From Bacteriovoracaceae bacterium (GTDB lineage Bacteria > Bdellovibrionota > Bacteriovoracia > Bacteriovoracales > Bacteriovoracaceae): a stretch of 64,000 nt of DNA. The DNA is taken from positions 124,001 through 188,000 of the forward strand of contig JAIPEG010000002.1 of the NCBI GenBank assembly GCA_021737405.1, given 5' to 3'. The notes beneath the pieces were generated by a model. It saw nothing but the letters and a program-made list of their open reading frames with translations. It did no database searches and was not told where the DNA came from. Position 1 is the first letter of the stretch. Each line of letters starts with the position of its first letter. This document shows positions 1 to 64,000 of the stretch, one piece after another. The translations under genes and the position numbers were made by a program.

Positions 1-1
1 A

Positions 2-136
2 GGGATTGCTTGGCTTGCATTTAAATTGGTTGAACTAGGCTATATATCGAGATTTTGGGCAATAGCGTTATTTTTAATTGTAATTATAAATAGTTTTGGA
101 TTATTGATTTGGCATGGAACTAATAAAAAAAATTGA
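2..136 (+). CDS. Partial small membrane protein (C-terminal end only), probably AtpZ/ATP-synthase-accessory type
   Basis: Open frame from the window edge: GIAWLAFKLVELGYISRFWAIALFLIVIINSFGLLIWHGTNKKN*. Two hydrophobic stretches; lies directly upstream of and overlaps an AtpI-like ORF and atpB. Confidence 0.35.
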   Translation, partial: GIAWLAFKLVELGYISRFWAIALFLIVIINSFGLLIWHGTNKKN

Positions 137-485
137 TCATAAATTATTTTGGCCCCTATCCCTTGTAAGCACTTTAATATTTTGCTTATTTGCTAGAGGT
201 CCAGTGGAATTATATTCTATTATATTTGTTTACGCAGCGACTCTTATTAGTCTCTTTATGCTGATGGCGATTCTTTACTCTCTTGTTTTGGATCAGGAAT
301 CAAGAATAACAGGCAGATTGAAAAAGGGACGCCTCCTACTCTATATGTTTTTCCACATCCTTTTTCTATTTGGCTCAATTGGTATAGGTGTACATTTTAT
401 GGGGAATAGGATAATACTTGCGGTACTCAATTATGTAACTCAAATTTTTGTGCTAGGCATTGGTCTTCGTAAAAACTTGAAATAA
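114..485 (+). CDS. AtpI-like small membrane protein (ATP synthase protein I family candidate)
   Basis: 123 aa with about four hydrophobic helices, immediately upstream of atpB; position more than sequence supports the call. Confidence 0.45.
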   Translation: MELIKKIDHKLFWPLSLVSTLIFCLFARGPVELYSIIFVYAATLISLFMLMAILYSLVLDQESRITGRLKKGRLLLYMFFHILFLFGSIGIGVHFMGNRIILAVLNYVTQIFVLGIGLRKNLK

Positions 486-518
486 ATGGCATCTGGAAAG
501 ATGTTGTGGGTGTTTAAA

Positions 519-1286
519 ATGAAAAGACTACTAATTCCAGCTTTAACAATTTTATCTACAAGCACAATGGCCGCTTCTGGATTTACTTGGTTTGGTGGAC
601 TATCACATGCCCTCCATATCCCAGGACATACTATAACATTCATATTTGTAGGCCTTGCTCTTCTAAGTATGGGTGTTTTATACAGATCGAAAATTTCAAA
701 AGTTTCAAATGTTGTTATTCCAGATAAGGGAATTACTTTTAGAAATATTGTTGAACTCTATGGGAACTTTATATACGGACAATGCAAGGGAATTATTGGA
801 GAAGAAGAAGGACCGAAGTATTTCTCGTTCATTTCTTCAATTTTTATTTTAATTTTGATTTCAAACTTGATCGGCCTTGTCCCAGGCTTCTTGCCCCCTA
901 CTGAATACTTATCAACTACACTCGCACTTGGCGCATTTGCTTTTATTTATTACAACTACCAAGGTTGTAAGGAGCAAGGTACTTGGAATTATATTAAACA
1001 CTTTGCTGGCCCTCTTTGGTACTTAGCCTTTTTAATATTTCCAATCGAAATTATTTCAAACTTTATTAGACCACTTTCACTAGCACTACGTTTAAGATCA
1101 AACATGATGGGCGACCACATTGTTTTGACTCAGTTTTCAAACCTAGTAGCACTCGGTGTTCCTATTATTTTCATGGTTTTAGGAATTTTAGTTTCACTAA
1201 TTCAAGCATATGTTTTTACAGTTTTAACAATGGTTTATATCCAAATGGCGGTTGCACATCACGATCATGATGAAGATCAACACTAA
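519..1286 (+). CDS. atpB: ATP synthase F0 subunit a (ORF track start 486; MKRLLIPAL start at 519 looks better)
   Basis: Subunit a motifs FISSIFILILISNLIGLVPGF and RPLSLALRLRSNMMGDH (conserved Arg helix), His/Asp-rich C-terminus. Confidence 0.92.
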   Translation: MKRLLIPALTILSTSTMAASGFTWFGGLSHALHIPGHTITFIFVGLALLSMGVLYRSKISKVSNVVIPDKGITFRNIVELYGNFIYGQCKGIIGEEEGPKYFSFISSIFILILISNLIGLVPGFLPPTEYLSTTLALGAFAFIYYNYQGCKEQGTWNYIKHFAGPLWYLAFLIFPIEIISNFIRPLSLALRLRSNMMGDHIVLTQFSNLVALGVPIIFMVLGILVSLIQAYVFTVLTMVYIQMAVAHHDHDEDQH

Positions 1287-1329
1287 GATATAGACTTAAA
1301 CTTTTAACCACAAATTTAGGAGAATGGTT

Positions 1330-1632
1330 ATGAACAAATTTCTAGTAGCTTTTTTGGCCGTTGTTGTTTCTGGTGCAGTTTTCGCTCAAGAGGGTGGAAT
1401 GACTACACTTATCCCAATGAATGAATTCACAAAAATCCCAATGTACTTCCTAGCAGTTGCTTTCGCAGCTTACGCAGGTACACGTGCTCAATCAGCAGCT
1501 GCTTCTGTAGCTCTTGAAGGTATGGCCCGTAACCCAGCAGCAGCTGACAAGCTTTTCGTACCAATGATTCTTGGTCTTGCACTTATGGAATCACTTGTGA
1601 TCTTTACACTTATCACAATCTTCCTTGTATAA
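1330..1632 (+). CDS. atpE: ATP synthase F0 subunit c with N-terminal signal-like extension (ORF track start 1324)
   Basis: ALEGMARNPAAADKLFVPMILGLALMESLVIFTLI: polar loop RNP and carboxylate E in helix 2; N-terminus MNKFLVAFLAVVVSGAVFAQ looks like a signal peptide. Confidence 0.92.
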   Translation: MNKFLVAFLAVVVSGAVFAQEGGMTTLIPMNEFTKIPMYFLAVAFAAYAGTRAQSAAASVALEGMARNPAAADKLFVPMILGLALMESLVIFTLITIFLV

Positions 1633-1652
1633 TTTTTAAAAAAATATACATA

Positions 1653-1685
1653 AAAAGAAGGGGGCTCGATGAGCCCCCTTTTTTA
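1653..1685 (+). terminator. Rho-independent terminator of the atp operon
   Basis: GGGGGCTC GA TGAGCCCCC followed by TTTTTT, directly after atpE. Confidence 0.93.
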
Positions 1686-1706
1686 TGCTTAATTTAGAAT
1701 TAATCA

Positions 1707-2909
1707 TTAATTAACTTTAATCTCAAAATTCTGCCTTCTGGTTAACGGCTCTCTTGTCCTATTGATGATCTCATCTTCAAAATTAAGAGATACTTCTACA
1801 GTAACCTCGTGCTTCTTATCTTTTAAGCTAACTCCATATTTACTCAAATCGATTAGTAATTTAGTGCCACCATTAACTTGCTGAAAAGAAAGTTGATTAT
1901 GAGTAAGAGTCTTGTCGAATAAAGTCTTAGCTCCAGAAAAAGGACCATCTCTTACAATTTTTAGAGCGACTTTAATTCTCTCGGGCTTTGAAATGTAGCC
2001 TGTCGTAAACCAAGCTGCATTTGACGATAAACCCATTCCTTGAATCGCTTTCTTTATAGGCTCAAATTCTTTTTCTCTATCAAAAAAGGCGAAGTCAAAG
2101 TTGACACTAGAGTTTGATGAGTCTGGCATATCAACACGACTTGTGACTTTCTTCATGCTAATTAAAACTGGCTTTCTTGAGTTATCTTTTGCTCTGACAG
2201 TAACTTCAGCCATTTCATCAATGATGAATTCAAAATCAACGTTAGTCCTTGGAGCATCATCAACATAATTAATATTTACTGATGAACTAACCTTGCGATC
2301 AAATGTGTAAGGGATCCTAACAGTTCTTCTACATGGATAAGTTTCGTCGCGATATCTTGTAACCATACGACAAATCCATTCCTGATATGGAACTTGACTA
2401 CAAACATTTCTACCAGGTTCCCAATCACAAACTCTTCTTGGTTCACGCGTACACTCTCTATCTTGATAAGGAACTTGGCGACAAACTTCTTGACCTGGGC
2501 GAGTGTCACAAACCCTACGACCTGGCACTGTGCGACATTCGCCGTTGCGACAAACCTGTCTTGGAGGAGTGTCTCTACAGACTTGTCTGTCAGGACCTCT
2601 GCGACATTCTCTGCGGTACCTAGTAACGGTTCTACAGCGTGTTTCATATTCAGTACGGCAAACGTCACGACCTGGAACTTGACGGCATTCCTGACGGTAT
2701 CTTGTCTCGTAGCCGCACTCTTCAGTTTCATAAGGAATCTGTCTTGTGCAAGTTGAATCTTGATCCTCTTCTCTGTAACGAGTAACAGTGTTAATTATGT
2801 CTAATTCTAAAGCGTCACCATTTTGACCACTATAATTAATGGTTTTGGAGCTTTCAGCCTGGCTACTTATACAAAGTAAAAGTGTGGTTAAAAGAAATAA
2901 AAATTTCAT
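1707..2909 (-). CDS. Secreted Cys/Arg-rich repeat protein, unknown function (ORF track start 2939; MKFLFLLTT start at 2909 preceded by AGGAG)
   Basis: Signal peptide MKFLFLLTTLLLCISSQA, then about 160 aa with repeated units such as VPYQ..C, GR.VC, RYR.EC, then a C-terminal non-repeat domain of about 200 aa. Confidence 0.75.
   Translation of the reverse strand: MKFLFLLTTLLLCISSQAESSKTINYSGQNGDALELDIINTVTRYREEDQDSTCTRQIPYETEECGYETRYRQECRQVPGRDVCRTEYETRCRTVTRYRRECRRGPDRQVCRDTPPRQVCRNGECRTVPGRRVCDTRPGQEVCRQVPYQDRECTREPRRVCDWEPGRNVCSQVPYQEWICRMVTRYRDETYPCRRTVRIPYTFDRKVSSSVNINYVDDAPRTNVDFEFIIDEMAEVTVRAKDNSRKPVLISMKKVTSRVDMPDSSNSSVNFDFAFFDREKEFEPIKKAIQGMGLSSNAAWFTTGYISKPERIKVALKIVRDGPFSGAKTLFDKTLTHNQLSFQQVNGGTKLLIDLSKYGVSLKDKKHEVTVEVSLNFEDEIINRTREPLTRRQNFEIKVN
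2320..2775 (-). repeat. Degenerate tandem repeats encoding the Cys/Arg-rich segment
   Basis: Recurrent protein units RTVPGRRVC, RQVPYQDREC, SQVPYQEWIC, TVTRYRREC, MVTRYRDE; matching DNA periodicity and spurious long ORFs in other frames. Confidence 0.7.
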
Positions 2910-3164
2910 AGAATTCTCCTGATAGTAAAAGATACTCAATTATTACTTAACAAGAAATGTTAGGGCTCTACATTGCGCATAGCTCAAAAGTAAGTTGTAA
3001 ATCCCTATTAGTTCATAAACAAAAAATACATGTAAGAATTAAGAAATAAAGTGGTGTCATCTTGACTACACTCCGTGAATGAAAGAGCCGTATGGCCTTA
3101 GTTTCTTGTCTTTAGGCCATAGACGAGATATGTCAAAACCAAAGATTATGAAAAAGTTAATGCG

Positions 3165-4235
3165 ATGCTAAGTGAATACATACAGTATATGAAGAGGGCT
3201 TTGGACCTGGCTGAACTTGGGAGTTCAACAGTGTCCCCTAACCCACTGGTTGGTGCCATTTTAGTGAAAAATGGGAAAATTATTGGCGAAGGTTTCCATA
3301 AGAGAAAGGGTGAAGCCCATGCCGAAGTATTGGCGATTGAAAACGCTACGGAAAATGTGGAAGGCTCAACACTTTTTTGTACTTTAGAGCCATGTTGCCA
3401 CACAAATAAGTCTACACCTCCATGCATTGATTTAATTTTAAGAAAAAAAATTAAGAAAGTTGTCATCGCAACAAGAGACCCAAATCCGATGGTGGCCGGT
3501 AAGGGCATTGAGTTATTAAAAGATAATAAGGTGGAAGTGGTAGAAGATATTTTAAAAGAAGAGGCCATAAGACAAAATGAAATTTTCTTTAAAAATATGT
3601 TAAATCAAAAACCTTTTATTCACATAAAGGTGGGAAGTACCCTAGATGGAAGGATTGCTACGGATAGTGGTGATTCAAAGTGGATAACTTCTGAATATGC
3701 TAGACAAGAAGTTCATGAATTAAGAAAAAAATATGATGCAGTTATGATTGGTAAAAATACCTTAAGGAATGATAATCCTCGCTTAAATGCTAGAGCTGAT
3801 GAAATTGAAATTAAAGAAGGTATCAAAATTATTGTCGGAGATTTGGAAGAGAGAGATCTAAATTTAAATATCTTTAAATCAACTAAACCAATCATAAATA
3901 TTTATAATAACAAAAAGCTAGTAAATGAAAAAATAAAATCAATAAAGAGAAATTCTAGCTGGGATGAAACGTTCAAGGATTTGTTTAAATTAGATATTTG
4001 CTCAGTATTGATTGAGGGTGGTTCAATACTTGTTTCTTCCTTACTTAAGGAAGGAGAATACGACAGAGCTACTTTTTATTTATCGCCAAAGATTATTGGA
4101 AATGGCCCCTCTTTATTTAACGATAAAGATAATCAAAAGATGGATAAGGCCATTGGCTTAAATGGTAAATGGCGAATTCTAAGATCGCAGGAAGCAGTTT
4201 TAGAGGTGGAGAAACAATGTTTACAGGTCTTGTAA
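3165..4235 (+). CDS. ribD: Bifunctional diaminohydroxyphosphoribosylaminopyrimidine deaminase / reductase RibD
   Basis: AHAEVLAIENA and CTLEPCCHTNKSTPPCIDLI deaminase motifs; reductase domain KVGSTLDGRIATDSGDSKWITS. Confidence 0.95.
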   Translation: MLSEYIQYMKRALDLAELGSSTVSPNPLVGAILVKNGKIIGEGFHKRKGEAHAEVLAIENATENVEGSTLFCTLEPCCHTNKSTPPCIDLILRKKIKKVVIATRDPNPMVAGKGIELLKDNKVEVVEDILKEEAIRQNEIFFKNMLNQKPFIHIKVGSTLDGRIATDSGDSKWITSEYARQEVHELRKKYDAVMIGKNTLRNDNPRLNARADEIEIKEGIKIIVGDLEERDLNLNIFKSTKPIINIYNNKKLVNEKIKSIKRNSSWDETFKDLFKLDICSVLIEGGSILVSSLLKEGEYDRATFYLSPKIIGNGPSLFNDKDNQKMDKAIGLNGKWRILRSQEAVLEVEKQCLQVL

Positions 4236-4894
4236 ATTCAGTCGGGAAAGTATCCTCTATTGAGAGGATTACAGAGGGTTATAAATTTATAATTCACGAC
4301 CAAAAAATTGCAAAAGAAGTTAAAGTAGATGATTCGGTTTCAATAAATGGGGCCTGCCAGACGGTCGTTTCTTTTACAGATTCAACCTTTACTGTTCAGG
4401 CAGTGCAAACAACTTTAAACAAAACTAACTTTAAAAGTCTGAAATGCGGAAGTTTTGTAAATTTGGAATTGGCCATGAGATTGAGTGATCGCTTAGGTGG
4501 ACATTTGGTCCAGGGACATGTGAATGGCACTGGCGAAGTTTTAGGTTGGCAGCAAACTGGTAAGAATTACGAATTAGAATTTAAGATACCCACTGAATTA
4601 ATGAAATACGTTGTTAAAGAAGGGTCGATTACTCTCAATGGAGTTAGCCTAACAGTGAGCGATATATCAATTGATAAGTGCTGTGGAAAAGTATCGATCA
4701 TTCCTCACACATGGGACAATACAGTTTTTAAATATTCAAAGCGTGGGGATATGTTGAACCTAGAAGTGGATATATTAGCTAAATATGTGGAAAACCTCCT
4801 GTTTCATGGTGGTAAATCAGATAAATATGTGAAAGAAACCTCACAGAGTAAACTCTCTGAAGAGTGGATAAAGTCTCAAGGATTTTGGAATTAA
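4217..4894 (+). CDS. ribE: Riboflavin synthase alpha chain (ORF track start 4169; MFTGLV start at 4217)
   Basis: [36 protein letters not shown] motifs. Confidence 0.95.
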
Positions 4895-4895
4895 T

Positions 4896-6122
4896 ATGTT
4901 TGATAAAATAGAAGAAGCAATTGAAGAGATAAAATTAGGCAAAATGGTGATCGTCCTTGATGACGAAGACCGGGAAAATGAAGGTGACCTTGTTATGGCT
5001 GCCGACAAGGTCACTCCAGAAGCAATCAATTTTATGGCAATAAAGGGACGCGGAATTATTTGTGCCCCAATTACGAAAAAGAATGCCCAGCGCTTAGATT
5101 TAGATTTAATGGTAAATCAGAATGACTCGATCCATGAAACAGCTTTTACGGTTTCGGTTGATTGTGCTGATGGTGGAACCGGAATCTCTGCTCAAGATAG
5201 ATCAGATACAATACAACTTTTAACAAAAGCTCAAACTAAACCAAGTGATTTACTAAGACCGGGACACATATTTCCGTTAATTTCGAAGCCTGGCGGAGTT
5301 CTTCAAAGAGCTGGCCACACTGAAGCTGCTGTTGATTTAGCTTTGCTTGCAGAATGTAGTCCTGTTGGGGTCATTTGTGAAATTATGGATGAAGACGGTA
5401 CCATGGCCCGAAGGGACAGGTTAATTACGTTAGCAAATGAGTGGAATTTAAAAATCATCACCATTAAAGATTTAATCGAATACAGAAGACATAATCAATT
5501 ACCCGAAGTTGAAGAAGCTGGACCTAAGATAAGAAAAACTTCTCAAATTAAATTCCCAAATAAATTTGGAGAATTTGATCTTCACCTCTTTGAGACTGAT
5601 CTAGCAAAACAGCCCCACCATATTGCCCTTACTATGGGGGAAATAAAGTCTGAAGAATCAGTACTTGTAAGAGTTCACTCAGAATGTTTCACAGGTGATA
5701 TTTTTGGTTCTTTAAGATGCGAATGTGGAAAACAATTAGAAAAGGCAATGGAACTCATCGCCAATGAAGGAAAAGGGGTTCTTGTCTATCTAAGACAAGA
5801 AGGCCGTGGAATTGGATTGCCAAATAAAATAAAGGCCTATGCTTTACAGGATGAAGGTTATGACACTGTTGAAGCTAACAAGAAACTGGGCTTTAAAGAT
5901 GATTTACGAGAGTACGGAGTTGGTGCAGAAATTCTAAAGCAATTAGGCGTTAAAAAATTTAAACTTCTAACAAATAACCCTAGAAAAATTGTAGGACTAG
6001 AAGGTTTTGAATTAGAACTAATTGAAAGGGTCCCACTAGAAATAGAACCAAATAGCGTAAATTATGAGTACTTAAAAACTAAAAAAGATAAACTAGGACA
6101 TATTTTAAATAATATAAAATAA
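4896..6122 (+). CDS. ribBA: Bifunctional DHBP synthase / GTP cyclohydrolase II
   Basis: [18 protein letters not shown]-type N-terminus, [59 protein letters not shown]. Confidence 0.96.
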
Positions 6123-6136
6123 ACCTTAACGGTTGG

Positions 6137-6610
6137 ATGGAAAAGATGAAAACATTTGAAGGACACTTATCAGCTGAAGGAAAGAAATACGGAATTGTTG
6201 TTGGCCGTTTTAATGAGTTTATTTCAAGTAAACTTTTGGGTGGTGCTATTGATTGTATCAAGCGACATTCAGGTAATACAAATGACGTAGCAGTAACTTG
6301 GGTTCCAGGCGCTTACGAAATTCCATTGGTCGCTAAAAAAATGGCCGTCACAAATAACTACGATGCCATAATTTGTCTTGGCGCTGTGATAAGAGGTAGC
6401 ACACCTCATTTTGATTTCGTATCTGCTGAAGTAGCAAAAGGTATTTCAAGAGTATCATTGGATACAGATGTACCAGTAATTTTTGGTGTTATAACAACAG
6501 ACAACATTGAACAGGCCATCGAGAGAGCTGGAACAAAGGCCGGCAATAAAGGTTGGGACGCAGCAATGTCTGCTATTGAGATGTCAACTTTACTTGGTAC
6601 TATCGAATAA
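6137..6610 (+). CDS. ribH: 6,7-dimethyl-8-ribityllumazine synthase
   Basis: [46 protein letters not shown]. Confidence 0.96.
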
Positions 6611-7303
6611 ATAACGAGAAGCAATGATTGCACAGGAGTGCCCAGCATTAAGGTGCTGGACCTCCTCTTTAATTGGTATTTTTACCATTAGTTCACAAAG
6701 ATCTTTTATAGTGTCGTCCATGCCGTGACCTTCACTTCCGATAATAAAGCCACTCAATTTTTCAGGATTCCATTTCGCTAGACTAGTAGAATTTTTCTCA
6801 TTAGCAGTTCCATAGATTGGGTAAGGACAACTTCTTATCAATTCATCAAGTTGATCCGTTTTAAAAATATTAAGAAAAACAAAGTTACCCATGGAAACCC
6901 TGATACATCTTCTTAAAAAGGGACTGACCGACTTATTGTCAAAGATAAGAGTTTTAAAACCAAGTCCACTTATTGTCCTTACAATCGCTCCAACATTTTC
7001 CGGGCTGGTAACTCCGTTCAGAATAACGAACGGAGGAACTATTTCGGCATTTGGCAGAGGCGCTTTTTCGAAAATACCAATGATACCTTTATGATACTTT
7101 GAACCAGGAATTTTAGAAAAATTGATTATCGATATACTTGGAAAAAACTCCTTAAGATCATTGGGGAATTCTATGTTTTCATCAACAAATAAGTGAAGTG
7201 GTTTGTAATTACTGTTGAGAATGATTTTTTCAACAACTTTATATGAATCGGCCAGAATATAATCATCATTTTCTTTTAATGAGTTGATGTCGAATTTGAT
7301 CAT
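6590..7303 (-). CDS. TrmH/SpoU-family RNA methyltransferase
   Basis: [61 protein letters not shown]. Confidence 0.88.
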
Positions 7304-10110
7304 TTTAAAATCTTTTTCAAATATTGACCCGTAAAGGACGTCTTAATTTTTGCGACCTCTTCAGGAGTTCCCTGGGCAACAATCTCTCCACCTTTTGATC
7401 CTCCCTCTGGACCTAAGTCAATTATATGATCAGAATTTTTAATTATATCCAAGTTGTGTTCAATAATGATGACGAGGTGACCTTGATCAACAAGATCGTT
7501 AATGGCCTTTAATAAAATTTTAATGTCTTGAAAATGAAGGCCAGTGGTGGGCTCATCTAAAATATAGAGTGTTTTTCCTTTTGTTTTTTTAGCGAGCTCT
7601 CGACTAAGCTTTAATCTTTGCGCCTCTCCCCCACTTAAAGTAGTGGCAGGTTGACCTAATTTCATATAGCCAAGACCAACGCTTTTTAATGTATTAAGAA
7701 TTCTAAAAAGTTTTGGGTGATTCTTAAAAAAATCACAACCATCTTCAATAGTCATGTCCAATACATCAGCAATACTCTTGCCTTTATAAAGTACGCTTAG
7801 AGTTTCATTGTTATAGCGCTTACCCTTACATTCGGAACACGTAATATAAACGTCAGGTAGAAAGTGCATTTCAATTTTTTTAACGCCATTGCCTTCACAA
7901 TCTTCACAACGACCACCTTTTACGTTAAAGGAAAAGCGCCCCTGTTTATATCCTCTGATTTGAGACTCTGGTGTTTTAGAATAGATCTTTCTAATATCAT
8001 CAAAGAGACCAGTATAGGTGGCAGGATTAGAGTGCGGGGTTCTGCCGATTGGACTTTGGTCCAATTCAATAATTGATTTAAAAAGCTCTAGTCCTTTGAT
8101 GGAATGATAGTTTTTTCTAGAATATAGTCCCCCCATGGGGGTTAAGTAGTTTTTACAAGCCGGTACGAAAACTTCATGCAGTAAAGTCGACTTACCTGAA
8201 CCACTAACACCTGTAATACACACTAAGCCTTCTCTTGGAATGACGAGGTCTAGATTTTTAAGATTATTATGCTTTGCCCCTTTAAGGGTAATAGTATCTT
8301 TTGTTTTTCTTCTTACCTTAGGAGTTTCAATAGATTTCTTACCGGTAAGGTAATCTGCGGTTAATGAATTCTTGTTTTTAAGAAACTGAGCCTTGGTTCC
8401 AATATTTACAACTTCACCGCCATGTCGACCAGCTCCTGGTCCAAGGTCTATGAGGAAGTCACTTTCGGCCATTGTCTCTTCATCATGCTCTACTACTAGT
8501 ACGGTATTGCCGAGGTCCCTAAGAGATTTTAAGGTTTGTATTAGAAGTGTGTTGTCTCGTTGGTGAAGTCCAATTGAGGGCTCATCTAAAACATAGAGAA
8601 CACCACTTAGTGCAGAGCCAATTTGAGTTGCCAGCCTAATCCTTTGGCTTTCCCCACCGCTAAGGCTTGCAGCCGAGCGGTTTAAATTAAGATAGCCAAG
8701 GCCTACATTAACTAAGAATTTTAGGCGGGAACGTATTTCTTTCAAAAGCTTGTCTGAAATAACGGCTTTCTCACCTTTTAAAAAATCTTTTTTGAAAAAT
8801 TCAAAAGCATCATCAATACTTAATAAGGATATATCCATGATGTTTTGTTTATTGATTAAAGTATTCAAAGCGGCTTGATTTAAGCGCATCCCATCACAAG
8901 ACTGACATGTCTGTATTTTCATGAAATTTTCTAAGCTCTTTCGAACCTTTTCGGATCCTGTTTCATGAAATTTCTTATCAAACCAATCCAAAATACCAGG
9001 AAAGGGTTTGCTAAACTCAAAGTGACTATTCTCTGATTTAAAGGAATATGTGTATACCTGATCCGTGCCAAGCCATAGTTTAGTATAGGTGGCTTTTTTT
9101 AATTTATTTAATGGGGTTGCGCCATTATAGCCCTCTGCCTCTAGAAAGCATTCCACCATTTTGTAGAGAAAGTTATTTCTCTTGGTAAGAGGTTCTATTG
9201 CTCCCTTAAGAACACCTAAGTTTTCATCGAAAATCATACTCTCTTGTGAAAACTCTTTGCTCTCGCCAAGACCATTGCACTTTGGACAAGCACCAATGGG
9301 GCTATTAAAGGAAAATAGTCGTGGTTCTAAATCAGGAAATGTATCTCCCGTACTATCGGAAACTAGGTTTTCTGAAAAGCTTGTTACAGTATCTTCGTTA
9401 ATGAGAACAACGATCGAGCCATTACCAAGTTTTAGGCAGTGCTCAACGCTTTCGGTTAATCTCTTTTCAATACCCTCTTTAATAAGAATACGATCAACAA
9501 CGATATCAAAATGAAAACTTCCTCCAACAAATTTGATATCAGTATCAAGAGTGGTGACTTCATTATTAACTCTGACCCTGGAGTAACCCATTGCCAAAAA
9601 TTTATTAATTTCTTTTAGAGCATCTTTTTTAGTTTTATTTTCAATCGGCGACAAAAGTTGAACTTTTGTTTTTTCACTTAAGGCCAGTAGCTCACGAACA
9701 ATCTGAGGAGGAGTATATTTTTTGACAATCTTGCCGCTAGCGGGATCATGTAAATCCCCCACTCTCGCAAATAAAACTCTTAAATAATCGTAAATTTCTG
9801 TAATGGTTCCCACGGTGGAGCGAGGGTTTTTCGTGGTGGATTTTTGATCAATAGCAATTGCAGGACTTAGTCCGGTAATACTCTCAACATCTGGTGGTTG
9901 GTATTGGCCTAAGAATTGTCGAGCATAGCTTGAAAGAGATTCAATATATCGACGTTGTCCTTCAACATAGATGGTATCAAAGGCTAAGGAGGACTTTCCT
10001 GAGCCACTGGGTCCCGTAATAACGGTTAGGCTATTTTTAGGAATGGTAACGGAAACGTCTTTTAAATTATGTACTCGAGACTTAGTAACTTTTATTTCAT
10101 TTATTGTCAT
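7300..10110 (-). CDS. uvrA: Excinuclease ABC subunit A
   Basis: 936 aa; two ATPase halves (GPSGSGKSSLAFDT, GVSGSGKSTLL), zinc CxxC pairs, LSGGESQRIRLATQ / LSGGEAQRLKLSREL. Confidence 0.97.
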   Translation of the reverse strand: MTINEIKVTKSRVHNLKDVSVTIPKNSLTVITGPSGSGKSSLAFDTIYVEGQRRYIESLSSYARQFLGQYQPPDVESITGLSPAIAIDQKSTTKNPRSTVGTITEIYDYLRVLFARVGDLHDPASGKIVKKYTPPQIVRELLALSEKTKVQLLSPIENKTKKDALKEINKFLAMGYSRVRVNNEVTTLDTDIKFVGGSFHFDIVVDRILIKEGIEKRLTESVEHCLKLGNGSIVVLINEDTVTSFSENLVSDSTGDTFPDLEPRLFSFNSPIGACPKCNGLGESKEFSQESMIFDENLGVLKGAIEPLTKRNNFLYKMVECFLEAEGYNGATPLNKLKKATYTKLWLGTDQVYTYSFKSENSHFEFSKPFPGILDWFDKKFHETGSEKVRKSLENFMKIQTCQSCDGMRLNQAALNTLINKQNIMDISLLSIDDAFEFFKKDFLKGEKAVISDKLLKEIRSRLKFLVNVGLGYLNLNRSAASLSGGESQRIRLATQIGSALSGVLYVLDEPSIGLHQRDNTLLIQTLKSLRDLGNTVLVVEHDEETMAESDFLIDLGPGAGRHGGEVVNIGTKAQFLKNKNSLTADYLTGKKSIETPKVRRKTKDTITLKGAKHNNLKNLDLVIPREGLVCITGVSGSGKSTLLHEVFVPACKNYLTPMGGLYSRKNYHSIKGLELFKSIIELDQSPIGRTPHSNPATYTGLFDDIRKIYSKTPESQIRGYKQGRFSFNVKGGRCEDCEGNGVKKIEMHFLPDVYITCSECKGKRYNNETLSVLYKGKSIADVLDMTIEDGCDFFKNHPKLFRILNTLKSVGLGYMKLGQPATTLSGGEAQRLKLSRELAKKTKGKTLYILDEPTTGLHFQDIKILLKAINDLVDQGHLVIIIEHNLDIIKNSDHIIDLGPEGGSKGGEIVAQGTPEEVAKIKTSFTGQYLKKILK

Positions 10111-11032
10111 TTGAGATAACCTTATAAGCCTCTTCTAAGGCAAAGAGGCAACCGCTTGAATCTGCTATATTTTTACCATAAAGATGAAAAGCAGTCCCGT
10201 GATCAACACTTAGTCTAAGGAAAGGTAATCCTAGACTTATGTTTATCCCAAAAAGACCATTTTGGGCCTTAAATATTCCTAGACCTTGGTCATGGAATGT
10301 ATAGACAAAAACCTTTTTATTCCTATTTTCCACCTCAAAATGTAGGGTATCGCCAGGAAGTGGACCCTTAAAAGAAAGGTTAGGAAACTTTACTGACAAG
10401 TTAGATATTCCCCTTTTTAAAGTGCCTTCTTCATCCCCTAAAATACCACCCTCTCCAGCATGGGGGTTAATGCCAGCAAATACAAATTCTTCAGGAAGGT
10501 AAAAGTTTTTTTCTAGACCCTCAATAACGGTTGAGAGTTTCTCTTCCACTAGGTTTGAGTCAATTGCTAAGGGAACATTTTTAAGAGCAATGTGGTCAGT
10601 GAGCAAAAGGGTAAATCCATCGATTCCCTTGAAGATCATGGAGATATTTAAATTATTAAAATAACTTCTTAAGAATTCGGTATAGCCCGCTCTATGCTCG
10701 CCTTCATGAATAAGTTGGTCTTTAGAGGTAGGCAAGGTTAACAGGACATCATGCTCATTATCAATATCTTCTATCGCACTTAGTAGTGAGGAGGTTGATT
10801 GAGGTATGGATTGTTGTTTGGGTTCAACAAACTTAATGACTTTGCCAAAAATTTTTAAATTTTGATTATCTAATTTATAAGAAGCATTGAGAGTTCTAAG
10901 GTTTTCTTCAAGCGTACTTTTATAGGCATAAAGAATAATGTTATCGCAAACATTTTTAGGAAGCCTAAGAATTGATTTTAAGAAGACCTCTAGGCCAATG
11001 CCTAACTCATGGCCTTGAGTAACAAGGATCAT
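10097..11032 (-). CDS. pdxA: 4-hydroxythreonine-4-phosphate dehydrogenase PdxA
   Basis: GINPHAGEGGILGDEE, GPLPGDTLHF, YTFHDQGLGIFKA, LRLSVDHGTAFHLYGK. Confidence 0.93.
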   Translation of the reverse strand: MILVTQGHELGIGLEVFLKSILRLPKNVCDNIILYAYKSTLEENLRTLNASYKLDNQNLKIFGKVIKFVEPKQQSIPQSTSSLLSAIEDIDNEHDVLLTLPTSKDQLIHEGEHRAGYTEFLRSYFNNLNISMIFKGIDGFTLLLTDHIALKNVPLAIDSNLVEEKLSTVIEGLEKNFYLPEEFVFAGINPHAGEGGILGDEEGTLKRGISNLSVKFPNLSFKGPLPGDTLHFEVENRNKKVFVYTFHDQGLGIFKAQNGLFGINISLGLPFLRLSVDHGTAFHLYGKNIADSSGCLFALEEAYKVISNDNK

Positions 11033-11943
11033 TTATCAAGAAAGTATTTTATATAGTGTTTGTCGGCTTCAGCATTAAACCAAGTCACAGAAATAGATTC
11101 CATTGATTTTTGAAAAATTTCAGCTCGGATTTGATTTCGTTTACTCATAAAGTCTTCTGACTCTACTAGGTCTTTCTTCTTAACATAAAAAACATGATAC
11201 TGAGAGTTCATAAGAATTGGTTTAGAAAACTTACCCTCATCAGTTTTAGTAAGTAAGTTTTTAAGGTCAGATGTTAAGCCGTTTTCCCTTATTTCTCCGA
11301 GTACATTTGTAGAAACATCAGAAAATCTATCAGGTAAGATGCCTGACTGTTGGAAGTTACTTAATACACTTTGAAATTCCCCAAGCATTCCTTTTTTAAA
11401 GTTACTTCTATCGAGAGAAAAATCAACAAGCTCATACTTAAAGCTTAAACGCTTCTTTGATGAATATTTTTGATAATAAGCATTTTTAACATCTTGTTCT
11501 GTAATTGAAACCAGAGGTTGAATAATTCTTGATAAGAATAAGTTGTACTCAATCGAGCTTCTAATAAGTTCAAAGTATTCATCAAAGGAAAAGTTATTAG
11601 ATTTTAAAAAGTTAAGTAGGGCACTGCGGTTAAGTCCAAGTCGCTCCTCTGTGGCCTTAACTTGTGACTCTACTTGTTCATCACTAATTACGTAGCCCAT
11701 TTCAGTGAGTTTATCTCTAAGAAGTTGTTCATTGATTTTAATATTTACTAGATCACGAAATGAGTACTGACTTTTACTATAAATTTGAGGGGATATATTT
11801 CTTCTTGCTTCTAAATTTTGTGACACTCTATTTACTTGTGAAAGTAATACGGGCTGGGAATTAACGACAGCGACAATTTTGTCTAATAAGGCGCTATAAG
11901 CTGGTGTCGATAAAAGTAAGAATATTAGAAGAGATTTAATCAT
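11029..11943 (-). CDS. SurA N-terminal-domain-like periplasmic chaperone/PPIase (ORF track start 11976; MIKSLLIF start at 11943)
   Basis: Signal peptide; LLDKIVAVVNSQPVLLSQVNR is the typical SurA N-terminal motif. Confidence 0.75.
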   Translation of the reverse strand: MIKSLLIFLLLSTPAYSALLDKIVAVVNSQPVLLSQVNRVSQNLEARRNISPQIYSKSQYSFRDLVNIKINEQLLRDKLTEMGYVISDEQVESQVKATEERLGLNRSALLNFLKSNNFSFDEYFELIRSSIEYNLFLSRIIQPLVSITEQDVKNAYYQKYSSKKRLSFKYELVDFSLDRSNFKKGMLGEFQSVLSNFQQSGILPDRFSDVSTNVLGEIRENGLTSDLKNLLTKTDEGKFSKPILMNSQYHVFYVKKKDLVESEDFMSKRNQIRAEIFQKSMESISVTWFNAEADKHYIKYFLDK

Positions 11944-11971
11944 AAAAAAGCCCACAAGTTGCAGTGGGCTT
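11944..11971 (-). terminator. Terminator/attenuator hairpin abutting the start codon of the SurA-like gene
   Basis: On the minus strand AAGCCCAC TGCAACTT GTGGGCTT TTTT ATG: perfect 8-bp stem, T-run, then the ATG. Confidence 0.7.
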
Positions 11972-12012
11972 AACATTAATCATTTTTTTGCATTGGGACA
12001 AGGGCCATCAAG

Positions 12013-12843
12013 CTATTTAAGCGGTTCGTACTTAAGGAACTCTTCTTTTACACTGACTTTGGCTCCTTTTTGCAAGTTGTCGAAATACTCATCCAAAATT
12101 TTGTCCCTTTTCTTATCATAGACAATCTTTTTGTAGAGAGCAGTGTTGATTGAGCCGAAGTCTTTTTTAGAAAGAACTTTAATAATATGGTAACCAAATT
12201 GGGTTCTAATTGGTGGAGTAATATAACTGTCAGGCTTCCCATTGATTGAGTTAAAGTACTCTGGAGCCATTCTTATGGCAGGTTGAAAGCCCATGTCTCC
12301 ACCATTTGGAGCAGTGCTTGCTTGGCTGTATCTGTTGGCAAGCTCCGCAAATTTATCAGGATTTGCTTTTAGGCTTTCATAAACCTCCATCGCTTTCTTT
12401 TGTGCGGCAAGAGCTTCATTCTTATCTGGTTTTGCCCTAACTCTGAAAAGAATGTGAGCTGTTCTGTATTCTGGATTGGTTGAGTAATACTTTTTTACAT
12501 CATCATCAGTGACGACAATTTTTTTAAGTTCAGGCTCCAGGTCTTTAGAGATCTGTGCATGGTATAAAACATCTTCCATTTTTTCTTTTACGACAGGGTC
12601 ATTTTCTAGTTTTTTAGATTTTGCTCTTTGAATACCGAGGACACGGTTAACAATATCGTTAAGGACTTTTTTCTTGGTCACGACTTTGTCTGAGACATAC
12701 AAGAGGTTTTGATAATACTTTTTATCAAGTTCGGATTTTTTAATCTGCACACCATTAACAGTCGCTACCGTTGGGTCTTGTTGGGCACTGACGGAGAATG
12801 TGATGAAAAAACTAATTAACAAACTCGCAAATCTTTTGCTCAT
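12013..12843 (-). CDS. Parvulin-type (PpiC) peptidyl-prolyl cis-trans isomerase, exported
   Basis: Signal peptide; EYRTAHILFRVRAKP, FAELANRYSQASTAPNGGDMGF, PIRTQFGYHIIKVL. Confidence 0.9.
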   Translation of the reverse strand: MSKRFASLLISFFITFSVSAQQDPTVATVNGVQIKKSELDKKYYQNLLYVSDKVVTKKKVLNDIVNRVLGIQRAKSKKLENDPVVKEKMEDVLYHAQISKDLEPELKKIVVTDDDVKKYYSTNPEYRTAHILFRVRAKPDKNEALAAQKKAMEVYESLKANPDKFAELANRYSQASTAPNGGDMGFQPAIRMAPEYFNSINGKPDSYITPPIRTQFGYHIIKVLSKKDFGSINTALYKKIVYDKKRDKILDEYFDNLQKGAKVSVKEEFLKYEPLK

Positions 12844-12910
12844 GTTCTCTTTCCCTGAAGAATGATTTTTTTTATTATAACAATATAAAGATATTATTCA
12901 TGTAAAAACG

Positions 12911-15900
12911 CTAACATGGAACAATTTGCTCGGCAATTTTTTGACAAAAATCGAGAAAGCTTTCCTGATTGAGTTCTTTTTTGCTTTTATAAAGAACTTT
13001 GTAATCTGGACTAAAATGGTAGAGATTGGGTTTGGAGAGGAATGTTTGAGCAATATTTCCAGCCAACTCCTGGTTCTTTTCAAGGATTTCTTTATCAAAT
13101 TGGAGACTAATACTTTGATTATTGAGCTGAATTGACTTCAGGCCACTGTGCATTAAGTGAATTCTGGCCATTAAGAGGACGGCTAGGTTTTTAAACTCTA
13201 TTGGTAATGGCCCATAAATATCATTGAATTCATCTAGCATCTCATCTAGCCCGCTTAGACTTTTAGCGTTAGAGAGACGCTTGTATTGTCTTAATCTCTC
13301 ACTTGGATCTTCAATATAATTATTGGGAATATAACTAGGAAAAGGGCTAGTTATTTCAATGTCCCTATTAAAGGTTTGCTTCTCACCCTTTAGCTCTCTA
13401 ATAGCATCTTGCAAAAGCTCCATATAAAGTTCTAGGCCGATGGCCTCAATATGTCCCGACTGATTACCGCCAAGAATGTCACCAGCTCCCCTTATCTCTA
13501 GGTCACATGAGGCAATATTAAAACCAGATCCCATTTCTGCATAAGTCTGAAGAGCTTTAAGTCTCTTTTCTGCGACAATTGTAAGATTACGATCATTAGG
13601 AATGACAAAATAGGCATAGGCTTTTTTATCAGATCGACCAATTCGACCTCTTAGTTGATGAAGCTGAGAAAGACCATAAGTGTCTGCCCTATCAATAATC
13701 ATCGTGTTCGCATTTGGAATATCGATACCAGATTCGATAATCGTAGTAGCTATAAGGATTTGGTATTTACCTTCGTAAAATCCTTGCATCCGTTTTTCAA
13801 GTTCCTTCTCAGGTAATTGTCCATGGCCTATAACAATATTCGCTTCTGGTACTAGTTCTCTAATTTTGCCCGAAAACTCTTCGATATCCTGTACTTTATT
13901 ATGAACGATAAATACCTGCCCTCCTCTCTTTAGCTCTTTTCTAATGGCAGTCTGTAAAGTTAGGGGGTCTTCCTTAATAATATAGGTTTTGATGGTTTGG
14001 CGTTTCGGAGGCGGCGTTTTTATTAAAGAAAGATCTCTTAGTCCTAGAAAACTCAATTGAAGAGTACGAGGGATCGGTGTCGCTGTGAGTGTGAGAAAGT
14101 CGACATTAGATTTTAAGAGCTTCAGTTTCTCTTTATGATTCACTCCAAATCTTTGCTCCTCATCTACAACAACAAGTCCTAGATCATTATATTTAACTTT
14201 ATCAGAGAGAAGCTTATGGGTGCCGATGACAATGTCGACTGTTCCGGCCTTTAACTTTTCAATGACTTCTTTTGTTTCTTTTGGTGATTTAAAGCGACTT
14301 AAATATTCAATGTGAACAGGAAAGTTTTTAAACCGTTTCTTAAAGGAAGAGTAATGTTGCAGGGTAAGAATGGTTGTAGGGGCTAAGACGACAACTTGTT
14401 TATTGTCCATAACCGCCTTAAAAGCTGCCCTTATTGCAACTTCCGTTTTTCCAAACCCAACATCTCCACAAACAAGATGGTCCATTGGTTTAGGCTTTTG
14501 CATATCTTCTAGGACACGCTCAATGGCCATGGTTTGATCGGGAGTCTCTTGAAATTCAAAGGCTAATTCAAACTCTCTAAAATAATGATCAGGCTCTGAA
14601 AAAGAAAAAGCTTTTGAGGATTCTCTTTCAGCCTGTAATTTTAGAAGATCAAAAGCAAGCTTTTTGATAGATTGACTTGCTCTCTTCTTAAGGGCGGAAA
14701 ATTTATTGGTGCGAAGACTATCTAGTCCGATTGTGGCAGAGCTGTTTGCATGCTTTTGAATAAGGTTCATTTTATAAACAGGAACATAAACCTTATCTTT
14801 TCCCGTATATTCAATAACGATGAAGTCTGCCTTGTCTTCTGATAAGTCCAGGGACTGAAGGCCTAAGTATTTTCCAACACCGTGATCATTATGAATAACG
14901 TAGTCACCGACGGACATTGTTGCAATTTGCTCTGCAAATAGGTCGAGGTCCTTTTGAGACACGGCTTTTACTTTCTTTCGCTTACTAGAAAAAACGTCAC
15001 CCTCTGTTAAAAAAAGGGTCTTTTCATTCTCATAGAAGAATCCACTTTCAAGAGGAAATGAAAGAAAACTGATTCTATTTTTCTGATCCCTAGTAAATTC
15101 ATAAATTTCTAAAAGGTGTTGAAATTCTTTTTTACTGGCTTCATTTGTATAGAAAAAAAGTATCTCACCGGAATGTTTAAAAACATTTTTAATTTTCTCA
15201 AAAACAAATTTTAAGTATTCAGTTTTATCTCGATTCTTGAGAGAAATTAAGTCGATGTAATGATTAAATTGTTCGAATTTAACTTCGATGTCATTGAAGT
15301 TGTTATCAATATCTAGAGCAATCTCTAGTTCATTAACATGAATTGATGGAGAGGATTTGAGCTTTTCTTCGAGACTCTCAAAATAAAGTCTATCTGGCAT
15401 GGGCAATATACAATCGCTATTGACGTCCTTTTCTACGGCTGAAAACTCATCTAAGAGTTCACTCCAAAGGGATGGCCATTCTTCAAGGGTCTTAAAGCTA
15501 TTAAAAATGTGAGTTTTAAATTTGTCTTCTCCAAAATAATCAAAGAGAGACTCATTTTTTTCGGTAAATAAAGGTATGTATGTTGAATAGCTTTCAAATA
15601 AAAAACTATCGGACAATTTGTCTAAAATACCTTTGCGTTTTTCATACTTTAATTTATGAGAAACTGCAGGCATTGGAATTGCTGCCCTAAGGTTTGTAGA
15701 AAACTCTGGATTGCAAAAGGCTCTTGGCGACATACCGCAATTGACACTTTCAAGTGGAAAATCTCTCTTGGTTTTAAGAGTTTCTGTGTCTATCAGAAAG
15801 ATTTCCTCAATCATGTCGTCAAAATAATGAATCCTAAATGGTTTACCGCTTGTTGGAAAAATGTCGAATATCCCACCTTTATGACTAAATGTAGCAGGCT

Positions 15901-16411
15901 CCTCTACGGTAATTGAGTTTTGATACCCAAGATCTCTTAATTTAATCTTGAGTTCATCTGGACTCACAATGTCAGAAACTTGAATTAATAAATTCTTTGA
16001 TTTTAAAATTTCGACAGGAGGAAGCTTTTGATGGAGTGCTTCCATCGTAGAAATTATAATAGAGCCATTTTGAGCTGCGTTGTGGCAGAGGTTGTTGAGA
16101 GTGAAGAATCGCTCAAAGGCGGTTCTTTCTGATGCGACGTGTCCTCCGTAGGGGCTATGATCGAGCCCAGGAAAAAAGTAGACACTCGTATTTTCTAAAC
16201 TCGTCTTCGCCAAGTCATAGCCGGCTTCCGCGGAGTCTTGGTCAGGAAAAATAAAAATATTATATTTAGTTCCACCGTCTTTTAATGTCTCAGGATTAAA
16301 TTTTAAAAATAAAAAATACTTAGATGCGTCTAGTCCAATGAGCTTGGTTACAAACTCATCAGACTTTTGATTTTCACTAATTCGATTTCTTATTGTTTCA
16401 AGGTGCGTCAA
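12911..16411 (-). CDS. mfd: Transcription-repair coupling factor
   Basis: 1166 aa; SVGDYVIHNDHGVGKYLGL (RNAP-interacting domain), helicase motifs GDVGFGKTEVAIRAAFKA, DEEQRFGV, QLHQLRGRIGRSDKKAYAYF. Confidence 0.97.
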   Translation of the reverse strand: MTHLETIRNRISENQKSDEFVTKLIGLDASKYFLFLKFNPETLKDGGTKYNIFIFPDQDSAEAGYDLAKTSLENTSVYFFPGLDHSPYGGHVASERTAFERFFTLNNLCHNAAQNGSIIISTMEALHQKLPPVEILKSKNLLIQVSDIVSPDELKIKLRDLGYQNSITVEEPATFSHKGGIFDIFPTSGKPFRIHYFDDMIEEIFLIDTETLKTKRDFPLESVNCGMSPRAFCNPEFSTNLRAAIPMPAVSHKLKYEKRKGILDKLSDSFLFESYSTYIPLFTEKNESLFDYFGEDKFKTHIFNSFKTLEEWPSLWSELLDEFSAVEKDVNSDCILPMPDRLYFESLEEKLKSSPSIHVNELEIALDIDNNFNDIEVKFEQFNHYIDLISLKNRDKTEYLKFVFEKIKNVFKHSGEILFFYTNEASKKEFQHLLEIYEFTRDQKNRISFLSFPLESGFFYENEKTLFLTEGDVFSSKRKKVKAVSQKDLDLFAEQIATMSVGDYVIHNDHGVGKYLGLQSLDLSEDKADFIVIEYTGKDKVYVPVYKMNLIQKHANSSATIGLDSLRTNKFSALKKRASQSIKKLAFDLLKLQAERESSKAFSFSEPDHYFREFELAFEFQETPDQTMAIERVLEDMQKPKPMDHLVCGDVGFGKTEVAIRAAFKAVMDNKQVVVLAPTTILTLQHYSSFKKRFKNFPVHIEYLSRFKSPKETKEVIEKLKAGTVDIVIGTHKLLSDKVKYNDLGLVVVDEEQRFGVNHKEKLKLLKSNVDFLTLTATPIPRTLQLSFLGLRDLSLIKTPPPKRQTIKTYIIKEDPLTLQTAIRKELKRGGQVFIVHNKVQDIEEFSGKIRELVPEANIVIGHGQLPEKELEKRMQGFYEGKYQILIATTIIESGIDIPNANTMIIDRADTYGLSQLHQLRGRIGRSDKKAYAYFVIPNDRNLTIVAEKRLKALQTYAEMGSGFNIASCDLEIRGAGDILGGNQSGHIEAIGLELYMELLQDAIRELKGEKQTFNRDIEITSPFPSYIPNNYIEDPSERLRQYKRLSNAKSLSGLDEMLDEFNDIYGPLPIEFKNLAVLLMARIHLMHSGLKSIQLNNQSISLQFDKEILEKNQELAGNIAQTFLSKPNLYHFSPDYKVLYKSKKELNQESFLDFCQKIAEQIVPC

Positions 16412-16499
16412 AATAAAATCCCGAACTAAAAATACAATCTGTAAGGAACCTTTATCACTAGACTAAGTCGAGCAAAAAAGCCATTTCAAAATGTTTCCA

Positions 16500-16540
16500 A
16501 TATGTTAAAGTTCATGTAGTTTTTCTGCACCTTAACATAT
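16500..16540. promoter_or_regulatory. Perfect 9-bp inverted repeat upstream of nuoA
   Basis: ATATGTTAA (16500-16508) and TTAACATAT (16532-16540), 23-nt spacer, followed by CGGAG RBS and nuoA ATG at 16555. Confidence 0.6.
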
Positions 16541-16554
16541 CGGAGTTCCTGCAA

Positions 16555-16998
16555 ATGACGTCATATACCTTAGACGTATACATGCCGGTTATCATTCTTA
16601 TGGCCTTGGCCGTAGGTTTGGTAGTGGTTTCTGTTTTTGTCGCTCAAATTCTAAGACCCTTCAAACCTAATGCTCTTAAAGAGCAAGCGTATGAATGTGG
16701 CGAAGACCCTGTCGGTACAGCCTGGTCTAACTTTAACGTTAGATTCTATGTTGTTTCCCTTATCTTTATCGTTTTCGATGTTGAGGGAGCGCTAATGTTT
16801 CCTGTAGCTGCAATCTTTAGAAAGTTTGTCGCCATCGGCGAGGGAGCGGTGCTGGTCGGTTCTTTGTTGGTTTTTATTTCTGTTTTGGTTTTTGGGATTA
16901 TCTACTGCTGGAGTAAGGGTGACCTTGATTGGGTACGGTCTTTTCAGTTAAGTGAGGATCAAGTTAACCAATTAAAAGGTAGTGAGGAGAAGGCATGA
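16555..16998 (+). CDS. nuoA: NADH-quinone oxidoreductase subunit A
   Basis: AYECGEDPVGTAWSNFNVRFYVVSLIFIVFDVEGALMFP. Confidence 0.95.
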   Translation: MTSYTLDVYMPVIILMALAVGLVVVSVFVAQILRPFKPNALKEQAYECGEDPVGTAWSNFNVRFYVVSLIFIVFDVEGALMFPVAAIFRKFVAIGEGAVLVGSLLVFISVLVFGIIYCWSKGDLDWVRSFQLSEDQVNQLKGSEEKA

Positions 16999-18194
16999 GT
17001 CTCTCGATTAATGATTATCTAAATCAATTTGAAGCTCATCAAAAGGCCATAAGTTTTATCTCTGAGCTTTTAGGATTTGATGCTTCAGGTTTAATTACAT
17101 TTTTGGTTTTTGCCACAGCTGCTTTTGTGGTTGTTAATGTTATGGCCTTGATAGGTGGCCTTGGAACATATGCAGAAAGAAAAATTTCAGCCGATATTCA
17201 ATTAAGACAAGGTCCCAACAGAGTTGGTCCTTATGGGCTTCTTCAGTTTCTTGCTGATGGTGTAAAGATGATTATGAAAGAGGATATCTTTCCTGCTCAG
17301 GCGGACAGAACTCTTTTTAACCTCGCACCTTTATTAGCTTTGATTGGAGTTTTTGCCACCCTAGCAGTACTTCCATTCTCATCTGGTCTTACCCTTACCA
17401 ATCTAAATATTGGAGTCTTTTATTTAATAGGTGTCTCTTCTCTTGTCGGTGTTGCCGTATTTTTAGGTGGTTATTCTGCCAACTCAAAATGGTCAATGTT
17501 GGGAGGTATGCGAGGTGCATCTCAAATAATTAGTTATGAAGTTCCAGTAACGATAACGATTCTATCAATTGTATTAATGTCGGGTGGATTGAGTTTTGGT
17601 AGTTTTGTGGAAAGCCAAGGTGGTTTTCCTCATCAGTGGTTTATTTTCCATAACCCATTCACCTTTATAGGCTTCTTTGTATTCTTTATAGGAATGTTGG
17701 CAGAAACAAACAGAGCACCCTTTGATTTACCGGAAGCTGAGTCTGAACTTGTATCAGGTTACCACACAGAATATACAGGTATGAGATTTGGTCTATTTGC
17801 TCTGGCTGAATATATAGAGGTATTTGTTTTATGTGGCGTCGCAGCGGCTGCTTTCCTTGGTGGCTACAAGGTCCCTTTTGATCTCGGTAACGGCGTAGTC
17901 TTTGTAGAGAAACTTGGTCTTCCTGCAATTATCGGTAAAAATATTGGTCAAGTCCTTCAATTAGGATCATTCCTCACAAAAACACTCTTCTTATACTACG
18001 TAGTTATATGGGTAAGGTGGACGTTCCCTAGAATTAGAGTTGATCAGGTAATGACAATTTGTTGGAAATATTTAACACCAATAGCGCTCTTTAATTTAGT
18101 TGGTATAACCCTTTGGGTTTTTGCTTTTGACGGCCAGTCAATCTGGGAAGTGTTGAGTCATATGGGTGGCGGTGCTCATGGCGGCGGACATTAG
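16995..18194 (+). CDS. nuoH: NADH-quinone oxidoreductase subunit H
   Basis: ERKISADIQLRQGPNRVGPYGLLQFLADGVKM; AETNRAPFDLPEAESELVSGYHTEYTG. Confidence 0.97.
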   Translation: MSLSINDYLNQFEAHQKAISFISELLGFDASGLITFLVFATAAFVVVNVMALIGGLGTYAERKISADIQLRQGPNRVGPYGLLQFLADGVKMIMKEDIFPAQADRTLFNLAPLLALIGVFATLAVLPFSSGLTLTNLNIGVFYLIGVSSLVGVAVFLGGYSANSKWSMLGGMRGASQIISYEVPVTITILSIVLMSGGLSFGSFVESQGGFPHQWFIFHNPFTFIGFFVFFIGMLAETNRAPFDLPEAESELVSGYHTEYTGMRFGLFALAEYIEVFVLCGVAAAAFLGGYKVPFDLGNGVVFVEKLGLPAIIGKNIGQVLQLGSFLTKTLFLYYVVIWVRWTFPRIRVDQVMTICWKYLTPIALFNLVGITLWVFAFDGQSIWEVLSHMGGGAHGGGH

Positions 18195-18208
18195 GAACGG
18201 GGTTAGTT

Positions 18209-18736
18209 ATGTTTGAAAATACTTTATTTTTCCTATCGGCAGCTCTTTGTATCATTGGCGCGGCTGGAGTTGTTTTTTCTAAGAACCTGATGCACGCATG
18301 TGTTTTGTTACTTGCTTCACTATTTGGGGTAGCAGGTTTGTATGCCGTTATTGGTGCTGACTTTTTGGCAGCCTCACAACTTGTTATTTATGCCGGCGGC
18401 GTTGTGATTTTGATGCTTTTTGCAGTAATGCTTACTGGTGGTAGCTCAGAAAATTCAAATAAATTTGGTATTGAAAAAATACCAGGAATGGGAAGCACTA
18501 AAACTTATGTTTTTGCGGGCTTTAGTGTGTTGGTAATCTCCTTTACGATTTTGAAACTGATGGCCAACTTTATGAAGTCTTATACTAAGGGCGAACTTCC
18601 AGCTTTCTCTTCAACTGTGGAGAAAATTGGAACTTTACTCGTTACGGACCATGTACTTGCTTTTGAAATTTCTTCCATTTTATTGCTTGGTGCCTTGGTA
18701 GGCGCAGCAGTTATTGCAAGACCAAGGAAAGGCTAA
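18209..18736 (+). CDS. nuoJ: NADH-quinone oxidoreductase subunit J
   Basis: FLAASQLVIYAGGVVILMLFAVML. Confidence 0.95.
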   Translation: MFENTLFFLSAALCIIGAAGVVFSKNLMHACVLLLASLFGVAGLYAVIGADFLAASQLVIYAGGVVILMLFAVMLTGGSSENSNKFGIEKIPGMGSTKTYVFAGFSVLVISFTILKLMANFMKSYTKGELPAFSSTVEKIGTLLVTDHVLAFEISSILLLGALVGAAVIARPRKG

Positions 18737-18744
18737 GGAATTAT

Positions 18745-19050
18745 ATGATTTCACTATCATCTTATCTTTTTATTTCATTCACGCTCTTCGTAGCTGGCAT
18801 TGCCGTTATGATAGCTCGGAAAAACATCATCGCGATGATGTTGGGAATAGAGCTTATCCTTAATAGTGCAGCTTTAAATTTTGCCGCCTACACAAGATTT
18901 ATTAATAACAATCTTGAAGGGCATTTAATGAGTTTATTTATTATTGTAATTGCGGCTGCTGAAGCAGCTGTTGGTCTTGCTATTGTTATTAGATTTTTTC
19001 AAATCAAAGAAACAATACACATTGATGATGCTGCTCAACTTCAAAGCTAG
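18745..19050 (+). CDS. nuoK: NADH-quinone oxidoreductase subunit K
   Basis: NIIAMMLGIELILNSAALNF; IIVIAAAEAAVGLAIVIR. Confidence 0.96.
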   Translation: MISLSSYLFISFTLFVAGIAVMIARKNIIAMMLGIELILNSAALNFAAYTRFINNNLEGHLMSLFIIVIAAAEAAVGLAIVIRFFQIKETIHIDDAAQLQS

Positions 19051-19067
19051 AGGTTTAGGAATATAAG

Positions 19068-21236
19068 ATGGAATATACGATTAGTACGATTGCCCCAATT
19101 GTTTTATTACCCTTCTTCGCCTTTGTGATTAATGCTTTCATTGTAAAACGTTTTACAACATTAGCAGTGATTATAAGTTGTGCTTCAATTGTAGGGTCGT
19201 TCTTCTATGCTGCACGAGTATTTTTTGATTTTCTAAATGTCTTTAGTGCTGATTATTATATTCACAAAACATTTACTTGGTTTGACTTAAGCTACGGTTC
19301 ATTTCCTTTTAAAATGGATATGGGCATCTATATTGATAATATGACGGCAACAATGCTCTTTATGGTTACGGGTGTTGCTTCTTTAATCCATATTTTCTCA
19401 ACCTATTACATGCACGATGATAAGAGATATGGACGATTTTTCGTTTACCTATCTCTATTTACCAGTGCAATGCTTGCCCTCGTGCTCTCGGAGAACCTAA
19501 TTTCAGTATTTATCTTCTGGGAATTAATGGGATTTTGTTCTTACTCATTAATCGGTTTTTACTATGAGAAAGAAGGTGCAGGTAATGCATCAATGAAAGC
19601 CTTTATGACAACAAGAGTTGGCGACGTGTTCTTCTTGCTCGGGATTCTTGCAATATGGTCAGTTGTAGGAAGTGTTTCATTCGTTGATATCTATCAAGCG
19701 ATTGGAATGGGAAAATTTAACGGCTTATATGCCCTTGGGATTCCACTCGCGACTTTTGCTGGCTTTAGCGTGTTTATGGGTACGATCGGAAAATCTGCTC
19801 AGTTTCCTCTTCAAGTTTGGTTGCCAGATGCGATGTTTGGGCCCACCCCATGTTCAGCTCTTATTCACGCAGCAACAATGGTTGCAGCGGGAGTTTACTT
19901 GAGCCTTAGATGTTATCCGCTAATGGAAGCTGGTCACTTAACCACTTTTATTGCTTATATCGGTGGGATTACGGCTTTCGGTGCTGCGACAATTGCACTC
20001 GTACAAACAGATATTAAAGCAGTGCTCGCCTACTCTACCATCTCTCAGCTCGGTTATATGGTCTTAGGTGTTGGCGTTGGTTCATATAATGCAGCGTTTA
20101 TGCACTTAATAACTCACGCGGTTTTCAAGGCTTGCTTATTCTTGTCAGCGGGTTCTGTGATTCACTCTCTTCACGATCATCATACTCATGCCCATGTTCA
20201 AGAAATGCCGAGAATGGGTGGTTTAAAAAGCAAAATGCCTTATACGTTTTTGGCAATGTTGTTTTGTACTTTAGCCATTGCGGGGATTCCATTTTTCAGT
20301 GGGTTCGTATCAAAGGATAGAATCTTGGGTGATGCTCTCTTAATGGCACTCGATAATAAAGTATATTGGGTACCGGCGGTCTTAGGATTTGGTGGAGCAC
20401 TATTAACAGCATTCTATATGTTTAGAATGATGTTTCTTACCTTTTTTGGAGAACCAAGAGATAAAGAACTTTTTGATCACACTAAAAAAGAAACTTTGAG
20501 TTGGAATAGAAATCTTCCGCTTTTGATTTTATCTCTGTTTACTCTTGGCGCTTTTTACTCAGGTTCATTAACTGGTCAGGGCTTTATTAAGGTGGCAGGC
20601 GAGAAATACGAGTGGTTCCAAACTTTAATTGAGAAGCCAAACTTGTTAAAATTCAATAATAAAGAATCCCAAGCATTTGGTTTTGCAAGTAATCCGAGTA
20701 GCGAAACTTTTCAAAAGTCTAAATATGATAGTAACCACGGTCTAAGTGCAGAAAAGGCTCACCACGTTCATCATGTTCACCATATTGGAGCCTTGATTTC
20801 AATTGTTATCGCATTTTCGGGTGTATTTATAGCGGCAATGATGTACTTCTGGCGCTCTTGGAATCCTGGTTTCTGGGTTTCACTATTTTCAAGATGGTAT
20901 AGGGCTCTACAAAACAAATACTATTTCGATGACCTTTATATAAAAGGGTTTATTCAAAAGGGCCTTTTGCCTCTTAATAACTTCTTGGCCTTTGTTGATA
21001 TGGGAATATATGACCGTTATGCAGTTGATGGTTGGGAAAAGGTTAATAGAGTGATGTTCACAATGGCTAAATGGTTCGACAATATTATCGTCGATACAGT
21101 GGCGGTTGATGGTACAGGTGCAAGTGTGCGCTTTTTTAATGTAATTTTAAGAACCATTCAGTCTGGAAAGATTCAATTTTATTTTATTATGATCATTCTG
21201 GTACTGACTGGTTACATTTGGACTTTAAATATTTAA
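19068..21236 (+). CDS. nuoL: NADH-quinone oxidoreductase subunit L
   Basis: 722 aa; FWELMGFCSYSLIGFYYEK, GKSAQFPLQVWLPDAMFGPTPCSALIHAATMVAAGVY, YSTISQLGYM. Confidence 0.97.
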   Translation: MEYTISTIAPIVLLPFFAFVINAFIVKRFTTLAVIISCASIVGSFFYAARVFFDFLNVFSADYYIHKTFTWFDLSYGSFPFKMDMGIYIDNMTATMLFMVTGVASLIHIFSTYYMHDDKRYGRFFVYLSLFTSAMLALVLSENLISVFIFWELMGFCSYSLIGFYYEKEGAGNASMKAFMTTRVGDVFFLLGILAIWSVVGSVSFVDIYQAIGMGKFNGLYALGIPLATFAGFSVFMGTIGKSAQFPLQVWLPDAMFGPTPCSALIHAATMVAAGVYLSLRCYPLMEAGHLTTFIAYIGGITAFGAATIALVQTDIKAVLAYSTISQLGYMVLGVGVGSYNAAFMHLITHAVFKACLFLSAGSVIHSLHDHHTHAHVQEMPRMGGLKSKMPYTFLAMLFCTLAIAGIPFFSGFVSKDRILGDALLMALDNKVYWVPAVLGFGGALLTAFYMFRMMFLTFFGEPRDKELFDHTKKETLSWNRNLPLLILSLFTLGAFYSGSLTGQGFIKVAGEKYEWFQTLIEKPNLLKFNNKESQAFGFASNPSSETFQKSKYDSNHGLSAEKAHHVHHVHHIGALISIVIAFSGVFIAAMMYFWRSWNPGFWVSLFSRWYRALQNKYYFDDLYIKGFIQKGLLPLNNFLAFVDMGIYDRYAVDGWEKVNRVMFTMAKWFDNIIVDTVAVDGTGASVRFFNVILRTIQSGKIQFYFIMIILVLTGYIWTLNI

Positions 21237-21269
21237 CTCGTTGTATATAGCAGAGAAAGGAGAAGATCC

Positions 21270-22802
21270 GTGCAGGCATCATCAAATCTTTTAAACTGGA
21301 TTTTGTGGACACCATTTCTAGGTGTTCTAGGTGTTTTATTTATTCCAAAATCAAAGGAAGGGCTCATCCGCTGGTGGGCGTTGATAAATACAGCGATTAC
21401 CTTTGTCCTTACATTAGTTCTTTATTCCAAGTTCGATATAACCGTACCTGGAATGCAAGAAGCATTTAATGTTAAGGTTCCTTGGATAAGTAGCTTTAAT
21501 ATCTTCTATAGCCTAGGTGTTGATGGAATCTCGTTACCAATGATTGTGTTAACGGGCTTACTCTTCATGCTATGTATAATGTCCTCATGGACGATAACAA
21601 AGCAGATTAAGGGATACTTTGCTCTCTTTCTTTTCCTTCAGTCGACAGTATTTGGTGTTTTCTTTGCTTTAGACTTTTTTCTTTTCTACGTTTACTGGGA
21701 AGTAATGCTCATTCCAATGTTCTTCTTAATCGGAATTTGGGGGGGAGAAAATAGAGAATACGCAGCAGTTAAATTCTTTCTTTATACATTCTTTGGATCG
21801 ATCTTAATGCTAGTTGGAATGGTTGCTCTTTATTATGCATCAGGAAAAGGTGTTGATAGCTTTAATATCCTAGCTCTTCATGGTGGCAGATTCTCTAATT
21901 TAACAATTGATTTATTTGGAACGACGATGAGTTTCTCAAAGTTATTCTTTGTCTTTCTCTTTATTGGATTTGCAATCAAGGTTCCAGTATTCCCTTTTCA
22001 CACATGGTTACCACATGCTCACGTTCAGGCTCCAACGGCAGTGTCTGTAATACTTGCTGGAGTTCTTTTGAAGATGGGAACTTATGGTTTTTTAAGAATA
22101 GCTTACCCAATTTTTCCTGGGGCATCAGTTCACTTCGCTGACGCAATTGCATGGCTAGGTTTGATTAACGTCATTTACGGAGCATTCTGTGCGATGGCCC
22201 AGACTGATGTTAAAAAGCTCGTAGCTTATTCTTCAGTGTCTCACATGGGCTTTGTAATGCTCGGTCTTGCGGCAATGACTGTTACTGGAATGAATGGCGC
22301 AGTTCTTCAGATGTTCAATCACGGAACATCAACAGCAATGATGTTCCTACTTATCGGAATTCTTTACGAAAGATCACATCACAGATGGATTGTGAGACCA
22401 GATGGATCGAAAGGATTTGGTGGGCTTTATACTCAACTTCCAAAATTCTCAATTGTCTTTATTATTGCAATGTTTGCATCAATGGGATTACCGGGGCTAT
22501 CAGGATTTATTTCGGAAGCGCTAATTTTTCTAGGTATTTACGAAAAATTTACAACGATAACTGTACTGGCACTAATTGGCTTACTCCTTGGCGCAGCTTA
22601 CCTCCTCTGGATGTTTAAGAGAATGTTCTTTGGAGATGTTATTGAGGAATGTAAATCATACACAGATATGAATGCACGAGAAATTGCTTACATGATTCCT
22701 CTTTGTGTTGCTGTAGTGGTCTTTGGAATTTATCCAGCACCAGTACTAAACGTAATGAGAGCATCTGTTGGTAAACTAGTAAGCATGCTCGCGACATACT
22801 AA
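21270..22802 (+). CDS. nuoM: NADH-quinone oxidoreductase subunit M
   Basis: YWEVMLIPMFFLIGIWGG, FPFHTWLPHAHVQAPTAVSVILAGVLLKMGTYG. Confidence 0.97.
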   Translation: MQASSNLLNWILWTPFLGVLGVLFIPKSKEGLIRWWALINTAITFVLTLVLYSKFDITVPGMQEAFNVKVPWISSFNIFYSLGVDGISLPMIVLTGLLFMLCIMSSWTITKQIKGYFALFLFLQSTVFGVFFALDFFLFYVYWEVMLIPMFFLIGIWGGENREYAAVKFFLYTFFGSILMLVGMVALYYASGKGVDSFNILALHGGRFSNLTIDLFGTTMSFSKLFFVFLFIGFAIKVPVFPFHTWLPHAHVQAPTAVSVILAGVLLKMGTYGFLRIAYPIFPGASVHFADAIAWLGLINVIYGAFCAMAQTDVKKLVAYSSVSHMGFVMLGLAAMTVTGMNGAVLQMFNHGTSTAMMFLLIGILYERSHHRWIVRPDGSKGFGGLYTQLPKFSIVFIIAMFASMGLPGLSGFISEALIFLGIYEKFTTITVLALIGLLLGAAYLLWMFKRMFFGDVIEECKSYTDMNAREIAYMIPLCVAVVVFGIYPAPVLNVMRASVGKLVSMLATY

Positions 22803-22816
22803 ATAGGAATAAACTC

Positions 22817-24283
22817 ATGGGACAGAATTATTTAGCAAGTTTGAGCCATTTTATTCCAGAGCTTTTGGCTTGCCTGACAATGTTTGGACTCATTTTGATA
22901 GAGGCCACATATAAGGAAGAACAAAAGGGAAGAGGTTTTCTCTTTCTTGCGGCAGGGTTAGGTTTAGCCTCTGTAACAGTGTTTTCCTTCTTCGCCCTTG
23001 GAAAGGAACCAGTAGCCATTTTTACAAATAGCTTAATCATTGATTCATTTTCTTCCTCGATGAAAATGATCATGGTTCTGGGAACATTAGGTGCTGTTTA
23101 TCTAACTAGTCAGAGTAGCGATATTGAAGGGAATCTAAAGCCAGAGTTTATCATCATGGCAACAGGGGTTCTTGTTGGTGGGATGTTACTATCTTCGGCT
23201 AACAATATGCTCGTACTCTTTATCGGAATTGAGACCTTATCAATACTTTCTTATGTATTAGCAAGTTTGAAAAAAGGTGATGAGAGAAGCTCTGAGGCAG
23301 GATTAAAATATTCTCTCTATGGTGGAATAAGCTCGGGCATCATGCTCTTTGGTATGAGTCACATATATGGTGTGGTTGGTACCATTAACTTTACTGAGAT
23401 CGCTATCGTTTTAAAAAGTGTAGATCAAACACAAATAGCTATTTTATTACCAGCGTTCCTCTTTTTCTTTGTGGGAATTGGTTACAAAATAGCATGTGTC
23501 CCTTTTCATATGTGGGCGCCAGACGTTTATGAAGGCTCTCCCCTACCTGTAACAACATTTTTTAGTATCGTTCCGAAGGTTGCTGGTTTGGCGGCTTTAA
23601 TTCGAGTGTCGCAGACTTTCTTTGCAACACCTGGTGCTCTAAATATTGGTTGGGTTGGTGTTCTTTCGATCGTAGCCGCGCTAACTATGACTGTTGGAAA
23701 TGTAAGTGCAATAGGACAGCGGTCTGTAAAAAGAATGTTGGCCTATTCATCTATTTCTCATGCAGGCATGATGCTAATGGGTGTCCTTGTTATTAGTGAA
23801 TTAGGTACAAGAAGTGTAATTTTTTACTCTGTGGCCTACCTCTTTATGACTCTCGTGGCCTTTTATGTTGTATCGTTTGTTTCAGATAAGTATGGAAATG
23901 ATCACTTTGAAAGATTCACTGGTTTAGTGTTTCGCTACCCTTTAATGGCAATAGCCATGTGTATTGTGATGTTTAGTCTGGCAGGAATTCCTCCATTTAG
24001 TGGCTTTGTTGCAAAATTTCACATATTCACAGCACTTTTAGTAAAAAAGTATTATGTATTGGCCGTAATCGCAGGGCTCAACTCAGTAGTGTCTTTATAC
24101 TATTATTTAAAGATTGTTAGACTTATGATGCTAAAGGACGCTGAGAGCACAGAGTCAATCTCTGGCTTTAGTATCATGAATCAAAGTGCAGTCTTAGCAC
24201 TGACCATTCCTGTGGTAATTCTTGGAATTTTTTGGGAAAAACTGATCATTATGGCCGATGGCGCAAAAGTATTTCTTCAATAG
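22817..24283 (+). CDS. nuoN: NADH-quinone oxidoreductase subunit N
   Basis: [59 protein letters not shown]. Confidence 0.97.
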   Translation: [488 protein letters not shown]

Positions 24284-24556
24284 ATGTATATTAGCGCCAT
24301 AATCACAGGGGTTGTTTTATTTTTGCTTTTAACGACCCTTGTATACTTCTCTAGAAAACCAAATTCAAAAAAAACCATTGCTAATGATAAATTACAGAAT
24401 CTTAGTTTTGTAATTTTTCTTTTGCCTTTAATTTCATGGCTAATTTTCATCAAATTTCGAAACATTAATTACTCTTTTTTCACGGAAAGTTCTAAAATAA
24501 TTGTAATTCTCTTAATGGTTACAGTTGTGGTGAACTTCTTACAAAGAAAAACATAG
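24284..24556 (+). CDS. Small membrane protein, candidate degenerate NuoA paralogue (A')
   Basis: 90 aa; starts immediately after the nuoN stop (TAGATG). Hydrophobic helix then RKPN..K (cf. nuoA FVAQILRPFKPNALK), then two more helices; lacks FDVE. Confidence 0.5.
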   Translation: MYISAIITGVVLFLLLTTLVYFSRKPNSKKTIANDKLQNLSFVIFLLPLISWLIFIKFRNINYSFFTESSKIIVILLMVTVVVNFLQRKT

Positions 24557-24564
24557 GGTGAAAA

Positions 24565-25413
24565 TTGCTAGCAGTTCTTAGTACATTAAAAGCAATTCAT
24601 TTTTTGGTGTTGCTATTCTTCTTATTATGCTTTTCCTTGTGGATAAGAGAAGAATTTATCACGATATTTAATAGAAAAAAGATAGCAAGCTTGGCGATCC
24701 TAAAGGTCTTATTGTTGAGATTATTTGGTGAGAATAATGGGTTTTTTATTCAGGAAGAAAGAGGGAAGTTCTTAAGTATCCTCCTATATGTAGGAACTAT
24801 TTTGTCCGCAATTTTACCACTGTTCTTTGTCCAGTTGTCAGACCGGTTTGATCTTTTCGGCAATGAAATATTTTTAGGATTAATCACTAATGAAAACTCA
24901 TGGCTCTTCTTTTTTGGAATATTAATAATAAGTGAGATATTGAGAAGCTTGTACGATCAGTCTTATAAGAAAATTTATTATAAAATCCCCCTACTCTTGG
25001 GCATATTGCTAACCTTTGTGGTTTATGCCCCTTCTTTTTCCATTGAACAAATGGTGCAATATCAAAAAAGCTTTAACGAATTTGGTTTAAGGAATTATTT
25101 CCTCTTGAAGAATCCTTTGGGGGTAATTTTAATTTTAAATTTACTATATACAGAAATTGAAAACCCAAGAAGTAGTTTTAATTTATTAAACCACTTGTTC
25201 TTCAATACTTATATAATCATGTTTATTTACGGCTTTTTGGGTGGATATGGCCTACCCTCTATTTTGGAAAAGCAAAACTTTTCGCCAGGCTTAGAGACGG
25301 TAATTCTTCAAAACATAAGCTTAATAGCAAAATTTATTTTCTGCATAATTATTATATGGGTTTTTAAATTCAGCCTAATTAAAACCAAAAGAGTAATAAG
25401 TTTAAATGATTAA
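24565..25413 (+). CDS. Candidate degenerate NuoH paralogue (H')
   Basis: 282 aa, TTG start; [29 protein letters not shown] aligns with nuoH [68 protein letters not shown] resembles nuoH VKMIMKEDIFPAQADRTLFNLAPLLALIGVFATLAVLPF. Confidence 0.65.
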   Translation: [282 protein letters not shown]

Positions 25414-25834
25414 TGAATACTTACCACCATTAATAATAACACTAGTCGGGTTGTTGTCTTTAGTTAGTGGCGCTAGAAAGCCGCTACAAACAATAATGCT
25501 AAACTTACTGATACTTTCTGTATTGATTTGGCACCAAAAAGGGCCAGTAGAAATGCTGCTTTTTGTATGTATTCTTTTGCCAGTTATCTTTGTGGCAAAA
25601 AAATCATTAATCTTAACAAAAAAGAAGGATCATTCAACTATTCAAGAAAAGATTCTAACCTATTTGGCATTTTTGCCGAGCTTTGGAATATATTTTTTGA
25701 ATAGGGAAGAAATCGAGGGAAAGTTAAAAACAATAGTTGTAACTCAGCAGGTAATGATAACTTTTGAAATTGTATTGGTGATTATGACAGTGCTTTCAAT
25801 CTATGCATATTTGCGTGGGAAGAGTCGATTATGA
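25406..25834 (+). CDS. Candidate degenerate NuoJ paralogue (J')
   Basis: 142 aa; C-terminus QQVMITFEIVLVIMTVLSIYAYLRGKSRL matches nuoJ DHVLAFEISSILLLGALVGAAVIARPRKG; overlaps the upstream gene. Confidence 0.6.
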   Translation: MINEYLPPLIITLVGLLSLVSGARKPLQTIMLNLLILSVLIWHQKGPVEMLLFVCILLPVIFVAKKSLILTKKKDHSTIQEKILTYLAFLPSFGIYFLNREEIEGKLKTIVVTQQVMITFEIVLVIMTVLSIYAYLRGKSRL

Positions 25835-26076
25835 CGGGAGCATTAATTATATTTTTCTGTATGTCTTTTATGATTAAATTGCTGCTTGCAAAGAATACGG
25901 GTCCCGTTCTTTATGCTGGGATTAATTATCTGATATTTTTCATGCTTTATTTCTTTTTAATACTTAAAAGTGGCGACCTGGACTATTTGGTGCCATTGCT
26001 CATGATCATCTCTCTTACGCTAACAATAATCTTTTACCCACAGAAATCAAAAAAAGAAAGTGGGGTAATTAAGTGA
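25831..26076 (+). CDS. Candidate degenerate NuoK paralogue (K')
   Basis: 81 aa, three helices; LLAKNTGPVLYAGINYLIFFML vs nuoK MIARKNIIAMMLGIELILNSAA. ATGA overlap with J'. Confidence 0.6.
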   Translation: MTGALIIFFCMSFMIKLLLAKNTGPVLYAGINYLIFFMLYFFLILKSGDLDYLVPLLMIISLTLTIIFYPQKSKKESGVIK

Positions 26077-27416
26077 TCTCAGCCCTCGTTTTATTAATAG
26101 CTTTTATTGTTCTGTATCAATTATCTTTACTAAAGGTAAAATATCGAAAGATTTCAATCGGGACAATTTACAAATCCACGCTTCTCGTAATATCAATTCT
26201 TTCTTTTAAACTAAGCATAGAACCACTTGTACAATTTTCACTATTATCCATGTTTTTCTTAAGTCACTTCTTGGACACGTCCAAGAAAAACCACAGTGAT
26301 TTGATAATATTTTTCCCCTTGTTTGTATTAACTTTTAACTTGATAGAGGTGGAGCCCAGATGCCTAGTGGCTTATGTCTATCTGGTCATTGCACTTAATG
26401 GGTTGGTTCGAAAAGACAAGATAACGTTATTTCATGGTCTGCTGGGGGCTCTTCTATATAGTCTTTCGATAAATTTGAATAGCGAAATTCAGTACTTCTT
26501 TTTATTAACTTTATTCTTAGGGAATTTACTAAATTACATAACAGCAAACCGAAGAAGCGAAGATCTTTCATATTTAATGCTAGTGGTTTCGGCTTTAATT
26601 GCACCAAGCTTTGCTAGTCAACCGCCAGGGATATTATTCGTGTTAGTCGCTGCAATCTTGGCAAATATACTTTTTCTAAAAGAAGAAAGAAGTAAAAAAG
26701 CCATGTGGCTAAGTATTTTGTCTGCAATCTTTCTTGGTGAGGGCAACGCTTTTCTCGTTATGTTGATTACTTTTTTTGTAATAAACACATCTATAACGAT
26801 CTATGGAGAAATTTTCAAAAATTTGATTAGATTAGAGTTTGAAGATAAAAAGCTTTTAATTGGATATGGTGAGTTGGCTTTTTTATTATTGGCAGCCCTT
26901 CTTTTAACAGGGGTTTATGGTACGCCCCCTGCCTGGATTATTTCATTTTTTCTTAAAACAAAGCTGGCTCACGTTTCCTTGGCCATTGGCTGGCTTGCTC
27001 TGCTTGTTAAGGAATTAGTTGTTATAAATGATCGATCTGTTATTAAGGACGAGCGTTTTTACCATTTATTCGTATGGTTCTTAATTGGTGTATTACTTAA
27101 GTATTCTACCGAATTAGACTATGAGTCTATTAATCCTTACTTCGCTCTAAACCTTATAGTTCTCTCTCTAGTGTTATACCTGTACAGAAAAAAACCAGAT
27201 TACTTTTTGGTGTTAAAAAAATGTTCTATAAATCTTGAGTTCGAGTTGCCTCGTATAGCATGGAACCTTGTCAATGAAAGTCCTTTAAGAGAAGTTTCAA
27301 AAATCTCTTTTATACCTAACCAAAAGTTGTTTTTTCTCCCGAGTTTTTCGTACTCCTTTTCTGTTATGATAATATTTTTATTTTGGTTGATTTATATAAT
27401 TGGGGTGATGAATTGA
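26073..27416 (+). CDS. Candidate degenerate NuoL paralogue (L')
   Basis: 447 aa; KKAMWLSILSAIFLGEGNAFLVMLITFFVINTSITIYGEIF ... LLTGVYGTPPAWIISFFLKTKL parallels nuoL KAVLAYSTISQLGYM...YNAAFMHLITHAVFKACLFLSAGSV...TLAIAGIPFFSGFVSKDRIL. GTGA overlap with K'. Confidence 0.62.
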   Translation: MISALVLLIAFIVLYQLSLLKVKYRKISIGTIYKSTLLVISILSFKLSIEPLVQFSLLSMFFLSHFLDTSKKNHSDLIIFFPLFVLTFNLIEVEPRCLVAYVYLVIALNGLVRKDKITLFHGLLGALLYSLSINLNSEIQYFFLLTLFLGNLLNYITANRRSEDLSYLMLVVSALIAPSFASQPPGILFVLVAAILANILFLKEERSKKAMWLSILSAIFLGEGNAFLVMLITFFVINTSITIYGEIFKNLIRLEFEDKKLLIGYGELAFLLLAALLLTGVYGTPPAWIISFFLKTKLAHVSLAIGWLALLVKELVVINDRSVIKDERFYHLFVWFLIGVLLKYSTELDYESINPYFALNLIVLSLVLYLYRKKPDYFLVLKKCSINLEFELPRIAWNLVNESPLREVSKISFIPNQKLFFLPSFSYSFSVMIIFLFWLIYIIGVMN

Positions 27417-28435
27417 TTGCCTTACTCGGAACTCTTTTTGTTTTTTTATATAAATTTGAAATCTTTAAGAAAGGACTTTTTAAATTTCTACCCGTAATTA
27501 CATCGCTTTTTTTATGGATATGGGGAGTGTATTTAAACATATCAATAGAAAAATCCTCTGTTTTTTCTAGTTTTAATATATTCACGCTATCAATCTCTTT
27601 TTGGTTCCTTGTAAGTTTAATCAACAAAAGAAGATTGTCCGCAATGTCTTTTAAGGTCTTATTATTTCATCTAGGTATTCTTTTGTATGACCAAAGCTTG
27701 ATATCTTTTTTGGAGTTGTTTTATTTTATTTTTCTAATAAGACTTGATACTTCTGAAATTAAAGAACTAAGTGGTTTATCTAACTATGCCGGTTCAATAC
27801 TGATGTTTACCATAATTATGATGGCCAATAGCTACCTCGGTAGTGTCGAGGTTTTTGACCAGCTATCAACCATTACGTCAAATTATGAGCTAATTCAAAT
27901 TATCAATCTGTGTTTTATATCTACATTCATAATAGTTTTACTACAGCTTATCAAAAGTCTTGAAAGCTTAGTACTAACAGGGGGCCGCGCTTCTTGGCTA
28001 GAGGTTGTGTCTGGTTTTTTATATTTAAACATCCTGCAAAAGAACCTATTCGCCATAAGTATTTTTCTTAATGCTATAATTCTTTCTGTTTCGTTGATGT
28101 ACTTTCTATTTAACAGGAAGAAGCGTCATAATGTTACTGTCATAATCGGTACAGTGCTTTTGTTAAATATGCCCGAGCCCGCTGTTTTTTCCATGGTGTT
28201 TGTCGCTATGGTCTCCCCTTGGTGTAGCTCGTCAAGGTTTAAGGAGCTAATTGAAGAATATAGGTCTTCCATTCTGGTACTAGTTACCTTTTCCCTACCT
28301 TTGATTATTCAAATTTCAATTAAAAAGAATGCTACAAAGATAGAAGTTATAAGTTTGACGTGCTTTATGATTATCTTTTTTATGAGGTATGTCTTCACTG
28401 CCTTTAAATCTAGGCTTGAAGGGGTGCGTCCATGA
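27413..28435 (+). CDS. Candidate degenerate NuoM paralogue (M') (ORF track start 27383; TTG at 27413 forms a TTGA overlap)
   Basis: FLELFYFIFLIRLDTSEIKELSGLSNYAGSILMFTIIMMANSY aligns with nuoM YWEVMLIPMFFLIGIWGGENREYAAVKFFLYTFFGSILMLVGMVALYYA. Confidence 0.65.
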   Translation: MIALLGTLFVFLYKFEIFKKGLFKFLPVITSLFLWIWGVYLNISIEKSSVFSSFNIFTLSISFWFLVSLINKRRLSAMSFKVLLFHLGILLYDQSLISFLELFYFIFLIRLDTSEIKELSGLSNYAGSILMFTIIMMANSYLGSVEVFDQLSTITSNYELIQIINLCFISTFIIVLLQLIKSLESLVLTGGRASWLEVVSGFLYLNILQKNLFAISIFLNAIILSVSLMYFLFNRKKRHNVTVIIGTVLLLNMPEPAVFSMVFVAMVSPWCSSSRFKELIEEYRSSILVLVTFSLPLIIQISIKKNATKIEVISLTCFMIIFFMRYVFTAFKSRLEGVRP

Positions 28436-29574
28436 TGTTGTCGGTTGCGATCCTTACAAGCCTAAGTCTTCTCTCTGGCTTAGGTAAATCCAAGATCCAA
28501 AGAATTGGTTATTTTATAACCATCTTTACGATTATTGTTTTAATGATCGATACGATTATTTTTTCAGTTGTTGGAAATAGTAATTTTGTGGAAAAAGCAT
28601 ACGCAGAAATATTTTATCTAATGGTACTAGAGATCGTTTTATTTCAATTTTCAAGACCCGTTGATCTATCAAACAGAACCTTGATCCCCTATTATTCAGT
28701 ACCGTTAGTTTTAATACTGTCCGTATTAAGCATGTTTAACTTTTTAGATGCGGGTAACTTTTTTGCAATTTTTTTGTCTTTTTTAATTATTCAAATCTTT
28801 TTAAATATGGGTCCCGGAAATTGGATTTATACAATTAAAAAAACCTTCATTATGGTTACTATCGTTACACTAACGTTCTCCATGCAGGCTGTAGATGCAG
28901 GGCTTTTAAAGACTGGAATGCTTATTTTCTTGTATTGGTTTACAAATGACTTGTTGCCTTTGGGACTCGATAAGGATGCTTTTAAAGATTACTCTTATCC
29001 CTTGGCCAACCGTGTTTTATTGTTTGGAGTTTTAATACTAGGACCAGTATTTAAGATTCCTCATGGTTGGCTTCTTGGTGTGCAGCTTTTTATTTTATGT
29101 ATGGCAATACCGGGAATTCTTTTGGCGAGAACAAGTCTTGAGCTTTGGAAGGTTTTTAAGCGCACTGGTGAAGTATTTCTTATCTTAACTTTTATAAGTC
29201 AAAACGAAGTTTTTGATCACAGTCTTTTAAAGATTATAATTAGTTTCAATATCTATAGTTACCTACCCTATATCTCAAGATCTTTAAAAATATCTGAAAA
29301 GTCTAAAAAGTATTTTTATACTCTCAGCTTCTTATTACTATCTGGTCTCTTTTTGGGAAGTATCAACACTTTTATAACAGAAGTAATAAGAGTGTCGTCT
29401 TTGGGTGGAATAGGTTTAAATATTTTCTATTTTCTCGGGATGTTTTGGTTACTTAACCTAGTGTTTTGGTACGAGTTTAGCGGAAATTACCAAAAAGAAA
29501 GAAAAATTGACCACTTAGCAAATCCAATAACACTATCGGCTATAATTATCGGTGTACTTATAAGTATTGGATAA
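28432..29574 (+). CDS. Candidate degenerate NuoN paralogue (N')
   Basis: 380 aa; MLIFLYWFTNDLLPLGLDKDAFKDYSYPLANRVLLFGVLILGPVFKI is collinear with nuoN [51 protein letters not shown] overlap with M'. Confidence 0.6.
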   Translation: MMLSVAILTSLSLLSGLGKSKIQRIGYFITIFTIIVLMIDTIIFSVVGNSNFVEKAYAEIFYLMVLEIVLFQFSRPVDLSNRTLIPYYSVPLVLILSVLSMFNFLDAGNFFAIFLSFLIIQIFLNMGPGNWIYTIKKTFIMVTIVTLTFSMQAVDAGLLKTGMLIFLYWFTNDLLPLGLDKDAFKDYSYPLANRVLLFGVLILGPVFKIPHGWLLGVQLFILCMAIPGILLARTSLELWKVFKRTGEVFLILTFISQNEVFDHSLLKIIISFNIYSYLPYISRSLKISEKSKKYFYTLSFLLLSGLFLGSINTFITEVIRVSSLGGIGLNIFYFLGMFWLLNLVFWYEFSGNYQKERKIDHLANPITLSAIIIGVLISIG

Positions 29575-32500
29575 TGGCCAAAAAATATCGAATTAAACTT
29601 TCAAATGGTCGGATTGTAGGACCCTTTGTGATCTCCCAAATTGGTGAGCTTTACAATAAGGGTCATATAAATGGCGACGAAGAAGCTCAAGTCTTTCCAG
29701 CGGGTGATTGGAAAGGGATTTCTTTAATCTCGGAAGTAAGTCTACTTTTAAATACATTAGCAAAAGGTGAAACTCCAAAGGTTAATGATGATGGTGATAA
29801 GGATTCAACAATCGCTAGGATCTCCCTTGCGAATAAAAAAGATGAGCAAAGAAAGCAACAGAAAGAGGAAATTAAAAAAGAGAAAATTAAGAAACTAGAG
29901 GAAATAGAGGAAAGTGCTCAAAAGGGTGAACATCAAGAGTTCAGGTTTACCCGTGAAGAGCCCAGCCAGCTAGTAGACTATGAGGCGTTGGAAAGGAAAT
30001 TTAGTGAGAATGCAGTCGTTGAAAAAAATAAAAAAGAAGAAGAGATTTTCGACGAAACCTTAGTTGAAAAAACGGTTGTTATTAAAAGACCCAAGATAAA
30101 TGATGTAGACAAAACCCAAGTTAATTCTGAAGCATTAAAGTGGTTTAAGGAACAAGAGGAAAAGAAAAAAGCTTTGGAAGAAGCAAAAAAAATTGAAAAG
30201 GAAGAGGTCGAAGCAGAAGAACTCGAGGAAGAAATAAACTTTGATGAAAGTACTCAGTTTGTCGATAGAAATGCCCTGGCGGGACTAAAGAGAGAAGCCA
30301 AGGGACTTGAGAAAGAAATAGAGGATGAACGACTAAAAGAATTGGAGTTAACAGAAAAAGAGGATGACCAAGAAGAAGAGGTTTATGAGGAAGAAGCTCC
30401 AAAGAAAAAAAAGGGGATATCCCCTATCGTCGCAATCGCCTTCATTGCAATTATTTGGTTTATTTTAGATGAGGACCCGAAAGACAAGAAGTTTGAGCCA
30501 AAATTTCTAAAAATAACAGCACCTATTACTTATGAAATAGAGGACTCTGAAAAGGCAGAAAGTAATTTCCGCAAAGGGTTAGAGGCATACCGTAGAGGGA
30601 GTTATCTCAGTAGAGTCGAAGCATGTTCTTACTTTAAAACAAGCATAGAATATAAGTTTAAAGATAACCCAGCATTGGGATTTCTGATACTTACCTATGG
30701 TGAACTTTTCAACGATGTATCTAACAAAAGCCAGGGTGCGGCCATCATATTTAACTTAATAAAAATCACACGATCAAAGGTACTTACAGATGTGAATATC
30801 GCGATTGGTACAACGCTCTTTTATGCAAATAATGGAAAATATAATAGTGCTATTAATCTCGTAGAAAACTTTTTAAGAGTTGGGAAGCCCACTCTTAAAC
30901 TTCACTCCTTATACTTAGACCTAGCAATAAATGTCGGTGACCTTACAAAAGCAAAAAAAATTCTAACAAAAATAAAAGAGTTTCCAAATCTTCCACTTGA
31001 AGCCTATCTGGCAATGAGTAAGTTTTATACTTTAGATGAGAGATATGATTTGGGACAAAAGGCGCTTGAAGAAGGACTCCAGAAGTATCCTTCCTCTGTG
31101 GCACTTTTATTAAATTATTCAGAATATCTTTTGAGAGCAGAAAACTTTAAAAAATATTCAGCCGTTCTTAAGCAAGTCGAGAAATTATCATATGAGGGCT
31201 CGCCTAGTTATTATGCCAACTATCTTGAAAATGTCGGCATCTTGTCCGCATATAATAAAGATGTAAAAACCGCTGCATTTCTTTTTAAACTCGCCTTAAA
31301 GATCAATGACACAAATCGACTTAGATCCAAGTTGGCAAGTCTAGAAGTTGGCGGAGGTAAGGTTGCGGAACGATTGATTTTAGAATCGAAAGCATTGGAT
31401 CTTATGAGAAAGTCAAATAAGTTAATAAATGAACGAAAATGGGAGGAGGCCTTTAAGGTAGCAATTGAAGCCGTCGATCTAGATATCAACTTTCTTCCGG
31501 CAGATTTAAACTTAGCAAGATTACAAATCAGACGAGGCTTCTATGAGTCGGCAATAGATACATTGCTATTTCTAAGAAAAGAGTATCCTACAAACCCACA
31601 TGTAAGCTTTACTCTGGTGAAGGCCTTATACGAGGCCAATAAAATAGATGAAGCCCAGTTGGAAGTCGGAGGAATTTCAAACTCAAAACTTCGTCAACAT
31701 CCACTATATGAATCAGTCGTTGGTCATTACTATGAGAAGGCCAAGAGATATCCACTGGCCATAAAATTCCTGAATCAGTCCGTATCAAGGAATCCACTTA
31801 GAGATGAGGACTATTTTTTAATGGCTAAGATTTATTCGAGAAGTAGACAATATAAAGAGAGTAAGGCCAAGTTGTCTGAGGCCATTACACTAGACCCACT
31901 AAATATTGATTATAAGTCTTTATATGCCCAAATATTGTTTGAACTTGAAGGGGCTGATACGGCCATTGGCTATCTTCAGTCAGCCTTAGATACAGACAAT
32001 AAGGATAATCCGAAGTTAATGGGGGATATTGCTACTTTTTATTATAAAAATGGTCAGCTTGCTCAATTTAAGGAAATGAAAGAAAAAATTGAAAAATTAA
32101 ATACTGAAGATCCCGCGTTCTATGCTTTTTTAATCAAAGCTGCCCAAATTGAAGAGAATATGGATAACGTAATAACGAATGCAGAAGCACTCTTGGAGAT
32201 AAACCCTGGTGATGTAGAAACTAGGATGTTGCTGGGTAAAGCTTATGCATCAACAAAAAATTATCGCAAGTCACTTGAAGTTTTGGAAGGGGTCGCTAAA
32301 AGACTTTCTACCTATCCAGGAGCCTACTATTTGATCGCTAAGGTCTATTTGGAGATGAAAGATTATAAAAATGCACTCGCTGCAGCTGAGAAGGAAAAGG
32401 AAAATAACCCAAAAATATATAATGGTTACTATATCCTCGGTGAAACACTTCGATTGCTTGGAAAGTTTACAGAGGCCACTAAGAATTTGGAAAAATCGAT

Positions 32501-32771
32501 ATCTTTAGATCCTAGAAATGTAGAGTCTTTGATGAGCTTAGGATGGATAAAGCTTAATCAAAGAAACTATGAGATAGCTAGGGAACTTTACTTAAGGGCG
32601 AAGAAACAGCAACCCGCCATGCCAGAGATCCGAAAACAACTAGGCTTTATTTATCAAGGCATTGGTCAAAGCGGACTGGCCGTGGAGGAATTCAATACTT
32701 ACTTAAAGCTTTATCCTAACGCGCCGGACCGTTCCCAGGTCGAAAATCAAATTCGTTCACTTTCAAGGTAA
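29574..32771 (+). CDS. GYF_2-like domain - acidic linker - single TM - multi-TPR protein
   Basis: 1065 aa; N-terminus KYRIKLSNGRIVGPFVISQIGELYNKGHINGDEEAQVFPAGDWKGI (GYF_2 pattern), TM ISPIVAIAFIAIIWFIL, long TPR array; TAATG overlap with N'. Confidence 0.8.
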   Translation: MAKKYRIKLSNGRIVGPFVISQIGELYNKGHINGDEEAQVFPAGDWKGISLISEVSLLLNTLAKGETPKVNDDGDKDSTIARISLANKKDEQRKQQKEEIKKEKIKKLEEIEESAQKGEHQEFRFTREEPSQLVDYEALERKFSENAVVEKNKKEEEIFDETLVEKTVVIKRPKINDVDKTQVNSEALKWFKEQEEKKKALEEAKKIEKEEVEAEELEEEINFDESTQFVDRNALAGLKREAKGLEKEIEDERLKELELTEKEDDQEEEVYEEEAPKKKKGISPIVAIAFIAIIWFILDEDPKDKKFEPKFLKITAPITYEIEDSEKAESNFRKGLEAYRRGSYLSRVEACSYFKTSIEYKFKDNPALGFLILTYGELFNDVSNKSQGAAIIFNLIKITRSKVLTDVNIAIGTTLFYANNGKYNSAINLVENFLRVGKPTLKLHSLYLDLAINVGDLTKAKKILTKIKEFPNLPLEAYLAMSKFYTLDERYDLGQKALEEGLQKYPSSVALLLNYSEYLLRAENFKKYSAVLKQVEKLSYEGSPSYYANYLENVGILSAYNKDVKTAAFLFKLALKINDTNRLRSKLASLEVGGGKVAERLILESKALDLMRKSNKLINERKWEEAFKVAIEAVDLDINFLPADLNLARLQIRRGFYESAIDTLLFLRKEYPTNPHVSFTLVKALYEANKIDEAQLEVGGISNSKLRQHPLYESVVGHYYEKAKRYPLAIKFLNQSVSRNPLRDEDYFLMAKIYSRSRQYKESKAKLSEAITLDPLNIDYKSLYAQILFELEGADTAIGYLQSALDTDNKDNPKLMGDIATFYYKNGQLAQFKEMKEKIEKLNTEDPAFYAFLIKAAQIEENMDNVITNAEALLEINPGDVETRMLLGKAYASTKNYRKSLEVLEGVAKRLSTYPGAYYLIAKVYLEMKDYKNALAAAEKEKENNPKIYNGYYILGETLRLLGKFTEATKNLEKSISLDPRNVESLMSLGWIKLNQRNYEIARELYLRAKKQQPAMPEIRKQLGFIYQGIGQSGLAVEEFNTYLKLYPNAPDRSQVENQIRSLSR

Positions 32772-32826
32772 TTTTCACCCTCATATTGTCAATTCACAGG
32801 TCTCCGATTATATTTGTACCTCTCGC

Positions 32827-32914
32827 GGAGGATTGGCTGAGCGGTCGAAAGCGGTGGTTTTGAAAACCATTGACCTTAACGGGTCCGCAGGTTCGAATCC
32901 TGTGTCCTCCGCCA
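32827..32914 (+). tRNA. tRNA-Ser (anticodon TGA)
   Basis: GGAGGAT acceptor / GTCCTCC-G-CCA, anticodon loop TTTGAAA, long variable arm, GGTTCGAATCC T-arm. Confidence 0.95.
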
Positions 32915-32927
32915 TTTAAAAAAAAGC

Positions 32928-33018
32928 GGAGATGTGCCCGAGTGGTCGAAGGGAGCACCTTGCTAAGGTGTCGAACGGTCTGACCGTTCCGTGAGTTCGA
33001 ATCTCACCATCTCCGCCA
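32928..33018 (+). tRNA. tRNA-Ser (anticodon GCT)
   Basis: GGAGATG / CATCTCC-G-CCA, anticodon loop TTGCTAA, long variable arm. Confidence 0.95.
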
Positions 33019-33080
33019 TTTTTTCGAACCTTTCCCTATCAATTCTTTTTAAACTAAAATCATTGGAAAAAGGATAGGTT

Positions 33081-34295
33081 TTGTCTCTTCAAATAATTCG
33101 CCTACGCGTTTTCCAGGTATTAATAACTTTCGCGATCTTGATTTGTTTTATTGAAGTTGGTTTAAGGACTGCTGGCTTTATTATCTCTGGCGGAAAAGTG
33201 GTTTCTGCCGACAAGGGACGCCTTGGTGACATAAGGATTCTTACGTTAGGAGAATCAACAACAGATCGTCGTTTCTTAACGAAGGATAATAAGGCATGGC
33301 CAGAGTACTTAGAGGAGATGGCGAAAAGTAGAGGGTTAAAGGTGAAAGTCTTTAATCACGGTCGCGCAGCAATAACATCCAATGAGATCCTTAATGATCT
33401 TGATGCCCTTTTGAACCACTATAAACCTCACTTCGTTATAACGATGATTGGCATAAATGATTCCGATGTTTGGGCACTAAAGATAAATAAATCTTTTCTA
33501 GCAAGGCTTAAAACTTATCGACTAGTCTCTTGGACATATTGGAGTATTTATAATTTTTTTTCTTACAAGCCACTGGACAGAAGATCATTTGATAAGAATC
33601 AAGTCAATGTAAAAAAATTAACGAAGAAAGAAGAATCGCAGTACTATGCTTTTTTAGCTGAAAAAACTACCCCTATCCTTCCCCTTCCAATCAATGAAAA
33701 GGATAAGGAAGAGAAGTATATAAATGCTAGGGACTTCTATAAAAAATCAATTGAAACAGGTCATTATACAAAAGGTGTTCTTGGCCACTACCTATGGCTA
33801 TTGAGTAAGTTTGAAGATACGACAGGTTGCTCTCGTGTGGTAAGGGATTACGTAGAAAAAGGAGGCATCTTAAACTATGTAGAACTTATGAGCGCCCAAT
33901 CATGCCTTTTAGAAGTACCTCAAAGCCAGAGTTACTTAAGAGAGAATAAAGAGAATCTGAACTTTTCATTAGTTCAAAATGCAGGACTACATAATTATAG
34001 GCGTATCCATAAAAAAATCCTCGACTCCAAGGCCCGTCATGTTGTTATGCAATACCCAATGATGTCGATTGATGAACTTAAGAAAAATATAAGAGGTAAT
34101 TCTGAAACAATTTACATACAAAATTATGAAAACTTTAAAAGCGCATTGGAGATATACAAAGACGAAGATATATTTATAGATAATTTTGCAGACGACTTTG
34201 GTCATACTACAAAATTAGGTCATAAATTAATTGCAAAAGAAGTGTTTAAAAACTTATTTCCTATTTTTAAAGCGTACAAGAAAATTCAGGATTAA
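33081..34295 (+). CDS. Membrane-anchored SGNH/GDSL-hydrolase-like protein
   Basis: N-terminal TM; RILTLGESTTDRR block I, VFNHGRAAITSNEI, FVITMIGINDSD (GxND), C-terminal DDFGHTTKLGHKLIA (DxxH). Confidence 0.72.
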   Translation: MSLQIIRLRVFQVLITFAILICFIEVGLRTAGFIISGGKVVSADKGRLGDIRILTLGESTTDRRFLTKDNKAWPEYLEEMAKSRGLKVKVFNHGRAAITSNEILNDLDALLNHYKPHFVITMIGINDSDVWALKINKSFLARLKTYRLVSWTYWSIYNFFSYKPLDRRSFDKNQVNVKKLTKKEESQYYAFLAEKTTPILPLPINEKDKEEKYINARDFYKKSIETGHYTKGVLGHYLWLLSKFEDTTGCSRVVRDYVEKGGILNYVELMSAQSCLLEVPQSQSYLRENKENLNFSLVQNAGLHNYRRIHKKILDSKARHVVMQYPMMSIDELKKNIRGNSETIYIQNYENFKSALEIYKDEDIFIDNFADDFGHTTKLGHKLIAKEVFKNLFPIFKAYKKIQD

Positions 34296-34439
34296 AGTTC
34301 AAAAACCTAATTTCTAGGCAACTATTTGAAAGAACCTATGAAAATCGGCTAAAGTCGTAAAAATATTCATAGGATTTGCCTTTAGGCATACAATTTCCTT
34401 GAAAAATGCGTCAAAAATGGGTAAAAAACGAGACTACTC

Positions 34440-34516
34440 GCACCCTTAGCTCAGCTGGATAGAGCATCTGACTACGAATCAGAAGGTCGGGCGTTCGAAT
34501 CGCTCAGGGTGCGCCA
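34440..34516 (+). tRNA. tRNA-Arg (anticodon ACG)
   Basis: GCACCCT / AGGGTGC-G-CCA, anticodon stem-loop CTGA CTACGAA TCAG. Confidence 0.96.
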
Positions 34517-34584
34517 CTTTTTTCTTTCAACTAAATTCTTCCAATGATTTCTAACTCGAATAATTATTCATGTATAATAAATGA

Positions 34585-35310
34585 GTGAAGTTAAATATAA
34601 ACAAACTTAGATTAAAACAAGAAATAGATAGAAGTGAAATTCTAAATTGGGGAGTTTTCTTTTTTCTATTATTGGGTTTTTTTTATGAGGCAGTTAGGGA
34701 GTCCAGTTGGTTTTCCCTTGTATTCGCAATACTTATTTCCTCCGCCTATTTTTATCTATTATCTCGATTGCTAAAAAGGCTTTACTATTCTTTTTGGTCA
34801 TTTTTAGGACTCCTAGCATTATTTTTAATGTTTAAAGTTTTCTCTCAACCCCTTTTTTCAATGAGTCTTGTCGCCTACTTTACCGCTTTATTTTTACTGG
34901 GATTGCAGGCTTATTCTTTATGGACGCCAATACTTTATCCAATAGTGAGTTGGTGGGAATATGACTTTAGGTATAGAGATGATTTAAAAATCAATGTATT
35001 GGTTAATGATGATAAATCTGAAGGGCGTCTAACCGACATCAGGCGAGGTGCAGGTTGCGTTGCTTCTTTTAGAGACTTTAAGCTTGGAGAATTTCTAACG
35101 ATTGAACCCTTTGATGATCTTGTTAATATGAAATTTAGAGTAGAGATAATGTCTAAACGAAAATATAGCGTTGGCCGTCCATTTAATTATGGAGTGCGCT
35201 TTATTTTAGATGAAACCGAAGATGCTAACGTATTTGCTAGCTTCGTTAAGTTTTGGAAAAGTGAAAGACGGTTAAAACAAAAGAAGAAATTCAAAAATGA
35301 GCCCTCTTAA
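34585..35310 (+). CDS. Membrane protein with C-terminal PilZ-like domain (weak)
   Basis: N-terminal helices; LKINVLVNDDKSEGRLTDIRRGAGCVAS resembles the PilZ DxSxxG region but lacks a clear RxxxR. Confidence 0.45.
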   Translation: MKLNINKLRLKQEIDRSEILNWGVFFFLLLGFFYEAVRESSWFSLVFAILISSAYFYLLSRLLKRLYYSFWSFLGLLALFLMFKVFSQPLFSMSLVAYFTALFLLGLQAYSLWTPILYPIVSWWEYDFRYRDDLKINVLVNDDKSEGRLTDIRRGAGCVASFRDFKLGEFLTIEPFDDLVNMKFRVEIMSKRKYSVGRPFNYGVRFILDETEDANVFASFVKFWKSERRLKQKKKFKNEPS

Positions 35311-35788
35311 ATTTCAAGATTTAGAGTGGGCCATGGGTGAGGCCCTTCATGAAGCGGAAGAAGCAGGTCGTAGAGACGAGGTTCCTATTGGGGCATGTAT
35401 TTTGGACTCACAAGGAAAGATTCTGGCTTCTGCAGGAAATAATAAAGAATCAACAAAAAATCCAACAGGCCATGCTGAAATATTAGTCCTTAATAAGGCC
35501 GCCCAACTGATTGGTGATTGGCGCTTAAATTCCTGTACCCTTGTTGTGACTCTAGAACCATGCTTGATGTGTATGGGTGCTCTATGGCAATCAAGAATTG
35601 GAAATCTTGTTTTTGGTGCCTATGACCCCAAAGGTGGAGCCCTCTCTCTTAATTATAATGTCCATAAAGACCAAAGGTTAAACCATGCCTTTTCAGTAAT
35701 TGGGGGTATGCGCCATTATGAATGCTCTAATATACTGAGCCAGTTCTTCAAGCAGAAGCGTGGCAAATACAGTTATAAGAACTCATAA
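35297..35788 (+). CDS. tadA: tRNA-specific adenosine deaminase
   Basis: GHAEILVLNKAAQ and TLEPCLMCMGALWQSRI zinc motifs; GALSLNYNVHKDQRLNH. Confidence 0.92.
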   Translation: MSPLKFQDLEWAMGEALHEAEEAGRRDEVPIGACILDSQGKILASAGNNKESTKNPTGHAEILVLNKAAQLIGDWRLNSCTLVVTLEPCLMCMGALWQSRIGNLVFGAYDPKGGALSLNYNVHKDQRLNHAFSVIGGMRHYECSNILSQFFKQKRGKYSYKNS

Positions 35789-35838
35789 TATTAGACACCA
35801 AAAGAGCCCTGTGTTAAAAATTTATTTCTTAAATATGC

Positions 35839-35926
35839 GGAGGATTGGCCGAGTGGTCTAAGGCGCACGCTTGGAAAGCGTGTAAGGGGCAACCCTTCGA
35901 GAGTTCGAATCTCTTGTCCTCCGCCA
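35839..35926 (+). tRNA. tRNA-Ser (anticodon GGA)
   Basis: GGAGGAT / GTCCTCC-G-CCA, anticodon loop TTGGAAA, long variable arm. Confidence 0.95.
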
Positions 35927-36011
35927 TTTAAAATCCCCGACTTCTCTAGGCAACTACTCCAAATGTTTGAAATTGGATTAAGATCGTCTTGTATCGTGAC
36001 GATAAGTCCTC

Positions 36012-36518
36012 ATGAAAATTTATTCAAAACTGCTACCCTTGTTTTTTATAGCTGCGGCGATTTCGTCCTGTGTACCGGAAATTATGGACCCCGAGGCTGG
36101 TGGGGCGATTTGCCCAATGGTAGGTCAAACAGACACTCTTATCGTAAAAATGGTTTCAGATGAGTCCCTGCCAAAAGAGGTGGCCATAGAGTTGACCAAT
36201 TCCAATATCTTGGCAGAGGAAAGTTGTGTAAGTGGCTTCGAGTCAAACTTATCTATTTCTGAGGATAGAAAGATCGTGATCGCAAATTTCAATTTAGCTT
36301 ATGATGAAGGCGATTTTTACTTTCTTCCAGGGTCAGGCATTCCACAGGAAGACTATGCTGATTTTAGAATTTATAAGCTTGAAAATTGTACGAGTGAAAA
36401 AGAACTATTTTATGAAAAGACCAATGTTGCCATAACCTGGCTTAGGAGTAGTAAGTACGCACCAGGTTGTAAAAATGAAAGTTACCATGGTGCGTCTGAG
36501 TTCAAGTACAGGCCATAA
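36012..36518 (+). CDS. Hypothetical lipoprotein
   Basis: MKIYSKLLPLFFIAAAISSC lipobox-like N-terminus; rest unrecognised. Confidence 0.6.
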   Translation: MKIYSKLLPLFFIAAAISSCVPEIMDPEAGGAICPMVGQTDTLIVKMVSDESLPKEVAIELTNSNILAEESCVSGFESNLSISEDRKIVIANFNLAYDEGDFYFLPGSGIPQEDYADFRIYKLENCTSEKELFYEKTNVAITWLRSSKYAPGCKNESYHGASEFKYRP

Positions 36519-36556
36519 AATTTGACAGTGAACTCCCCTATCACCTATATTTTGCA

Positions 36557-36662
36557 GCGGTAGTCAGACCCCAGCAATCGTTTTCTGGGTGAACTCCGCC
36601 AGGTCCGGAAGGAAGCAACGGCAGCCAAAGAGGCGATGTGTTGAAGGTCTGGCTGCCACCCA
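36557..36662 (+). ncRNA. ffs: Bacterial SRP RNA (4.5S)
   Basis: CCAGGTCCGGAAGGAAGCAACGGCAGCC core; ends pair GGTAGTCAGACC with GGTCTGGCTGCC; upstream of dnaX. Confidence 0.94.
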
Positions 36663-36747
36663 AAAACTTTGCCAACCCCCATTATTCATCGGTAGTATAA
36701 GCCCTTAATGTTCTTAAGTTTTATTATGAAAAAGATGGGTTTATAAC

Positions 36748-38463
36748 GTGGCGTATCAGGTTTTGTCGCGCAAGTGGCGTCCAAAGAAATTTCAAGATGT
36801 AGTTGGTCAGGAGCATGTTACTCGCTCTTTCCAAAACACAATTTTGAAAGACCGTCTAGGCCACGCCTATGTCCTAACGGGAACAAGAGGAATTGGTAAA
36901 ACTTCAGTTGCAAGAATTTTTGCAAAAAGTCTTCGGTGCTTAAATCGCGAAGAAGATGCCAATCCATGTAATCGTTGTGAAGGCTGTAAAGAATTCGAGA
37001 CCGGCAGTTCCATGAATGTATTGGAAATTGATGGTGCCTCAAATAATAGTGTCGATGATATTCGTGAACTCGTTAATAATGTTCAAACACTTCCAACGTT
37101 TGGAAAATATAAAGTTTATATAATTGATGAAGTTCATATGCTTACGACAAATGCTTTTAATGCTTTGTTGAAAACGCTAGAAGAGCCACCCTCTCATACC
37201 GTATTTTTGTTAGCTACGACCGAGCCTCATAAACTTTTAGATACAGTATTATCGAGATGTATTCGTTTTGATTTTAGAAATGCTTCAGCCGAAACGTTGT
37301 CAGCTCATATAAAAGACGTCGCCGAAAAAGAAGGGATTAAGTTTCAAGACGAGAAGCTAATCGATATCCTGGCAAACCAAGGTAACGGCTCTTTTAGAGA
37401 TACGCTCTCTTTAATGGACCAGGTGTTAAGTTTTTCAGATGGGGAAATGATAACTGAAGAAATTATGTCGATTGCACTAGGACTGGCTAAAATTTCATCC
37501 ATTAAAAACCTATGCGAACACTTGATTCTCGGTGATTCGAATCGTTGCTCTGAAGCTTTTAAAACAATGCTCTATGAAAATGTAAGTATAGAAAATATCA
37601 CTCACGGAGTGCTAGATTTTCTTTATGAGTTAATTACAGAGATCGATAATCTAAAAGTACTAAATTTAACAAATGAAACGCTTAAATATATTGAAGCCTC
37701 AACGATAGATGAGATGTTTTGGATCTATGAGTCGTTGTCAAAAGACTTTTCATGGGCACTAAATTCTCAAGTTCCAGAAAAAACTATTAATATCATTTTT
37801 CAAAAACATGCCAGGCGTTCTCAGATACTACAGGGAACAGGCTTATCCATCGGCGAACAGTCAGAACCAAAAAAAAAAGTAGTGACGACAAATGAATTGA
37901 GCGTCGATGAAATTGTCCCAGCTCAAGAAAGCAAAACAATTATAAAAGAACCACTAGTTGAAAATGAACCAGTCGTCTTTAAGGCTGAGGTAGTCAAAAA
38001 TACTGAGGACTTGGAAGAAAAACAAGATCGTGGATTAGAAAAGACCTGGAACAACTTTGAACAGTTTCTAAAAATGGAGATACCGGCCATCTATGCAGAA
38101 CTTGAACAAGGAAATGCATTGGGAGAATTATCTCTAGATAGCGACATGGCCATAATGAAGTATGGTTTTTCTGGGGAAGCTAAGCTTTTTTATGAACACC
38201 TCGTAACTGGTGAAGGTAAGGAAAAAATTGAGTCATTGATGAAGATCTTCTTTGAAGTAAGTGGGGCTCAGGTTAACTTAGCGTTTCTAGATGATGAAAA
38301 AGTAGAAGAGGAGAAGTTTTTATCGAAATCCGACATTAGAGAAAACGAAAGACAAAGAAGTTTAGTAGAGAAAGAAAATAGATTAAGAACTCACCCTGTT
38401 ATACAAGAAGCAGAAAAATTATTTGGTAAACCTATAGATAGAATAAAAGTAAAAGAGGAGTAA
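36748..38463 (+). CDS. dnaX: DNA polymerase III subunit gamma/tau
   Basis: YQVLSRKWRPKKFQDVVGQEHV, GTRGIGKTSVARIFAKSL, zinc C-x-C cluster, DEVHMLTTNAFNALLKTLEEPP. Confidence 0.97.
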   Translation: MAYQVLSRKWRPKKFQDVVGQEHVTRSFQNTILKDRLGHAYVLTGTRGIGKTSVARIFAKSLRCLNREEDANPCNRCEGCKEFETGSSMNVLEIDGASNNSVDDIRELVNNVQTLPTFGKYKVYIIDEVHMLTTNAFNALLKTLEEPPSHTVFLLATTEPHKLLDTVLSRCIRFDFRNASAETLSAHIKDVAEKEGIKFQDEKLIDILANQGNGSFRDTLSLMDQVLSFSDGEMITEEIMSIALGLAKISSIKNLCEHLILGDSNRCSEAFKTMLYENVSIENITHGVLDFLYELITEIDNLKVLNLTNETLKYIEASTIDEMFWIYESLSKDFSWALNSQVPEKTINIIFQKHARRSQILQGTGLSIGEQSEPKKKVVTTNELSVDEIVPAQESKTIIKEPLVENEPVVFKAEVVKNTEDLEEKQDRGLEKTWNNFEQFLKMEIPAIYAELEQGNALGELSLDSDMAIMKYGFSGEAKLFYEHLVTGEGKEKIESLMKIFFEVSGAQVNLAFLDDEKVEEEKFLSKSDIRENERQRSLVEKENRLRTHPVIQEAEKLFGKPIDRIKVKEE

Positions 38464-38465
38464 TT

Positions 38466-38780
38466 ATGGCGAAGAATATGAATGCTCTAATGAAGCAAGC
38501 CCAACAAATGCAACAAAAGATGGCAACGTTACAAAAAGAATTAGAGTCGCGCGAGCTTGAGACATCAAGTGGCGGTGGAATGATAAAGATTAAAATAAAT
38601 GGCAAACAGGAAATAATATCAATATCAATAAACCCAGAGTGTGTGGATCCAAGCGATGTTGAAACTCTTGAAGAATTAGTTCTTACAAGTGTTAATCAGG
38701 CAGTTAAAGAGTCACAAGAAATGGTCAACAAGGCGATGTCGAAAGTTACAGGCGGCTTGAGTATACCAGGGCTATTTTAG
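38466..38780 (+). CDS. YbaB/EbfC nucleoid-associated protein
   Basis: MNALMKQAQQMQQKMATLQKEL, GGGMIKIKINGKQEIISISINPE. Confidence 0.93.
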   Translation: MAKNMNALMKQAQQMQQKMATLQKELESRELETSSGGGMIKIKINGKQEIISISINPECVDPSDVETLEELVLTSVNQAVKESQEMVNKAMSKVTGGLSIPGLF

Positions 38781-38787
38781 GACATTG

Positions 38788-39384
38788 ATGGAATTACCAG
38801 AATCACTAAAATTTGCCGTTTCTCAAATGACAAAGATTCCAGGCGTTGGAGAAAAAACTGCTTTAAGACAAATCCTAACGATATGTCGTTGGGACAGAGA
38901 GCAGTTAAATGCTCTTGGCAGAAGTCTTATAAATCTTGGTGAGTTAAACTGTTGTGTTGATTGTGGTTTCTATACGGATGAGACTCGTTGCCAGGTCTGT
39001 CAGGATGACTCAAGAAGAGATCAGGGATCAATTTGTGTAGTTGAAACGATTTCTGATTTTATTGCGATAGAAAATAGTAATACTTTTAAAGGAACCTACC
39101 ATATATTGGGGGGCGTTTTAAACCCTCTTTTAGGAGTGGGCCCTGATGAGTTAAGAATTCCGGAATTAGCAAAAAGAATAATGAATGAAAGTAAAACAGA
39201 AGTGATACTGGCCGTGAACCCTTCTGTTGAGGGTGATGCAACTTGCTCGTATATCAACCAAGAGATTCCAGATACTGTAAAGGTAGAGAGAATCGGATTT
39301 GGAATACCGATGGGTGGTAATTTGGAGTATTTAGATTCTTTGACTATCTCTAAGGCGCTAGAAAACCGTAAGAGGCTTGATTAA
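38788..39384 (+). CDS. recR: Recombination protein RecR (ORF track start 38785)
   Basis: MTKIPGVGEKTALR, zinc finger CCVDCGFYTDETRCQVC, TOPRIM ICVVETISDFIAIE. Confidence 0.95.
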   Translation: MELPESLKFAVSQMTKIPGVGEKTALRQILTICRWDREQLNALGRSLINLGELNCCVDCGFYTDETRCQVCQDDSRRDQGSICVVETISDFIAIENSNTFKGTYHILGGVLNPLLGVGPDELRIPELAKRIMNESKTEVILAVNPSVEGDATCSYINQEIPDTVKVERIGFGIPMGGNLEYLDSLTISKALENRKRLD

Positions 39385-39877
39385 TATGTCGATTTTGAAA
39401 AAACTTGAAAACCATTTCAATAACTTTAATGGCAAGGAAGTTTTAAAAGAAACAACGATCCTTGCTTTATCACACGATGGTCGGGTTTTTGGTCAACTTG
39501 GAAAAATTAAAAGCGACAAAGATATTCAATCTTTGGGAGCGCTATTAGTTGGAATGTGGCAAGCGTCTGAGGCCGTAGGTGAGTTTCTTTCCGGAAATGA
39601 TGAAAAGGATCTTATTCTTAGTTTTCAAAGTAGCGATAAGGGATTTTTTCTTTTAAGGCCCACTGAGAAAAATAAAGAAGTTTTTTGGGGAATCCTTTTT
39701 GAAAGTGAAGTAAATCCAGGAAAGATTAAATTATATGCCAAAAAAGTAAGAGAGTTTTTTGATAAGATTAAAATTATAGAATCAAAAGATATGGAAAATA
39801 TCCAAGACGGCGATTTTTTATTTAAAAATATTACAGAGGATGAAGTAGATAAGCTTTTTTCCTTTGCGGGGTTATAA
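39377..39877 (+). CDS. MglB-like roadblock/LC7 protein
   Basis: ILALSHDGRVFGQLGKIKSDKDIQSLGALLVGMWQASEAVGEFL fits the roadblock fold; directly upstream of the mglA homologue. Confidence 0.6.
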   Translation: MINMSILKKLENHFNNFNGKEVLKETTILALSHDGRVFGQLGKIKSDKDIQSLGALLVGMWQASEAVGEFLSGNDEKDLILSFQSSDKGFFLLRPTEKNKEVFWGILFESEVNPGKIKLYAKKVREFFDKIKIIESKDMENIQDGDFLFKNITEDEVDKLFSFAGL

Positions 39878-39878
39878 G

Positions 39879-40469
39879 ATGTCATTCGTTAATCACAATA
39901 AAAAAGAAGTTAACTGTAAGATTGTTTATTATGGTCCGGGCCTGGGAGGTAAAACTACCAATATTCAACACGTCTATAAAAAGACCTCCGGAGATAATAA
40001 AGGAAATATCATCAAGTTAAACACAGAGAATGAACGAACTCTTTTTTTCGATTTTCTCCCACTCGAACTTGGTGAAATTAGAGGATATAAAACAAGATTT
40101 CATCTTTACACCGTACCTGGACAAGTATTTTATGAGGCAAGTCGTAAGCTAATACTAAGAGCAGTAGATGGATTAATATTTGTGGCCGACTCACAATTAG
40201 AAAAAATGGATGCTAATCTAGAAAGTCTTGATGGCCTAGAAAAAAACCTAATAGAACAAGGCTATGATATAGAAAAAGTACCCTTGGTCTTTCAATGGAA
40301 TAAACGAGACCTACCAAATGTAACGTCTCATGAAGATTTAGAGGCCAAGCTTAACAAGTGGGGGGCACCTTCTTTTGGAGCTTCTGCTGTGAGTGGAGAA
40401 GGCGTGTTTGAGACGCTCAAGGAAGTTTCAAAACTAGTCTTGATGAATTTAAAGGGTGGATTATCTTAG
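39879..40469 (+). CDS. mglA: MglA-like Ras-superfamily GTPase (ORF track start 39864)
   Basis: MSFVNHNKKEVNCKIVYYGPGLGGKTTNIQHVY, FHLYTVPGQVFYEASRKLILRAVDG, QWNKRDLPN. Confidence 0.93.
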   Translation: MSFVNHNKKEVNCKIVYYGPGLGGKTTNIQHVYKKTSGDNKGNIIKLNTENERTLFFDFLPLELGEIRGYKTRFHLYTVPGQVFYEASRKLILRAVDGLIFVADSQLEKMDANLESLDGLEKNLIEQGYDIEKVPLVFQWNKRDLPNVTSHEDLEAKLNKWGAPSFGASAVSGEGVFETLKEVSKLVLMNLKGGLS

Positions 40470-41669
40470 AAGACCTAGGTAATTAAGAAAGACAATATGC
40501 GCTTCAATTAAAGCTTCTTGTACATAGTCAGAACTTCTTGTGCCAATGAGGTGATGTCCTTTTAAAATCCCTAAATTTATACCTTGAAAATAATCGGGAT
40601 ATAAAGCCCTTTCGGCATCGACAATACCATCATTAATGGATTGAGATTGAAAGAATAGCTTTGTTAGAACCATCCAGATATGACTTTCATACCAATTAGA
40701 TTCTAGAGCTAGGGCCGTATAAAACATATTACGGGGAAGAAAGGAAAAGTTTTCTTGAAACCATGATTCTTGGAATTCACTGCTAAGACTTTTTTGGAAA
40801 TCTTTAAAGAAAACATCAAAGTGGTTATCAAGTACTTTGTAGAGCGAACTTTTTTCAAAGGCGTGTATTTTATTGATGAGTTGTAAAACTTTGTGATTGA
40901 CTCGTTCACTCCCTAGAATCGGACTCGCTACTGTTGAAAGTCCACAAATATGTTCTCTAAAGTCTTGTCCATGCTCTTTTAGAAAATGAAGTGTATCAAC
41001 GCCACCTTTTGAAAAGGAAAAGAACCAAACAGGCGAATTGTTTTGTAGAAGTTTCTCAATATGCTTTTTAATCATAAGAGAGTTTTCTGCAGTATCCTTA
41101 ATTCCCGATGTGGGGCAATAATCAAAGTTAATATCATATGTATCTTTGATATACTTTGCTCCCCTTTCAAAAGCCGGAGTAGTGAAGATTTCATTTAAAA
41201 TACCGGAAACTAAAAGTACGGAGCTTTCAATTTTAGGAACATGAGATATTTTCTTATAAGTCGAATCTTGATGAGATATCTCAAAATCATAAAATATCGT
41301 TTTAAAAATCTCGTTATAGGTTGCTCTTTTGTAGCTGATAGACTTTTTCTCTCTAACTCGAGAAAGAATATATTGAGATTGTTCCGATCTTAAAAAGTTT
41401 ACCTTGTCAGAATAAGTAGGCTCAAATGGTCTTACTAGTCGAAAAGCAGACTTTGCCAACCAGGTTGAACTATTAAATAAACTTCGCGAAAGCTTTGCGT
41501 ATTGTTTTAGAGAGGGTTCATTTGAAAACTTTGACCATTGAAATTTAATATCTTCGATTGATGTACAAGCGGCATTTTCAAAAACCTGAAAACGCTTCTT
41601 TTTTCGATTAAGAAAGTCTTTAAGATTTGTTTTTTTGCTCAAATTATAATCACCGTATGCTATACTCAT
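40461..41669 (-). CDS. Hypothetical alpha/beta-hydrolase-like protein
   Basis: SVLLVSGILNEI, WFFSFSKGGVDTLHFLKEHG (nucleophile-elbow-like), HHLIGTRSSDYVQEALIE. Confidence 0.5.
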   Translation of the reverse strand: MSIAYGDYNLSKKTNLKDFLNRKKKRFQVFENAACTSIEDIKFQWSKFSNEPSLKQYAKLSRSLFNSSTWLAKSAFRLVRPFEPTYSDKVNFLRSEQSQYILSRVREKKSISYKRATYNEIFKTIFYDFEISHQDSTYKKISHVPKIESSVLLVSGILNEIFTTPAFERGAKYIKDTYDINFDYCPTSGIKDTAENSLMIKKHIEKLLQNNSPVWFFSFSKGGVDTLHFLKEHGQDFREHICGLSTVASPILGSERVNHKVLQLINKIHAFEKSSLYKVLDNHFDVFFKDFQKSLSSEFQESWFQENFSFLPRNMFYTALALESNWYESHIWMVLTKLFFQSQSINDGIVDAERALYPDYFQGINLGILKGHHLIGTRSSDYVQEALIEAHIVFLNYLGLLR

Positions 41670-41712
41670 AAACGCCTGGTGTTAACATTTATTATAGAAG
41701 GTTGAGAATAGC

Positions 41713-42561
41713 ATGGGAAATGGCAAGATTGGAATAATTGGTGGCAGTGGAGTCTATAATATTGAGGGAATTGAGCTCATTAATGAGCATGCTGTGGAAA
41801 CTCCCTTCGGAGAAACCAGTTCTCCTGTAATAGAGGCGCGTCTTGCGGGTACAGAATTCTATTTTATACCGAGGCATGGTAAAACTCACCATCTCTTACC
41901 AAGCGAAGTAAACTATAGAGCAAATATTTTTGCCCTTAAAAGTCTCGGTGTTGATTACATAATTTCAATATCAGCAGTTGGTAGTTTAAAAGAAGAGCTT
42001 CCTCCAAATACTCTCGTACTTGTGGATCAGTTTATCGACTGGACTAAAGGAAAGAGAGAGCGCTCTTTCTTTGGAAACGGTTTAATCGGCCATGTTAGTT
42101 GCGCTGACCCGATAGAGAAAAATCTACAAAGGTTATTGGCCGAATCATGTAAAAAGTGTGAGTTACCACACGCAATTAACGGCACTTATATTTGCATAGA
42201 GGGTCCACAGTTTTCTACGAGAGCGGAATCACAATTGTATAAAAGTTTCGGTGCATCTGTTATTGGTATGACCAATGTTCCTGAGTCATATTTGGCCAAA
42301 GAGGCCGGCATCGCCTATGCAACCGTGGCGATGGTGACAGACTTTGACGCCTGGAAAGATGAGCACTGTACTGTTGATGAGATTATGGCCGTAATGAAGA
42401 TAAATAATCAAAATGCCCAGAAATTATTATTAGATGCCCTTCCCCGCTTAAGGGAAAATAAATTTGATTTTGATAAACAAAATAGTATTGGTGTCATGAC
42501 GCCCAAGTCTAGCTGGAGTGCTGAACACAATAAATTATTAAAAACACTACTGAGTGAATAG
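41713..42561 (+). CDS. mtnP: S-methyl-5'-thioadenosine phosphorylase
   Basis: GKIGIIGGSGVYNIEG, FIPRHGKTHHLLPSEVNYRANIFALKSLG, CIEGPQFSTRAES, GMTNVPES. Confidence 0.94.
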   Translation: MGNGKIGIIGGSGVYNIEGIELINEHAVETPFGETSSPVIEARLAGTEFYFIPRHGKTHHLLPSEVNYRANIFALKSLGVDYIISISAVGSLKEELPPNTLVLVDQFIDWTKGKRERSFFGNGLIGHVSCADPIEKNLQRLLAESCKKCELPHAINGTYICIEGPQFSTRAESQLYKSFGASVIGMTNVPESYLAKEAGIAYATVAMVTDFDAWKDEHCTVDEIMAVMKINNQNAQKLLLDALPRLRENKFDFDKQNSIGVMTPKSSWSAEHNKLLKTLLSE

Positions 42562-43506
42562 ATGAATTACGGTTCACATTATAGTGTTATGAAAAAGGAC
42601 GTTTTAGATGTCCTTGAAAGAAGTTATTCAAAAGATAAAGAAATTATCATAGCAGATTTAACTTTTGGTGCCGGTGGGCATACTAAGGCCATGGCCGAGG
42701 CATTTCCAAAAAGCTCCATTTATTCATTTGATCAAGACCCCGATGCCATTTCTAATGGTAATGATTTTTTAACAAAAGTTGGCTTGAAAGAAAGAGTGAG
42801 TCTCATTGACTCTAATTTTAGAAACTTTTCAAATGTTCTTCCGGAAGAAATATTATTTGATGCCGTACTTTTGGATGCAGGAGTTAGCTCACATCAATTC
42901 GATACTGGTGAAAGAGGCTTTTCCTTTCGATTTGATGGTCCTTTGGATATGAGAATGAATCCAAATGAAGGAATTCCGGCATCGGAACTCTTAAATGGAA
43001 TGAGTGAGGAGGAGTTACGAAGTATCTTCATGTCGTATGGTGAGGAAAAGTTCTCAAGACAAATTGCAAAAGCAATCGTTGAGCGAAGAGAGCTTGAGCC
43101 TTTTAGTACGACAAAGCAACTTGAAGATGTTTGCTTTCATTCTTATCCCAAAAAATTACGGCATGGAAAAATACATCCAGCCACAAAGGTATTTCAAGCC
43201 TTAAGGATAAAAGTTAATGATGAACTCGGTGTTTTAAGTGATGTAATTGCTCAGGTAATTCCCAGGTTAAAAATAAACGGTCAGTTTTTGATAATAACGT
43301 TCCATTCCCTAGAGGACCGAATTATTAAACATGCCTTTAAAGAATGGGACGATGAGAGCTTTCCGATAGAAATTGTAACAAAAAAGCCGATTCTTCCATC
43401 GGCTGAGGAAATTTTTGAAAACTCACGCTCAAGAAGTGCTAAACTAAGAATAGTAAGACGAGTAAAAGATTGGCCGTCTAAAAATAAATACCCTAAAAAG
43501 GAGTAA
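42562..43506 (+). CDS. rsmH: 16S rRNA (cytosine-1402-N4)-methyltransferase
   Basis: HYSVMKKDVLDVL, ADLTFGAGGHTKAMAEAFP, LLDAGVSSHQFDTGERGFSFRFDGPLDMRM, FHSLEDRIIKHAF. Confidence 0.96.
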   Translation: MNYGSHYSVMKKDVLDVLERSYSKDKEIIIADLTFGAGGHTKAMAEAFPKSSIYSFDQDPDAISNGNDFLTKVGLKERVSLIDSNFRNFSNVLPEEILFDAVLLDAGVSSHQFDTGERGFSFRFDGPLDMRMNPNEGIPASELLNGMSEEELRSIFMSYGEEKFSRQIAKAIVERRELEPFSTTKQLEDVCFHSYPKKLRHGKIHPATKVFQALRIKVNDELGVLSDVIAQVIPRLKINGQFLIITFHSLEDRIIKHAFKEWDDESFPIEIVTKKPILPSAEEIFENSRSRSAKLRIVRRVKDWPSKNKYPKKE

Positions 43507-43509
43507 ATC

Positions 43510-43830
43510 TTGGCCACTACAGCACGAAGGTCAAAAGGCATTAACCCTATTCAAACGATAAAAAACGTCATTTTTTCTAATCAAGTGTTTCCGTTCGTTT
43601 TAACTTTCTTTGTTCTAGCATTGTTATTTGTACTTTTTCGTATGAAGGGTGTGGAGCTTGATTATAAAATAACAAGTGTAAATAAAGACATTGAAAAAGT
43701 TTTGTTAGACAATAAAGAGTTAAAGGCGAGGAAGGCTAGACTTCTAAGCGTGAAAAGACTTCGGAAAATGGCTTCAAAATATGAACTTAAGCAACCCAAG
43801 CAAAAACAAATAATTGTTCTTCCGGAATAA
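43510..43830 (+). CDS. ftsL: FtsL-like bitopic division protein
   Basis: Single TM then coiled coil; between rsmH and the PBP gene. Confidence 0.65.
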   Translation: MATTARRSKGINPIQTIKNVIFSNQVFPFVLTFFVLALLFVLFRMKGVELDYKITSVNKDIEKVLLDNKELKARKARLLSVKRLRKMASKYELKQPKQKQIIVLPE

Positions 43831-45738
43831 ATGGAAAAAAACTTACGCCATAAAGTAATATTTCTTTTTTGCTTTTTTCTCATGGGATTTTTTTTAATTC
43901 TTGGGAAGGCTTTAAAGGTGCAAGTATTTGACCGAGCAGAGCTAATTTCACGGTCAAGAAACCAAGTTTTTAGAGAAATTACAGTTTATCCAAAAAGAGG
44001 AAATATTTACGACCGTAATGGTAATCCCCTCGCTCTCAATATCCAGACATACAGTATCTTTACCATTCCCAAAAATTTAAAACATCTCAAAAGCTCACTA
44101 AAAGAATTAGCTCAGGCGATTCCCAAGATAAAGCTAGATGATCTTCTAAAAAAGACCAAGGGGCGGGATAGGTATACTTGGTTGGCGAGAAAAATTCGCT
44201 TAACAAAAGATCAAGTAGAGAAAGTAAAAAACATAAAAGGAATCTATATTGATTCCGTTCCAAAACGTTTGTATCCAAACCATGAAGTCGGATCTCAAAT
44301 CTTAGGTTTTGTTGGGATAGATAATGTGGGCCTTGCAGGAACAGAATATCTCTTTAATGAGGAATTAAAGGGAAAACCTAAGGTCGTAAAGTATGTCAAA
44401 GATGCAAAGGGACGACCTATAAAGTTTGAGTCTCAAGACCTCGGTCCAAGTGCCAAGGATATTACCTTATCGATTGATAAGGATCTTCAGGCTGCAGCCG
44501 AGAGATATTTAAAGGAAGCAATTGAAGAACACGAGGCCGATAGTGGCGGTTTTGGTGTAATGGATAGTACCACTGGGGAGATACTTGCCATTGGCAACTA
44601 TCCAACCTTTGATCCTAATCAGTGGCGAAGTGCTAATGGAAAATCAAGGAAGCTCTCTTTTGCGACAGATCCTTTTGAGCCAGGATCAACCTTCAAAACT
44701 TTCACTGTTGTATCCGCATTTGAAAATAAGATTGCTACCGCAGAAACAAGTTTTTATTGTGAAAGAGGTAGATTAAAAGTCGAGGATCATATCATTTCTG
44801 AAGCAGAATCTAAAAAAACTTACGAATGGTTAACGGTAGAAGAAATTTTAAAGTATAGCTCCAACATTGGAACAACTAAGCTCGCCTTTGATTTAACCTT
44901 TCCTAAATTAAAAAAGACCATTTCAAAATTTGGCTTTGGAGAAAAAACAGGCCTTGAAGTACCTGGTGAATCAAGAGGAATATTTACAGAAAAGGCGAAC
45001 GTATCACCATTAAGCCTCTCTAACATAAGCTTTGGACAAGGAGTTGCCACGACAGGTGTTCAGATGCTTGCAGGCTACTCAGTCATTGCCAACAAAGGCC
45101 TATATATAAAACCGACATTAATTAAGGGTGGTAATGAAACGGAAAAACACAGACCTTTAATCACTCAAGAAGTTGCTAAGGAAGTAGAACGAATTCTTAT
45201 TCAAGCCGTTGAAGATGGGACAGGCAGCCAGGCTAAGGTTCCAATGTTTACTATCGCAGGTAAGACTTCAACTGCTCAAAGAGTTGCTCCAGAAGGCGGC
45301 TATCGAGGTTATGTTTCTGGATTTATTGGATACCCGGCAAATGTAAAAAAGCCTTTTGTTGTTTATGCCTATGTTGAAAATCCAAAGGGGCGCTATTATT
45401 ACGGAAATCTTGTGGCAGGCCCTGTCTTTAGAAAAATAACAGAGTACCTTCTATTTAAAAATAAAGACTTTAGTAACTTAGCCTATGAGAACGACGAGAA
45501 TATCAACAAGATTGATACAGTTAAAATCAAACACTCCTCTACAAGGGTATTTTCAAAAGACAAGGTGCCAAACTTTATAGGTTTAGATAAAAGGTCTAGC
45601 TCCTTACTTGGGGAAAAATTACAAATCAATGTTCTTCACAAGGGAATCGGTGTTGTTTATGAACAAATTCCGGCCCAGGGCACTGAGTTTAAAAGTGGAC
45701 AAAAAATCATTCTAAAGTACCATCCGCCCTCACTATGA
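43831..45738 (+). CDS. ftsI: Penicillin-binding protein 3-like transpeptidase with C-terminal PASTA domain
   Basis: EPGSTFKTFT (SxxK), YSSNIGT (SxN), AGKTSTAQ (KTG-like), PASTA VPNFIGLDKRSSSLLGEKL. Confidence 0.93.
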   Translation: MEKNLRHKVIFLFCFFLMGFFLILGKALKVQVFDRAELISRSRNQVFREITVYPKRGNIYDRNGNPLALNIQTYSIFTIPKNLKHLKSSLKELAQAIPKIKLDDLLKKTKGRDRYTWLARKIRLTKDQVEKVKNIKGIYIDSVPKRLYPNHEVGSQILGFVGIDNVGLAGTEYLFNEELKGKPKVVKYVKDAKGRPIKFESQDLGPSAKDITLSIDKDLQAAAERYLKEAIEEHEADSGGFGVMDSTTGEILAIGNYPTFDPNQWRSANGKSRKLSFATDPFEPGSTFKTFTVVSAFENKIATAETSFYCERGRLKVEDHIISEAESKKTYEWLTVEEILKYSSNIGTTKLAFDLTFPKLKKTISKFGFGEKTGLEVPGESRGIFTEKANVSPLSLSNISFGQGVATTGVQMLAGYSVIANKGLYIKPTLIKGGNETEKHRPLITQEVAKEVERILIQAVEDGTGSQAKVPMFTIAGKTSTAQRVAPEGGYRGYVSGFIGYPANVKKPFVVYAYVENPKGRYYYGNLVAGPVFRKITEYLLFKNKDFSNLAYENDENINKIDTVKIKHSSTRVFSKDKVPNFIGLDKRSSSLLGEKLQINVLHKGIGVVYEQIPAQGTEFKSGQKIILKYHPPSL

Positions 45739-47084
45739 TTAATTCATTATTAAAAAAATCAATCCTGATAAATGAACCGAACTTAACGGGAATAACAAAT
45801 GTTATTCAGGACTGTGATGTAAATGATGTCTTAGTCATGCACTGTAAAAGTGAAAACCAGTTAAATGATTTAATTGAAACTCATTTACCTGATGACTTCC
45901 AGGGTCTTTTAATTTGTCCCTTCTCCCCAAGAAAAAAAATTAATTACCTCGTAAAAAATATAGATGATTTAAAGACAGTCGAAGAGGGCTTGATTGATCA
46001 CTTCTACCCTATCCCAAACAATATCTTACCCAAGATAATTGGTGTAACAGGCACAAACGGTAAAACAAGTGTTTGTTGGTTGTTGGCAGAAGTTTGTCGT
46101 TTAAATAACAAAAGCTCCCTTTATGCTGGTACTCCAGGTGTTTATTTAAATGGCACCAAGATGGAAAATACTGTTTTAACAACCACCCCTTCTTACATGA
46201 GTTTACGAAAATTGGTTTTTCAATATGGAAGTAGTATTGATTTAATCTGTATCGAAGTGAGTTCTCACGCCCTCGTTCAAAAGCGCTTAGGTAAGCTAAA
46301 GTTGGAGGCAGGCGGGTGGACGAACTTTACTCAGGATCACCTAGATTATCATGGAAGCATGGAAGAATATTTTGAAGCAAAGAGAAAGATTTTTGACCTC
46401 GTAATCGGTAAGAAAATTTACATACCAAAGGGTGACGAGAATCTAAGGAAAAAGTTAAAAGACACAAGCGCAGTTATTGCAAAAACGATAGAGGAATATA
46501 AAAATCTTTTAGTCTCAGAGGTTTTCAAGAAAGGTTTTCCTAAGTTTAATCTAGAGCTTGCCTTGTCGCTTTACGAAGAAGTTTTCGGTGACTTTGAAAA
46601 TAAGGACCTAAAATGTTTAACACTTCCGCCAGGAAGATTTCAGATTGTTCTAAAGAATGACAAAGTATTTATAGTAGACTATGCCCACACTCCCGATGCC
46701 CTTGGGAGCGTTTTGGAACAAGTAAAGTTCACCTACCCTCGAAAGAAAATTTTGACGGTATTTGGTTGTGGTGGAAACAGAGATAAATCAAAGAGGCCAC
46801 TTATGCGGGAGGCAGCAAGTCGCCTAAGTGATTTGGTCATTATAACTTCAGACAATCCAAGGTTTGAAGACCCAAATGAAATTATTGAAGATATTATGGT
46901 CGGCTCACTCTCAGGGGAAACGTTGGTAGAAGTCGATCGGGAAAAAGCCATTCGCTTATCAAATACGTTAACTGATAGTGATTGGGTAATATTGGTGGCC
47001 GGCAAAGGTCATGAAGCGTATCAGGAAATCATGGGAGTTCGGCATGATTTTGATGATGTGAAAAAAATAAAGGGTTTAACTTAA
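45735..47084 (+). CDS. murE: UDP-MurNAc-tripeptide synthetase MurE
   Basis: GVTGTNGKTSVCWLL, FTQDHLDYHGSMEEYFEAK, ITSDNPRFEDP (DNPR). Confidence 0.92.
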   Translation: MINSLLKKSILINEPNLTGITNVIQDCDVNDVLVMHCKSENQLNDLIETHLPDDFQGLLICPFSPRKKINYLVKNIDDLKTVEEGLIDHFYPIPNNILPKIIGVTGTNGKTSVCWLLAEVCRLNNKSSLYAGTPGVYLNGTKMENTVLTTTPSYMSLRKLVFQYGSSIDLICIEVSSHALVQKRLGKLKLEAGGWTNFTQDHLDYHGSMEEYFEAKRKIFDLVIGKKIYIPKGDENLRKKLKDTSAVIAKTIEEYKNLLVSEVFKKGFPKFNLELALSLYEEVFGDFENKDLKCLTLPPGRFQIVLKNDKVFIVDYAHTPDALGSVLEQVKFTYPRKKILTVFGCGGNRDKSKRPLMREAASRLSDLVIITSDNPRFEDPNEIIEDIMVGSLSGETLVEVDREKAIRLSNTLTDSDWVILVAGKGHEAYQEIMGVRHDFDDVKKIKGLT

Positions 47085-48463
47085 TGATTAATACAAATGA
47101 TATTTTACTTTGTAAGAGTTATTTAAACGGAATCAATACGAATTCTGTAGAACTTACAATCTCAACTGACTCTAGAAAGTTTGATAAAGAGAATACATTC
47201 ATATCTCTTTATGGAGATAACTTTGATTCCATAAAGTTTATTCCTGACGTAATCAAAAGAGGTTGTGAGTATATCATTCTTGAGAGGCGGGAACAAAATC
47301 TTAAAGAAATTAGTAACCTTAAAAGTAATTTTGAAAACACCTCCTTCATAGAAGTTAATAATGTTTTTCAATTTATTTTAGAACTCGCAAATATTCGGTC
47401 AAATCGTTTTCAAGAAAATGGTGGTATTGTAATTGGTCTAACTGGTTCAAATGGTAAAACAACAAATAAAGAAATACTTAAGTATCTTTTATCATTCCTA
47501 GGAGAAGAACTTGTTTATGCCACCAAAGGTAATCTGAATAATCAAATTGGTGTTCCCCTAACGATATTTGAATTAAAAAATACTCATAAAGTAGCAATTG
47601 TTGAAATGGGTACAAACTTTCCAGGTGAAATAAAGGTCTTAAGCGAATGCGCTAACCCACTCTATGGATTTATAACGAATATTGGTCATGCCCACATTGA
47701 GTTTTTAAAAAGTTTAGATGGGGTTTTTATTGAAAAGACAGCGCTTTATGAAACCATTGCAAAAAGAGCAGGTGGATTATTTGTTATCAACGGATTCGAT
47801 CCCCTTCTTAAATCACTAAAGGGAAAATCAAACACCCTCTTTCTTGATCCTAATAATATTTCAATATTAGAAAATGGACTGAGTATTACTTTGTTAAATA
47901 AAACCTACAAAATAGAGAATTTAAATCTTCTTGGGGATCACCAAAAAATAAATATGGCGATGTGTTTGTTTATGGCCGCCTCCATTTTCCCCAATAATGT
48001 TGATCAATTGGTGGAAACGGCAAAAAATTATACTCCACCGGCGATGAATAGAGGCGAGATAATAATAGATGGCGACAAGCGAATTTATTTGGATGCCTAT
48101 AATGCAAACCCAAGTTCAATGAAGGCATCAATTACTAGTTACATCAGTTTTTTAAAACGAGAAAATGTAACAGTGTCGACAGCCTTTTTCATTTTGGGTG
48201 ACATGAACGAACTTGGCGAAAGCGCGCCAACTCTTCATGAAGAGACTGCCAAATTCCTATTGGAGCAAGGGGTCAAGAACGCATTGTTTGTGGGCCGTTA
48301 CGCCAAGCATTATCAAAAAGGCTTTGGTGAGAACGGCTTAACTTTTCCGACAGTGGAAAACTTAAAAGAATATTTCGCAGATAAGAAAGAAACTTTCAAA
48401 GAAGTCTTTATAAAGGGAAGCCGTTCTTTACAACTAGAGTCAATTTTAGATATAAGAGATTGA
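47084..48463 (+). CDS. murF: UDP-MurNAc-pentapeptide synthetase MurF
   Basis: GLTGSNGKTTNKE, EMGTNFPGEI, DAYNANPSSMKAS. Confidence 0.94.
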   Translation: MINTNDILLCKSYLNGINTNSVELTISTDSRKFDKENTFISLYGDNFDSIKFIPDVIKRGCEYIILERREQNLKEISNLKSNFENTSFIEVNNVFQFILELANIRSNRFQENGGIVIGLTGSNGKTTNKEILKYLLSFLGEELVYATKGNLNNQIGVPLTIFELKNTHKVAIVEMGTNFPGEIKVLSECANPLYGFITNIGHAHIEFLKSLDGVFIEKTALYETIAKRAGGLFVINGFDPLLKSLKGKSNTLFLDPNNISILENGLSITLLNKTYKIENLNLLGDHQKINMAMCLFMAASIFPNNVDQLVETAKNYTPPAMNRGEIIIDGDKRIYLDAYNANPSSMKASITSYISFLKRENVTVSTAFFILGDMNELGESAPTLHEETAKFLLEQGVKNALFVGRYAKHYQKGFGENGLTFPTVENLKEYFADKKETFKEVFIKGSRSLQLESILDIRD

Positions 48464-48485
48464 TAAACCTTATAAATGGCTCACT

Positions 48486-49562
48486 ATGCTCTATCATATT
48501 CTCTACCCTCTGAGTCAGAGTATTTCCGCCTTCAATCTATTTAGATATATCACTTTTAGAAGTGTTGTAGCTTTTTTGATCGCGGCCTTCGTTTCCATTA
48601 TTTGGGGCAAGCGTTTTATTGATTTCATGAAGCGAAAGCAGTTTGGCCAAGTCGTTCGTGATGACGGTCCCCAATCTCATTTAAAAAAAGCGGGAACACC
48701 AACGATGGGTGGAGTGGTTATACTGGGGAGTATGGCCTTAACTATGGCCCTTTGTGGAAACTTCACTTCAGCACCACTATTAGTCACTCTCTTTGTCATG
48801 TTCAGCTATTTCATTTTAGGGTTCTTAGATGATTACTTTAAGGTTCTAAAGAAAAATAGTGATGGTGTGTCTGCTAAAGCAAAGTTGTTGTGGCAGTTTG
48901 GCACAGCGGGACTTGCCACCTATGCTATGCTCCACTTTGACGTAATTGACACTAAACTATATCTACCCTTTCTAAAAGAGCCCCTTCTAGATATCGGTTG
49001 GTTTTATGTGATATTCGGCTCTTTTGTGATTGTTGGCTCTAGTAATGCTGTAAACCTCACTGATGGTTTAGATGGTCTTGCCATTGGCCCGATCATGACG
49101 AGTGCTGCGAGTTTAGGTTTATTAACTTACGTTTCAGGCCATACCGAAATGGCCAATTACCTTTTCATTCCTTATGTAGAAGGAAGTGGTGAATTGGCGG
49201 TTTTAGCTTTGGCGATAATTGGCGCGGGTGTTGGGTTCTTGTGGTACAACTCGTACCCTGCACAGATTTTTATGGGCGATGTTGGCTCCCTATCTCTCGG
49301 AGGAGTTTTGGGAACAATCGCTGTTTTAAGTAAAAATGAATTTCTCTTCGTAATTATTGGAGGGATTTTTGTAATTGAGGCAGTCTCTGTTATTTTGCAA
49401 GTCGGTAGCTATAAGCTCAGACAAAAGAGAGTGTTTAAGATGGCTCCTATTCATCATCACTTTGAGTTAAAGGGATGGCCTGAGCCTAAGGTAATTGTAA
49501 GGTTTTGGATCATTAGTATTTTCTTGGCGTTAATTTCAATAGCGACCTTGAAAATGAGGTAA
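48486..49562 (+). CDS. mraY: Phospho-MurNAc-pentapeptide transferase
   Basis: KKAGTPTMGGVVIL, FLDDYFKVLKKNSDG, AVNLTDGLDGLAIGP, KMAPIHHHFELKGWPE. Confidence 0.97.
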   Translation: MLYHILYPLSQSISAFNLFRYITFRSVVAFLIAAFVSIIWGKRFIDFMKRKQFGQVVRDDGPQSHLKKAGTPTMGGVVILGSMALTMALCGNFTSAPLLVTLFVMFSYFILGFLDDYFKVLKKNSDGVSAKAKLLWQFGTAGLATYAMLHFDVIDTKLYLPFLKEPLLDIGWFYVIFGSFVIVGSSNAVNLTDGLDGLAIGPIMTSAASLGLLTYVSGHTEMANYLFIPYVEGSGELAVLALAIIGAGVGFLWYNSYPAQIFMGDVGSLSLGGVLGTIAVLSKNEFLFVIIGGIFVIEAVSVILQVGSYKLRQKRVFKMAPIHHHFELKGWPEPKVIVRFWIISIFLALISIATLKMR

Positions 49563-49564
49563 AA

Positions 49565-50947
49565 ATGGAAAGATTTAGAAATAAGAAAATTCTCATTGTT
49601 GGTATTGGTAAGACTGGTTTTACACTTATTAGCTTTTTTAATCAGCTAGACTGTGAAATTCGTGTAACTGACATTAAGCCGATATTTGACTTAAATAAAG
49701 CTGTTAAAAAACTAAAAAAAGTTGAGCCACCAATTCATATGACTTTTGGTGAGCACAGAGAAGAAGACTTTTTAGATGCTGACGTTGTTGTTTATTCTTC
49801 ATCAGTTAATCCTGAGCTTCCCCAGTTAGAGCTTGCTCGCCAAAATGGAAAAGAAGTTTATTCTGAATTTGGTCTTGCCAATAAATTATGCCGCAAACCG
49901 ATTATTGCCGTTTGTGGCTCATACGGAAGGACTACTGTTGCCCACATGATTGGTTTCTCCTTAAAGCTTGAAGGGAAAAATGTATTCGTAGGTGGAACAA
50001 GCGAAACTCCCTTTATTGAATACGCGATGATGCCTAATCATGATGAAATAGATTACGTTATTGTTGAGGTCTCTGCAGTTCAGCAGCGTCGTTTGGAGAA
50101 TTTTCATCCAAAACTTGTCGTATTTACAAATATCTCTGAGAGATACCCAGAGTCGCACTTTAATTCTGTGGGTGAATATATTGAGACTAAGCTTTCTATC
50201 ATAAAGTCACTCTCGCCTGATGACACACTCGTTGTGAATTTTGATAAACTTGCGAGCAATACATTCTTTAGAAATGCAAACTGTCAGACTTATTGGTACT
50301 CAAGAAAATCTTTCGTGAAAATGGGTGTAATGAATGAAATTCAAGGAACTCACTTCCATGAAAGAAGAATTCATTCAAATATAAATTACCACTCAGAATT
50401 TAAAGTTAAGGAAATGCGAATTATAGGCCAAAACAATAGAGAAAATTTATTGGCCGCCGTAACTGCATGCAAGGCCTTAGAAGTATCAGATAAGTCGATT
50501 CAAAAATGTGTTGAGAAATTTCCAGGTATTCCTCATCGTTTAGAATTTCTTATGGAGAAAAATGGCGTTTGTTTTTATAACGACTCTAAGGCCACAAGTA
50601 TGGAGGAGATGGTTTCAAGTATTAAGTCTTTCAAGCAGCCCGTCATATTAATAGCTGGTGGTAAAGATATTGAAGAGATGGAATATGAAGCCTTTGCTCA
50701 GGAAACTATTGATAATGCTAGGGTTCTCGTTCTCGTTGGAGAAACTAAAGAGAGAATGAATCGGGCTCTTCAGGATCATCCTCAAACATATATTGTAGGA
50801 AGTTTTGAAGAATCGATCCTTTTTGCTTACCAAAAGTCCCGTACGGGCGATGTTATCCTCTTAAGTCCGGGTGCGCCGGCCACAGATTTCTTCAGAGACT
50901 ATGAAGAGAGAGGGAATTACTACAAGAAACTAGTTTATCAACTTTAA
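49565..50947 (+). CDS. murD: MurD homologue with altered ATP-binding motifs
   Basis: C-terminal FYNDSKATSMEEM, IAGGKDIEEMEYE, LLSPGAPATDFFRDYEERG fit MurD; P-loop is GSYGRTT instead of G(T)NGKT/S. Confidence 0.85.
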   Translation: MERFRNKKILIVGIGKTGFTLISFFNQLDCEIRVTDIKPIFDLNKAVKKLKKVEPPIHMTFGEHREEDFLDADVVVYSSSVNPELPQLELARQNGKEVYSEFGLANKLCRKPIIAVCGSYGRTTVAHMIGFSLKLEGKNVFVGGTSETPFIEYAMMPNHDEIDYVIVEVSAVQQRRLENFHPKLVVFTNISERYPESHFNSVGEYIETKLSIIKSLSPDDTLVVNFDKLASNTFFRNANCQTYWYSRKSFVKMGVMNEIQGTHFHERRIHSNINYHSEFKVKEMRIIGQNNRENLLAAVTACKALEVSDKSIQKCVEKFPGIPHRLEFLMEKNGVCFYNDSKATSMEEMVSSIKSFKQPVILIAGGKDIEEMEYEAFAQETIDNARVLVLVGETKERMNRALQDHPQTYIVGSFEESILFAYQKSRTGDVILLSPGAPATDFFRDYEERGNYYKKLVYQL

Positions 50948-50995
50948 TTTCGTATTATAGTAGAACCTTTTTGTTCACTTTGTTAAAATATTGTC

Positions 50996-52216
50996 ATGGA
51001 TGACACATTGGAAGTGATCGATAAAAGCCAGAAGTATTTCTTGGGAGTTTTAAGCTCCCTTGTTGTGCTTGGCGTTGTAATGGTCTACTCCTCCAGTTAT
51101 ATCTACGCTCGTGATATTTACGGCAACAGTTCGCACTACTTTTATCGTCAGCTTTTCTTTATCGGTATTGGTGCGCCAATGTGCTGGATTATATCTAAAA
51201 CAAAAATCTCCTTTTGGTTAAAATACAGTTGGTTCTTTCACTTGATAGTGACTCTACTTTTAATAGCTACTTTTATCCCTGGTCTCGGAAATCAAGTCAA
51301 AGGCGCTAACCGCTGGCTCTATGTGGGTGGGTTCGGTTTACAGCCAGGCGAGTTTGTTAAGATAACCTCCCTCTTGGTTGCTGTCCCCTTCTTTGAAGGG
51401 TTCTTTAAAGTTTCCCCACGAGAAAGAATGGCCCAGGGCCTCTTTATTGTTTTACCCATGATTGTATTATTAATTCAGCCAGACTTTGGTTCCTTTTCAA
51501 TTTCACTGGGCCTTGTCGCTGTTGTTTGTTTCTTAAGCTCTTTTCCTCGAAAGTACTTCTACTCCGCTTTTGCCGTAGGTGTGTTGGGTATAATTCCCAT
51601 ATTAATTTCTCAACCCTATCGAGTGAGACGACTTTTTGCCTATTTAGACCCATGGAAAAACCCTCAAACATCAGGTTTTCAAATTATTCAGTCCTACCTT
51701 GCCTTCGCTAACGGCTCTATTTTTGGAACGGGTTTAGGAAATAGTAATGAAAAACTCTTCTACCTTCCTGAGGCCCACAATGACTTTATATTTTCAGTCA
51801 TCGGTGAGGAGCTTGGTTTTATGGGGGTTTTTGCTGTCGTTTCTTTATTCTTAGGGCTGATCTTTTTTGGTTTTAGATTAGTCACAAGGCTAGAGAAAAA
51901 ATCGTCAACCATTTTAGCCACGGCCATAATTTTTACGATTGGCTTTCAGGCGACTTTAAATATGGGTGTCGTTTTAGGCTTATTGCCAACAAAAGGTCTA
52001 AATTTGCCCTTTATAAGCGCTGGAGGCTCATCTTTGATTGCAAACTTTTTCGCAATAGGATTATTTCTAAGCGCTGTGACTGAGCGCAAAAAGACATTAA
52101 TTACACATAATTCTTTTGAGCAATTTTCAACTTCTTCGAGCTCTTATATAAATGACCATCAGACTTTTACCAATTCTCCTTCTGGCAAAGCGCCAGATCA
52201 GGGAGAGCTTTTTTAA
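50996..52216 (+). CDS. ftsW: Cell division lipid II polymerase FtsW
   Basis: MVYSSSYIYA, GANRWLYVGGFGLQPGEFVKI, QPDFGS, LPEAHNDFIFSVIGEELGF, LNLPFISAGGSSL. Confidence 0.95.
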   Translation: MDDTLEVIDKSQKYFLGVLSSLVVLGVVMVYSSSYIYARDIYGNSSHYFYRQLFFIGIGAPMCWIISKTKISFWLKYSWFFHLIVTLLLIATFIPGLGNQVKGANRWLYVGGFGLQPGEFVKITSLLVAVPFFEGFFKVSPRERMAQGLFIVLPMIVLLIQPDFGSFSISLGLVAVVCFLSSFPRKYFYSAFAVGVLGIIPILISQPYRVRRLFAYLDPWKNPQTSGFQIIQSYLAFANGSIFGTGLGNSNEKLFYLPEAHNDFIFSVIGEELGFMGVFAVVSLFLGLIFFGFRLVTRLEKKSSTILATAIIFTIGFQATLNMGVVLGLLPTKGLNLPFISAGGSSLIANFFAIGLFLSAVTERKKTLITHNSFEQFSTSSSSYINDHQTFTNSPSGKAPDQGELF

Positions 52217-52231
52217 AGAAGGAAGAATCCT

Positions 52232-53614
52232 TTGAGACAAGAAAAATCAGATGTAATCGTCCATATTATTGGAATAGGCGGCATTGGAATGTCGGCAATA
52301 GCTGAAGTCCTTATACGCCTTGGTTTTAAAGTACAGGGTTCGGATCAAAGTGCATCTGCAAATGTAGAAAAGCTAAAGAGTCTTGGTGCTAATATATTTA
52401 TAGGGCACAAAAAAGAAAATATTCAAGGAGCGACCGTTGTTACTCATTCGAGTGCAGTAAAAGAAGGAAATCCAGAATACGACGAGGCCATTACCCAGGG
52501 TTTGCCGCTATTAAGAAGAGCGCAAATGTTAGCGGACATTATGAAGCTCAAAAAGGGAATTGCGGTTGCTGGGACTCACGGAAAAACAACGACAACGAGT
52601 TTAATTTCAACACTCTTAAAAGAAATCGGCGCAGACCCAACTTATATCATTGGTGGGATTGTTCATAATTTAGGAGGACACGCTCACGTTGGCAAAGGTG
52701 AGTACATCGTTGCTGAAGCCGATGAGTCAGATGGAAGCTTCTTAATGTTGAACCCTGTAGCATCAGTTATTACCAATATTGATAATGACCATCTCGATTA
52801 TTATGGAAGTGAAGAAGGGTTAGAGATAGCCTTTCACCGCTTTGCTAATCAGATTCCTTTCTTTGGGATTTGTTCCATAAACCTTGAAGATGAAAAGCTT
52901 AGAAAAATACTAAAGGAAATGGATAAGCCTCATGTTACCTATTCTGCGAGTAAAGAATATGAAAGTGCGGATTACCATGCCAAAGAGATCAAACAATCTC
53001 CTGAGGGAGTGGGATTTACTCTTGTGGTTAGAGGAAAAGATTTAGGAACCTTTAAGCTTAAGGTACCAGGAAGACACAATGTACTGAACGCCCTTGGGGC
53101 ACTCTCAATTTGTATGGAACTTGGGTTTAAAGAAGGTGACCTTAAAGTAGCTCTAGAGAAATATTTAGGTGTAGGAAGAAGATTTCAAAAAGTTTTTGAG
53201 GAAAATAAGTTTGAGGTTATTGATGATTATGGCCATCACCCAACTGAAATTTTTGAGACTATAAAAACAGCGAGAGAATCGCGAAAAGATAAAGAAATCG
53301 TTGTTATATTTGAACCCCATCGCTTTTCAAGAACAAAAGCATGTTGGGCCCAGTTCCTTCACTGTTTCAATACTGCAGACAAGGTTTTTATTGCGCCCAT
53401 CTATCCTGCTAATGAGGAGCCAATAGATGGAATAAACTCCATCAGTCTAAGCTCAGACATTAATCAGCTTCATCCAAATCTAACGGAAAGTTTTGAAAAC
53501 TGGGATACCATAAGAGAATTTGTAAAAGAGGCGAAAACAAAGGATATGCTCTTGTTGGCCTTAGGGGCTGGTTCTGTTGGCAAAAAGGTAAAAGAAATTG
53601 TCTCTTCTCTCTAA
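52232..53614 (+). CDS. murC: UDP-MurNAc-alanine ligase
   Basis: HIIGIGGIGMSAIAEVL, AVAGTHGKTTTTSLIS, EADESDGSFL, DDYGHHPTEI. Confidence 0.97.
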   Translation: MRQEKSDVIVHIIGIGGIGMSAIAEVLIRLGFKVQGSDQSASANVEKLKSLGANIFIGHKKENIQGATVVTHSSAVKEGNPEYDEAITQGLPLLRRAQMLADIMKLKKGIAVAGTHGKTTTTSLISTLLKEIGADPTYIIGGIVHNLGGHAHVGKGEYIVAEADESDGSFLMLNPVASVITNIDNDHLDYYGSEEGLEIAFHRFANQIPFFGICSINLEDEKLRKILKEMDKPHVTYSASKEYESADYHAKEIKQSPEGVGFTLVVRGKDLGTFKLKVPGRHNVLNALGALSICMELGFKEGDLKVALEKYLGVGRRFQKVFEENKFEVIDDYGHHPTEIFETIKTARESRKDKEIVVIFEPHRFSRTKACWAQFLHCFNTADKVFIAPIYPANEEPIDGINSISLSSDINQLHPNLTESFENWDTIREFVKEAKTKDMLLLALGAGSVGKKVKEIVSSL

Positions 53615-54524
53615 GAATAAAATATCTCAATTAGATAACGTGGATATTGAAGTATTCAAAGACGTGGATCTTTCAAAATATTCAACAATGAAATTGAGCA
53701 GTCATGGAGACCTCGTAAAAGTTCGAAGCTTAATCGCACTTCAAGACCTGTTAAAAGTATTTTTGGACGAACAAATCCCTTATCGGGTTATTGGCTGGGG
53801 TGCGAACTTTATCCTTCCAAAAGAACCAGACTTTGTTTTGATAAAGCTAGACCTTCCTTTTGATAAAAATTCAATAAATGACCAAGAGAATGAGTTTAGC
53901 CTGTCTGCTACGGCTCCTCTCAATGTTTTGAGTTCAATCGCTTCAAAGTATGGACTAAGTGGCTGGGAAGTCTTTACTGGCGTTCCTGCAAGTCTCGGGG
54001 GTGCTATTGCCATGAATGCCGGTACATCTCTAGGCGAAATTGGTGAACTCATTAAAGACGTAACTGTTTTGAGTTCAACTGGAATGATAAAAAAGATAGA
54101 TATCGACAAAAATTCATTTAGCTACCGTAAAAATAATTTTTTAAATGAAGGCGATATCATTGTGGAAGCCACTATTTTTCATAAGGGAATTGATCCAACC
54201 GTTGCCGAAACAATAAAAACATACCTGCAAAAAAGAACAGAATCTCAGCCTTTGCGAGAAAAAACGTGTGGTTGCATGTTTAAGAATACGATCACGCAGA
54301 TAAATGGAAACAGTGTCACTTGCAGGGCGGGGCAATATATAGATATAATGGGCTTAAAGGGATTAAGCTGGGGGCAAATGAGAATAAGCCCTAAACATGC
54401 TAACTTTATGGAAAATAAAGGGAGCAGCAATAGTGACGAAGTTAAAAAACTTGTCGCAATTGCACTAGAAGAGCTTGAATTTCATTACGGAGTTAAATTT
54501 GAGACAGAAGTTCATCTTCCCTAG
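53598..54524 (+). CDS. murB: UDP-N-acetylenolpyruvoylglucosamine reductase
   Basis: YRVIGWGANFILP, FTGVPASLGGAIAMNAGTSLGEIG, KTCGCMFKN, HANFMENKG. Confidence 0.92.
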   Translation: MSLLSKNKISQLDNVDIEVFKDVDLSKYSTMKLSSHGDLVKVRSLIALQDLLKVFLDEQIPYRVIGWGANFILPKEPDFVLIKLDLPFDKNSINDQENEFSLSATAPLNVLSSIASKYGLSGWEVFTGVPASLGGAIAMNAGTSLGEIGELIKDVTVLSSTGMIKKIDIDKNSFSYRKNNFLNEGDIIVEATIFHKGIDPTVAETIKTYLQKRTESQPLREKTCGCMFKNTITQINGNSVTCRAGQYIDIMGLKGLSWGQMRISPKHANFMENKGSSNSDEVKKLVAIALEELEFHYGVKFETEVHLP

Positions 54525-55299
54525 TTCTAAAAAGTTTTCGAGATATTTTTTAGTATTAGGTATATTTATGTTTTTCTTCTTATCGGGCCAAGACACCAGT
54601 CTGTCGTCATCTGGACCCATTCAGAAGGAAAATATTAAATACAGAACAAACTTTGGCTCTTGTCCTTCTCGTTCTGCAGGTCAAATGACTTTGAAGATGA
54701 TTAGGATATTTGAAGAAACAGGTAGCTTAAGAAGTGTAAAAGAAAAAATTATCAAAAACTCTCTAGATGAAAGGCACTTTGTCAGTGACTATAAAATATC
54801 TTTCGATCCTTTAAAGAAAATGCTTTTCTTTAACCTTGATTGCCCAAAACCTTTGATGAAAGTCCAAATTTACAAAGACAATGGTATTGATTCGTATGAG
54901 GCCATTTTGGTTGATAGTGGTGAGCTCTTTGACCCAACCTATGAAGTGCTACTTAGAACTGAAAAAAAATTGGAAAACCAGCTCCCCTATTTAGCGATTC
55001 CTGTCGGCGAACTTGAAGCGAAAACTCAGAAGGAAATAACGCGAGTTGTTGACAGCCTCGGAGATACATTTAGACGTAAGATTTCAGAAGTAATTTTAGA
55101 CGATAAGGGCGACTTAACGGTCATTTTGAGTTTAAGGGGTAACCCAAGTAGCGTTTTTATGGGCCCCAATGATTGGTATGCGAAGGCCGATCAGCTGAAA
55201 AAAATAGTTAAGTATATGGAATCAAACAAGAAAATACCCGCAATTATAAACCTTACAAATTCTAAAAAAGTGGTTGTCAAGTTTAATAGCAATCTTTAA
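54475..55299 (+). CDS. FtsQ-like division protein (divergent)
   Basis: Single N-terminal TM; C-terminal LTVILSLRGNPSSVFMGPNDWYAKADQLKKIVKYM...IPAIINLTNSKKVVVKF is FtsQ-like; lies between murB and ftsA. Confidence 0.6.
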   Translation: MNFITELNLRQKFIFPSSKKFSRYFLVLGIFMFFFLSGQDTSLSSSGPIQKENIKYRTNFGSCPSRSAGQMTLKMIRIFEETGSLRSVKEKIIKNSLDERHFVSDYKISFDPLKKMLFFNLDCPKPLMKVQIYKDNGIDSYEAILVDSGELFDPTYEVLLRTEKKLENQLPYLAIPVGELEAKTQKEITRVVDSLGDTFRRKISEVILDDKGDLTVILSLRGNPSSVFMGPNDWYAKADQLKKIVKYMESNKKIPAIINLTNSKKVVVKFNSNL

Positions 55300-55380
55300 A
55301 ATTTTTATGCATGCTGCGTAAATGCAGAAGTTGCCGACGTGTTAGAATGAATCTAACAATCGTAGTGAGGAAGGAATCTC

Positions 55381-56616
55381 ATGGAAAGAAACATCATCGT
55401 AGGACTCGATGTCGGTACGACTAAAGTTTGTACAATAGTCGGTGTTCAAAATTCTCAATCTGAATTAGAAATAATTGGTATTGGCACTCATCCATCGCAT
55501 GGCCTTAAAAAAGGTTCAGTCGTAAACATTGATAAAACAGTTAAATCAATTCAAAACTCAGTTGAAGAAGCGAAGCTGATGGCAGGTGTAAATATATCAT
55601 CGGCTAATATTGGTATCGCGGGTTCGCATATATATAGTTTTAATAGCTCAGGTGTTGTTGCAATTAAAAATGGTGAAATTTCTCAACACGATGTTGACCG
55701 TGTGTTGGAGGCAGCAAAAGCCGTTGTAATTCCATCAGACAGAGAAATTCTCCATGTCATTCCACAAGAATTTAAGGTGGATAATACTGGTGGAATTCGA
55801 AATCCAATTGGTATGTGCGGAGTTCGTCTTGAGGTTCATGTTCATGTTGTGACAGGTTCCATTAGCTTAATTCAAAACTTAGTAAAGTGTGTTGAGCAAA
55901 CAGGCATTGAAGCAGCCAATATAACACTACAGCCTATTGCCTCTTCAAGATCAGTATTGTCTTCAGAAGAAAAAGACATGGGTGTGGTTCTGGTAGATAT
56001 TGGCGGTGGAACAACTGACCTCGCTATTTGGAAAGATGGAAGTTTGATTCACTCGCAAATTATTCCTGTCGGGGGAAATCATTTTACTAATGATTTGGCT
56101 GTGGCACTGAAGGTTCCCCACGCAGAGGCTGAAAGAATAAAAATCAATCATGGATCTGTTCTAGCAGAGACATTAAATCAAAACAGTCACATAACAGTTC
56201 AAGGAATATCAGGCACAAAATCAAGAGAGGTTCCCCTGAGTTATGTAGCCAAAGTTTTGGGCGCAAGAGCGGAAGAGCTCTTTAGCTTAATAAAAGAACA
56301 GTTAGATGAAAAAGGATTGATGAATGAAATAACAGGTGGAATTGTTCTCACTGGTGGTGGGGCTTTAATAAAAGGCCTGCCAGAGCTAGGTGAGTATATT
56401 GTGGAGAAGCCAACCAAGATCGGCTATCCAGCTCCCTTTGGTGGCATGACAAATATTATGCAAAACCCAAAGTACTCCACAGTTTTAGGGCTACTATTAG
56501 AGAGTTGTAATACACAAAATCAAAATAATAAGATTAATAACCAAAAATTGAAGGATGCGGATATTGTGAGTCGCTTAGGTGATTCATTAAGATCTGTATT
56601 CAAAGAAATTTTTTAA
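55381..56616 (+). CDS. ftsA: Cell division protein FtsA
   Basis: [49 protein letters not shown], amphipathic tail [12 protein letters not shown]. Confidence 0.96.
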
Positions 56617-56633
56617 TAATTCAAGGGGGAATT

Positions 56634-58067
56634 ATGTTTGAAATTTCAAATGATGAGAAAACTACATTTGATCAAGGTGCAAAAATTAAAGTCATTGGTG
56701 TTGGTGGCGGTGGATGTAATGCGGTAAACACTATGATTAAGTCAGGACTATCTGGTGTTGAGTACATTGTTGCTAACACAGATTCACAGGCCCTACTCGC
56801 GAGTCATGCCCCAACGAAAGTACAGTTGGGAACAGAGATCACAAAAGGACTCGGGGCAGGTGCGAATCCAGAAGTAGGAAGAAAAGCCGCTTTGGATGAA
56901 TATGAAAAACTATCAGAAGTTCTTGAAGGCGCTGATATGGTTTTCATCACTGCAGGAATGGGGGGAGGAACTGGTACAGGTGCAGCTCCAGTGATTGCAA
57001 AACTATGTAAAGAGTTAGGTGCTCTTACTGTTGGTGTTGTAACGAAGCCTTTCTTATTTGAAGGGAAAAAGCGTTTTAAACAAGCGGAGCATGGGATTCA
57101 GACATTAGAAGAAAATGTCGATTCACTAATTACTATTCCAAACCAGAGACTGCTCTACATCGCAGGGGATAGCCTTTCATTGGTCGACACTTTTAAAAAG
57201 GCTGACGAGGTTCTTCTAAATGCTGTTAGAGGTATCTCCGATTTAATTAATTACACTGGTCACATTAATGCTGACTTTGCTGATGTGAAAACTGTAATGA
57301 GCGGTAAAGGTCTTGCCTTGATGGGTACAGGAATTGCTACTGGACCAGATCGCGCGATTAAAGCGGCAACAGAAGCGATTAGTTCACCACTTCTAGAAGA
57401 TGTCACAATTGATGGGGCCACAGGCATTATAATAAATATTACAGGTAATGCATCATTAACCATGCATGAAACGAATGAAGCTGTAACCCTAATTATGGAA
57501 GCTGCTGATGAAGATGCAGAGATCATTTTTGGTACAGTAATTGATGACGATATGGAAGAAGACATTAAGGTAACAGTTGTCGCCACAGGTCTTGGTGGAC
57601 TTGAAAGAGTTAAAACATCTCACAATGTAAGAATGTCACCTCAATTAACTCCAACAGAAAGCAGAAGCAATGTAGAAGTTAGAAATGTTCACGAAACCCC
57701 TGTGGTACAGGAGCCCGTTAGAGAGCAATCTCAGCAGAATGATTTTCGCCTAGAGAGAGAAGTTCAAGAAGAAGCACCAGTTTCTCAAGAATACACTCGC
57801 CCTCAAAGAGAGGAGCGACCAACTCACTTAATGGAATCCATTAGAAATGCCGCAACTCAGTACTCTACAGAAACTCAACGTGAGGAAAGAAAAGAAAGTA
57901 ATTGGGAAAATAGTAAAACTACTTCTCGTGCAAAAAGTATTGCGGAGAAATTGGGCTTCATTAACTTTGATGAAGAAGAACTAGACACTCCAACTTACCT
58001 AAGAAAAGAAGAAGATGATTTAAGAAGAGAGAGAGAAGAGGACCGTCCTAGGACGTTAGACCTTTAA
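56634..58067 (+). CDS. ftsZ: Cell division GTPase FtsZ
   Basis: [34 protein letters not shown]-terminal peptide LDTPTYLRK. Confidence 0.98.
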
Positions 58068-58088
58068 CTTCTTTCAATTCCCCCAAAC

Positions 58089-58112
58089 AGGCGGTCCTTT
58101 TTTGGGCCGCCT
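58089..58112. terminator. Hairpin terminator between convergent ftsZ and RNase J genes
   Basis: AGGCGGTCC TTTTTT GGGCCGCCT: 9-bp stem (one G-T pair). Confidence 0.7.
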
Positions 58113-58123
58113 TGTTATTTGGG

Positions 58124-59731
58124 TCAGACGATAGATATTGTGACTTTAACAACAGGCTTAATGCCCAAGAGATCAACGAAAAGCTTTCTTGATTTAATTC
58201 GAACCTCTTCAGAAAAGTCCTTGTTTGCCTTATAGTTCTTTTTAGCAATTTGCTCAATATTCTTAACAAAATGGTCTTGTGAATAAGATTTAGGAAAAGA
58301 GATTCCAAGAACATCACATTTAAAATCGAGTAATCCTGCTTTATTTCCAACTACAAATACACTGACAAAACCGCCCTCAGCAATTTTCCTGCGATCTTTA
58401 ATCGATTCTTTAGAAAACTCGACTGCTTTTCCAAGTATTATTTGAGGAGCTTGTTCTTCTCTTTGTTTAATAGAGAGAGACTCGAAATTAAATTCATCAA
58501 AATTCAAAAGCTTAAATGACTTAAGGTTTTTGTGATTTTCTAAGATCCATTTATTGTGGCGCTCAAGAAAAAAGCCTTCACCATGAATGGGTATATAAAC
58601 ATCGGGTAAGAAATTATCAAAAACAACTTTAAGGTCAGACTTACCAGCGTGCCCAGAGGCATGAATAAGATCATCATTTGAAGTAATGATCGCCGTTCCA
58701 AAGCGACTAAGCTCATTAAGACAAAGAGAGATTTTCTTCTCATTTCCAGGTATGGCCTTACTTGAAAGGAGAAAGAGGTCGTTAGAGTTTGGTTTAAAAT
58801 AAGAATCTTGCCCAAAGGCAATTCTTCTAAAAGTACTTCTAAAATCCCCTTGGCAACCACTAACAAGAATTGTGAGCCTGTCATGATTAACATCAACATC
58901 GCCACAGTCGTAAAATCCGTCAACAGAGTCGACAATTCCAACAGCATGTGCCGCTTGCCAATAGTTCTTCATTGACCGGCCATAGAGAACTACTTTTCGA
59001 TTGGCTTTTTTACTTCTTTCATAAATGTTTTTAAGCCGATGTATATTAGAACTAAAGGTCGTTATAAAAACTCTCTGAGAATCTTCTTGTAGATATTTAT
59101 CTAACGAAGGGATTAAGTCGTTTTCAGAATGTGTTTTTTCTTGGCGACTTGTGATGTTCGTAGAGTCGGCCATTAAAACTTTTTTAGAACACTCTTTGCT
59201 CAATTCGTTAAGTTTTTTAAAATCAAAATAGGGCTCGTGTTCGTTCTTGTCATCTACTTTAAAATCACTAATATAAAAAACAGACGTTCCTGTTTTTTGA
59301 TTTTTAAGGAAAATTCCGTATGTGTCAGGGATACTGTGATTTACTTGAATATAACTAACTTCAACATTATTAAGAATAACCGTATCGTGAATTTTTGTGT
59401 TGAGCTTAAAAGACAACTCTCTTGGAAAAAATTCAACTTTGTTTCTAATGAGTTCGGCCGCAAATGGTGGAGCATAGACTTGAACACCTGGAAACTTCTC
59501 AATCAAGTGAGGCAGGGCACCAATATGATCTTCGTGACCATGGGTAATAAAAATGGCCAAAGGTTTATCAAGATTCTCAAAGTTGGGAATGAGATAATTA
59601 ATGGCAAAAGTATCTTCATAGGGAAAGAGAATGCCACAATCAATAATGAAGGATCCTTGGTCTGTAAGAACCTGCATCATATTGCTTCCAATTTGACCAA
59701 GGCCCCCAATGGGACAGATAGAAAAGCTCAT
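58124..59731 (-). CDS. rnj: Ribonuclease J-type metallo-beta-lactamase
   Basis: CPIGGLGQIGSNMM, FITHGHEDHIGALPHL, HASGHAGKSDL, PIHGEGFFLERHN. Confidence 0.88.
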   Translation of the reverse strand: MSFSICPIGGLGQIGSNMMQVLTDQGSFIIDCGILFPYEDTFAINYLIPNFENLDKPLAIFITHGHEDHIGALPHLIEKFPGVQVYAPPFAAELIRNKVEFFPRELSFKLNTKIHDTVILNNVEVSYIQVNHSIPDTYGIFLKNQKTGTSVFYISDFKVDDKNEHEPYFDFKKLNELSKECSKKVLMADSTNITSRQEKTHSENDLIPSLDKYLQEDSQRVFITTFSSNIHRLKNIYERSKKANRKVVLYGRSMKNYWQAAHAVGIVDSVDGFYDCGDVDVNHDRLTILVSGCQGDFRSTFRRIAFGQDSYFKPNSNDLFLLSSKAIPGNEKKISLCLNELSRFGTAIITSNDDLIHASGHAGKSDLKVVFDNFLPDVYIPIHGEGFFLERHNKWILENHKNLKSFKLLNFDEFNFESLSIKQREEQAPQIILGKAVEFSKESIKDRRKIAEGGFVSVFVVGNKAGLLDFKCDVLGISFPKSYSQDHFVKNIEQIAKKNYKANKDFSEEVRIKSRKLFVDLLGIKPVVKVTISIV

Positions 59732-60388
59732 CTAATTAGTACTGTGAGAAAGTGTAGAGAGGGTCTCTCTTTCCCGATTGATGGATTGTAGGTCATTATT
59801 TATTTTAGCAGCTAAGATTTGTGCCGCTACATCAGTCTCCTCACCAACAACAAAGTCGGCAAATTGCTTTTGAGGCTCTAAAAATTTTTGATACATAGGA
59901 CGAACCGTCTCGTAGTATTGATCTATGACAGAGTCTAAACTACGACCTCGTTCCTGAACGTCACGGTTGAGACGTCTCGTGAACCTGATATCGCTATCGA
60001 CATGTAAAAATACTTTAATATCTAGCATGTTTCGAATTTCATTATCAAAAAGAGTAAAGATCCCTTCAAATAGAACAACGCCTGAAGCCTTGGTGGTTTC
60101 AGTCTCTTTGGTTCTGCTAGAGCTTTTAAAGTCGTAGACAGGGCTTTGGACATCAAGTCCTTCTTTAAGGCTAGTTAAATGATTCCTAAGTAGCTCCCAA
60201 TCGAATGCTTCAGGATGATCAAAGTTTGGTTTACCAGATTTTGTGAAGTGTCTCTTTGGCTGGTCAGGTAAATAATAGCTATCCATGTGAAAGAGTGAAA
60301 TGGGCTCTTCAACGAGGTTTATAAGCTTTTTGGCAAAAGTTGTTTTACCAGAGCCCGAGCCACCGGATATACCAATTAATTTAATCAT
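59732..60388 (-). CDS. udk: Uridine kinase (ORF track start 60433; MIKLIGIS start at 60388)
   Basis: IGISGGSGSGKTTFAKKL, HMDSYYLPD, NFDHPEAFDWELL, RRLNRDVQERGRS. Confidence 0.92.
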   Translation of the reverse strand: MIKLIGISGGSGSGKTTFAKKLINLVEEPISLFHMDSYYLPDQPKRHFTKSGKPNFDHPEAFDWELLRNHLTSLKEGLDVQSPVYDFKSSSRTKETETTKASGVVLFEGIFTLFDNEIRNMLDIKVFLHVDSDIRFTRRLNRDVQERGRSLDSVIDQYYETVRPMYQKFLEPQKQFADFVVGEETDVAAQILAAKINNDLQSINRERETLSTLSHSTN

Positions 60389-60535
60389 AAATGCTCCTGA
60401 TTTCTGGTACTTATCCCACAGAATGGGGATCAATAAAAGGGAGACGAATAAAAAGTTAAAATCTTTTCACAGTGACACTTCTTTAAACACTTAATTTGTT
60501 AGATAAGGTGTTGAATTCTTTATATTGGAGACTCT

Positions 60536-61474
60536 GTGGAATATATCTATATTGTTGCTGTGAAAGCAATTGGTGCAAATCTAACTAGTGAAAGCATGGA
60601 TCAGATTGCTTTAGAAAAGTATAAGTCATCTGGAAAAATAGACTTTAACCTAAATGAATCAGCAGTGGATGAAATTCTTGGAAAAGATGCTTATTGTGGT
60701 GGAGATATACCTGAAGAGGTTCTATTGAAACTAGAAGAGGCGATGTCGGAAAAAATAACACCAACTTTTTATTGGGAAGATAAAGAGATGGCCCAGGCAT
60801 TTTCAGAGCATTTGATCAATCTCGGTTGTGAGGTAGAGCAGCGCCAAGAAGAAAAAAGTGACTGGAATGAAAGCTGGAGAGAGAGTTTTTCCGAAATAAT
60901 GGTTACAGATACCCTTAAGGTCGTTCCCTCCTGGGAAATGACAAAAAACATCAAAGAAGAAATTTATATTTATCCTGGCATGGGCTTTGGTACAGGAAAT
61001 CATGAGACAACATATTTATGTCTAAAAATATTCTCTGACATAAAAGACGATCTTGGTGTGGATATTGAATGTTTAGACTTCGGATGTGGCAGTGGAATTT
61101 TGGGAATAGCGGCAATGAAGCAGATCGGTGCTCGCGTTGATTTTGTAGATATAGATAAGGATGCACTAGATAATTGTCTTTCAAATTTAAACTATAATAA
61201 CTACCAGGACTATCGTGAAGATCATGGGCTAATTTTACGAGATAGATTTAACCCAAAATCAAGCTACCCTCTCGTCTTTGCCAATATTCTAGAAAACATA
61301 CTATTAGAAGAATATAAAGTGATTGAACAATCAGTTTCAGAGAAAGGTTTTTTAATTGTCTCTGGTCTATTAAGCGGCCAGGAAATCACAATAACAGAAG
61401 CTTATTCGGGCTTTAAGTTACTCAAAAAAGAACTAAAAGGTGACTGGGTCGCCCTATTGTTTCAAAAGGCATAA
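60536..61474 (+). CDS. prmA: Ribosomal protein L11 methyltransferase
   Basis: YPGMGFGTGNHETTYLCL, CLDFGCGSGILGIAAMKQIGA, VFANILENILLEE. Confidence 0.93.
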   Translation: MEYIYIVAVKAIGANLTSESMDQIALEKYKSSGKIDFNLNESAVDEILGKDAYCGGDIPEEVLLKLEEAMSEKITPTFYWEDKEMAQAFSEHLINLGCEVEQRQEEKSDWNESWRESFSEIMVTDTLKVVPSWEMTKNIKEEIYIYPGMGFGTGNHETTYLCLKIFSDIKDDLGVDIECLDFGCGSGILGIAAMKQIGARVDFVDIDKDALDNCLSNLNYNNYQDYREDHGLILRDRFNPKSSYPLVFANILENILLEEYKVIEQSVSEKGFLIVSGLLSGQEITITEAYSGFKLLKKELKGDWVALLFQKA

Positions 61475-61476
61475 AC

Positions 61477-62172
61477 GTGAATTTTTTTACGACCGAATTA
61501 CTTAGTGAAAACTCCCTATGGCAGGTTGAAGATGACCAATTCCATCACTTTAGAAATGTTTATAGAGGAAAAGAAGGGACACTTGTAAAAGTCTTTGATG
61601 GAGTGGGTACGATTTATTATGGAAGAGTGGAAGAAATAAAAAAAAAGGCATTAGCGATAAAAGTAGAAAAGAAAGAAGTTGTTGCTAAGAATGAAGGGCT
61701 AACATTAATTTTAGGCGTTCCCAAAAAGGAATATCTAGAATCAATTTTAAAATCTTCTATTCAAATTGGTTTAAAAGCGATAATCCTTGTTCAAACCAAG
61801 TACTCACCCTACAAGTTTAAGAACTCAGATCGGATTGAAAAACTTTTTCGAAGCTCTATAACCCAAAGTGAAAACCCTTGGGCACCAGAGCTTGTTCATC
61901 TAGATCAGTTAAATGAAATAGAATCCTTAAAGGGAAGTAAGTGGGTTTTTACAACCGAAATCAATGAACAATTAGGAATTCCAGAGAAGAGGCCGGATTT
62001 TATCTTTATTGGACCAGAGGGTGGCTTTCATAAGGACGAACTTAAAGAGCTAAGTGAAATGAAAGATATGAGCTTTGTTCGCTGTCCGACTCCAATAATG
62101 AAGGCCGAGGTTGCAGTCCCCTATTGTGCCGGTTTTGCTACTCTGGGAGCGCCCGGCGTCAATCCCGTTTAG
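61477..62172 (+). CDS. rsmE: 16S rRNA (uracil-1498-N3)-methyltransferase
   Basis: QFHHFRNVYRGKEG, FIGPEGGFHKDELKEL, GFATLGAPG. Confidence 0.88.
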   Translation: MNFFTTELLSENSLWQVEDDQFHHFRNVYRGKEGTLVKVFDGVGTIYYGRVEEIKKKALAIKVEKKEVVAKNEGLTLILGVPKKEYLESILKSSIQIGLKAIILVQTKYSPYKFKNSDRIEKLFRSSITQSENPWAPELVHLDQLNEIESLKGSKWVFTTEINEQLGIPEKRPDFIFIGPEGGFHKDELKELSEMKDMSFVRCPTPIMKAEVAVPYCAGFATLGAPGVNPV

Positions 62173-62206
62173 TTTACTGCTTTTTCGAAATGTGTCATCA
62201 TGAATT

Positions 62207-62980
62207 ATGACCAATTTTAGGAGACTTATGGAAACCCATCGTAGTGAATCATCAAAGGCCCCAATCACTTTAAACTTAGATGAATTCGATATTGATTCAT
62301 ATGACTTTAAACCAGTTACTAAAGGTCTTGGTTTTCATGATCCATTAGAGAAAGGCACAAAGCCTCGCTCAAGAATGATTCCTAAGGCAGATTCAAAGGA
62401 AACTTTGTTTTCAGGCCATAAGTCTTACAATAAAAAAGTAACAAATCATCTTCAAAACACTCCGACCACTGTCAGTGATCCAAGTCTAATGAGTGGGATT
62501 GATGCACTCTACGGTAAGACGATTAGTGAAAATCCAATGACTCTAACAAAGAAAGAAAAAAATAAAGTGACCCTAAGAGAAGCCAGTTTAGGCGAAATGA
62601 TGGGTTCATATATTATTGATGTATCGATAATAGCCTTTATAACACTGATCCTCTTTGCTAGTTTTTTTGCCTTCGCCTTTAAGATGCTTCAAATTGAAAT
62701 GATTTTAAACTTCCTCACGGTTTCAATGCCATATGTAAGCATAATCGCGGCCCTGATCTACCTTACTTATTTCTCTATCCTTGAGCCTGTTGGAACAATT
62801 GGTAAGAAACTTTTTGGTCTTGGCTGTTATCTATCAGGAACCAAGAAGAGAGCTACAATTAAAAACTCATTTCTAAGGTCGATCATTAGTTTGCTCTCTC
62901 TTCCTTTATTGGGCGTACCAATGATATTTGATTTTCAAGGTAAGCTTTCTGATACTTCTGTGATGAAAAAGAAAAAATGA
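62207..62980 (+). CDS. RDD-family membrane protein
   Basis: [55 protein letters not shown]. Confidence 0.72.
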
Positions 62981-63432
62981 ATTTAAGTAAAACAACACTT
63001 AAATTCTTAGAAGAAAATAGAGATAAAAGAATTGTATTCACTAACGGTTGTTTCGACATCTTACACACAGGCCATATTACTTATTTATTGGAAGCTCGTG
63101 CTCAGGGCGACCTTCTCTTTATAGGCTTAAATTCTGATGCTTCAGTAAAACGACTTAAGGGTGAAAAAAGACCAATCAATTCTCAAGAAGAACGAAAATA
63201 TATTTTGGAAAATCTAAAGCCTGTTGATTGTGTCGAAGTTTTTGAAGAAGATACACCTTTAGAGCTAATTAAAGCCGTAAACCCCTCTGTCCTTGTAAAA
63301 GGTGGAGACTGGCCAATTGATCAAATCGTAGGCTACGAGCATGTACTGGCCAATGGCGGAGAGGTTAAGAGCCTAATCTTTGTTGATGGCTTTTCAACAA
63401 CTGGAACAATAGAAAAGATATTATCTTCATAA
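62977..63432 (+). CDS. Stand-alone RfaE2-type (HldE C-domain) cytidylyl/adenylyltransferase
   Basis: [61 protein letters not shown]. Confidence 0.9.
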
Positions 63433-63574
63433 GTTAAATCTCTTAGCTTAATCAAAATTATAACTCTTTGAAACTACATGTTACCCGACCGACCAAAACG
63501 GTTAAGTACTTAAAATAATAGGAAAATATTTCCCTTTTCTATTAACTAATTTCCCGACCTCCCGATACTACCAT

Positions 63575-63623
63575 TGCAGCTTGTGGGGAGCTGCATTCTA
63601 AAAACCTCAACATGGTCGTTGAG
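63575..63623 (+). promoter_or_regulatory. Two successive hairpins in the flagellin leader
   Basis: TGCAGCT-TGTGGGG-AGCTGCA (63575-63595) and CTCAAC-ATGGTC-GTTGAG (63606-63623), both perfect stems. Confidence 0.6.
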
Positions 63624-63665
63624 TAAACAGAGCAAGGAGGATTTCTATGTATCGAGGAGATTAGT

Positions 63666-64000
63666 ATGGGTTTAAGAATTGCAACAAATGTTCAGTCATT
63701 AGCAGGTCAGAGAAGTTTAAATCAAGTTAAGAGAGAGCAATCTTCTTCATTAGAAAAACTTGCATCTGGCTCAAGAATAAACAAGGCAGGAGATGATGCT
63801 GCAGGATTGGCGATATCTGAAAAGTTAAAGTCAAATATCCGTGGTGTTAAACAGGCCACTAGAAACGCAGGAGATGGTATTTCTTTGATTCAAACAGCAG
63901 AAGGTGGAATGAATGAGGTAAACAATATCCTTATCCGTCTAAGAGAGCTTTCAGTGCAGGCTGCATCAGATACCATTGGCGATAAGGAGAGAGCTTACTC
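63666..64000 (+). CDS. Flagellin, 5' part (runs off the window)
   Basis: Translated by eye: MGLRIATNVQSLAGQRSLNQVKREQSSSLEKLASGSRINKAGDDAAGLAISEKLKSNIRGVKQATRNAGDGISLIQTAEGGMNEVNNILIRLRELSVQAASDTIGDKERAYS; canonical flagellin N-domain. Confidence 0.96.
   Translation, partial: MGLRIATNVQSLAGQRSLNQVKREQSSSLEKLASGSRINKAGDDAAGLAISEKLKSNIRGVKQATRNAGDGISLIQTAEGGMNEVNNILIRLRELSVQAASDTIGDKERAY

Follow-up and report, generated by a model that had tools for sequence, protein, structure and literature searches.

The window, a 64,000-nucleotide stretch of a Bacteriovoracaceae genome, carries a dcw cluster in the order rsmH, ftsL-like, ftsI, murE, murF, mraY, murD-like, ftsW, murC, murB, ftsQ-like, ftsA and ftsZ. 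The class to which it belongs, Bacteriovoracia, is made up mostly of predatory bacteria. The murD-like gene encodes a MurD homologue with an arginine in place of the P-loop lysine (hereafter the Arg-form MurD, a putative pseudo-MurD), and is surrounded by the following genes:

45735-47084, plus strand: murE, P-loop normal (GTNGKTS)
47084-48463, plus strand: murF, P-loop normal (GSNGKTT)
48486-49562, plus strand: mraY, immediately upstream of the Arg-form MurD, order conserved in relatives
49565-50947, plus strand: Arg-form MurD, open reading frame of 460 amino acids from the ORF list
50996-52216, plus strand: ftsW, immediately downstream of the Arg-form MurD, order conserved
52232-53614, plus strand: murC, P-loop normal (GTHGKTT)

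The Arg-form MurD starts 2 bases past the mraY stop codon, and the dcw gene order, including its place between mraY and ftsW, is kept at each examined locus where the genes were found. There is no murG between ftsW and murC (50996-53614); a murG-like gene lies on a separate contig of the same genome (C37:48536-49543) and scores 241 bits, slightly below the model cut-off. The genes at the ftsQ position (54475-55299) and the ftsL position (43510-43830) have no Pfam match.

By sequence and by predicted fold the protein belongs with MurD. It scores 287.8 bits with the NCBIfam murD equivalog model TIGR01087, above the cut-off of 211.95, and its AlphaFold2 model (pLDDT 84, pTM 0.82) is predicted to adopt the three-domain Mur ligase fold. 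The closest solved relatives in the PDB are MurD enzymes, and MurD structures fill ranks 1-33 of a Foldseek comparison (TM 0.54-0.67). With a canonical dcw MurD such as that of E. coli it shares fold, length, three domains, the mraY/ftsW position and the C-terminal motifs. Model confidence is lowest at the P-loop (residues 120-122, pLDDT <50, which may reflect the alignment only), and therefore we make no claim on the position of the arginine side chain. A second P-loop elsewhere in the protein, which the first-pass annotation had named as grounds for withdrawing its reading, is not present.

The P-loop lysine of Mur ligases contacts ATP phosphates. Residue tallies were made over 99 distinct Bacteriovoracia orthologues (the R clade, comprising the Arg P-loop dcw MurDs of this class), 20 dcw MurDs representing other families in the phylum and 46 sequences of MurD2, the second, canonical MurD of the class. 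MurD positions such as K115, N138 and H183 follow E. coli MurD numbering. The relevant features of the window protein are:

49796-49807, plus strand: SSSV in place of the S-P-G-[IV] loop (E. coli residues 71-74), in which G73 contacts the UDP substrate
49916-49936, plus strand: P-loop GSYGRTT, residues 118-124 (N113 to Y, K115 to R), codons ggc tca tac gga agg act act
49997-49999, plus strand: Thr145 in place of Asn138 of the substrate site (R clade: T 97/99, S 2/99)
50072-50083, plus strand: SAVQ in place of SSFQ, the start of SAVQQRRL, residues 170-177 (second Ser in the R clade: A 60, P 35, S 3, V 1)
50138-50161, plus strand: ERYPESHF, residues 192-199, in place of EDHxDR, with His183 replaced by Tyr194 (His lost in 99/99)
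50189-50191, plus strand: Lys209, equivalent of the carbamylated Lys198, kept in the window (R clade: kept 64/99, lost 35/99)
50282-50422, plus strand: WYSRKSF...GTHFHERRIHSN...SEFKV..MRI, a block strongly conserved in the R clade and a candidate partner surface
50579-50596, plus strand: NDSKAT, retained C-terminal motif with D317 and K319 (R clade: D 98/99, K 98/99)

The first-pass annotation had read the altered P-loop from these same codons, reported SAVQQRRL and ERYPESHF where MurD motifs are expected and listed normal P-loops in MurC, MurE and MurF; all of this stands, as does the retention of the C-terminal motifs, with GGKD and SPGAPATDFF present alongside NDSKAT. As a side observation, the ordinary MurD of A. 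baumannii (PDB 7sir) has the P-loop GSNAKST, so the second glycine of the motif is not absolute.

The orthologue alignment that the first-pass annotation had proposed extends these losses to the whole class. Position 115 is arginine in all 99 R-clade sequences; it is lysine in 20/20 other dcw MurDs and 46/46 MurD2. Substrate contacts in MurD include L15, T16, D35, T36, R37, G73, N138 and H183 (PMC12844806). P72 and G73 survive in just 3 and 5 of the 99 sequences, with S/A among the replacements (P72 20/20 and G73 19/20 in the other dcw MurDs; 45/46 each in MurD2), and D35, kept in 99/99, is the sole UDP-muramoyl site residue retained among G73, N138 and D35. N113 is replaced in nearly all R-clade sequences by variable residues, H183 has become Y/N/F and others within a stretch (ERYPESHF in the window) that is among the least conserved of the clade, and H267 is likewise replaced. 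The carbamylated K198, often lost here, supports Mg2+ in MurD (PMC4816537), and K348, T321, S415 and F422 line the pocket that binds D-Glu mimics of inhibitors (PMC3527612). At these last positions T321 is Glu in 90/99 sequences (the window keeps T), S415 is S/A/G, F422 is Y or F, and the K348 column is gapped in the alignment. All five of G73, N113, K115, N138 and H183 are lost in 93 R-clade sequences and four of them in the other 6; none is lost in 15/20 other dcw MurDs and in 45/46 MurD2. By contrast with the lost set, each of E157, N268, N271, R302, D317 and K319 survives in 96-98 of the 99.

Such motif losses resemble decay, and we considered whether the gene is a decaying pseudogene or a product of sequencing or assembly error. 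The 99 distinct sequences are open, full-length and Arg-bearing, and come from independent assemblies. The codons at position 115 are AGA (47), CGT (21), CGA (13), CGC (10), AGG (2) and CGG (1), with no Lys codon; since six different codons encode it, the arginine is kept by selection and is not a sequencing error, in line with the doubt that the first-pass annotation had cast on an artefact. Within the genus, dN/dS is about 0.02-0.04 where dS is measurable, dS being near saturation, and identity between orthologues is at the level of FtsZ. The orthologues, the codon tally and dN/dS together refute both decay and error, whose probability we regard as negligible. Active-site residues lost from a protein under purifying selection would, as judged from these alignments, mark a pseudoenzyme.

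We then compared how strongly the protein is conserved, and where. Over nine genomes its mean identity is 74.4%, alongside MraY (72.6), FtsA (75.0) and FtsZ (75.5); values are lower for MurC (57.1), MurE (38.6), MurF (38.0) and MurD2 (40.6). In their own right, MurE and MurF of Bacteriovoracia (L250-L264) evolve unusually fast (mean identity 38%), next to the strongly conserved MraY, FtsA and FtsZ. High conservation was rejected as proof of a new role, the same excess being found in the control families f6 (82.7%) and f8 (71.3%), whose dcw MurDs have the P-loop lysine. Because these lysine-bearing proteins are equally over-conserved, the constraint on dcw MurD predates the loss of the lysine and was not relaxed by it.

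What shifted is the location of the constraint and not its level. Pairwise identity of the catalytic columns in the R clade is 0.75, against 0.75 elsewhere in the protein, whereas depth-matched f8 dcw MurDs show 0.98 against 0.71, and MurD2 0.97 against 0.37; constraint on the catalytic columns of the Arg-form MurD has thus fallen to background. The His183 loop shows 0.55 identity in the R clade and 0.77 in f8. The conserved blocks, residues 35-45 and 240-286, consist for the most part of non-catalytic columns; over residues 240-272 identity is 0.83 in the R clade, 0.57 in the f8 control and 0.92 in f6, and some of the over-conserved blocks are partly common to the f6 and f8 families.

These data bear on the possibility that a remodelled active site still supports ATP-dependent ligation by the protein, yielding either the MurD product or a product with another amino acid or precursor. 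The adenine/ribose and C-terminal positions N268, N271, R302, D317 and K319 are kept, the murD model is passed and the P-loop arginine is invariant, with no drift. Nevertheless, N113, H183, K198, H267 and T321 vary among members to a degree hardly tolerable in a working site, the catalytic columns carry no extra constraint, and an intact MurD2 is encoded in the same genomes. We consider an active ligase of this kind improbable.

MurD2 is 24-31% identical (approximately) to the Arg-form MurD in relatives of the window genome. It carries GTNGKTT and SSFQLE, keeps H183, K198 and all other catalytic residues, and also passes TIGR01087. The two are homologues in the same genomes, but MurD2 differs from the Arg-form protein in its intact active site, its location outside the dcw cluster, its fast evolution and its position in a separate clade (support 100/99; deep placement uncertain, 81/49). 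The Arg-form orthologue was recovered in 73/73 good-quality genomes (129 Bacteriovoracia genomes searched), and a scan of named genomes gave matches in Bacteriovoracaceae, Bacteriovorax, Halobacteriovorax and uncultured relatives. At first search, 68 of the 73 high-quality class genomes yielded a MurD2 whose catalytic set is complete. Among the other five, G074 does have MurD2, G011 shows a piece of it where a contig stops, and in G033, G063 and G076 a contig ends at the expected MurD2 locus beside the M24 peptidase gene. Most apparent absences in relatives were similarly traced to missed matches or contig ends, G014, G117, G052, G108 and G112 excepted. A Methyltransf_32 gene encoding 410-430 amino acids lies divergently beside murD2 in many Bacteriovoracia (L112:6703-7989 and equivalents).

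The first-pass annotation had called for a search for a second murD, and the outcome was mixed: MurD2 is present across the class and in 5/6 genomes of the window's genus, but searches by family and with same-genus MurD2 recovered no murD2 from the window's own assembly, which is 84% complete. The only Mur-type proteins of this assembly are MurC-F, FolC and an Mpl-like protein; as candidates for a second MurD, the Mpl-like gene (L005) and the FolC-like one (L006) were rejected, neither being a MurD. In the same genus murD2 is flanked by genes for glutamine synthetase III, a methyltransferase, an M24 aminopeptidase and an aminotransferase, and by tgt. A search of the window assembly's contigs recovered no glutamine synthetase III, only a weak distant match to the M24 peptidase and no tgt, which was found in 14/14 control genomes. 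Given that these conserved neighbours and tgt are missing too, the absence of murD2 is consistent with an assembly gap, the simplest though not a proven reading.

Between the two explanations offered by the first-pass annotation, a remodelled active site or a pseudoenzyme with MurD activity supplied elsewhere, the class-wide intact MurD2 and the background level of the catalytic columns favour the second. In a maximum-likelihood tree the Arg proteins form one clade (100/100) that sits inside the phylum's ordinary dcw MurDs; its stem measures 0.96 changes per column, and the branches beyond it are short. The Arg form arose once, from an ordinary dcw MurD, along a long stem. The shape of the clade is that of a burst of change followed by a freeze, and a single origin, a burst and renewed constraint fit a shift of function.

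We judge it probable that throughout the class the Arg-form MurD is a pseudo-MurD retained in a non-catalytic role, with D-Glu ligation carried out by MurD2. The parts of this proposal differ in strength. From the residue losses, the ligase activity of the Arg-form MurD has very likely gone: the P-loop lysine, the Mg/substrate residue His183 and the UDP-muramoyl loop are absent, and so it should be unable to ligate. The protein keeps its predicted three-domain fold and its mraY/ftsW place but would no longer synthesise UDP-MurNAc-L-Ala-D-Glu. In all likelihood MurD2 is the working MurD, and, encoded elsewhere, it would make the UDP-MurNAc-dipeptide. On balance we lean towards a scaffold or regulator as the present role of the Arg-form protein, which would most likely take part, structurally or as a regulator, in the cytoplasmic complex passing precursors from the Mur ligases to MraY/FtsW. 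The constant gene place and the conserved blocks, mostly outside the catalytic columns, argue for docking or regulation beside MraY/FtsW. A membrane-side precursor complex has been proposed around MraY, MurG and MreB as hubs (PMC4929429). More generally, the apparent loss of MurD chemistry, the tight conservation of the Arg-form MurD and the intact MurD encoded elsewhere together suggest that a protein shaped like a Mur ligase has a non-enzymatic function not recognised before.

The retained E157, N268, N271, R302, D317 and K319 make nucleotide binding or some reaction by the Arg-form protein possible. The nearest rival to a scaffold or regulator, ahead of an active remodelled ligase, is that it senses a ligand, binding nucleotide or UDP-muramoyl peptide without turnover and signalling precursor supply to MraY/FtsW or MurD2. 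In other P-loop proteins, replacement of the Walker-A lysine by arginine often spares binding, and here the adenine/ribose-side residues and D35 are near-invariant. The UDP-sugar site (P72/G73/N138/H183), however, is lost, and the P-loop is the least confidently modelled part of the protein, though the alignment alone may cause that; we regard a sensor as unlikely.

Re-use of the Mur-ligase fold has parallels among the matches. PAP11, a MurE-like subunit of the plastid RNA polymerase complex, is a Mur-ligase homologue like the Arg-form MurD and acts as a component of another complex; it differs in being MurE-derived, in residing in a eukaryotic plastid and in lying outside any dcw cluster. MurT of the MurT/GatD amidotransferase, a weak match, also has a Mur-ligase fold with an altered job, but is an active enzyme with its own partner, and no GatD-like gene is among the identified genes of the window cluster. 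The Arg-form MurD is set apart from canonical MurD by the lysine-to-arginine change in the P-loop, the loss of G73, N113, N138, H183 and H267 and the lack of special conservation in its catalytic columns. Pseudoenzymes and re-used Mur ligases such as PAP11 are already known; an inactive dcw MurD of Bacteriovoracia, class-wide, was not found described in the open-licence papers searched. It is an open question whether Mur ligases are purely enzymes or also structural parts of a precursor-channelling complex, and a class in which both functions appear to be split into two genes allows a direct test, in that removing or tagging the presumably dead copy should spare the enzyme supply. Since automatic models name both genes murD, anyone assaying or targeting MurD in these predators by way of the obvious dcw gene would probably be working on the wrong protein.

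Erosion of dcw MurD extends beyond Bacteriovoracia. The f6 dcw MurDs (L266-L274) keep the P-loop lysine and have Ala or Ser at Asn138 in 9/9, and a second MurD with GSVGKST or GSVAKST is present in 3/3 f6 genomes tested (L229, L230, L233). The dcw MurD of f15 (G167; L203/L240) is half-eroded, with GSLGKTT, NAQQM (SSF to NAQ), G73A, N113L and N138S, and the same genome has an intact second MurD (L227). The dcw MurD of f22 (G208; L214) carries N138A and K198Q, again with an intact second MurD (L228). Among the sampled genomes, dcw Asn138 loss and a second MurD have four origins each and coincide exactly, both traits occurring in Bacteriovoracia, f6, f15 and f22, with absence of a second MurD in other families resting on a search that missed two true copies. 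An independent-pairs sign test of Asn138 loss against second MurD gave three pairs, all concordant, too few for significance. A tentative reading, to which we give somewhat less than even weight, is that non-catalytic work in the wall-synthesis complex is an ancient second function of the Bdellovibrionota dcw MurD, and that each gain of a second MurD freed the dcw copy from catalysis to drift towards a scaffold, a process complete in Bacteriovoracia and begun in f15, f22 and f6.
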